Positions 1 through 41,370 of a stretch of 41,370 nt of DNA are shown piece after piece (the stretch's first letter is position 1; every line of letters begins with the position of its first letter). Made by a program: the position numbers and the translations under genes. The notes under the pieces are model-generated. The model was not told the DNA's origin, did not search any database, and saw nothing but the letters and a program-made list of their open reading frames with translations. This DNA is from a virus. The stretch covers positions 1-41,370 of the IMG/VR virus record IMGVR_UViG_3300025319_000044; one strand, 5' to 3'.

Positions 1-305
1 CAGGTATTGCAATGTCAACTTCAACTGATACTGTTGCTGCTGCTGGTACTGTAGATGTAATGCGTCTTTTGCCAGGTGTTGTCTATATGGCTGCTCCCCT
101 TGTTGCGGCTACTTGGGACACTCAAGCCGAATATGATGCTCTTGTAGGAGATCGTGTTCTTTTAGATGTTACAGCGGCTGGTGTTCAAACTGTTCTCGCT
201 GCTGATAATGCAGTAAACGGACTTGTAGTTGAACCTCTTGATGTTGCGAAATATCCAGGTATGGTTGCTTTCTCACTTCGTCAAGCTCTTGCGTATAACG
301 CCTAG
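1..305 (+). CDS. Capsid decoration / head-stabilising-like protein, 3' part (gene crosses the window ends)
   Basis: This is the C-terminal 101 codons of a gene that begins at 41196. Bases 1-2 complete the alanine codon begun by base 41370, and the frame stays open, giving a 159-residue protein. It is small, rich in Ala, Val and Gly, and has no membrane segment. It sits between the scaffold-like gene and the major capsid gene, where many phages keep a head decoration or cement protein that clamps capsomers from outside. The role is inferred from position and composition, not from a motif. An ATG at 12 is internal and is not the true start. Confidence 0.6.
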   Translation, partial: GIAMSTSTDTVAAAGTVDVMRLLPGVVYMAAPLVAATWDTQAEYDALVGDRVLLDVTAAGVQTVLAADNAVNGLVVEPLDVAKYPGMVAFSLRQALAYNA

Positions 306-360
306 TTAAAGATAAAAATGCTTTGTGAAAAAATGCTACTTAAAAATTTAATTCTACAAT

Positions 361-1287
361 ATGTTCACAGAAGCTCAAAATTTTGCCATCGTGCAAACGG
401 AACTTGATGCAGTGTTCCATCAAAATTTCGACGCAAACGCTACCTTCCCTGGTATTGCAGATGCTCGAACAGCTGAACTTTTCCGTCCAGTTGAAACTAC
501 TCACGCTGCATACATCACAGAAACTTTCAAAGGATCAGGTCTTTTCCCAAAAATTGGAGAAGTACAATCTGTTCCAATGTCAACTCCTTCTGTTACTAAC
601 AAACAAACAACTTTAGTTGGTGACTTTGCTCAAGGTATTGAAATCTCAAAGAATCTCTTTGATGACAATATGCATGGTGTTTGGTCAAAAGCTGTATCTG
701 ACTTTGCTCAGATGGCTCGTGTTACACAAGACGATAATGCAATGAATCTTTTTCGTGATGCTTTCACTACAACTTTGACTGCTGACGGAGTTTCATTGGT
801 TAACTCAGCTCACCCACTTATTGGTGGTGGAGTACAAAGTAACTTAGTTGCTGGAGCACTTTCTCCAACAACTTTGAATCTTGGTTTAGTCTCATTGGCT
901 GAACAAAGAAATCAAGCAGGTGTAATCATGGGAAACACAGCAAGTATCTTGCTTATTCCTTCAGCTCTCTTCAAACATGCTCGTGAAATTACTGACTCAG
1001 CATTGATTGCAGATTCAGGAAACAACAACATCAACGTATATCGTTCAGCTTTTGGTATCACTGTGTATACTTCTCCTTTCTTGGGAGCAACTGCTGGTGG
1101 TTCAGACACTGCATGGTTCCTTCTTTCAAAAAACCATTCTGTTTCTCGTTTGATTCGTCAAGGAGTTGAAACAGCTCTTCGTGATTGGATGTATTCAAAC
1201 AACCGTACTTATCTGTATCAAGCTAACTTCCGTGAAGAAGTCTTCGTTCCTGACTACGTGGGTCTGGTGGGTAGCACTGGTGTATAG
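361..1287 (+). CDS. Major capsid protein (HK97-fold type)
   Basis: A 308-residue protein that should form the icosahedral shell. Its length, its place after scaffold and decoration genes, and its composition fit a major head subunit. Segments such as VNSAHPLIGGG (about residues 146-156) and the alternating hydrophobic C-terminal part resemble Mu gpT-like and related HK97-fold capsid proteins. No N-terminal protease or long delta domain is seen, which agrees with a separate scaffold gene upstream. The 55-base gap before its ATG is A/T-rich and has no Shine-Dalgarno sequence. Identification as the major capsid is fairly secure; the exact subfamily is not. Confidence 0.8.
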   Translation: MFTEAQNFAIVQTELDAVFHQNFDANATFPGIADARTAELFRPVETTHAAYITETFKGSGLFPKIGEVQSVPMSTPSVTNKQTTLVGDFAQGIEISKNLFDDNMHGVWSKAVSDFAQMARVTQDDNAMNLFRDAFTTTLTADGVSLVNSAHPLIGGGVQSNLVAGALSPTTLNLGLVSLAEQRNQAGVIMGNTASILLIPSALFKHAREITDSALIADSGNNNINVYRSAFGITVYTSPFLGATAGGSDTAWFLLSKNHSVSRLIRQGVETALRDWMYSNNRTYLYQANFREEVFVPDYVGLVGSTGV

Positions 1288-1336
1288 GTTTGGTAGGTAG
1301 AATGGGCTTGTAATAAGTTCTAGAACATGATAAAGT

Positions 1337-1366
1337 AGGGGTATAAGTAATTTAACCTATACCCCT
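1337..1366 (+). promoter_or_regulatory. Hairpin directly abutting the HNH gene start
   Basis: AGGGGTATA (1337-1345) and TATACCCCT (1358-1366) form a perfect 9-bp stem with a 12-nt loop. The stem ends at the base before the ATG at 1367, so ribosome access to the HNH gene on read-through late mRNA should be blocked. There is no U-tract, so a plain intrinsic terminator is unlikely. T4 homing endonuclease genes are known to be silenced on some transcripts by hairpins over their ribosome site; this looks analogous. Confidence 0.6.
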
Positions 1367-2131
1367 ATGGAATCAAAAAAGTGTCTGATATGCGATAATG
1401 TTTTTTACAAAAAAGTAAATGAATCAAAAAGTTATTGGGAAAATAAAAAGTATTGTTCTAAAATTTGTTCTTTAAAAGTTACAGGAATTACAAAACAAGA
1501 TCAAACAAATAATCCAGCTAGAAATGGTACAATGAGACCTTGGAACAAGGACATACAGTATGATTTAGTCATGAAAAAACGGTTGAATATTTCAGGGTTA
1601 AAAATTGGACACGGTTTACATAAGGGTATGAAATTTCCAGAAAAATCTGGTAAAAATCACCCAAAGTGGAATAGTGTAGATAAATTTTGCATTGTTTGTT
1701 CCAAGAGCTACCTTGTACAGAAGTATAGATCGGAAAAGTCAAAATTTTGTTCAAGAACGTGCTGGGCGTTAGGAACTCGTGGATCTGGAAGTCCAGTTTT
1801 CAAAGGTGAAGAAGCAACTAAACCTCTCAGAAACAGGATAATGGAACTTCCTGAATACATTGAATGGCGAAAATCTGTATTGGATAGAGATAATTGGACT
1901 TGTCAAATATGTGGTTTTAGAAATAAAGAAAAACAGAGAAAGAAAATGGAAGTTGATCACGTTAAAAGATACATGTTCATAGTTAAAGAGAACAATATAA
2001 ACACAACGGAACAAGCGCGTGAATGCAGAGAGTTATGGGATATATCAAACGGTAGGACTCTTTGTAGAGAATGTCATAAAAAAACTGATACTTATCTAAA
2101 TAAAGGTAGAAAAATATGTCATACAGTATAG
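1367..2131 (+). CDS. Free-standing HNH homing-type endonuclease with zinc fingers
   Basis: A 254-residue protein. Two cysteine-rich fingers come first (CLIC at 6-9 with CSKIC at 30-34, then a second CxxC/CxxxC set near residue 110). They are followed by a C-terminal HNH nuclease domain: CQIC 179-182, the DH pair of MEVDH 197-198, the Asn of SNGRTLC near 228, and CREC 233-236. The domain should make a double-strand break that spreads the gene. It interrupts the morphogenesis operon between capsid and adaptor genes, is visibly richer in A and Lys codons than its neighbours, and overlaps the next gene by 16 bases. It looks like a mobile insertion, controlled by the hairpin at its start. Confidence 0.85.
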   Translation: MESKKCLICDNVFYKKVNESKSYWENKKYCSKICSLKVTGITKQDQTNNPARNGTMRPWNKDIQYDLVMKKRLNISGLKIGHGLHKGMKFPEKSGKNHPKWNSVDKFCIVCSKSYLVQKYRSEKSKFCSRTCWALGTRGSGSPVFKGEEATKPLRNRIMELPEYIEWRKSVLDRDNWTCQICGFRNKEKQRKKMEVDHVKRYMFIVKENNINTTEQARECRELWDISNGRTLCRECHKKTDTYLNKGRKICHTV

Positions 2132-3324
2132 TTAATCTAAAAAGTGATCTCGAAGGGGTTTTGCACGGGACAACAACTAACCAGATTACTAATTTGGATG
2201 GTCTTATTAACCGTGCGGCACGACAACTTCTTTTAGATATTGACCCACAAGAAACAAAACGTATAACTGAACTCGCAAATCAGATCTTTTATCAAGTATA
2301 TGACTACGCACTGCCAACAGATGTAAAAGGTAATAAAATAATCGACATTCGACCCCAAACTACTCGTTATCCACGGGATGTCTATAATCAAGACTATAAT
2401 CAACAGTTTGATGTGCTCAAATCGTGGACGTTTAATAATCAGTTCACAATCAATTTTAATGCTTCTGTAAAAACTATCAGAATTAACTCTCCTTTGTTAC
2501 CTCAAGGTACGGTGGTTAATCAAATTTCAGGTGTTACAGATAACGGTACTTTCTCAGTAGGTGGTGGAGCATCAAGTATCGAAACAAACAATATAAACTT
2601 CATAAACTTTGGTGGTTCAGTTCAATTTAATTTAGATGCTGGTCAAGCCACTGGATATATTGAAAACTCGACAATGACGGCACAAGATTTATCTGATCAG
2701 GTGAATCAAGGAACAGAATTTATATTTGTTTATCTTCCTACAGGAGCAGATGTTACGACTATTGAGTTACGGTGGGGATCTACTGCTGGAGACTATTATT
2801 CGAAATCTGTTTCTGTAGATCAGGCGAGCAATGCGTTTAGTGATGGGTGGAATCTTCTTGCTTTTGACTGGAGAACAGCAGCAACGGTTGGTGCTCCTGA
2901 TGCTTCTGCCATCGATTATGGAAGAATTACATTCACTTACGACACAACACTTCAAACAGGTGTTCTTGTGAATAGTTGGGCCTCAAGAATGGGTACAATA
3001 CTAGAGGTTGAATATTACTCAAAATATTTGTTTAGAGACGCTATTACTGGAGCTTATCAAGAAAATGTCACTGATGACTCTAACTTAGTCAATCTTGATA
3101 CTGAGTCATTTAATATAATGTTTTATCAAGTAGCATTTCTGGCTTCGCAACAACAGCAAGGAAGAAATGCGTTACAATATGATGGACAGTTTTTTCTTAC
3201 AAAATATAACGAAGGAGTACAGAGATATAAAGCAATGTATAAAAGTGAAATCCAAAAGCCTAAACAACTATATTATGCGAAGCCGAGTCCAGGGTATAGA
3301 AATATTATAAATAGATGGTTCTAA
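2116..3324 (+). CDS. Putative head-tail adaptor / neck protein
   Basis: A 402-residue virion protein, not firmly recognised. The N-terminal 120 residues look helical, then come beta-rich segments and an aromatic C-terminus. It follows the major capsid gene and precedes the nozzle-like gene, the usual place of the podovirus adaptor (gp11 / tail tubular A class). The start is set by an ATG inside the last codons of the HNH gene; without the HNH insertion it would directly follow the capsid gene. The role is inferred from gene order. Confidence 0.5.
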   Translation: MSYSIVNLKSDLEGVLHGTTTNQITNLDGLINRAARQLLLDIDPQETKRITELANQIFYQVYDYALPTDVKGNKIIDIRPQTTRYPRDVYNQDYNQQFDVLKSWTFNNQFTINFNASVKTIRINSPLLPQGTVVNQISGVTDNGTFSVGGGASSIETNNINFINFGGSVQFNLDAGQATGYIENSTMTAQDLSDQVNQGTEFIFVYLPTGADVTTIELRWGSTAGDYYSKSVSVDQASNAFSDGWNLLAFDWRTAATVGAPDASAIDYGRITFTYDTTLQTGVLVNSWASRMGTILEVEYYSKYLFRDAITGAYQENVTDDSNLVNLDTESFNIMFYQVAFLASQQQQGRNALQYDGQFFLTKYNEGVQRYKAMYKSEIQKPKQLYYAKPSPGYRNIINRWF

Positions 3325-3325
3325 T

Positions 3326-5449
3326 ATGCCGAAACAAACTGGTGGTGGAGATGATTTTTCTCTCGTTACTAACTACAACTTAGGGTATAGACACCGTGAG
3401 GATAAGACTAATTTACCTCCTGGTGTTCTTGTTGTTGGTTCGCAGAACGTTTTAACGACCACAGAAGAGCGAGTTGCATCAAGACAGGGCTTCACACTTG
3501 ATGGGCAAGCAAACACCGCCATAGCCCCAATTCTAGCCTCATACGACTGGGATATACATATAGGGCAAGCCCGTCATCTACGGGCTGGATTTAAAACAGG
3601 TGTAGCTGATGGAAAGTTACAATATCGGTATGTTGCTTCTGATGATACAGTAACTTGGAGAGATTTAATGACATCACTGACCTCAGTGGCTTTTAATTTC
3701 ACTACATTCTGGGATTTTGATACCGAAAAGGCTGATTTTCTTCTTTTTGTTGACGGATCAACCAATATTTATGAATGGAGTGGTGGGATAACTACTTTTT
3801 CAGCCGCAACTGCTACAACTATAACGAAAGAAGGAGCACCATTTTGGGCAGAAGAGAATTTCTATAGCTCAAACCTTACTTTGGGTGATAACACAACACA
3901 ATTTGATATAACGAACCCAGCAGGTACAACTTTCAGATATACTTATGATGGTACTGGGACTGATCCTCTTATCACTTTAGCCCTTCTTCCTATTGGAATG
4001 ACAATCTATATTGCTGCTCAGAATTTTAATGCTGCAAATAACGGTGTATTTACAGTTACAGGAAGTGGAGCAAATTACTTTGAAATTTCCAATGCGGGTG
4101 GTGTTGCACAAAATAACGTAACTATTGGCACGGGGTTTATAAATTACTTTGTAAATCAAGTAGTTATAGACGGGATAACGTATTCATATAGCGGTGGAGC
4201 TGGAACGACAACGCTTACAGGAGTAACACCAAATCCTACTCTAGGGGGGCATGCTGTCGGAGCTATAATTCACCAGAAAGTGAAAACCATGCCCAATGCT
4301 GGCTTAGCTAGTTTCCCACCCACTTTTGCAAATGCTCTTATCTCTAACTTACGAAATCAGATTTATATTGGTTCTCTAACTGATAGGTCTGTGTATATCT
4401 CTAAAGTAAACAACTATAAATCTTTTGCTTTTACTTCACCTGTTCGAGTGGTTGGTGAGGGTGCTTTAGTTACATTAGATGGAACACCTGTCGGCTTTAT
4501 TCCACAAGAAAACAAAATGACTGTGACAGCAGGGAAGGATCAGTGGTATGAAACTAAATTTACTCTCTCATCTGATCTGTCAAAAGAATCTTTTGAAATA
4601 GAACGTCTTAAGACAACTTCTTTGCAGGCTGCCAAAAGTCAAGCCGCTATATCAAAAATACGGAATGATATTGTCTTTATCACAAATGAACCAACATTGA
4701 ATACTTTGGGTCGTGTTCAAAATGTTGTCTTGACACAACAAACAGAAGATATTTCAAATTCTATAAAAAATGATTTCGACACATACGATTTTACAGATTG
4801 TTCTGTTGCGTATCATAGAGACTTTATTTATATAGCTGTACCAGCTGAAAATACTGTTCGCATATTTAATTTGACGAATAAATTTTGGGAGTCACCACAG
4901 ATAATGCCAATATCAAGATTTGCTATTATAGATGGTGAGCTGTATGGACATTCTTATCAAGTTGGAGAAACATATAAACTATTTGATGGGTATAACGATA
5001 ATGGATTACCTATCGATGCACGCGCGGTATTTTCTTATAATAACTTTGGTACTCGTTCAATGAAGAAGGGTGTGAATGAAGTATTTGTTGAAGGTTATAT
5101 TAGTTCAAATACACTTCTATCCCTTGGTGTGACTTATGAAATTGATGGATGCGCAACGGAAACAAGTTATAATATAGCTGGTACTAGTACTTTTGTGTGT
5201 ACACCATCCAATGATGCCTCTCTTGGTAAAACATCTCTTGGAAAGAAAGGACTAGGAACTTCGAGTACTACTACTGATCCAAATGCCTTACCTCCGAAGT
5301 TTCGATGGATTCGGACATTCCCAGAACAATATTTCTATGAACAGCAAATATCTTTTTCAAGTAACGAAGTAGACCAACAATGGCAGATACTAGCCTTTGG
5401 GCCAAAGATTCTGTTAGCGGGTGATCAGAATAATTCGATAAAAGAGTAG
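3326..5449 (+). CDS. Putative tail nozzle / tail tubular B-like protein
   Basis: A 707-residue, largely beta-stranded protein starting one base after the previous stop (TAATATG). The N-terminus, with NLPPGVLVVGSQNVLTT near residues 29-45, resembles the opening of podovirus tail-nozzle and stabilisation proteins, which describe a linear series of beta blades. It should form the tube below the adaptor through which DNA leaves the particle. Size and position fit; no catalytic motif is present. An alternative is another large neck or baseplate protein. Confidence 0.5.
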   Translation: MPKQTGGGDDFSLVTNYNLGYRHREDKTNLPPGVLVVGSQNVLTTTEERVASRQGFTLDGQANTAIAPILASYDWDIHIGQARHLRAGFKTGVADGKLQYRYVASDDTVTWRDLMTSLTSVAFNFTTFWDFDTEKADFLLFVDGSTNIYEWSGGITTFSAATATTITKEGAPFWAEENFYSSNLTLGDNTTQFDITNPAGTTFRYTYDGTGTDPLITLALLPIGMTIYIAAQNFNAANNGVFTVTGSGANYFEISNAGGVAQNNVTIGTGFINYFVNQVVIDGITYSYSGGAGTTTLTGVTPNPTLGGHAVGAIIHQKVKTMPNAGLASFPPTFANALISNLRNQIYIGSLTDRSVYISKVNNYKSFAFTSPVRVVGEGALVTLDGTPVGFIPQENKMTVTAGKDQWYETKFTLSSDLSKESFEIERLKTTSLQAAKSQAAISKIRNDIVFITNEPTLNTLGRVQNVVLTQQTEDISNSIKNDFDTYDFTDCSVAYHRDFIYIAVPAENTVRIFNLTNKFWESPQIMPISRFAIIDGELYGHSYQVGETYKLFDGYNDNGLPIDARAVFSYNNFGTRSMKKGVNEVFVEGYISSNTLLSLGVTYEIDGCATETSYNIAGTSTFVCTPSNDASLGKTSLGKKGLGTSSTTTDPNALPPKFRWIRTFPEQYFYEQQISFSSNEVDQQWQILAFGPKILLAGDQNNSIKE

Positions 5450-5476
5450 AGAGAAGTTATTTAATAAAAATTCTAT

Positions 5477-7168
5477 ATGGATAACAGACTATTTGTACAA
5501 AGCCAACCTTTTACACTTGCTGGTTCGGGTGTAGCTATTGGAGCAGGATCAGTTATTCTTTCTTCATTTCAAACCATTGACGGAGTAGATCTTGCAATGA
5601 CAGATTTTGGTACAAAAGGATATGGAACCATCGATCCAGGTAATGGAACAAAAGAAGAACAAATTTCTTTTACAGGAGTTACACCAAATGCAAATGGAAC
5701 AGCTACGCTGACTGGTGTAAGCACTGTTGGTTTTATTGCGCCTTACACAGAAGTCGCTAATGTAGCAAAATCTCATGCAGGCGGAGCATTCTTTGTAATA
5801 TCAAACACCTCAGCTTTCTATAATGACTTTGCAAATAAGAACGATAACGAAACTGTAAATCAAATTTGGACCTTTGCGACTGGGGCTACTCCAGTAATTA
5901 CAGATACACCTTTAAATCCTACTGATGCGGCTAATAAAGCTTATATTGACGGTATTGCAATTGCGGGTTCCCCTGACTCTTCGACTATCGTAAAAGGTAT
6001 CGGACGTGTATCTGTTGCTCCAGTGGATCCCGTAACACCTATTTTTGTTGGGGATAACGATGGACGAGTACCTACGCAAGCAGAAAACAATGCGTTGGTT
6101 GGAAATAATACAACTATTGCTGTTGGGGCAGGAAATTTGTATGTCACTCAGACAGGTTTACAAACTGCTGCTGAGGTTTATGCTGTGGACGCTCAAGCTA
6201 ATGACACTTACGTGGTAACACTTTCTCCTGTACCAACGGCCTATGTTGCTGGTATGACTGTTCGTTTTAAAGCAGCCACTACTAACACTGGAGCTGCTAC
6301 TTTGAACGTAAATGGACTTGGTGCAATAGCTATAACAAAAAACGGAGCAACTGTCCTTGAGGACAATGATATAAAAGCAGGTCAAACGGTTACAGTCGTT
6401 TACGACTCAGTTGGCCCTAAGTTTCAAATTCAAAGTTTAGATAAAATGTCTCAGGCAAATGCGACAACGCTTACAACTGGTGCTACTACTAGCGCAGATA
6501 CTTTACATACTCATAGTCTAAATAATGTACTTCTTCAAACCTTAGGTACAGGCAGACAAATGATAAATCTTTTAGATCTTTGTGATCGTACAGCTTCTTC
6601 AGGGTTTGGTGAATCAGTTTTTACAGCTTGCACTATTGCAGAATATGCTCCAACAGTTTACTTTGAAACTCCAGCTACAACTGGTCAGGGTGGGAACGTT
6701 GCTACCACTACATTCGCTTCTAATTCTGTAGCTACCGCCTGGACTAAAAATCATTCAATGTATTTCGGCATGGTTTTAAGTCAGATAACTGCGCAAGATG
6801 TTTTTGCAGGTATTGGTGGCGCAGTGACAATAGCCGCTGCGAATGGAACCTCTACTACTAAACATATTGGAATTTTTATTGAAGATGCAACGATATGGGC
6901 TTCGAATGCAGATGGAGTGACTCAAACTAGAACTGACGTAAGTGCAGGTATTACTTTGACTGCGGTTAATACTTTTTCTTGGGACTTTACTTCTGGTACT
7001 AATATAAAATTTTATATAAATGGTACTTTGGTTGCTACTCATACAACTAATCTTCCTGGTGCAGATGGAACAAATTTTGAACCTATTTTTGGTTTAGCAA
7101 CTGCTGCAAATGCTTCTAAGAATGGATACTTTTTTCGTAGAGTAATTTTACTCCTTAAAGAAGTTTAA
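5477..7168 (+). CDS. Tail fibre / appendage protein
   Basis: A 563-residue protein with features common in phage fibres. PTDAANKAYID (about residues 147-157) is the stalk-type motif often seen before fibre shafts. A segment of the style NTGAATLNVNG follows at about residues 275-285. A Ser/Thr/Gly-rich C-terminus resembles a lectin-like domain (YFEIF-type strands, then FYINGTLVATH near 505). It probably recognises a surface sugar or protein of the host. The receptor cannot be read from sequence. Confidence 0.7.
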   Translation: MDNRLFVQSQPFTLAGSGVAIGAGSVILSSFQTIDGVDLAMTDFGTKGYGTIDPGNGTKEEQISFTGVTPNANGTATLTGVSTVGFIAPYTEVANVAKSHAGGAFFVISNTSAFYNDFANKNDNETVNQIWTFATGATPVITDTPLNPTDAANKAYIDGIAIAGSPDSSTIVKGIGRVSVAPVDPVTPIFVGDNDGRVPTQAENNALVGNNTTIAVGAGNLYVTQTGLQTAAEVYAVDAQANDTYVVTLSPVPTAYVAGMTVRFKAATTNTGAATLNVNGLGAIAITKNGATVLEDNDIKAGQTVTVVYDSVGPKFQIQSLDKMSQANATTLTTGATTSADTLHTHSLNNVLLQTLGTGRQMINLLDLCDRTASSGFGESVFTACTIAEYAPTVYFETPATTGQGGNVATTTFASNSVATAWTKNHSMYFGMVLSQITAQDVFAGIGGAVTIAAANGTSTTKHIGIFIEDATIWASNADGVTQTRTDVSAGITLTAVNTFSWDFTSGTNIKFYINGTLVATHTTNLPGADGTNFEPIFGLATAANASKNGYFFRRVILLLKEV

Positions 7169-7178
7169 AAAACAAAAT

Positions 7179-9428
7179 ATGGCTACTACGTTAAAACAAC
7201 CAATAACACCTGGAGTGAATGTAAAGTCTGTCCCACTTTCTGCTGTTCGTGCAGGTGCTCAAACTGATTCTAAAGGTAAGTTAACTCCTGGTACAACCCA
7301 GACTGCTTTTAATCCAAATCAAGACCTTCAAAGAGCACAAATGGCTTATGAAAAGACACTTCCTATTGTTACTGCTGATAAAGCAATAACAGACTTAGGA
7401 AAGAAAAAAGAATTTCTTACTAGAAATGAACTTGAAATCCAGCGCCAACAAGAGTTAAACGCACAGAATAAAGCAAAAAAGGACGCTACTGCCTTATCTG
7501 AACAACAACGCAAAGACGACTTAGCTTTGAGACAACAAGAGGCTGATGCTAAAGCAAAGTTAGGAAAAGATATTTCAAAATTAACTGGTCAAGAAGAAAT
7601 TACTCCATCTCCAATGGAAGATATAAATAAAAGACTTGATGACGAATATACAAAGTATCAAAGTGATATAGATAAGTTGTCGTCTGGTACTTTTCCACTT
7701 CGTGCGAGTGATCTGGCTGAAATTGAAGCTGTAAAAGCTCAGTTTAACCAACTCAAAGAAGAACAAAAGCTTGCAAATAGAAATTATGAAGCTGGTATTA
7801 AACAACTTGGTATTGTGAGTGGTCGGAGTAGATATGCTCCTGAACTAGAGACTGGTAACATTGCAAATGCGGTAAATGTTGGTATTGGTAGAATTGCTGA
7901 AATTGATGCATTGGCAGCGAAAGCAGTATCTGATTTAAGAAAGGCTTTTGAAGATAGAGACTATAAGATTATAAATCAAAAGTATAATGCTGCTCAAGGC
8001 TATCTTTCAGAAAAGTCAAAAGTCTTGTCTGATATGCGTAAGGAAGTCAACGAAGAAGCTGAGAAGATTAGACAAAAAGAAGTTGATAGACAAAGTGGTA
8101 TTAAATTTGAACAAGAAGTTGAAACATATAACCAAAAACAAGAAGAAAGAATAGGTAATGCAATTGCATCTGGATTAGTAGATATCGACGGAAACGGTGA
8201 GATTGTGTCGCCTACCGCTGAAGACATTTTGTCCTATGCACAAGACTCAGGTATTGATCCAAAGATTTTAACAGGTCTTGTTAACGCTCGTATTGATGAA
8301 GTTAGAAAAATGGGTACAGAACAAAAGAGATTCCTTTATCAACAAAAACAAGATGAAATACAAAACTTACGTGATCAAGAGAAGTTTAACTTCCAAAGAG
8401 AACAGTTTGATGAAGAGAAGAGACAGTTTGGTTTGAATTATCAACTAAAGTCTGACGAAGCAAAGAGCGCAGCAGGTGGTCTTGGTCTTTCAGGGTATCA
8501 ACTAAATGATGCTTTAAAGAAAGGTTATGTGACGGAAGCTCAGTTAAAACTTTATGCACAGCAAGTTAATGCAGGTACAAAACCAGCAATTTTAAAAGAG
8601 AAGTCGGCAGAACAACGAAAGCTCGAAAGTAATATGATGTCGGGTATTTCAGCGGTTGATCTTTTGAGTAAAAAGTCTCAAGAGAGCTTTGGTACTGGTA
8701 AAGCCTTTGATTCAGAGTATGCCGCTAGAGAGGGAGATTTGATCGAAATTATATCTAATCTTAAAACTGGTGCTGCCTACACTGACGAACAATTGGATCA
8801 CTTTAAAGGTTTACTCCCTAAATTTTGGCAAACAGAAGAGACACGCCAGAAAAATCTTAACGAGTTGAAAAACGAGTTTATTCGTGTTCTTGGACCTGAC
8901 GGTTATAATCAACTACAACAAGAAGTATATGCAGATGCAGATACTTTTAAACAGTTTGGTACGATAAAAGAACAAGATGAGTTTAATGGTTTTCTCGAAT
9001 CAATGAATCCAAATCCCAGCGATGATATAAACGATTATTTTGACATCTTTAAAGAGAAAAAAGGTTTTAGTTCGGAGTCGCAAACCTCCTCAAAAGGCAC
9101 AGTTCAAAAACTTGCTGTAATCCCTGACGACACAAAAGGTGGCCAATGTGGTAGATTTGTGAATAAACTAACAGGTCTTGGGGTAGGGGACAGTTTTGCC
9201 TCAAAGATGGCTAAAATGGACCCAAAGATTAAAGAACCAGAGCCTGGCATGGTTTTCACAATGCCATATAAAAAATATGGACACATAGGATTTATAATGT
9301 CTATCAAGGACGGTGTAGCAACAGTTAAAGACTCAAATTGGTTTGTGAATTCGGCACCTGAAGAGATTAGAACACACGAAATACCTGTTTCAAAGATGAC
9401 AGGATTCAAAAAAGTAAATTTATCCTAA
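7179..9428 (+). CDS. Internal virion protein with C-terminal CHAP-like peptidase
   Basis: A 749-residue protein. Residues about 80-430 are charged and strongly helical or coiled-coil (runs of Glu, Gln, Lys). The last 96 residues look like a CHAP (NlpC/P60-superfamily) domain: nucleophile Cys657 in GGQCGRFVN, His702 in YGHIGFIMS, and a polar Asn720 in KDSNW. Podoviruses carry internal proteins that are ejected with the DNA and locally open peptidoglycan; the position after the neck and fibre genes fits this. It probably works during entry and not lysis. The domain call rests on motifs only. Confidence 0.7.
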   Translation: MATTLKQPITPGVNVKSVPLSAVRAGAQTDSKGKLTPGTTQTAFNPNQDLQRAQMAYEKTLPIVTADKAITDLGKKKEFLTRNELEIQRQQELNAQNKAKKDATALSEQQRKDDLALRQQEADAKAKLGKDISKLTGQEEITPSPMEDINKRLDDEYTKYQSDIDKLSSGTFPLRASDLAEIEAVKAQFNQLKEEQKLANRNYEAGIKQLGIVSGRSRYAPELETGNIANAVNVGIGRIAEIDALAAKAVSDLRKAFEDRDYKIINQKYNAAQGYLSEKSKVLSDMRKEVNEEAEKIRQKEVDRQSGIKFEQEVETYNQKQEERIGNAIASGLVDIDGNGEIVSPTAEDILSYAQDSGIDPKILTGLVNARIDEVRKMGTEQKRFLYQQKQDEIQNLRDQEKFNFQREQFDEEKRQFGLNYQLKSDEAKSAAGGLGLSGYQLNDALKKGYVTEAQLKLYAQQVNAGTKPAILKEKSAEQRKLESNMMSGISAVDLLSKKSQESFGTGKAFDSEYAAREGDLIEIISNLKTGAAYTDEQLDHFKGLLPKFWQTEETRQKNLNELKNEFIRVLGPDGYNQLQQEVYADADTFKQFGTIKEQDEFNGFLESMNPNPSDDINDYFDIFKEKKGFSSESQTSSKGTVQKLAVIPDDTKGGQCGRFVNKLTGLGVGDSFASKMAKMDPKIKEPEPGMVFTMPYKKYGHIGFIMSIKDGVATVKDSNWFVNSAPEEIRTHEIPVSKMTGFKKVNLS

Positions 9429-9432
9429 ATAT

Positions 9433-10977
9433 ATGCTAACTCAAGAACAACTAGACAAGGCAAACAAGTATTTTCAGAAGAGTCCTTCAGGTATTAAAAC
9501 TGTCGGTGATTATATGATGAAAAATCAAGAAGAATCTGCAAAAACTAAAACAGATTCTATTTTTAGCCGACTTAAAGAGGACACTTTAAAAAGATATGGT
9601 GGTTTAAAAGAAACAGCAGGTCTGTATAAGTCAGGTAAAATAGGTGCTTTTGAAGCTTTTGGACAAGGTGTCGGTCAGGCAGCTGGTGCCGTTGGTGATG
9701 TGGTTATGGAAGGCGCTACAGGTGCATTTCGTTCGCTTCCAGATGTTGTAGAGCAGCCAATCAGAGACGTTGCTTCAATCGCACTAGAGACAAAAACTGG
9801 TCAGAAGGTTGTTGGAAAAGTTCAAGAAAAACTACAACAATATGAAGAACTGCGTAAAACTAACTTACCCGCAGCTAAGGATTTAGAGGCTGCTTTGAAC
9901 ATCCTCGGATTATTGCCAGCTTCAAAGGTTCTTGGGTCTGGTTTGAAAGTATCAAAAAAAGTTGCAAATAAAAGTCTGGAAGGGTTGGAAGAGGTCGGTA
10001 AACTAAGCGCAAAAGTCAAAGTAGGAGTTTCAAATTTACCTGCTAACTTAAAAGCAAAAGCTATTGATATAATTTCACTAGAGCCAGATGAAAAAGTTAA
10101 AACAATATTAAGAGAGGTAAAACCTGATCATTTAGATGAGTATGTTAAAATTGCAGAAAAAGCTGTTATTGATCCTCGGGCACAAACAGGTTTTGAAAAG
10201 GTAGGAGAGAAATTAAGTGATGCAGCCGAACAACTTAATAAACAAAGAGCATCAATTGGTAAGTCTAAGACTTCAATTATAAATCAGGCAAAGATTGGTC
10301 TAGAAGATTTTACAGCACCTGTGCGCACTGCAATTTTAGAGGTAAATAGATTAGGCGATAACATTTCAAAAACTGTTCTTGATAAATTGAAAAGTGTACG
10401 TACTAAGTTAGATGCCGATAAAGCTATCGACGAAGTACAGGACATCCTATATAAAGGTAATCGAGACCTTACAATTCCGACTGGTTCTAAGACAGACTTA
10501 AAACTCAAATCTATTATTGGCAAACTAAATGGTGAGTTAAAAAACAGTTTACCAAAAGCGTATAGAGACTTAAATAAACAATACTCGGACTATTCGAGGA
10601 TGCTTGAGGCGTTAAATAAATCTTTAGGTGAGGTTGTAGATGGGGTACCTGTTCGTGGTGCTTCGTTAGTTAAACAATTTTTTTCACCAGCAGGCTCGAA
10701 GTCAAAAGAAATATTTGAATTTGTTAAAAAAAGAACAGGTATAGACCTGTCACATGACGCAACCCTCGCTAAGTTTACCATGGAGTTATTTGATGACCCA
10801 CGTGCGAGAGCTTTACTTGAGGGAATACCAACAAGTGTGAGTGGTATTGCTGGTAAAGCTTTAAATATTTTGGGTGAAAAATCTGGGCTTTTTGGTGGGT
10901 TAAGAGAAGCTTCAAAGCAGGGAACGTTAAAAAAAGCAAGAGGTATATCAGAAGAAGCTAACAAAATAATACGCTAG
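9433..10977 (+). CDS. Putative internal virion / ejection protein
   Basis: A 514-residue, helix-rich protein with a Gly/Ala-rich stretch near residues 70-100 that may insert in membrane, then long amphipathic helices. It directly follows the CHAP-bearing gene, and such proteins are typically paired as pore-forming ejection proteins in podoviruses. No enzyme motif is seen. Its TAG stop (10975-10977) lies in a CTAG palindrome whose other strand supplies the stop of a small gene on the minus strand. Confidence 0.5.
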   Translation: MLTQEQLDKANKYFQKSPSGIKTVGDYMMKNQEESAKTKTDSIFSRLKEDTLKRYGGLKETAGLYKSGKIGAFEAFGQGVGQAAGAVGDVVMEGATGAFRSLPDVVEQPIRDVASIALETKTGQKVVGKVQEKLQQYEELRKTNLPAAKDLEAALNILGLLPASKVLGSGLKVSKKVANKSLEGLEEVGKLSAKVKVGVSNLPANLKAKAIDIISLEPDEKVKTILREVKPDHLDEYVKIAEKAVIDPRAQTGFEKVGEKLSDAAEQLNKQRASIGKSKTSIINQAKIGLEDFTAPVRTAILEVNRLGDNISKTVLDKLKSVRTKLDADKAIDEVQDILYKGNRDLTIPTGSKTDLKLKSIIGKLNGELKNSLPKAYRDLNKQYSDYSRMLEALNKSLGEVVDGVPVRGASLVKQFFSPAGSKSKEIFEFVKKRTGIDLSHDATLAKFTMELFDDPRARALLEGIPTSVSGIAGKALNILGEKSGLFGGLREASKQGTLKKARGISEEANKIIR

Positions 10978-11090
10978 TGTGGCGGTAGAGCTTTTCCTAT
11001 TAAGGCCAATAACACTATGACTCCAAGTATAGGTATTGCTACCCAACCTAATATTGCGATCAGTAAAATTGCTATAAGTAAATCTGTCAT
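10974..11090 (-). CDS. Small membrane protein on the opposite strand of the late operon
   Basis: A 38-residue ORF running against the late genes in the only sizeable gap between them. It starts MTDLLIAILLIAILGWVAIP and is almost entirely one or two hydrophobic helices. An ATG at 11108 would add six residues. The start context is ATATATG, as in other genes here. TTGACA lies upstream on the minus strand (rc of 11123-11128) but without a good -10. It could be a holin-like or superinfection protein, or a chance ORF; I am not sure. Confidence 0.35.
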   Translation of the reverse strand: MTDLLIAILLIAILGWVAIPILGVIVLLALIGKALPPH

Positions 11091-11129
11091 ATATCTAATT
11101 ACTACCATAAATAAATAACTTTTGTCAAT

Positions 11130-14100
11130 ATGGACCCACAAGCTAAAAAACTTATAAAAAAAGTAAAATATCAAGAAGATGACTCTGTTATCATGGATGA
11201 ACTTGGTGATTTTAAGGATGGAATGGGTGAAAAGTTAGAAAGTATAGAAAGTGATGCTTCCCATATTGTACCAAAACAAGAATCCCCAAAGATTAAGATT
11301 GTTGGGTTAGATATAGAACTTTCGGGTATAGATGCTTCAGGTATACGTGGTCCAAAAGGTGAACCTGGTGATCGTGGAGAAAAGGGAGAAAACGGGAAAG
11401 ATGGAGTTACACCAGTAAAAGGTAAAGATTACTTCGTCCCGAGAGAAGTGGAATATGTTATTAGAGAAGCAGCAGAATTGGCTAAACCAATAAAAGGTAA
11501 AGACTATTTTGATGGTGAGTCTGGTCCTATTGGTCCAAAAGGTGAAAAAGGTCCAGAAGGAAAACGTGGATCAGTTGGATTAAACGGTTTGGACGGAAAA
11601 GCTGGAAAAGACGGAATTGATGGCAAAAGCCCAGAACCAAAAGAGATTATTGAAGAAATTAAAAAGTTGAAGGGAAATGATCGTCTTGATATTTCTCATA
11701 TTCGCAATGGTGAAATATTAGCCAGTGCAGCTGCAAAGATAGGTGGTATGAAATTGAGCGATCAGCTTTGGCACGGTGGTGGTGGGGATATAATTGTCAA
11801 AGATGACGGTGTTCAGATAACACCAAAAGTTTCTAGTTTTGACTTTACAGGTGGTTCTGTTGTGGCCACAAGTGATGCTAGTGGTAACGTAACCGTTGCT
11901 GTATCAGCTGGTATTGGTGGTCCATTTATAACAGTTGGGTTCTCGGACGCTGATTATATTGTCGACGGTATTGACGATAACGTTCAGATCCAACAAGCTG
12001 TTGACTTTGTAGATGCTGCGGGTGGTGGAACTATCCTTATCAAACAGGGGACTTATCAGATTTCAGATACTATAAATCTCTGCAGTAACTTGAACTTTAT
12101 TGGTGTTGGAGAAAATGCAACAATACTTTATACAGAAGGTATCTTTACAAAAATGCTTCTTTTGACGAAGTTATCTTTTGTCACAATAGAAAACATGACT
12201 CTTTACGGTAATCCAGTTGCAGCAGTTAATGGTGGGGCTATCCTGACAACATATTCTGGAGTTGATCCAGATGATATGGCTAACTGGTGTAAAAATATCA
12301 CACTTAGAAACTTACATATAAAAAGTAATGGAATTTTAATACAAAATTGGCACTTCGGTTTTCAGTTTCACTACATCCAATATGGTCTAGCTGAGAATTG
12401 TTTTATTGAAGGTGTAGACTACTCTGTTGAGTTAGAACGAGCACAAGACATTTCAATTACAAACTGTTCTGTAGCCGCAATGACTTATGGTATTTTGGGA
12501 TCTACTGGAACTTTTAAACGTTTTACCGCAACAGGAAATCATATTTATCCATACGATTTAGCGTCTGGGTTTTCACAAGGATTTCGTCTTGAGTCTGCCC
12601 ATGATGTCGTGTTAGTCGGCAACACAATTGAGGGGGCAACTGGATATGGGGCTATAGTAATGGGTACACAATCAGCAGTAGAACGTGTTATTATTGAGGG
12701 TAACACAATTTTCAACTGTAAACGAATGGTTGAAATAAGTGAGTGTTCAAAAGTAATTATCTCTAAAAATACACAGGGCGACGACTCTAGTGGTCGTGCT
12801 AGTTATGGTATAAATCTTTTGAGTGATGTCGGGTTGGGAGACTTTTGTGTGGACGTAATAATCAGTGGCAACTTTATTAAAGGTGGAGTTGAAAATGGTG
12901 GGGTTGATGTGGGTGAAGGAAACAGAAATATTTTGATTGACGGGAACTACTTTGAAATGATAGACGATGTCGCTGATGCTGGTATCCCATCTGCTGTTTC
13001 TCTTAATGCCGATGATATATTAAATGTCTCCATTATAAATAATCAATTCCGCGGTGTATTAAAAGAAGGGAATAACAGTCATGGTGTAGTTACACTGAGT
13101 GGTATTGGTTTAAAACAAATAACCGTCTCAAATAACTATGCTGAATATTGTGACGGTAACGCAGGAAGAACCGCCTATTTTATATATCAGCGTTTTGCTG
13201 CAAACACAGTTAATGATTTTGTAGTAATGGGAAATGTTTGTGCACACTATGTACCTTCCAGCGATGTGGATAGTGGGCTTATTGGTGGTATTCAAATGCA
13301 AAATATTGAGAATGCAATTTTAACAAAAAATGTATTAAATGGCACCATTACAATTTCTACCAGTACAACTAACTCTATAATACGCAGCACTGTAAATAGG
13401 GAAGCTGGTACTTTAGTAAATAATACACTTGGAGACTTTTCCTCTACTACATCCGCTCAGCTAAGAGGTGTTATATCAGATGAAACTGGTACTGGTTCTC
13501 TGGTATTTGCAGATACTCCAAGTCTTATAACACCTGATATTGGTGAAGCGACAGGTACTTCTTTAGAACTTACAGGAGCCGCTGGGAATGTACTTGTAGT
13601 CGACACAAATGCTCTTATTGTAAATGCTACAAATAACAGAGTTGGTATAAATGTGACTGTACCCGACACTACACTGCATGTTTACGAAGACACAGCGAGT
13701 ACAGGTTCAACTGGCGGGCTGACAATTGAACAAGATGGTACAGGAGATGCAAAGTTAGACTTTCTTTTAACTGGAAATCAAAGGTGGATTGTCGGGGCAG
13801 ATAACTCTATTGCAGATCACTTTGCTATCAGTTCTTCGACTGGGCTGGGAACTGCTGATAGAATCGTAATCGGGACGGATGGAATGGTTGGTATAGGTAA
13901 TGGAATTTCAACACCGACTTCAATTTTACAAGTAAGAAACGATACTGATGCAGCCTCTGTGCAGGTCGCAACTCTTGAAGGTAAACGTACTACACATGCA
14001 GATAGTGATGAGGCATACTTGTCTTTGAAGTTAAAAGATGATGGCGGAAACCAATCTGAATTTGCGAGAATAACTTGGGTAGCTTCGGATGTAAATATTG

Positions 14101-14792
14101 GTACAAATCTCGATGGTAGACTGTATTTTGCAACAATGGATACAAATGTTTTGACTAATAAGTTGAGACTTGATAGTGCAATGCTTGGTCCTTTCACCAA
14201 CGATGGTTTAGTTCTTGGCTCTACTTCGTTGAAGTGGTCTGATTTATTTCTTGCCTCTGGTGCTGTTATAAACTTTAATAGTGGTGATGTTACTTTGACC
14301 CATTCTGCAAATCTTTTAACACTTGCTGGTGGTGATTTTACAGTTTCTGGGGCTTTAAATGTTACAGGCACAACAACTCTTGCTGCCGCTCTTACAGGTC
14401 CTCTTCGTGCTGACTCTGGTGTGGTAAGTGTTGATTCTACTTTGGTAGCAAGCACATATATTCCAACCCTTACTAACGTAGCTAACCTTGACGGTTCAAC
14501 AGCTTATTCTTGTCAATATATGAGAGTTGGTGCAACAGTTACTGTCTCAGGACAAGTTGATATTGATCCAACAGTTGCGTTGGCATCAACGCAACTTGGT
14601 ATTTCATTACCTGTAGCATCTAACTTGGCAAACGCAAATGAGTGTTGTGGAACAGCCTTTGCTTCCAGCATTGCTGGACAAGGTGCGGCTATACTCGGTG
14701 ATGCAGTCAATAATAGAGCACAACTACAATATATTGCTGGTGATGTTACAAATCAAGCAATGTACTTTTCTTTCACATACAGAATAATATAA
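11130..14792 (+). CDS. Collagen-like tail fibre with beta-helix domain
   Basis: A 1220-residue appendage protein. Residues 1-60 are a charged N-terminus shared with the next fibre gene and may anchor it to the tail. Residues about 70-165 hold Gly-X-Y collagen-like blocks (GPKGEPGDRGEKGENGKDG, then GPIGPKGEKGPEG). Residues about 280-700 have parallel beta-helix features of the pectate-lyase type (repeated short strands with NxIxGN-like turns). The C-terminus contains fibre-knob style repeats such as DETGTGSLVFADTPSL. It likely trimerises and binds or degrades host surface polysaccharide; no catalytic residues can be assigned. Confidence 0.75.
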   Translation: MDPQAKKLIKKVKYQEDDSVIMDELGDFKDGMGEKLESIESDASHIVPKQESPKIKIVGLDIELSGIDASGIRGPKGEPGDRGEKGENGKDGVTPVKGKDYFVPREVEYVIREAAELAKPIKGKDYFDGESGPIGPKGEKGPEGKRGSVGLNGLDGKAGKDGIDGKSPEPKEIIEEIKKLKGNDRLDISHIRNGEILASAAAKIGGMKLSDQLWHGGGGDIIVKDDGVQITPKVSSFDFTGGSVVATSDASGNVTVAVSAGIGGPFITVGFSDADYIVDGIDDNVQIQQAVDFVDAAGGGTILIKQGTYQISDTINLCSNLNFIGVGENATILYTEGIFTKMLLLTKLSFVTIENMTLYGNPVAAVNGGAILTTYSGVDPDDMANWCKNITLRNLHIKSNGILIQNWHFGFQFHYIQYGLAENCFIEGVDYSVELERAQDISITNCSVAAMTYGILGSTGTFKRFTATGNHIYPYDLASGFSQGFRLESAHDVVLVGNTIEGATGYGAIVMGTQSAVERVIIEGNTIFNCKRMVEISECSKVIISKNTQGDDSSGRASYGINLLSDVGLGDFCVDVIISGNFIKGGVENGGVDVGEGNRNILIDGNYFEMIDDVADAGIPSAVSLNADDILNVSIINNQFRGVLKEGNNSHGVVTLSGIGLKQITVSNNYAEYCDGNAGRTAYFIYQRFAANTVNDFVVMGNVCAHYVPSSDVDSGLIGGIQMQNIENAILTKNVLNGTITISTSTTNSIIRSTVNREAGTLVNNTLGDFSSTTSAQLRGVISDETGTGSLVFADTPSLITPDIGEATGTSLELTGAAGNVLVVDTNALIVNATNNRVGINVTVPDTTLHVYEDTASTGSTGGLTIEQDGTGDAKLDFLLTGNQRWIVGADNSIADHFAISSSTGLGTADRIVIGTDGMVGIGNGISTPTSILQVRNDTDAASVQVATLEGKRTTHADSDEAYLSLKLKDDGGNQSEFARITWVASDVNIGTNLDGRLYFATMDTNVLTNKLRLDSAMLGPFTNDGLVLGSTSLKWSDLFLASGAVINFNSGDVTLTHSANLLTLAGGDFTVSGALNVTGTTTLAAALTGPLRADSGVVSVDSTLVASTYIPTLTNVANLDGSTAYSCQYMRVGATVTVSGQVDIDPTVALASTQLGISLPVASNLANANECCGTAFASSIAGQGAAILGDAVNNRAQLQYIAGDVTNQAMYFSFTYRII

Positions 14793-14793
14793 T

Positions 14794-15768
14794 ATGGATA
14801 AAGAAGTAAAAAAACTTATCCGTAAAGCTCAGTACCAAGAAGATCCTTCGGTAGTTATTGACGAACTTCATGAAATAAGTGAATTTATTGAAGAAAAGGT
14901 TGATGGTGTAAAAAAAAAGATTCAATCTCTCAATGATGAATTGAACAAAGAATTACCAAAACCACTAGAGATACAAGTTACTGGTCTTAAGGTAAAAAAG
15001 GAAGAACCCATAAAAGGCGAAAAAGGGGATAAAGGAGACCCTGGTGAACGTGGAGAGGATGGGAAGCCAGGTAAAGATGGTAAAGACGGTCTAATGGGCT
15101 TACAAGGGCTTATGGGGCCGATTGGACCACAGGGTATACCTGGACTACATGGTATGGATGGGAAGAACCCAGAACCAAAGGAAGTTATAGCGGAAATCAA
15201 GAAACTGAAGGGCAATGACAGAATTGACATCTCTAATATCCGTAATGGCGAACAGTTGGCAAGCGCAGCCAGTAAACTGCAGGGTATAGATTTTAACGAC
15301 CAGAGATGGCATGGTGGAGGTGGGAACGTTGCTATATTAGATGAAGGGACTGAAATCACAGCAAAGGTGACTAGCATGAATTTTGTTGGTGCAGACGTAG
15401 TGGCAACATCAGCAGACGGAGCAGTAACCATTACTGTGGACGCAGCGGGAAATCCAGCTAGCCTAGATACATATGTACAATTTAATGATGGAGGTTCATT
15501 TGGTGGTGATGTTGGATTTACTTATGATAAAGTAACAGATCAAGCAACTTTACTTGGTGACTTTATTGGAAAGAGTTTCGTATCCACTCGAAGTGGTACA
15601 ATAACACGGGTTGGAGATTATATTTCACAAGTAGCTCTCACTGGTGGAAGAACACTTACAATAACTAGAGATATAAATAATTTTATATCTCATATCTTTG
15701 ACGGTACTCGTACTTATTCATATACTCGTAATATAAATAATCAAATTACGAGTTGGACAGTTGTATAA
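14794..15768 (+). CDS. Collagen-like tail fibre, short paralogue
   Basis: A 324-residue protein starting one base after the previous stop. It repeats the architecture of the preceding fibre: matching N-terminus (MDKEVKKLIRKAQYQEDPSV against MDPQAKKLIKKVKYQEDDSV), a Gly-X-Y block at about residues 75-125, and a shared junction around KKLKGNDRIDISNIRNGE and WHGGGGN. It then lacks the beta-helix and ends in a short knob (TRSGTITRVGDYISQVALTGG). Duplication followed by exchange of the receptor end explains the pair. It may form mixed fibres or an alternative specificity. Confidence 0.7.
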   Translation: MDKEVKKLIRKAQYQEDPSVVIDELHEISEFIEEKVDGVKKKIQSLNDELNKELPKPLEIQVTGLKVKKEEPIKGEKGDKGDPGERGEDGKPGKDGKDGLMGLQGLMGPIGPQGIPGLHGMDGKNPEPKEVIAEIKKLKGNDRIDISNIRNGEQLASAASKLQGIDFNDQRWHGGGGNVAILDEGTEITAKVTSMNFVGADVVATSADGAVTITVDAAGNPASLDTYVQFNDGGSFGGDVGFTYDKVTDQATLLGDFIGKSFVSTRSGTITRVGDYISQVALTGGRTLTITRDINNFISHIFDGTRTYSYTRNINNQITSWTVV

Positions 15769-15769
15769 T

Positions 15770-16003
15770 ATGCCAATATTAAAAAAAGAAGAAATATCTG
15801 TCACAATAGTTGATATACAATATTTCGATTTTAGTATCGTAGTTAAATATGAAATATCTAATGGTAAAAACGAAGAAATGCAATTTAATGACGAGGTAAC
15901 TGAAGAGCAGGTTCTTAATTATATACGTAATATAAAAGACAAATACACAAAACCAGTAAATAAAGCCGAAGAATTAAAGCATTTGATTGGTGTAATCATT
16001 TAG
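15770..16003 (+). CDS. Small protein of unknown function in the fibre cluster
   Basis: A 77-residue protein between two appendage genes, not recognised. It has a beta-rich first half (VTIVDIQYFDFSIVVKYEIS) and a helical, charged second half. The ATG at 15770 in the context TAATATG is preferred over one nine bases upstream that overlaps the previous gene. It could be a fibre chaperone or a connector piece, from location only. Confidence 0.6.
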   Translation: MPILKKEEISVTIVDIQYFDFSIVVKYEISNGKNEEMQFNDEVTEEQVLNYIRNIKDKYTKPVNKAEELKHLIGVII

Positions 16004-16006
16004 TTT

Positions 16007-19000
16007 ATGGCATACAAAGTAGCTTCTACAACAGGAAATTGGAGTGTTGCTGGCACTTGGGATAGCGTGGTTAATACGCCTACTATTCATGCATCCACAA
16101 ATATCACTATTTCGACGAGCAATTTATTTACCGCCACATTCACGGCTCCTAATCTTGTCGACGCTTGTAATGGGTGTTTGCTCTACATCGTTGCTCCTGG
16201 TACGGCTGGTCATAACATCACAGTCACATTACAAGATAATACGGTCGATACTACCGCGACTCAGACACTCTCTTTTACGGATATTAAAGCAAATTCTTGG
16301 GTTTACTTTCGTTTTGCTACTCCATATACATTCCTTTCTTTGGTTGCTGGGCGTTATCGTTTTAAAGTTGTCTCCTCTGGCTCGGGTACTCATACTGGAG
16401 CAGCTGACTCAGGTGCGACAAACTTAGCATATCTTGCAACGACTAATGCCACAGGAGTTCCTGCGGCTACGGATTATGTTTTTATTACATCACAAAATCT
16501 GGGGGCTGCAATTACACTTACAATGGATGGAACACAAACAATCGGTAGTGGTGCAGAGACGGGAAATCCATCTACAACATTCGGTCGTTCAATCGGTCAG
16601 GCTGTTCAGGTTCTCTTTAATGGACTTTTATCATGGGATATAACCGTAGATTCTACACTTACCTCTCTTGGAAATGTTGTAGTTGCAAACGGTGGTGAAC
16701 TCAGAATAGGTACAGTGGGGTCTCCAGTAGGGACAGCACGTCTTGAAAAGTTGCGGTTCAATGAAAATGGTGTATCTGGTAATTATGGAGTCACCCAATT
16801 AGACGGCGGAAAGGTGACGTTACAAGGAACACCAAAATCATCTACGGCATTTTGGAAAACCAAATATGTAAGTGGAGCTGGTACTGCTGCAAGTCCGCTT
16901 GTTACAGCTGATGCTGTGAATTGGGTGGTTGGTGACGAAGTATGGATTTGTCCAGCTTCTGCTAATGCAACAAATTACCAAGAAACCGATATTCGTTATG
17001 TTATTACAGTGAACTCACCAACTTCCTACATCGTTTCTTTAACGAAAGGCGGGGCGGAGGCGGCATTAACATATACTCATTCAACCGACGCGTGGATTTT
17101 GAACATGGAACGTAATGTCGTAATTGATACAACAAATATAGCCCAAGCTTGTTACTACTCGATATTCTCTCTTACGAAAAACAATACAGATATTGATTGG
17201 ACGAGAATTGAAACAATGGGTGTGGCTTCGGCGTATGTGAAAAGTGGAGTGGTTTTTAACGGTGCGACTGCCGCGGCTAATATAGATTACACGGTTTTGT
17301 ATAGACCTCTTTTCCGAGCCTTTGCTTCAAATGGTAATGATGTTGTTCAAACGTTTACTGGGATTATTACTGGCGGTCAAAACACAGCTTCATTCTCTGC
17401 TACTTTCGATCTTCAAAACTCAGTAAACAATAAAACATTTATTGATTGCTTTGCTGTGAACCATAATCGTAGTGGATGGAGTGTTACAGGAGCAAACAAT
17501 CTTTTCCTACAATGTTATGCGATAGGATGTAATACTGTTGGATTATCTAACTTGGCGGGTTGGATTATTGTTAGTGCTTACGCGAGTCGATTCAATGACT
17601 GTGAGGCACACTGTAATCGTATTCAGGCTTTTATACTGGGCAATCAATCGGATATAACATTCAATAACTTTCTGTGCGGTACGAAAGGCACAAACGCAAT
17701 CGACATTACTCTTTCCTCCGCATCTTATATAGAATCAACGTTCGTATCTTCCAACTTCAACTCGGCTACATTCGTTGCTGGTTATTCAACGATGCTACAA
17801 GGCTCAACATTAAAATTTCACCAATGGCAAGACACGGCCAATAACCATCTTTGGTATACACCAAACGGAATTGTGCGCTCAACAGGTGCTGGACTTTCCG
17901 ACACAACAGTTAGATCTGCTGGTACATTGAATGCAAGGTTTGCATCAGAGAGTTTAGATATTGGTACCTCTTTTTCATATCTTGTACTAGCAAAAGCGCA
18001 AAGCTATGTTCAGGCTTCAGGTTTTATTTATGAGAACGCTGATTTTGTCGCTGATCCAGCGGCATCAGTAACTGTTGAATTTTACTTACCAGGATCAACA
18101 TATCCAGACTCTTCGCAACTAATGACTCTTACAACTGACGCAAACTCAAACAATGCGGTTTACGCACTGACTGGGTATTACTCAGCAACTGAACCAGCCT
18201 ATGCGACTGTTAAAATTATCGTTAGAACAGCAACCGCCTCGGCATATGCCTATCTAGCAGACATATTCAATGGAACGAATGAAATTACAAATCTCAATAC
18301 TTGGTACAAAGGACAACCATCGCCGATCATGTTTGAACAACTTGGAGATGCAGCCGCTGTCTGGGCAGTTCAACGGACGACCTCAGTTACAGCAGGTTCA
18401 TTCGGTGAATACGTAAATGCTGACGCTATAAAGATTTCAGGCGATACAACAGCTGCTGACACACTTGAGTCTCAATTCGACGGTACGGGTTTATCGGGTG
18501 ATACTTATCCATCAAGACAAGATCAGCTGGACAACATTGTTGCAACGGGAGCAGCAATCAACCAGATTGCAGAGGCATTTACACTTACGGACGGAGCCGT
18601 CACGTCGGGTACTTTTGCAAGCACTTTTGCTCGTAATTCTGTGTATCATCAGATTACAGATGGTGATGGTTCTAATGGAACAATTGATTGTTACTATCAA
18701 TTTGATATTGGAGAGGATGGAGTGCCAACAGGAACGACATTTTATGGACGTGTGAATGGTGCGAATGATCTTATGCGAGTTTACGGTTGGAATTTTACAA
18801 CCACAGCATGGGTACAAGTTGGAACTGTCGGAGGAATTGGTGGAGTAGCAGATTCAGCAACAACTTTCGCTATGTTCACTTCAATGGTTTCGTATACAGG
18901 TTTCTTAGTCGGTCCAGCAGGAGCAACGACAGCAGGCAAAGCATTCATTCGTCTCGAAGGTACGGGTCTTACAGCGGCTGATTATTATGTGGATCAGATT

Positions 19001-19858
19001 TATATGAGTTATGCCGTCGTGCGTCGTTCGATTGGATATTCAAACGGCGCAATTTGGATTGATACTATAAATGGAATAGCTGGAACAACTGGATTTATTA
19101 ACGGAACAGCAGATAATCCTTGTCTTACTCTAGCTGATGCATTAACACTTTCTGCTTCATTAAAATTAAACATCTTCCAAATTGCTAATGGTTCAACACT
19201 TACTTTTGCTTCTACAATCGAAAAAAAGACATTTTTAGGTTCTCAATGGATTCTTGATCTTGGGGGTCAAGAAATAAATAACTCTTTTATCCAAGGAGCT
19301 TATATTTCTGGTACGGCTACAAGCGGTGTGGGTTCGACAGAGGTTCGAATTAGAGATTGTGATATAGATGGAGCAACACTTCCACCTTGTTGTGTTCATG
19401 GTAGTGGTTTTGACTCAACAATTACTTTGGGTGCAGTTGGAAATTATTTCTTCGATCAATGTTTTTCTGAAGTAGCTGGAGATATTATTACAAATAGTCC
19501 AATAATTGATTTTGCCGTTGTCGGAGCTTGTGATGTTGCATTAAGACATTACGCTGGAAGTGTCAAAATTAAAAACATGACTGCTCTGGATCGTTGCACA
19601 ATAGCTGGAACAGGAATTGTAATTTTGGACGCAACTTGTACGGGTGGAGTAGTAGCAATTCGTGGAGCATTTGAACTCGCGGACGAATCAGGACTTGTTA
19701 CTATCTATGACGATGCTCGTGCTGAGAAATATCATTTTGCAGATCAAGTCTGGGACGAAGCAGCAGCAGGTCACGTTATAGCTGGATCAACGAGTAAACT
19801 ACTCATAGACACTGGAATTAAAGTAGACGATAATCAAGCACTTATTATTAGTACTTAA
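16007..19858 (+). CDS. Giant tail appendage / spike protein
   Basis: The largest gene, 1283 residues. Its composition is Thr, Ser, Gly, Asn and Ala with alternating hydrophobic residues, as expected for long beta-solenoid or jelly-roll phage appendages. The N-terminus (MAYKVASTTGNWSVAGTWDS) resembles the G-x-W-x-x-x-xTW repeats seen in surface and fibre proteins. There is no collagen block, so it belongs to a different family from the two preceding fibres. Likely a receptor-binding or polysaccharide-contact protein at the virion surface. No catalytic motif was recognised. Confidence 0.65.
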   Translation: MAYKVASTTGNWSVAGTWDSVVNTPTIHASTNITISTSNLFTATFTAPNLVDACNGCLLYIVAPGTAGHNITVTLQDNTVDTTATQTLSFTDIKANSWVYFRFATPYTFLSLVAGRYRFKVVSSGSGTHTGAADSGATNLAYLATTNATGVPAATDYVFITSQNLGAAITLTMDGTQTIGSGAETGNPSTTFGRSIGQAVQVLFNGLLSWDITVDSTLTSLGNVVVANGGELRIGTVGSPVGTARLEKLRFNENGVSGNYGVTQLDGGKVTLQGTPKSSTAFWKTKYVSGAGTAASPLVTADAVNWVVGDEVWICPASANATNYQETDIRYVITVNSPTSYIVSLTKGGAEAALTYTHSTDAWILNMERNVVIDTTNIAQACYYSIFSLTKNNTDIDWTRIETMGVASAYVKSGVVFNGATAAANIDYTVLYRPLFRAFASNGNDVVQTFTGIITGGQNTASFSATFDLQNSVNNKTFIDCFAVNHNRSGWSVTGANNLFLQCYAIGCNTVGLSNLAGWIIVSAYASRFNDCEAHCNRIQAFILGNQSDITFNNFLCGTKGTNAIDITLSSASYIESTFVSSNFNSATFVAGYSTMLQGSTLKFHQWQDTANNHLWYTPNGIVRSTGAGLSDTTVRSAGTLNARFASESLDIGTSFSYLVLAKAQSYVQASGFIYENADFVADPAASVTVEFYLPGSTYPDSSQLMTLTTDANSNNAVYALTGYYSATEPAYATVKIIVRTATASAYAYLADIFNGTNEITNLNTWYKGQPSPIMFEQLGDAAAVWAVQRTTSVTAGSFGEYVNADAIKISGDTTAADTLESQFDGTGLSGDTYPSRQDQLDNIVATGAAINQIAEAFTLTDGAVTSGTFASTFARNSVYHQITDGDGSNGTIDCYYQFDIGEDGVPTGTTFYGRVNGANDLMRVYGWNFTTTAWVQVGTVGGIGGVADSATTFAMFTSMVSYTGFLVGPAGATTAGKAFIRLEGTGLTAADYYVDQIYMSYAVVRRSIGYSNGAIWIDTINGIAGTTGFINGTADNPCLTLADALTLSASLKLNIFQIANGSTLTFASTIEKKTFLGSQWILDLGGQEINNSFIQGAYISGTATSGVGSTEVRIRDCDIDGATLPPCCVHGSGFDSTITLGAVGNYFFDQCFSEVAGDIITNSPIIDFAVVGACDVALRHYAGSVKIKNMTALDRCTIAGTGIVILDATCTGGVVAIRGAFELADESGLVTIYDDARAEKYHFADQVWDEAAAGHVIAGSTSKLLIDTGIKVDDNQALIIST

Positions 19859-19859
19859 T

Positions 19860-25399: not shown

Positions 25400-25765
25400 T
25401 TAAAAATTATTTATAAACTCTATCGCCTCGTCAGAGCCTTTACATATTCGTGCAGAAACATTTGGAACCATATTTAGAGCTGTAATCCAGTCTATTTGTT
25501 CTTGAGGAGTACTGCTTCCTTTAATACGTTTCATTTCTATAAATACAAGTTTTTCTTTTATGATAATCAGTAAATCTGGTAGTCCTGCTCGCAACCCAGT
25601 ATCTTTATTTTTTCTTTTTTGATTCCAACTTGTTGTGTATGTTGAGTTTGGAATCGCTGTGAACTTTAGATTTTTTAACTCTAGGTATTGTACTACTGCT
25701 ATTTGTTCTTGATCCTCCAGTGGACAAGTGAAACGGACACGCTTTTTCTTCTGTACAAGAGACAT
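25400..25765 (-). CDS. VRR-NUC domain nuclease
   Basis: A 121-residue protein. It has the PD-(D/E)xK signature of the VRR-NUC family: GLRAGLPDLLI (Asp of PDL near residue 65) and VFIEMKR (Glu and Lys near 76-78), with an upstream EDQEQIAVVQYLE helix (about residues 17-29) carrying the first Glu. Phage members are thought to cut branched DNA such as Holliday junctions, clearing replication products before packaging. It is in the early arm near the recombination genes. Length is normal for a stand-alone phage copy. Confidence 0.8.
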   Translation of the reverse strand: MSLVQKKKRVRFTCPLEDQEQIAVVQYLELKNLKFTAIPNSTYTTSWNQKRKNKDTGLRAGLPDLLIIIKEKLVFIEMKRIKGSSTPQEQIDWITALNMVPNVSARICKGSDEAIEFINNF

Positions 25766-25807
25766 AGTATTTAAATTCTATAGGTGATTCTTTATCTTCA
25801 CACTTAT

Positions 25808-26275
25808 TTATTTTAAATTAGCAAATTTACCGTAAAATTCTACACAAGCATCCTGATATGCTTCTCCAGCCTTTTCTCTGGTATCGAAAAATCCTAGATG
25901 AATCCGTCTACCGTTAAAGGAAATTCTTGATCTAAACTTTCCTTTATCTATATAAACGCCTTTGAATCCGCTAGTATTGTTTTTATTTTTACAACTATTC
26001 ATTTGGTTTTGAGTATTTGTACAAAATCTAAGATTACTTCTTCGATTATTTAAACCATCTCTATCAATATGGTCTATCATAAGTTCTTTTGGTGGTTTCA
26101 TAATTTCTCTATGTAGTCGAACAGTTGTTGTAGACCCATCTTTTTTACTGGTAGTCTTTTGCGCATAAAACGTATTTCCGTCTTTTACTGCGCACCACGT
26201 ATATTTATTGAACACTTCAAAATCTTCGTTATCAACGAGTGTATATTTATTTTGTGTAAGTTTAATCTTTTTCAT
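25808..26275 (-). CDS. HNH endonuclease with AP2 DNA-binding domain
   Basis: A 155-residue protein. The central HNH nuclease (about residues 55-92) contains LHREIM, then LMIDHIDRDGLNNRRSNLR, with the two histidines and the Asn of the family. The C-terminal AP2 domain (about 101-154) contains GFKGVYIDKGKFRSRISFNG and ends HLGFFDTREKAGEAY. This is the usual free-standing homing endonuclease build in phages. The first codon overlaps the upstream stop (TATGA). A truncated relative lies at 23373-23615. Confidence 0.88.
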   Translation of the reverse strand: MKKIKLTQNKYTLVDNEDFEVFNKYTWCAVKDGNTFYAQKTTSKKDGSTTTVRLHREIMKPPKELMIDHIDRDGLNNRRSNLRFCTNTQNQMNSCKNKNNTSGFKGVYIDKGKFRSRISFNGRRIHLGFFDTREKAGEAYQDACVEFYGKFANLK

Positions 26276-26598
26276 ACCCAGGTTTTTAAAATATTTTCTA
26301 AGTATTTTTTTCTTTGTATCCAGTCAAACTTTGGACAGTTTTTTAAAAGCCACTCTCGGTGCAATGTGATACTCCACAACTCACTCCATAAACTCCCTAT
26401 TCGTGTGATAGAACCGAGCCCATTACCAAGGTGATGTTTTCTACAAAGCGGGACGACTATGTCTGCAATTTGGCGACCCCGATACTGTAAACTGTGTTGC
26501 CATGTAATATCTGTTTCAGGGCAATTTGGTACGCAACACTTATCGAAAAACTTATTCTTCTGATTCTCCTCTTTTACTTTTTGGCTTATTCTCTGCAT
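26272..26598 (-). CDS. HNH-like zinc-finger protein
   Basis: A 108-residue protein. Residues about 21-60 hold CCVPNC, then WQHSLQYRGRQI, then PLCRKHH: two cysteine pairs flanking a histidine, as in HNH-fold phage proteins. The C-terminal helical part (SELWSITLHREWLLKNC) may bind DNA. Catalysis is possible but the canonical Asn is not obvious. It overlaps a 48-codon ORF upstream by 47 bases and the downstream HNH/AP2 gene by four. Confidence 0.6.
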   Translation of the reverse strand: MQRISQKVKEENQKNKFFDKCCVPNCPETDITWQHSLQYRGRQIADIVVPLCRKHHLGNGLGSITRIGSLWSELWSITLHREWLLKNCPKFDWIQRKKYLENILKTWV

Positions 26599-26698
26599 AG
26601 GATTCTTTGAGTAACTTTTTACAACAAATCATTGCTATTGTTTCTGTTTTACAAACTGGACAACGCTTAAACTTTGTTTTCTTCTTTATCTTTTCCAT
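26552..26698 (-). CDS. Zinc-ribbon-like microprotein (48 aa)
   Basis: A basic 48-codon ORF with CPVC (13-16) and CC (25-26) and a Lys/Glu-rich tail. Starts in the context AAATATG. It overlaps both neighbours out of frame (32 bases upstream, 47 downstream), so it is compactly packed. Support is the cysteine pattern shared with many small genes in this arm. Not named. Confidence 0.5.
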   Translation of the reverse strand: MEKIKKKTKFKRCPVCKTETIAMICCKKLLKESYAENKPKSKRGESEE

Positions 26699-26855
26699 AT
26701 TTCAATTGATTAACTTTTCTCATCGCTTCTCTTTGTTTTTGTCGTCTTTCTTCGGTCCAACCTAACTTACCCATTGCCGACATTTCCTCTTTTGTCTTTG
26801 GATTTTTCTTCCATTTTACTTTGGCCATTATCTGTGCGTGTTTATTTGCTTTCAT
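26667..26855 (-). CDS. Small basic protein, possible DNA-binding (62 aa)
   Basis: A 62-residue protein rich in Lys, Arg, Met and Gln (KVKWKKNPKTKEEM, then GWTEERRQKQREAMRKVN). The pattern resembles the short helical NUMOD-type or ribosome-like nucleic-acid-binding motifs accompanying homing endonucleases, but I cannot assign a family. It precedes two HNH-type genes. Confidence 0.5.
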   Translation of the reverse strand: MKANKHAQIMAKVKWKKNPKTKEEMSAMGKLGWTEERRQKQREAMRKVNQLKYGKDKEENKV

Positions 26856-26866
26856 AATCTTTCATA

Positions 26867-27223
26867 TTAACTTTTATCTTTCAAAAATGTATCAACTAAA
26901 TCCCAATATCTTATAATCTTATTTCCCATTTGTTCATAATATGTATCGTGGTCTATTCCTTGTTCGTTAGAGGCTATATACGCCCTGTTACGCATCTTTT
27001 GTGAGATAGATGACTTCTTTGTACCTTTGAATACTTTATCACCTTTTTGAAGCTCTAAATGACTTGTAAACTTTGCCTTGTGGGTAAAGTCGAACCCCTC
27101 TCCATTACTTGCCTTTTCAATTTTCTCTATAGTTATTATACCAGCAAAAGTGTATTCGTTGTCTATTTCAAGTGATTCTGGAATTGAACATTTGTCTGTT
27201 ATGCGCAAGTAGTGCTGATTCAT
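26867..27223 (-). CDS. Hypothetical protein next to SSB (118 aa)
   Basis: A 118-residue protein whose first half is beta-rich (YTFAGIITIEKIEKASNGEG) and second half helical and basic. It starts two bases after the SSB stop, so both are cotranslated or at least cotranscribed. It may assist the annealing protein and SSB in recombination; this is inference from location. No motif recognised. Confidence 0.6.
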   Translation of the reverse strand: MNQHYLRITDKCSIPESLEIDNEYTFAGIITIEKIEKASNGEGFDFTHKAKFTSHLELQKGDKVFKGTKKSSISQKMRNRAYIASNEQGIDHDTYYEQMGNKIIRYWDLVDTFLKDKS

Positions 27224-27225
27224 AT

Positions 27226-27648
27226 TTAAAATGGTATATCCTCAACTTTTATCTCTCCAACTGGATTCCCAAAATCTGATACTTCTCCATTAAACTCCTT
27301 TGCTATTTCTTTTACAATTTCAGCATTTTCTTGTGGTCTTGCATTCAATTTTCCAATAATAATATCAAGTTTTGTTTCAATTCTTTGAAGCAATAAAAGT
27401 TTTTTATCTGGACTTGATTGAGTATTTTCATTAACAGCCCAGTTGAAATATTCTCCATTAGGAATAATATCAATATCTATAACATCTCCAGCACTCCATG
27501 TTTTTGTCATAGCATCTCCAAAACCAGAGAGCCATACATCTTTTTGTAGATTATTTGAGAAGACTTGCAAGCGGCATGAAATAAAAGATTTTCCTGTATT
27601 TTTTCCAACTTTGTTTTCGTTTACGATTCCTTTGAGTGTAACTTGCAT
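27226..27648 (-). CDS. ssb: Single-stranded DNA-binding protein
   Basis: A 140-residue protein. Residues 1-75 fit an OB fold (MQVTLKGIVNENKVGK, then SFISCRLQVFSNN and DVWLSGFGDAM). The middle is a linker region, and the C-terminus ends VEDIPF, the acidic amphipathic tip by which SSB proteins recruit replication and repair partners. It should coat single-stranded DNA during phage replication and recombination. It lies directly downstream of the ERF-type annealing gene. The OB part is divergent, but the tail is a strong sign. Confidence 0.78.
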   Translation of the reverse strand: MQVTLKGIVNENKVGKNTGKSFISCRLQVFSNNLQKDVWLSGFGDAMTKTWSAGDVIDIDIIPNGEYFNWAVNENTQSSPDKKLLLLQRIETKLDIIIGKLNARPQENAEIVKEIAKEFNGEVSDFGNPVGEIKVEDIPF

Positions 27649-27651
27649 ATT

Positions 27652-28092
27652 TTAGAATTTATTTTGAGTAATAGGTTGTGTGATTGGTCGTGGAGCGTGG
27701 CTTTTATCTGGATTTTCTTTTTTCTCGCTTGCTTTATTTCCGTCATCGTCCTCAGCTTGAAGTAGGAAAAATGATTGTAGTGAATATCTGCGAAAGTATG
27801 TTATAGCACTCCCCATTTTTTGTGGGTCTATGTTTTCTGGTAACTGTACAAAACTTTTAATTTGGTCTCCACTTTCAATATCAATAATCAATGTTTCTAA
27901 AACTGACTTTCCTTCAACTGTTGCAATAGGTTGCATTACAACAACGCCATTTGCATTCAATACTGGTTTCAACTCTTCAAGCAATCCATTGATATCAAAG
28001 TATTTATTTTTGAAAAATGGGTTTGTTTCGTCTTTCTTAATTGCTTTTATTTCTTGTTGAATTTTCAGCAGTTTTGCGTATAATGCTTTCAT
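27652..28092 (-). CDS. ERF-family single-strand annealing protein
   Basis: A 146-residue protein with the ERF pattern: IKKDETNPFFKNKYFDINGL (residues 18-37), then LKPVLNANGVVVMQP and GSAITYFRRYSLQSFFLL (about 98-115), the last being a hallmark GxxxTYxRRY-type segment. Such recombinases anneal complementary single strands for phage recombination and genome circularisation. It stands with SSB in the early arm. A basic Pro/Lys-rich tail follows the core. Confidence 0.83.
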   Translation of the reverse strand: MKALYAKLLKIQQEIKAIKKDETNPFFKNKYFDINGLLEELKPVLNANGVVVMQPIATVEGKSVLETLIIDIESGDQIKSFVQLPENIDPQKMGSAITYFRRYSLQSFFLLQAEDDDGNKASEKKENPDKSHAPRPITQPITQNKF

Positions 28093-28099
28093 ATAATTA

Positions 28100-28297
28100 T
28101 TATAAAATACAATCTACCTCTGTACACTTGAAATGACCACTATGTACATTCTTTGATAATTCCGTACATTCGTATTCACTCACAATCGCTTTTGCTTTTT
28201 CATATTCTGCACGTTCTATTTTTCTTTTTGTAATTGGTGGAACGTTTTTCCAACCACCCCATATTGTACTTTCTAAAAGTCTCATTGCATTCCCCAT
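28100..28297 (-). CDS. Hypothetical early protein (65 aa)
   Basis: A 65-residue protein with helical central part (KRKIERAEYEKAKAIVSEYE) and three cysteines in the last third. Starts at TTATATG. It lies just upstream of the ERF gene on the same transcript. Not recognised. Confidence 0.5.
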   Translation of the reverse strand: MGNAMRLLESTIWGGWKNVPPITKRKIERAEYEKAKAIVSEYECTELSKNVHSGHFKCTEVDCIL

Positions 28298-28315
28298 ATA
28301 ATTATGATTATTGAG

Positions 28316-28456
28316 TTAAATATGTTCGTGACAGGCGGAACAGAATCCATAATCTGTTTTCCACGCACCACAACATTCTGAAAGCTCTAGTGCTTCAAAT
28401 TTTTCCTCCATACTTGTATTGTCGGATTGAATTTCGTCTTGTAATTCTTGATTCAT
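28316..28456 (-). CDS. Zinc-ribbon microprotein (46 aa)
   Basis: A 46-codon ORF with an acidic N-terminal helix, then CCGAWKTDYGFCSACHEH (residues 28-45). This CC-GA-x-CxxC arrangement is common among small phage zinc ribbons. Starts in the context AAATATG. A possible promoter lies 10 to 40 bases upstream. Function unknown. Confidence 0.62.
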   Translation of the reverse strand: MNQELQDEIQSDNTSMEEKFEALELSECCGAWKTDYGFCSACHEHI

Positions 28457-28458
28457 AT

Positions 28459-28656
28459 TTACAAAGTTATACTATTTTCTTTTAACTTTTTGTCAAATTC
28501 TTCTTGAAGAAAAAACATAAGTCTTTGTATTTCTGCAGTGTCTAAGTTATCAGCGATTGCATTGGCTACTTCTGAAAGTGAAATACCTCCTTGACTATAT
28601 GCTTGTGTTACGTTTGTTTGTACTGCTACCCAAAGATTCATTTGTTCTTCTGACAT
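28459..28656 (-). CDS. Hypothetical early protein (65 aa)
   Basis: A 65-residue, acidic, all-helical protein (NLDTAEIQRLMFFLQEEFDK). Its length and lack of cysteines set it apart from the ribbons around it. Starts at ATATG inside a TGATATG context. Not recognised. Confidence 0.5.
   Translation of the reverse strand: MSEEQMNLWVAVQTNVTQAYSQGGISLSEVANAIADNLDTAEIQRLMFFLQEEFDKKLKENSITL
28466..28496 (-). promoter_or_regulatory. Possible sigma-70 promoter inside the leftward arm
   Basis: On the minus strand TTGACA (28496-28491) is followed after 19 bases by TATAAC (28471-28466). The -35 is perfect, but the spacer is two bases too long. It would start transcription just before the 46-codon zinc-ribbon gene and could boost SSB and ERF expression. 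Weak support. Confidence 0.3.
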
Positions 28657-28667
28657 ATCATTAGAGA

Positions 28668-28787
28668 TTATTTATTTTTTAACTTATTTTCTAACATTAT
28701 GATGAGTTGTCTTTGGACTTCACATTTCTCTTCGAGAACTCTGATTATTTGTTCTTGTAAAGCTTCAACACTTGAAAAAGTTTCCAT
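28668..28787 (-). CDS. Small helical protein (39 aa)
   Basis: A 39-codon ORF predicted as one long amphipathic helix or coiled coil (VEALQEQIIRVLEEKCEVQR). It starts four bases after the lysozyme-like gene's stop and is followed by another helical gene. Not recognised; could be a chance ORF, but packing favours a gene. Confidence 0.45.
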   Translation of the reverse strand: METFSSVEALQEQIIRVLEEKCEVQRQLIIMLENKLKNK

Positions 28788-28791
28788 AGAA

Positions 28792-29352
28792 TTATTTTTT
28801 AATAACTTGGTTACACACAAATTCGTGTTGTCTACCTTGCATAGTAAGTTTTATTGCAAATTTTGTACTGCACTCTACTGAGAATGCACACTCATTTGAT
28901 ACTTCTTTATGCCAGTAGTCACTAATCATAAATAAACCTCGGTCTGTACTTGTCTTCGGATTATTTCCTTTTGTATTTGTAAGTTTCGGATTAAGAGAAC
29001 TTTCACATTTTGCAATTTTTACCAACCAATCTGGCCATTTGAAGTTTTCTTCTTTTGCAATTCTTCGGATTGCCCGTTCAACACTTTCACCAGCATTTGC
29101 ACTCTTTGTTTGTATAGTCGGGATTCCCAGTATATTTTCTACTTTTGATATTTCTTTTGCTTGAGCTTTTTGTATGAATTGATGTGAGAATATTGTTCGT
29201 GGAGTGAGACTTGCAATATATCGTTGTGTATATTGGTCTATGGCTCCAAAGGCACATACTGCTACTACGAATACCACAATTAAGATTTTCCAGTATAAAT
29301 ATTGTTTTTTGATTGCCTTAGTTATGTAAACTCTTTTTGTGCGATTTTTCAT
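28792..29352 (-). CDS. Membrane-anchored lysozyme-like / lytic transglycosylase
   Basis: A 186-residue protein. A basic N-terminus is followed by a transmembrane helix at about 21-38 (WKILIVVFVVAVCAFGAI) and a linker. A lysozyme-fold domain starts near residue 100, with catalytic Glu117 in IAKCESSLNP, then DRGLFMISDYWH and CAFSVECSTKFA, which are standard transglycosylase-like segments. Cys116 is next to the Glu, and a Cys pair near 155-160 could form a disulfide outside the membrane. It should act on peptidoglycan from the outer face of the membrane. It lies among early genes, far from the late lysis cassette, which is odd for an endolysin. Confidence 0.75.
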   Translation of the reverse strand: MKNRTKRVYITKAIKKQYLYWKILIVVFVVAVCAFGAIDQYTQRYIASLTPRTIFSHQFIQKAQAKEISKVENILGIPTIQTKSANAGESVERAIRRIAKEENFKWPDWLVKIAKCESSLNPKLTNTKGNNPKTSTDRGLFMISDYWHKEVSNECAFSVECSTKFAIKLTMQGRQHEFVCNQVIKK

Positions 29353-29372
29353 ATTTGTATTTATATTAGTTT

Positions 29373-29534
29373 TTAATCTTCATCTAGGATTTGAAGCCTT
29401 GATACTTCGATTGTCGCTTTACGCCATTTTTCTTTTGGAAGTTTGCCTGTTCTCATGTCGAGATATAGTTGTTGTTTTGTTTTACCGTATTTTTTAGAAT
29501 ATTGGTAAACACTTATCCATTTTTCTTCTGTCAT
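29373..29534 (-). CDS. Excisionase-like small HTH protein (53 aa)
   Basis: A 53-codon ORF reading WISVYQYSKKYGKTKQQLY from residue 6, the shape of a MerR/excisionase-like winged helix (helix, turn, recognition helix). It starts at ATATG, between the lysozyme-like gene and the HNH gene. It may be a small transcription factor or recombination-directing protein; no integrase is present in the window, which favours a regulator. Confidence 0.55.
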   Translation of the reverse strand: MTEEKWISVYQYSKKYGKTKQQLYLDMRTGKLPKEKWRKATIEVSRLQILDED

Positions 29535-29535
29535 A

Positions 29536-29958
29536 TCATTTCGTAAGTATTAACATTATTTCTTGTAAACTTTCTTCTGTAGTCGTTATATCGAATGTGA
29601 TATATGGATAATTTATTCTGTTCATCACCCATTTACGAGCTAATAACTTAATTTTTAAACCAGCTCGTATTCCATACCCTAACCCGTTTAACTCTTTTTC
29701 AGACCAATGCGGTAAATCGATAATTCTTTTGTATTTTATACTAAGTCTACCCTGTATATATTCCCGCTTGTCTTCTAGTCTTTCAAAAACTTTATTGCCT
29801 GCAATGTTGTTGCATTCTCGGCAAGCGGGGACTAAATTTTTTCTTGGTGTTTGTCTCAACGATCTTTTTCGTCTTCCAGGATGCATGTAAGTCCATGGTA
29901 CAAAAAGATCCATAGTATCCCCGAAACTCCCGCAATACACGCATTCCAATTTTGACAT
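29536..29958 (-). CDS. HNH endonuclease
   Basis: A 140-residue protein. Zinc ligands CVYC (6-9) and CREC (46-49), a histidine-containing strand (FVPWTYMHPGRRK, about 19-31) and NLVPACRECNNIAGNKVF (41-58) make an HNH core. The C-terminal half is basic and may bind DNA. It is the first gene downstream of the structured segment with two promoters, so it may be expressed early and strongly. It could be a homing enzyme or part of DNA packaging; free-standing HNH is safest. Confidence 0.72.
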   Translation of the reverse strand: MSKLECVYCGSFGDTMDLFVPWTYMHPGRRKRSLRQTPRKNLVPACRECNNIAGNKVFERLEDKREYIQGRLSIKYKRIIDLPHWSEKELNGLGYGIRAGLKIKLLARKWVMNRINYPYITFDITTTEESLQEIMLILTK

Positions 29959-29995
29959 ATATCGTTTAGATTAACATAGTGTAGATAACCTAGCT

Positions 29996-30025
29996 ATTAT
30001 ACACTATGTATCTATGTCGAGTCAA
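29996..30025 (-). promoter_or_regulatory. Sigma-70 promoter, leftward, before HNH gene
   Basis: On the minus strand TTGACT (30025-30020), spacer of 18, TATAAT (30001-29996). Both boxes are near consensus (5/6 and 6/6). Transcription would start near 29989, about 30 bases before the HNH gene's ATG. Confidence 0.65.
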
Positions 30026-30187
30026 CTTTTGTAAATGAACTATTTTCACACAAGGTGAACGATTTAAAAGGCTGTGTGCTTTCTAAGGGGAGAGGTAGTT
30101 ATCAGCTTGTCAGTGACACCACCTCTTCCTTTTCCAGCGATGAGAAAGTGCTAATCAGCTAACCTCTCTCTTCAACCTTACATACAT

Positions 30188-30216
30188 ACTATACCACATA
30201 TTTATCCACTTGTCAA
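30188..30216 (-). promoter_or_regulatory. Sigma-70 promoter, leftward, near consensus
   Basis: On the minus strand TTGACA (30216-30211), spacer of 17, TATAGT (30193-30188). This is the best promoter match seen in the window. It would drive the structured gene-free segment. The spacer includes a DnaA-box-like TTATCCACT (plus strand, about 30202-30210). Confidence 0.7.
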
Positions 30217-30249
30217 TAGCCTGCGTACGCTACGGTGTTGATAAGTTAT

Positions 30250-30360
30250 CTACGGACGCATATAGACATCTTTTGATAGACAAACAGGGCATCGAACGAG
30301 CATAGAGCCATCTTCGTCATCTAAAAAGGCTTGATTGCTTTGGCAGTGTTGGCAGGTCAT
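30250..30360 (-). CDS. Zinc-ribbon microprotein (36 aa)
   Basis: A 36-codon ORF with CQHC (3-6) and CPVC (24-27), a minimal zinc ribbon. Starts in the context AAATATG and overlaps the end of the 63-residue gene by 44 bases in another frame. Among the smallest of the paired-cysteine proteins in this arm. Confidence 0.55.
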   Translation of the reverse strand: MTCQHCQSNQAFLDDEDGSMLVRCPVCLSKDVYMRP

Positions 30361-30508
30361 ATTTGTTTTGTGTTATTTCGACTTCGAGATTTGTATCGTC
30401 ATATGATAAATACTCGGTGTCGTATGAGTAATAAGTAAATTTCTTTCCGTCTCGCCCTTTCAAAACTATCTTGTATGGAAAGTTAGGTTTTGAGTGAAAG
30501 TGAATCAT
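30317..30508 (-). CDS. Hypothetical early protein (63 aa)
   Basis: A 63-residue, aromatic, beta-rich protein (FTYYSYDTEYLSYDDTNLEV). Its ATG overlaps the upstream stop by four bases, supporting coupled translation. No family recognised; the last part overlaps a zinc-ribbon ORF in another frame. Confidence 0.5.
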   Translation of the reverse strand: MIHFHSKPNFPYKIVLKGRDGKKFTYYSYDTEYLSYDDTNLEVEITQNKYDLPTLPKQSSLFR

Positions 30509-30804
30509 AAAAACTTTTTATAATCTTCGCTAGTAAACCTCCTTCCAAATTCTAATGCGTTATCGTACATTTTTACAACTTTGTTGTATGTTTCAAGTTC
30601 TTTTACAGTAAGGTCTTGTTTGAATAATTTATGTTTAGCCGTCTCTAACATTGTTTCTCCAAAGTACATTCCGTGTTCAACTTGTGCTTTCGATAAATCA
30701 AACTCTAGTTTTCTTGAGTCTCGTATGTCGTCCTCTAAAACTTCTGTAAACAGCATTCTTCGTGCCGCTTCTTGTTCTGGTGTAAGGTCAAGGATGTCGT
30801 GCAT
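30505..30804 (-). CDS. Hypothetical protein following the helicase (99 aa)
   Basis: A 99-residue, highly charged helical protein. Start ATG at 30804 follows the helicase stop by one base (TAATATG); an in-frame ATG at 30825 would overlap the helicase. It could be a helicase loader or partner by position, since helicase neighbours in phages often are, but sequence gives no family. Confidence 0.55.
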   Translation of the reverse strand: MHDILDLTPEQEAARRMLFTEVLEDDIRDSRKLEFDLSKAQVEHGMYFGETMLETAKHKLFKQDLTVKELETYNKVVKMYDNALEFGRRFTSEDYKKFL

Positions 30805-30805
30805 A

Positions 30806-31669
30806 TTATATATAGCTTTTTTCAAACATAACTCCGTTGTGGAAGAGTTTCAACTTTCCAGATTTTCCTCGAACTCGATCTAGCTCGACTGAAAATATAG
30901 CTTCGTTTGTGAATGTTGCGACTGTGGACGACTCACTGGTTTTCTTGGGTGCTTCTGCGTTTGTACAACGATAAAGCATAAATACAACATCCGCCTCTTG
31001 TGTGATAAACGAGGAGTCGCGAATATCAGTCCAGTCAGGTACTTTGTTGTCTTTGATTTTTGCAATATGGCAGATAAGGATTATCGGTATTTCGAGAAGT
31101 ACAGCCATGCGTTTGATCTCACGAACGATCCCGCCGATAATGAACGACGTATTTTTGAAGTCTCGAAGTGGAAGCAAGAAGTGGAGATGATCAATAACCA
31201 CTAGTTTGATACCACGTTCTCTCTTAGCTTTGGCTATAGCCTCAAACATCCACAAATATTGTAATTCTCCGCCTTGCCTATGAAGATCAATGGGCATGAA
31301 AAGCGGTAGATCTGTTGGCGCGATAGGGCACTCGGAACGATCCATATCGTAAAACTTCTCAACTACCTCGTTGTTTCCCATCTCGTATGAAAAGAAAAGT
31401 GATGGTTGTTTATTCTTTGCCATTCGGTACATGATCGTTTGGGCAAAGGTGGTCTTCCCAGATTTTGTTGGAGCTGAGAGTACGTACAAGCGTCCATTCT
31501 CAAATCCACCAAATAAGTCATCAAGTTCTGCAAAGCCTGTTTTTATAGCAGGAGATTTTTCAGTTCTTAGCATTTCAATTGCAAGTTCCTGATAAGACTT
31601 TGTGCTGATAGGTACAACGCGGTCTAGTGTAACACCCTCTTTGAGAGATTTTTCAAGATATTCACTCAT
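30806..31669 (-). CDS. DnaB-type replicative helicase (RecA-like core only)
   Basis: A 287-residue protein with the C-terminal ATPase domain of DnaB helicases and no N-terminal domain. Walker A is APTKSGKT (66-73), the glutamate segment SYEM is at 94-97, Walker B is LVVIDHLH (Asp160), motif H3 is ILICHIAKI near 194, motif H4 is DIRDSSFITQEADVVFMLYR near 214, and the arginine finger segment DRVRGKSGK is near 265. It should unwind DNA at the phage fork, with the host replisome supplying polymerase. It follows the initiator-like gene by four bases, as in many phages. Confidence 0.87.
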   Translation of the reverse strand: MSEYLEKSLKEGVTLDRVVPISTKSYQELAIEMLRTEKSPAIKTGFAELDDLFGGFENGRLYVLSAPTKSGKTTFAQTIMYRMAKNKQPSLFFSYEMGNNEVVEKFYDMDRSECPIAPTDLPLFMPIDLHRQGGELQYLWMFEAIAKAKRERGIKLVVIDHLHFLLPLRDFKNTSFIIGGIVREIKRMAVLLEIPIILICHIAKIKDNKVPDWTDIRDSSFITQEADVVFMLYRCTNAEAPKKTSESSTVATFTNEAIFSVELDRVRGKSGKLKLFHNGVMFEKSYI

Positions 31670-31673
31670 ACAA

Positions 31674-32489
31674 TTATTTTTTAAGTTTTAAATTTTCTTG
31701 ATACCATTCTGAAAGTATTTTATCCCACTTCTCAACAATTTTTCCGAGTGACCACTCCGTAATAGGATTTGGAAGGTTCTCGTAATGGATTTTAGCGATC
31801 TTCATCCGAGAGACTATTTCCTCAAAATGTTGTTCCCTCGTATCTTTTGGATAATTCTTGAGAGCGAGTTTCATCAATTCCTTTGCGGCCTTGAGTTGGG
31901 CAGAGGCTCGATTATTCCCCGTTAGCTTACAATATTCAACCGACACTCGAGCTGGATACTCACCAAACGTATCTTTCTTCTTTGGATTGTCCTCTGAATC
32001 ATAGGTCACTTCTCCGTCGTTCAATTCTTCATACATAAAATTATTTGTTACTGTCGGTGAGCCGTTAGGCGAATCGACTATATTCTTATCATTATTATCA
32101 TTCTTGTTTATAGTGTCGCTTCTGTTTCGCTTCTGTTTCGCTTTTAAATCGCTTTTGCTGTCGCTTTTGTAGTTTTCAATATTCTGGAATTGCTCATATT
32201 TTAGCACAGAAATGAACAGTCCGCGTGTCGCTTTTCGTGTCGCCAACATTCTCCCAACCTTCGACCAACGGATGAAATGGTCAATTTGGCTTTTTGTTGC
32301 CCCTGTCGCCTCTACAATCCACTCGTATTTTAGAAATGCTTCCCCACGTTTAAACTCTTTGTTATCTCTATGGTTTGCTTTATTTACAATATAAAACCAT
32401 ATTTTAAACCACTTATCTGGTTTATTTTTAAATATATCACTATCTAGGGTTTGTCTAGCCCACAAAGTGCAGCCTCCTGGTATTAACAT
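31674..32489 (-). CDS. Phage replication initiator-like protein
   Basis: A 271-residue protein with a winged-helix-like N-terminal domain (WARQTLDSDIFKNKPDKWFK, then EWIVEATGATKSQIDHFIRW at about 49-68), an acidic Asn/Asp-rich linker, and a helical C-terminal domain (about 165-265). This layout is typical of phage O/DnaD-type replisome organisers. It is the first gene of the leftward transcript and directly precedes the helicase. A longer frame from 32564 exists, but its first 25 codons are the leader terminator, so the ATG at 32489 is chosen. Confidence 0.7.
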   Translation of the reverse strand: MLIPGGCTLWARQTLDSDIFKNKPDKWFKIWFYIVNKANHRDNKEFKRGEAFLKYEWIVEATGATKSQIDHFIRWSKVGRMLATRKATRGLFISVLKYEQFQNIENYKSDSKSDLKAKQKRNRSDTINKNDNNDKNIVDSPNGSPTVTNNFMYEELNDGEVTYDSEDNPKKKDTFGEYPARVSVEYCKLTGNNRASAQLKAAKELMKLALKNYPKDTREQHFEEIVSRMKIAKIHYENLPNPITEWSLGKIVEKWDKILSEWYQENLKLKK

Positions 32490-32500
32490 ATTCGACCTTT

Positions 32501-32527
32501 TAAAAACAAAAAAACCGCTTGGAGCGG
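32501..32527 (-). terminator. Intrinsic terminator in the leader of the early operon
   Basis: On the minus strand CCGCT-CCA-AGCGG (32527-32515) is followed immediately by seven U and then GUUUUUA. This is a textbook intrinsic terminator placed 12 bases before the initiator gene's ATG and about 120 bases after the promoter start. It can only work as an attenuator or early stop that must be overcome for early gene expression. Confidence 0.75.
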
Positions 32528-32530
32528 CAC

Positions 32531-32560
32531 ACCTACATAGACCTTTCGGTTTCTGTAGGT
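32531..32560 (-). promoter_or_regulatory. Leader stem-loop with GAAA tetraloop
   Basis: On the minus strand ACCUACA pairs with UGUAGGU (7 bp), with an inner ACC-GAAA-GGU hairpin. It lies just upstream of the leader terminator. It could be the sensory or anti-terminator part of an attenuator; I do not recognise a known riboswitch. Confidence 0.5.
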
Positions 32561-32651
32561 ACACACTCTAAACGGTGTTTTAATAGACGTGTGGTTTGGT
32601 TATATGCGCTCACCTTCAGAATATTTTCATATTCATCGGTACAAGAACTAT

Positions 32652-32680
32652 ATCATACTTTTTAAATTCAATCAAGTCAA
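32652..32680 (-). promoter_or_regulatory. Leftward early promoter (sigma-70 type)
   Basis: On the minus strand TTGACT (32680-32675), spacer of 17, TATGAT (32657-32652). Transcription should start near 32645, giving a leader of about 155 bases that contains two stem-loops before the initiator gene. Confidence 0.75.
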
Positions 32681-32682
32681 TC

Positions 32683-32732
32683 TGTGTATAACTTGTTATG
32701 TATAATTACATTGTGTCAACAGTTTATGCACA
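32683..32732. other. Two DnaA boxes; candidate replication origin
   Basis: TTATACACA on the minus strand (32691-32683) and TTATGCACA on the plus strand (32724-32732) both match TTATNCACA exactly and face each other. The DNA between them is very A/T-rich. They lie between the divergent promoters and beside the replication genes, the usual place of a phage origin. The host initiator DnaA could bind here. Function is inferred. Confidence 0.5.
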
Positions 32733-32742
32733 CCCTAGCCTA

Positions 32743-32771
32743 TTAACACATAGAATTATATAGCGTATACT
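32743..32771 (+). promoter_or_regulatory. Rightward promoter (sigma-70 type)
   Basis: TTAACA (32743-32748), spacer of 17, TATACT (32766-32771); five of six bases match in each box. Start would be near 32778, leading toward the late arm, with an intrinsic terminator about 75 bases downstream. Confidence 0.7.
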
Positions 32772-32831
32772 GTAAACATAAGTATAAAATGGATTCGTTA
32801 TGTCAAGCAATCCACAATATAATACTATTCG

Positions 32832-32858
32832 ATAGGCTCTTTTTTGGCCTATTTTTTT
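32832..32858 (+). terminator. Intrinsic terminator in the rightward leader
   Basis: ATAGGC (32832-32837) and GCCTAT (32847-32852) form a 6-bp stem followed by six or seven T. It sits directly before the ATG at 32861, so the rightward promoter would yield an RNA of about 80 bases unless termination is bypassed. It mirrors the terminator in the leftward leader. Confidence 0.65.
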
Positions 32859-32860
32859 AT

Positions 32861-33070
32861 ATGAAATTTAAAAAGAATAAAGTTATAAACCCATCCTCTT
32901 CAAATTGTTTTGACGGCTTAGAAGTTGTTAATATTATTTTTGATAAATCTGCTCCACATTGTGACGTCTTGTTTCAGGCTCTTGAAGGTCTTGTCGTGAG
33001 GAAGTTTGCTAGTAGAAAAGAAATAATGGAAGAGTGGCACAACTTGTTATCTTGTGAATTGGAAAAATAA
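32861..33070 (+). CDS. Small rightward protein after the leader terminator (69 aa)
   Basis: A 69-residue protein (segments CFDGLEVVNIIFDKSAP and KEIMEEWHNLLSCELEK). The frame is open from an ATG at 32789, but those first 24 codons pass through the terminator hairpin, so the ATG at 32861 is preferred. As first gene of the rightward unit it could be a regulator of the late arm, such as an anti-terminator; no motif supports this beyond position. Confidence 0.5.
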   Translation: MKFKKNKVINPSSSNCFDGLEVVNIIFDKSAPHCDVLFQALEGLVVRKFASRKEIMEEWHNLLSCELEK

Positions 33071-33440
33071 GTATATATCCATCTGTCCACGACAAGCATG
33101 GAGGTAATAGGTGGCCTCGGCCCTAACATATTATCTTCTTGGATGGAATAAAAAGAATTAGTTTTCTTTTTGAATAACATCTGAATCTCGTATTCAGGTT
33201 AATATATATTTTCACTTCAATCTATTGATTGGACGTTCATTAAACAAAAAACCTCAATACCTCTTGGTTCTTCGAAAGGTCGAGGTGAAAGTATATAATC
33301 TATGAAAAAGAAAAAAGGTAAAAAATGTTAATTTCAGTTGATGCGTCGCAATACGACTAACCTCTGTGTTGTCGGGACGGGACCAGGCGCTGAGACATTA
33401 CGGCCCGTCAACAGGAATTAACTCGAATAAAAAATTGTAT
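33071..33440. other. Gene-free stretch with several stem-loops before the late genes
   Basis: No convincing gene in these 370 bases. It holds a 6-bp hairpin CTGAAT/ATTCAG (33181-33197). A two-part stem ACCTC/GAGGT with inner ACCT/AGGT (33251-33286) has, on the minus strand, a U-run behind it, so it may stop leftward antisense RNA. A TATAAT (about 33294-33299) lacks a good -35. A GC-rich stem GACGGG/CCCGTC with extra GTT/AAC pairs (33368-33412) lies just before the first virion gene. Probably the late leader with its control elements. Confidence 0.45.
33376..33409 (+). promoter_or_regulatory. GC-rich stem-loop in the late leader
   Basis: GACGGG (33376-33381) pairs with CCCGTC (33404-33409), extended by GTT/AAC past a five-base bulge. 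It lies about 30 bases before the first late ATG in an otherwise A/T-rich genome. It may protect the mRNA end or control translation. It does not match a riboswitch class I know. Confidence 0.4.
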
Positions 33441-33863
33441 ATGTCTACTTCAGATAGATTAGTCCAAAGACGTGTTATTTTAAATGCTAAAGCATCAACA
33501 GGTATTGGAACAAGTATTGATGTTACAGATTATCAAGATATTTGTGTTTGTATCTCTAGTGCTACAAATGCGAATTTGACTGTAAAGTGTGTTGGGTCTA
33601 TGGGTAAGAGTGTAGATAGTGATGCCGTCCCAGATTTTACAGCAGCACAATCTGCGACAAATCAGTGGGATTACTTATCTATGTGGGACTTAGAACCAGG
33701 AACAATCGTTGTTGGTAATACTGGTTTAGCATTCGCTGGTGCTGACGACACAAAGAATTTAATGGTCAACGTTTCTGGCCTTAAATGGCTAAACTTTCGA
33801 GTTACCACTTATGTTGCTGGTAATATAAATGTGGTTTGTCTTCCTTTTTCGAATAAAGGTTAA
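33441..33863 (+). CDS. Putative small virion protein (140 aa)
   Basis: A 140-residue, beta-rich protein (RVILNAKASTGIGTSIDVTD, ending FRVTTYVAGNINVVCLPF). The ATG at 33441 (TATATG) is chosen; upstream GTG/TTG codons lie in the structured leader. First gene of the late set, followed by further structural-looking genes. Could be a head or tail minor protein; family not recognised. Confidence 0.55.
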   Translation: MSTSDRLVQRRVILNAKASTGIGTSIDVTDYQDICVCISSATNANLTVKCVGSMGKSVDSDAVPDFTAAQSATNQWDYLSMWDLEPGTIVVGNTGLAFAGADDTKNLMVNVSGLKWLNFRVTTYVAGNINVVCLPFSNKG

Positions 33864-33874
33864 TTCATTATTTT

Positions 33875-34033
33875 ATGGCTTTTGTTCCTAATATTAGTTC
33901 TGGTAGCGTTGACCTTGGACAACTATTTGGACCCTTATTTGAACTGGGTACTTTGGAGCAAGTTATCGATGCAGACGCATTGTTTGGACCAATTATACCA
34001 GAGGTAGTTATTCAAGCAGTTATAGATCCTTAG
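33875..34033 (+). CDS. Small hydrophobic/acidic protein (52 aa)
   Basis: A 52-codon ORF (MAFVPNISSGSVDLGQLFGP at the start) with mixed hydrophobic and acidic residues and two LFGP motifs (17-20 and 39-42). It sits between two virion-type genes in the same direction with the usual TTTTATG start. Function unknown. Confidence 0.5.
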   Translation: MAFVPNISSGSVDLGQLFGPLFELGTLEQVIDADALFGPIIPEVVIQAVIDP

Positions 34034-34069
34034 GGTATTTATTTAAACTTTTATATAATTTTTTTCTAT

Positions 34070-35068
34070 ATGGCAACATATACAAATTTCTATCCAAACG
34101 TAAACAAAGCTACCTTGCTGGATTTTATGCAAGACATGGTCAAATATCTGATCAATGACCCCACGTCTGTATATCTGGGACCTACAGCACCATGGTCTAT
34201 TATTCAGACTTACTCAAGTGCAGCAGCTTCTCCTTTTGAGGTACCCGCTGATCCTTATGCCGTTAGCACATTAGCAGCCGATAATTCATGGCGTACTGGT
34301 GCACTCGTTGTTGGTGATTACATTGTATTGCAATCTGGTAGTGCTCTAAATCCTTTTCAGGTTCTTTTTGAATATGATGCTGCATATAATATTAAGACTA
34401 TTACAGCTCCCACCGGCGGCTTTGATACTACTGCAAATCAAGCAGATCCAGAGAATGCAGCAAACTGGCTTAACCCTAAGCTCGCTATAGCACTTCATTA
34501 TACAGATGCTGTCGGTTTCGTTGGTGGGGTTGCGAACTACTCAATAATTGCAAGTGATGAAGGTGATGATGTCCTCTTCTGGTCGGAAAACGCTGTTACT
34601 TATATGATTGGGTTTTCAGGCAAATTAGTTAATACAATCGCTGCTGATGCGAACCCAGTTGTTACTTTTAATAATGCTGGTGGCAATACTACCGTTTATA
34701 TGGCGGCGGCTGCAGGTCTTACTACTACATCATGGAAAAGATTGTCAGCCGTTGATGGGACGACCGCTTTGTCCCTCGGGGGTTGTTATTTATACAGTCC
34801 ATCAGTTGGTATGATTATTGATTCTGCGATTGGATATTCGAACGACGCAACTGGTTCAGGTTCTTATAGGACACTTGAATTATGGCTAAGTTCATCAACA
34901 GCTGGTCATATTGGGTTGCAAGGTACGCTGCCAAGTATTTTCATGGGTGATGAAACTTTATTTGGAGTTGGTACTCAGACAATCAATACTAAGGCATATG
35001 GATATATCAAGAGTGGTGGCACTTCTGGCGGCGTTGTATTCCCATGGGATGGAGTAACTGTTTTGTAA
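34070..35068 (+). CDS. Putative virion structural protein (332 aa)
   Basis: A 332-residue protein with beta-rich, Ser/Thr/Ala/Gly-rich composition and no charged helices, like phage head or tail surface proteins. Segments such as YTNFYPNVNKATLLDFMQDM at the N-terminus may anchor it. It is upstream of the terminase genes, which is common for minor capsid or spike genes in circularly permuted maps. Not recognised. Confidence 0.5.
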   Translation: MATYTNFYPNVNKATLLDFMQDMVKYLINDPTSVYLGPTAPWSIIQTYSSAAASPFEVPADPYAVSTLAADNSWRTGALVVGDYIVLQSGSALNPFQVLFEYDAAYNIKTITAPTGGFDTTANQADPENAANWLNPKLAIALHYTDAVGFVGGVANYSIIASDEGDDVLFWSENAVTYMIGFSGKLVNTIAADANPVVTFNNAGGNTTVYMAAAAGLTTTSWKRLSAVDGTTALSLGGCYLYSPSVGMIIDSAIGYSNDATGSGSYRTLELWLSSSTAGHIGLQGTLPSIFMGDETLFGVGTQTINTKAYGYIKSGGTSGGVVFPWDGVTVL

Positions 35069-35073
35069 AATAT

Positions 35074-35247
35074 ATGAAGAAAGTAATTCAAAGTGCTATA
35101 AAACCAGTAGTACAAAAAGTAATTAAATCTCCAATGGTAAAAACTATGGAGAAAAAGGTTTCTCAATTAAAAGATAAACTGCATATTAAAGGTTCAGTTA
35201 TGCCAGGTGATCTTTTAATGAAGGCTAACTCATTTAAAAAGAAATAA
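35074..35247 (+). CDS. Small basic protein (57 aa)
   Basis: A 57-residue, Lys-rich helical protein (MKKVIQSAIKPVVQKVIKSP at the start). The ATG at 35074 in the TATATG context is preferred to an earlier one overlapping the previous gene. Possibly DNA-binding or virion-internal by charge; unknown. Confidence 0.5.
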   Translation: MKKVIQSAIKPVVQKVIKSPMVKTMEKKVSQLKDKLHIKGSVMPGDLLMKANSFKKK

Positions 35248-35248
35248 T

Positions 35249-35359
35249 ATGTCGGGAGAAAAACGTATAAAGGTTGGTAAAATTACTCAAGAAAAGAGTA
35301 AAGGTAAAAAACTTGCTTCTGAACTTTCAGAATCACTTAATAGTCAAAAAAGAAAATAA
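35249..35359 (+). CDS. Small basic protein (36 aa)
   Basis: A 36-codon ORF, very rich in Lys and Ser (MSGEKRIKVGKITQEKSKGK). Starts one base after the previous stop (TAATATG). Charge and packing suggest it belongs with the preceding basic protein. Unknown. Confidence 0.5.
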   Translation: MSGEKRIKVGKITQEKSKGKKLASELSESLNSQKRK

Positions 35360-35362
35360 TCT

Positions 35363-35653
35363 ATGAATATAGTTATTAAAGACATCCAAGGTAAAGAAAC
35401 AAAAATGAATAGTGTTTTAGATCAAAATGGTGTTCAACTATCTGGTAACTATCTTGTTGTTACAGTATTCGGAGAAAAAGAAAATACAGTTAAAATTCAA
35501 TCACTTTCAGATGTATCTGAAGTTAAAGTTATCAAACCTATGGAAGAAGAAAAAGTAATTGAAGCGATCGTTGACGCTCCAGTAGAATCTATTGAAGAAC
35601 CAAAGGTAGAAGAAGTATTGGTTGAACCTATTATCGAAGAACAACCAGCGTAA
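35363..35653 (+). CDS. Hypothetical acidic protein (96 aa)
   Basis: A 96-residue protein with a beta-rich first half (NIVIKDIQGKETKMNSVL, then GNYLVVTVFGEKENTVKIQS) and a Glu/Val/Pro-rich acidic tail. The last part looks disordered. It lies just before the terminase genes. Not recognised. Confidence 0.55.
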   Translation: MNIVIKDIQGKETKMNSVLDQNGVQLSGNYLVVTVFGEKENTVKIQSLSDVSEVKVIKPMEEEKVIEAIVDAPVESIEEPKVEEVLVEPIIEEQPA

Positions 35654-35663
35654 AGAATTATTC

Positions 35664-35689
35664 CGTTGTGCCTTAGATGGGGCATAACG
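35664..35689 (+). promoter_or_regulatory. Stem-loop before the small terminase gene
   Basis: CGTTGTGCC (35664-35672) pairs with GGCATAACG (35681-35689), nine pairs with one G-U, loop of eight. Six T follow nine bases later, just before the ATG at 35703. It could be a weak terminator or an RNA-processing site separating terminase genes from upstream genes. Confidence 0.45.
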
Positions 35690-35702
35690 ATAAGAATTTT
35701 TT

Positions 35703-36119
35703 ATGGGAGAAGCAGGACGACCAACAGAACTTACAGGTGAAGTCCTTAAACAAATAAAGCAGGGTATTCTTGAAGGTAGAACTCTGAAAGATATTGCTAA
35801 GCATAGCGAAATAAATGAGGGTACACTTTATGTTTGGCATTCAGATAATTATTTGAATCTTGCTGACCTTGTCGAAGGATGGAAAAGAGATAGAAAACTA
35901 ATGCTTGCTGATAAGAATATAGATGACATTTTACAACTACCAGTTAGTGATAAGGACTTTGTCAGAACAGTTGCTGACATGAGTAAGTTTGTAAAAGAAA
36001 CACTGGATAAAACAAACTATTCAAGAAAACAAGAAATTGACCATACGAGTCAAGGAGAGAGGATTATAGGTTTCAACTATGTTAACCCCAACGATTCAAC
36101 CGACAAAAAAACAACATGA
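35703..36119 (+). CDS. terS: Terminase small subunit
   Basis: A 138-residue protein with an N-terminal helix-turn-helix (GRPTELTGEVLKQIKQGILE, then TLKDIAKHSEINEGTLYVWH, about residues 5-47), the DNA-recognition part of small terminases, followed by helices and a charged tail. It overlaps the large subunit gene by 41 bases. It should recognise the packaging site and load DNA into the motor. Confidence 0.8.
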   Translation: MGEAGRPTELTGEVLKQIKQGILEGRTLKDIAKHSEINEGTLYVWHSDNYLNLADLVEGWKRDRKLMLADKNIDDILQLPVSDKDFVRTVADMSKFVKETLDKTNYSRKQEIDHTSQGERIIGFNYVNPNDSTDKKTT

Positions 36120-37437
36120 GGCATGGGAAGCTCTGAAGACTAAAGATATAATATTTTTAGGTGGTGGAGCTGGTGGAGGAAAGAGTTGGTGGTTATGTGA
36201 GACACGGTTAGTAAATTCATATTTTTACCCAGGTTATAGATCATTCATAGGGCGTGAAGAGTTGAAACGTTTAATGCAATCAACATTTATAACTTGGAAT
36301 AAAGTTTGTAAATTTCATAATATTCCTTTTGACGATTGGAAGTTAAACGGACAGTATAATTATATAGAGTTTAAAAATGGAAGTAGAATTGATTTATTAG
36401 ATTTAAAGTTTCTTCCATCTGATCCATTGTACGAACGTTTCGGATCAACTGAATATACGGATGGTGCGTTGGAAGAGGCAGGAGAAATACATAGTCTAGC
36501 CTTTGAGGTTTTAAAGTCTCGTATAGGAAGACACTTAAACAAAGAGTTAGGGATCAGACCAACACTTGCAATTACTGGCAATCCAAAGAAAAACTGGACG
36601 TATAACACATTCTATAAACCTTTCAGAGCTGGACAGTTATCAGAGAACATTGCTTTTATACAATCACTCTATTCAGATAATCCGTTTACAGCAGAAGATT
36701 ACGGTAAACAACTACAACAAATTAAAGACAAACAAATGAAAGAGCGGTTGATGTTGGGGAATTGGGAATACGACGACGATCCAACCTGCTTGATGAATTA
36801 TGATGCTTTAACAGATATATTTACTAACACAGTAGAGGAAAGTAAAGAAAAGTATTTAACCGCAGATATTGCTAGATTTGGACAAGATAAGACAATAATA
36901 CGTTTGTGGGAGGGATGGAAATGCTATAAAACAATTATCTATGAAGGGCAAGGAATAGATGTCACGAATAGTAAAATAAAAGAGTTATTAGAGAAAGAAG
37001 AAATACCATATTCGCATGCTATTGTCGATGAAGATGGTGTTGGTGGTGGCGTAGTAGATGGTATAAGGGGTATAAAAGGTTTTGTAAATAATTCAACTCC
37101 ATTAGAAAATCCAATTACACATCAACCAGAGAATTATCAACATTTAAAAGCCCAATGTTACTACATATTTTCTGAAAAGGTGAATAATCATAAAATAAGG
37201 TTAGAGAATATTTCAATTGCTGAGCAAGATTTAACCATTGAAGAACTTGAGGTGATAAAAACAAGAGATTCTGATAAAGAACAAAAATTAAAGATTATCA
37301 CAAAAGATGAAATGAAGGAAATTCTTGGTAGGTCTCCAGATCGAGCTGATAGTTTAATGATGAGAGTATGGTTTGATTTAAAACCTTCGCAAAATCAAAA
37401 AGCTAAACAATATTACCCCACAGGATTAAGAAGATAA
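36079..37437 (+). CDS. terL: Terminase large subunit (packaging ATPase and nuclease)
   Basis: A 452-residue protein with both terminase domains. ATPase: Walker A GGAGGGKS (29-36), Walker B and catalytic Glu in DGALEEAGEI (Glu132/133), coupling motif TGNP (166-169). Nuclease: Asp263 in TADIARFGQDKT, Asp317/Asp319 in VDEDGVGGG, and Asp424 in RSPDRADSLM, the metal-binding set of the RNase-H-like fold. It pumps DNA through the portal and cuts it. It starts inside the small subunit gene, so translation is probably coupled. Confidence 0.92.
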   Translation: MLTPTIQPTKKQHEAWEALKTKDIIFLGGGAGGGKSWWLCETRLVNSYFYPGYRSFIGREELKRLMQSTFITWNKVCKFHNIPFDDWKLNGQYNYIEFKNGSRIDLLDLKFLPSDPLYERFGSTEYTDGALEEAGEIHSLAFEVLKSRIGRHLNKELGIRPTLAITGNPKKNWTYNTFYKPFRAGQLSENIAFIQSLYSDNPFTAEDYGKQLQQIKDKQMKERLMLGNWEYDDDPTCLMNYDALTDIFTNTVEESKEKYLTADIARFGQDKTIIRLWEGWKCYKTIIYEGQGIDVTNSKIKELLEKEEIPYSHAIVDEDGVGGGVVDGIRGIKGFVNNSTPLENPITHQPENYQHLKAQCYYIFSEKVNNHKIRLENISIAEQDLTIEELEVIKTRDSDKEQKLKIITKDEMKEILGRSPDRADSLMMRVWFDLKPSQNQKAKQYYPTGLRR

Positions 37438-37440
37438 GTT

Positions 37441-39450
37441 ATGTCAATTTTAAAAACTAGAGAAGAATTTATAAATGCTGTTTCAAAGCTAGGACCGTCT
37501 GGTTCTATTCCTTATGAAACATCTAATTATAGTATTTCAGATGAAGTAAAGCCTATATATGAGATGATTTTGAAGCATTTTGCTCTTGGGGATACGACAA
37601 TGCAAAAACCTCGTGTTGAATTCAATGACATGTCTGTTATTCAAAGAGATCAGATTGATCAAATGGCTTTCAATACGTATCAGCCAAATAATGGTGATGC
37701 TCCTGTGGCTGATGAAATAAACAGCTGGAAGAGTCGTGCTATGCGTCCTGTGGTAAGGAATAAATGTATTTCAATTGCTGCTCATGCAACCGCTCGTCTC
37801 ATCTTTCCAAAAGTATTTGCATATAACAATCAAAGTCAGGTTCAGACAGATGCGGCTAAGGTAATGGAAGATTTGAATGAGTGGGCTGCGGATCAATCAA
37901 ATTATACAAATCATTCACTGTATCGAACTATTACAGCTTTGTTTTCTCCAGCTTCTATTGGATACACAGAATACGCTGAAGCATTCAGAAAAGTAAAAAG
38001 AGATAAGGATGAGACTGGGAAGTGGAAAGAAGAGATTGAACTAGATGAAACTCTTTCAGGTTTTCAGAACATTGTTGTACCCGTGAATGAGTTTTATATT
38101 GAGAACTTCTTTGAAGCAGATCTTCAAAAGCAAGGGTGGCTCATTTGGAGACGTGTACAGTCTTACTCTCTTTTAGAGTCGAAGTATGCCCATAAATATG
38201 AGAACTTCAAATATGTTCGTCCGGGTGTACAGCAGATTTATAACGATGCAAATCAATCTTTCTACCAAGTCTATGATCCAAACATGCGTCAAGAGGAAGG
38301 TGAAGAAGTAATCTACTGGAATAGAGGACTTGACCTGAAGATAATCATTGTAAATGGGGTGATGCTAACAGATCACGATAATCCGAATCCACGTAATGAT
38401 AAACTTTATCCATTTGATAAATTTGGGTATGAAATCATCAATAATAAGTGTTTTTATTATAAGTCTCTTGCTTTCAAGCTTGGACCCGATGCTGATATTA
38501 TCAATACTCTTTACCCAATGATCATTGATGGTACTTATCTCAATTTGATGCCTCCGATGATCAATGTTGGTGGAGAAATTATTGGATCAGATGTAATCGT
38601 TCCAGGAGCTGTTACAACTTTGAGTGATAAGGACGCTGATCTAAGAGCTATTAATCTTTCTACGAATCTTAGGGCAGGAATGGACACGATGTTTAAGGTG
38701 GACGAAAGTATTAATGCAAGCTCGGAAGATCCGTTACAGTCAGGCCAGGCAAATGCAGGGTCTCAAACAGCATATGAGATTTCACGTCTTGAACAAAATG
38801 CTGCTACAGTTCTTGGTCTCTTTATAAAGATGATCTCAGACCACGTTAAACAGTTTGGAAAGTTACGAATGGGAGATATTCTTCAATACCTTACAATTGC
38901 AGATGTGGATAGACTAACTGATAATCCAGAACTCGTATATAAGACTTTCTTTATGGGAGAAAAGAAAAGCCATGGTAAGTCAAAGATTAGACGGGTGAAG
39001 TTTGATAACAGTCTACCTTCAGAGCCAGTAAGCGAGGATCAAGAAATGGAAATGAGTTATCAAGTGTTATCAGAACAAGGTGGTGAAGATGGGGAAGAAG
39101 AACTTTACAAAGTAAATCCTGAGTTATTCAGAAATCTAAAGTATTATCTTGCTATAACTCCTGATGTACTTAATCCGATGAGTGAAGATCTTGAGAGAGC
39201 TTATGCACTTGAGACATATGACAGAGCGATACAAAATCCTTTATCAAATCAAGAAACAATAACACGAGACCTACTATTTGCAACAAGTCCTACAACTAAA
39301 AAAGATCCAGATAAGTTTATGAAAAAAGAGGGTGGTATGGATATGTTACAGATGGCTTCTCAAGGAGTCCAAAACGGCGGTAGTCCGCTCGAAGCAATGA
39401 GTTCAATGAATCAACTTAGTCAAGCACCAATGTCTAGTACAACGGTGTAG
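37441..39450 (+). CDS. Portal protein
   Basis: A 669-residue protein directly after the large terminase, the near-universal place for the portal. The central part is beta/alpha mixed with the long helical segment typical of the portal stem (QTAYEISRLEQNAATVLGLF, about residues 440-460, and nearby), and the C-terminus is Met/Gln/Ser-rich and probably disordered. It should form the dodecameric ring through which DNA enters and leaves. Length suits podovirus-type portals. Identification is by position and style. Confidence 0.75.
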   Translation: MSILKTREEFINAVSKLGPSGSIPYETSNYSISDEVKPIYEMILKHFALGDTTMQKPRVEFNDMSVIQRDQIDQMAFNTYQPNNGDAPVADEINSWKSRAMRPVVRNKCISIAAHATARLIFPKVFAYNNQSQVQTDAAKVMEDLNEWAADQSNYTNHSLYRTITALFSPASIGYTEYAEAFRKVKRDKDETGKWKEEIELDETLSGFQNIVVPVNEFYIENFFEADLQKQGWLIWRRVQSYSLLESKYAHKYENFKYVRPGVQQIYNDANQSFYQVYDPNMRQEEGEEVIYWNRGLDLKIIIVNGVMLTDHDNPNPRNDKLYPFDKFGYEIINNKCFYYKSLAFKLGPDADIINTLYPMIIDGTYLNLMPPMINVGGEIIGSDVIVPGAVTTLSDKDADLRAINLSTNLRAGMDTMFKVDESINASSEDPLQSGQANAGSQTAYEISRLEQNAATVLGLFIKMISDHVKQFGKLRMGDILQYLTIADVDRLTDNPELVYKTFFMGEKKSHGKSKIRRVKFDNSLPSEPVSEDQEMEMSYQVLSEQGGEDGEEELYKVNPELFRNLKYYLAITPDVLNPMSEDLERAYALETYDRAIQNPLSNQETITRDLLFATSPTTKKDPDKFMKKEGGMDMLQMASQGVQNGGSPLEAMSSMNQLSQAPMSSTTV

Positions 39451-39461
39451 TAATTAAAAAA

Positions 39462-39782
39462 ATGCTTATGTTCAAACAAATGAATACTTTTGATTGGCTC
39501 TGTCTACCCTCAGAGGTCAAACAAAAACTGGTAAGTCTATTCCATATAAAACGTTCGGGGTACACACATGTTTCTGGTGGGGTAGTGGTTACAGACGGGT
39601 ATACAAACGAAGACCTATCCGCTCTAAACATCCAAAGTCTTCAAGGACATTTAATGAGTACAAACGAAGACTTCAGAGAATTATTTATAGAATTACTTGA
39701 GTCTCTAGACAAAGAAGAACAAGAAGACGAACCAAAGGTTCCAAAGAAACGTGGTAGAAAACCTAAACACAAAATGCTATGA
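39462..39782 (+). CDS. Small protein with basic tail (106 aa)
   Basis: A 106-residue protein ending in a strongly basic tail (KVPKKRGRKPKHKML), a form often seen in DNA-contacting or head-internal proteins. The middle part is acidic (LESLDKEEQEDEP). It overlaps the next ATG by four bases (ATGA), implying coupling. Unknown family. Confidence 0.55.
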   Translation: MLMFKQMNTFDWLCLPSEVKQKLVSLFHIKRSGYTHVSGGVVVTDGYTNEDLSALNIQSLQGHLMSTNEDFRELFIELLESLDKEEQEDEPKVPKKRGRKPKHKML

Positions 39783-40195
39783 AAACAAAAAGAGAAGAGA
39801 AGACAAAAGAACAGTTAGTCAAAGAATCTATCCAAATGGAAGAAACAAAGAGAATGAGACAACGAGTAAAAGATGAGTTTTATCCAATGTTACTGGACAA
39901 CTCTAAAAGTATAGACGACGCAAAGGTGTTTTGCCAGACTTTATCAGTGGGTTTAAGACAGGCTTTCAATAATCAGTTGACCAAACAAACTGTCGAAGAA
40001 ATGAATTTGTTTTCAATGCTGGATAAAGACGGTGAGAATGTTGAAAGGTTTACAAAAGCACTAGAGATGTTTTCTCAAGAAAAGTTGCACAATGCTCTGA
40101 ATATGATTGAAGGGATGCAGAATGCAATTGATGGGTTTCTAAGAGAAGAAATTACAAAGCGACCTCTTTCTTCTCTTAAGTCAGACTTTCTATAA
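39779..40195 (+). CDS. Hypothetical helical protein (138 aa)
   Basis: A 138-residue, charged, helical protein (TKEQLVKESIQMEETKRMRQ near the start). It sits between the portal and the scaffold-like gene, so a head-assembly role is plausible. Not recognised. Confidence 0.55.
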   Translation: MKTKREEKTKEQLVKESIQMEETKRMRQRVKDEFYPMLLDNSKSIDDAKVFCQTLSVGLRQAFNNQLTKQTVEEMNLFSMLDKDGENVERFTKALEMFSQEKLHNALNMIEGMQNAIDGFLREEITKRPLSSLKSDFL

Positions 40196-40199
40196 TATT

Positions 40200-40535
40200 A
40201 TGCAAAAAAAAATGCTGAAAAAACAAAAAAACGAAAAGTTACCAACAATTGATGAAAAAGAAGTTTTAACTATAAGTAAAGCAGGACAACTACTTTTGAA
40301 TGGTGTATTGATGACAGAACAGGAAATAAATTCAGTAAAGGCAGAGGTGGCATTTCTACTCAATACAAAGATCTGGAATATATTTCAAGAGACTCTTAAA
40401 AAGAAAGCATACGAAGTAATGTTTGAAAAGAGTGAGAGCTTTGATGATATGAAGAGCGGTAAGATGATGTTGTTTAACCTTTCAATTCAGAAGAATATAG
40501 CAGATATATTTGATAAATATAAATCCAAGAAATAG
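40200..40535 (+). CDS. Hypothetical helical protein (111 aa)
   Basis: A 111-residue, Lys-rich helical protein starting four bases after the previous stop. It resembles its neighbour in composition and may be an assembly factor. No family recognised. Confidence 0.55.
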   Translation: MQKKMLKKQKNEKLPTIDEKEVLTISKAGQLLLNGVLMTEQEINSVKAEVAFLLNTKIWNIFQETLKKKAYEVMFEKSESFDDMKSGKMMLFNLSIQKNIADIFDKYKSKK

Positions 40536-40542
40536 GTGCTTG

Positions 40543-40595
40543 GGTGTGGGCGTGGCGTGAGTTTTCTTAAAGCATTTCTCACAATACCTCACACC
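40543..40595 (+). promoter_or_regulatory. Two-part stem-loop before the scaffold-like gene
   Basis: GGTGTGGG (40543-40550) pairs with CTCACACC (40588-40595), and inside it GTGAG (40557-40561) pairs with CTCAC (40578-40582). The gap of 116 bases between genes also holds AACGC/GCGTT nearer the next ATG. The region is GC-richer than its surroundings. It may be a processing or promoter-linked element that raises scaffold and capsid expression. Confidence 0.45.
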
Positions 40596-40651
40596 TAATT
40601 ACTTAGATTAGCGGGGAACGCACAGCCGTAAGCGTTTTAAAATAAATTATT

Positions 40652-41176
40652 ATGTCAGAAGACATCAAAGCTGTTGAAACCGAGCAGACGGCAGCACCTG
40701 CTCCTGGAGTTGAACAAGTTTCTGAGGCTCCACAGGAACAAAGTCAAGAGGTGGATTTTGCCGCCGAATACGAGGCTCTCCTTGCGGAGAATAAGCGTAT
40801 TGAAGCTGAAAAAGAAAACTACCGACGGGGTCTTCTTAAAGCTAAAGGTAAGGTCTTTGATGATGAACCTCTTGAAGAAGCTGAGGACATGGAAAGTCTC
40901 ATTGAGCGTAAGGTACAAGAAAAGTTACTTGAAACTCAAGAGGCTAGAAATGCTAAAGCTCGTGAAGCTATCATCGAACAAGCTCTTAAAGAAAATAGAG
41001 AGCTAAAACTATCTCTTCAGACACGTTCACAAATAACAAATTCTAGTCAAGGTACACATAATGAAACTCAAGAAGTAAACGATACTTTCTTTACGAAAGA
41101 ACAACTTGAGTATTTCAAAAAGCGTAATCTTGACCCAGAAAGAGTTAAAGCGAATATGTTGAAGAATAAGCGTTAA
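40652..41176 (+). CDS. Probable scaffolding protein
   Basis: A 174-residue, Glu/Ala/Gln/Lys-rich, almost fully helical protein (EYEALLAENKRIEAEKENYR near residues 39-58) with a basic C-terminus (ERVKANMLKNKR). Such acidic coiled-coil proteins between portal and capsid genes act as internal scaffolds for the prohead and bind the shell through their basic end. Followed 19 bases later by the decoration-like gene. Called by composition and order. Confidence 0.65.
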   Translation: MSEDIKAVETEQTAAPAPGVEQVSEAPQEQSQEVDFAAEYEALLAENKRIEAEKENYRRGLLKAKGKVFDDEPLEEAEDMESLIERKVQEKLLETQEARNAKAREAIIEQALKENRELKLSLQTRSQITNSSQGTHNETQEVNDTFFTKEQLEYFKKRNLDPERVKANMLKNKR

Positions 41177-41195
41177 ATAATCTAATTTTAATTTT

Positions 41196-41370
41196 ATGGC
41201 TCTTGGAGATATACAAATCCTTCGTGAAGGTCCATTTGGTAGTGGATCGGTGGAAAAGTTTGCTGTTGCATCTGGAGCAGTCGCTTCAATTAAAGCAGGT
41301 GAACTTGTTCTCAAAGATCTTGGTGCTGCTGTAGTAAAAGTTTGGACAGCTAACTCAAATACTTTGCCTG
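41196..41370 (+). CDS. Capsid decoration / head-stabilising-like protein, 5' part
   Basis: The first 58 codons plus one base of the 159-residue gene that continues at 1-305. It begins MALGDIQILREGPFGSGSVE in the context TTTTATG. The reading frame and protein style continue without a gap across the window ends, which is the main evidence that the sequence closes on itself. Confidence 0.6.
   Translation, partial: MALGDIQILREGPFGSGSVEKFAVASGAVASIKAGELVLKDLGAAVVKVWTANSNTLP

Follow-up and report, generated by a model that had tools for sequence, protein, structure and literature searches.

The gap upstream of an HNH-family gene in this phage raises the question of what RNA is made from it. The first-pass annotation proposed that one of two promoters in the gap is devoted to an RNA product, a phage small RNA not yet described. 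We addressed whether this RNA stands alone or forms the folded beginning of the mRNA of the neighbouring genes, and we conclude that it is most likely a leader, a free-standing small RNA being the less likely of the two.

The phage and its gene order

The window, by which we mean the whole stretch of DNA analysed (41,370 nucleotides), is the IMG/VR record of a 41.4-kb uncultivated tailed phage, and the feature under study lies on its minus strand. Among sequenced phages the closest terminase belongs to Bacteroidota phages, at less than 60% identity. A contig of the L007 record bridges window ends 1 and 41370 across about 21 bases, so this is a nearly complete genome, either circular or circularly permuted. 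Descending along the minus strand toward the gap, a DnaD-like loader (31674-32564) comes first, followed by a DnaB-like helicase (30806-31669), two small genes (30505-30825 and 30317-30508) and a 36-aa zinc-ribbon-like ORF (30250-30360) upstream of the first promoter, P1. Beyond the gap, on the same strand, lie the gene for a 140-aa HNH-family protein (29536..29958, ATG at 29958), a 53-aa HTH-like ORF (29373..29534) that was overlooked in the first reading and is newly found here, a lysozyme-like gene (28792-29352) and, further along, an ERF recombinase.

The HNH domain is the sole domain match in the 140-aa protein, for which bacterial genomes yielded only partial, distant matches. The protein has DL in place of the catalytic DH of the close relatives compared (TMDLFVP versus TKDHIIP), and through this change of the catalytic histidine to leucine it may be inactive. 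Across the genes of the window a Shine-Dalgarno signal is almost absent, and T stands at -1 in 40 of 45 ATG starts, as against 68 of 228 in-frame ATGs inside genes, which makes 'TATG' a strong start context. Elsewhere on the minus strand, a tRNA-like gene (window 24638-24708) gives an abnormal two-base anticodon call, and a short-period repeat at window 24762-25379 encodes a repetitive Cys-rich protein built of 11-residue units.

Two promoters in a single gap

Both promoters that had been described were present on the minus strand. P1 (30216..30188) reads TTGACA-17-TATAGT with TG preceding the -10 element (an extended -10; 11/12 matches), and the second promoter, P2 (30025..29996), reads TTGACT-18-TATAAT ahead of the HNH ATG at 29958. 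They are the sole sites in the 41-kb window that match at 11 or more of the 12 positions and have a spacer of 16-18, where whole-window shuffles contain 1.5 such sites on average, and both are located in the same single gap. From these sequence matches we infer transcription starting, for P1, at a predicted position of 30181. The further statement that nearly 200 nt are free of ORFs was borne out, as the transcribed stretch holds no minus-strand ORF of at least 20 aa and the P1 RNA contains one ATG (29977) ahead of the HNH start. A peptide-coding leader was rejected because the P1 stretch offers no ORF or usable ATG.

A DnaA-box-like TTATCCAC is found inside the P1 spacer (window 30202-30209) and another, TTATACACA, in the divergent promoter region (window 32683-32691); going by these sequences, an origin or DnaA control is possible. 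On the plus strand at window 32743-32862, a terminator-like GATAGGCTCTTTTTTGGCCTATTTTTTT follows a promoter-like TTAACA-17-TATACT at a distance of about 60 nt and falls within the beginning of ORF 32789-33070; this pair is possibly a second short RNA or an attenuator.

Predicted fold of the P1 RNA

The non-coding 5' stretch of the P1 transcript (30064..30181, minus strand) comprises its first 118 nt, counted from the predicted start. Its folding energy is -41.9 kcal/mol (z -3.56), which 0/200 shuffles equalled, and the plus strand of the same stretch gives z -1.32. As the length of 118 nt was picked to finish with the closing helix, other lengths are the fairer test, and these give z of -2.73 (100 nt), -2.87 (150 nt) and -2.2 (192 nt). 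When the whole genome was scanned, z was -3.5 or lower in 2.0% of windows and -2.7 or lower in 4.4%, so that the folding of the P1 RNA is unusual, not unique. The predicted architecture is a closed three-way arrangement of a closing helix (AAGGUUG/CAGCCUU, 30179-30173/30074-30068) that begins 1-2 nt from the RNA 5' end, hairpin A (30170-30142) and hairpin B (30138-30078). Both hairpins have a probability of 0.99-1.0 in every folding context, and hairpin B taken alone was equalled by 0/200 shuffles. For the closing helix the probability varies with the RNA that is folded: it is 0.93 if the RNA stops at the HNH start, 0.5-0.7 for read-through RNA and 0.04 once HNH coding sequence is included.

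The segment had been called highly structured, and a well-defined fold is indeed predicted at 30064-30181, but the helices named for it were mostly wrong. The supposed outer helix GAGAGG/CCUCUC has an ensemble probability of 0 and costs 8.3 kcal/mol to force; the two segments of a TGTCA/TGACA helix are 1 nt apart and unable to pair; and the inner helix GCTGATTAGC corresponds only roughly to the tip of hairpin A.

These values bear on the possibility that P1 and P2 are real and the RNA between them is functionless, or that the selected feature is the DNA, with its operators, DnaA-box-like TTATCCAC and inverted repeats. Chance folding of this kind would fit the modest z (-2.2 to -2.9) obtained when the length was not tailored to the fold, the 2-4% of genome windows that fold equally well, and the presence of the DnaA-box-like sequence and inverted repeats. 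Against it stand the 0/200 shuffles for both the 118 nt and hairpin B alone, and the finding, described below, that across the group folded leaders are overrepresented behind strong promoters; we consider it improbable.

Search for relatives of the P1 RNA

An Rfam search had been proposed with the original annotation, and in release 15 positions 29000-31500, on both strands, gave no family match up to E 1; Rfam applied to six relatives gave nothing credible. Identity as a group I intron or HEARO was rejected on this lack of an Rfam match. DNA similarity across 50,697 phage and 72,556 plasmid records returned only short pieces at E>=1, and the 17-mer of hairpin A, sought in 2.9 million viral contigs, occurred in the same virus and in one chance match inside a gene. 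Searches for near relatives by DnaB, HNH, terminase and HTH reached same-virus contigs or distant phages only, and a covariance model of the window RNA, run over 1.1 Mb of related phages, matched itself only. The only other copies found were identical ones on contigs of the same virus, in which covarying pairs could not show. The P1 RNA is new to Rfam, has no detectable homologues and is unproven as a small RNA.

Leaders and possible pseudoknots across related phages

The best distant parallel was phage G008 (IMGVR_UViG_3300035698_003640), in which a 12/12 extended -10 promoter is followed by about 170 nt of folded non-coding sequence and then by adjoining homologues of the HTH-like ORF (44%) and the HNH protein (48%), in an order swapped relative to the window. 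In a second phage, L029, with a capsid 69% and a portal 61% identical to those of the window, a strong promoter is followed by a gap that folds (z -3.46, 0/200), and both lie upstream of small genes and a lysozyme/SSB-like block on the same strand. Alignment of the window RNA with the leaders of these two phages was not above shuffles. Other features of the second phage include divergent strong promoters (12/12 and 11/12) at L029:8540-8950 with a common TTATCCACA box; downstream of each lies a non-coding stretch that folds, and the plus-strand one closes in a terminator-like site. At L029:5847-6125 (-) the frame of a Cys-rich protein is interrupted by a single in-frame TGA, which would reflect a pseudogene, a sequencing error or recoding.

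Across the terminase clade, z was below -2 in 36% of 33 leaders of strong intergenic promoters versus 17% of 200 control gaps (p 0.009), while the first paired base lay within 4 nt in 52% of promoter leaders and 46% of controls, no clear difference. In four phages a promoter lies about 90-130 nt before an HNH gene (L033:841+, L118:2856+, L192:2858+ and L061:2069-), and the leader can form an H-type pseudoknot, A-B-A'-B'; the four sequences differ and their geometry is similar. The stack sums, which count stacking only and ignore loop costs, were -45.5 (L033), -41.6 (L118) and -36.0 kcal/mol (L061), each with 0/60 shuffles as good. The L192 pseudoknot, read by eye, combines AACCGTCAG/CTGACGGTT with ACACAAAACCCAT/ATGGGTTTTGTGT; the scan selected a different stem pair, likewise with 0/60 shuffles as good. 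At a threshold of -28 or better, 131 strong promoters were followed by 8 pseudoknot hits, versus 1 in shuffled sequence. For the window RNA itself the stack sum was -28.6, which 6.7% of shuffles (4/60) equalled, and its nested fold is better; a pseudoknot in this RNA is not claimed. A similar leader at L080:833- stands before a non-HNH gene, and at L094:5514 (-) the sequence between a promoter and a replication-like gene downstream holds a near-perfect hairpin of great length (z -7 to -9.5).

The window RNA could belong to a rapidly evolving class of structured RNAs that start at their own promoter and accompany phage HNH (plus HTH-like) modules. In such a class the layout (strong promoter, two hairpins or an H-type pseudoknot, HNH) would be conserved and the sequence would not, and its members would act on the polymerase or on how the HNH module is expressed. 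We put this forward as a tentative and rather unlikely reading.

A hairpin spanning P2

An inverted repeat, ACATAGTGTA/TACACTATGT, flanks the P2 -10 element on both sides, and in read-through RNA only it yields a predicted hairpin (29967..30015, minus strand; core arms 30009-30000 and 29983-29974; z -4.09, 0/200 shuffles) that ends 8 nt before the HNH ATG. The predicted P2 RNA starts within the hairpin loop and lacks the 5' arm, so that in it the hairpin cannot form. In RNA reading through from P1 or from upstream, the P2-spanning hairpin would cover the HNH start region, which has no Shine-Dalgarno sequence, and transcripts from P2 would leave the HNH start free for translation. In both RNAs the HNH ATG itself pairs in part with the HNH coding sequence, which makes the size of the hairpin effect uncertain.

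This geometry has published counterparts. In T4 gene e and I-TevI a hairpin lies over the start region in longer upstream transcripts, and RNA structures reduce initiation of Aeh1 mobE, with T4 segB implicated likewise, the last two being stand-alone homing endonuclease genes (PMC3014915). Like P2, these genes have a promoter within a hairpin that covers the start region in longer transcripts only, and for the homing endonucleases the likeness includes the HNH protein gene downstream of P2. The placement of the hairpin 5' arm upstream of the promoter's predicted start, which marks the I-TevI/mobE type, was found at P2/HNH and not in the P1 RNA. By the same logic, from hairpin geometry, we infer lower HNH translation from long transcripts. 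The window differs from the T4-type cases in having no Shine-Dalgarno signal, a promoter that is sigma70-like and not T4 late, a lost catalytic histidine, and an extra structure, the P1 RNA, about 100 nt upstream. Control of HNH by the P2 hairpin appears better grounded by precedent than a role for the P1 leader, and the P2 palindrome could instead be an operator, for example for the HTH-like protein.

Leader or small RNA

The idea that P1 is devoted to an RNA product found no support, as no intrinsic terminator occurs after the fold or anywhere downstream on the minus strand over 9 kb, to 20.5 kb. The P1 transcript should therefore extend into HNH and the genes beyond, which makes its folded part a 5' leader. 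We accordingly give about an even chance to a model in which the P1 RNA forms a structured 5' leader, acts in cis and belongs to a transcript that continues into HNH, the HTH-like ORF and later genes. P1 would then be an operon-internal promoter whose transcript opens with the folded 118 nt. Structure close to the 5' end can protect an RNA, and the two stable hairpins together with the near-5'-end helix would protect this one and/or set its reading. HNH would be under separate control via the P2-spanning hairpin. In favour of this model we count the P1 sequence, the stable fold that begins at the predicted start, the lack of terminators downstream, the geometry of the P2 hairpin with its published counterparts, the layouts of G008 and L029, and the better folding of promoter leaders than of control gaps in related phages. 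Against the leader reading, P2 already supplies HNH with a promoter, the closing helix drops to 0.04 with the HNH coding sequence, and the window RNA has no sequence similarity to the G008 and L029 leaders and no covariance-model match in 1.1 Mb.

A stand-alone small RNA of about 115 nt, closed and folded, ending or cut near CAGCCUUUU and acting in trans on a protein or on RNA of the phage or its host, is possible though unlikely. It would account for a closed fold bounded by the predicted start and a CCUUUU end, for a stretch with one ATG and no ORF, and for the separate promoter of HNH; yet there is no terminator-like site, the closing helix depends on context, and homologues were not found. 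As a small RNA the element has a promoter of its own, by sequence, and lacks a terminator or defined 3' end. What stands of the original proposal is a promoter-driven, non-coding folded RNA, predicted from sequence and with no Rfam match; its stand-alone status is unproven. T4 RNAC and RNAD (named in PMC3014915) are likewise non-coding transcribed phage stretches without known function, transcription being predicted in our case, but the P1 RNA has no defined 3' end and lies outside a tRNA region.

The P1 RNA also resembles the put RNAs of phage HK022 (PMC9378689), in resemblance only: its transcript opens with two hairpins directly after a strong phage promoter, as putL lies just downstream of PL. 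In a put-like role the nascent leader would bind RNA polymerase in cis and promote read-through of later pauses or terminators. The P1 RNA is 118 nt and not about 70, no sequence relation to put is established, and the minus strand, with no intrinsic terminators for 9 kb, offers little to suppress. Because no terminators lie downstream, to 20.5 kb, a need for antitermination by polymerase contact is doubtful, and we rate this reading lower, as very improbable.

Structured RNA upstream of an HNH gene is also known from the HEARO/OMEGA RNAs with IscB. The P1 RNA differs in having no Rfam match, and the 140-aa protein has an HNH domain match only.

Taking the leader as the preferred reading, the P1 element has a convincing promoter sequence and a credible folded RNA, and is ordinary in kind, a structured phage leader.

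Implications

If transcribed, the P1 RNA would be an uncatalogued RNA structure in a phage with almost no Shine-Dalgarno signal, and given that near-absence mRNA folding may be one of the main means by which translation is set. Through the P2 hairpin, timing control of HNH genes as in T4 would reach a phage that is unrelated and uncultivated. In related phages folded leaders recur before HNH genes, and several of these leaders are possible pseudoknots; this recurrence turns a single odd stretch into a testable rule.
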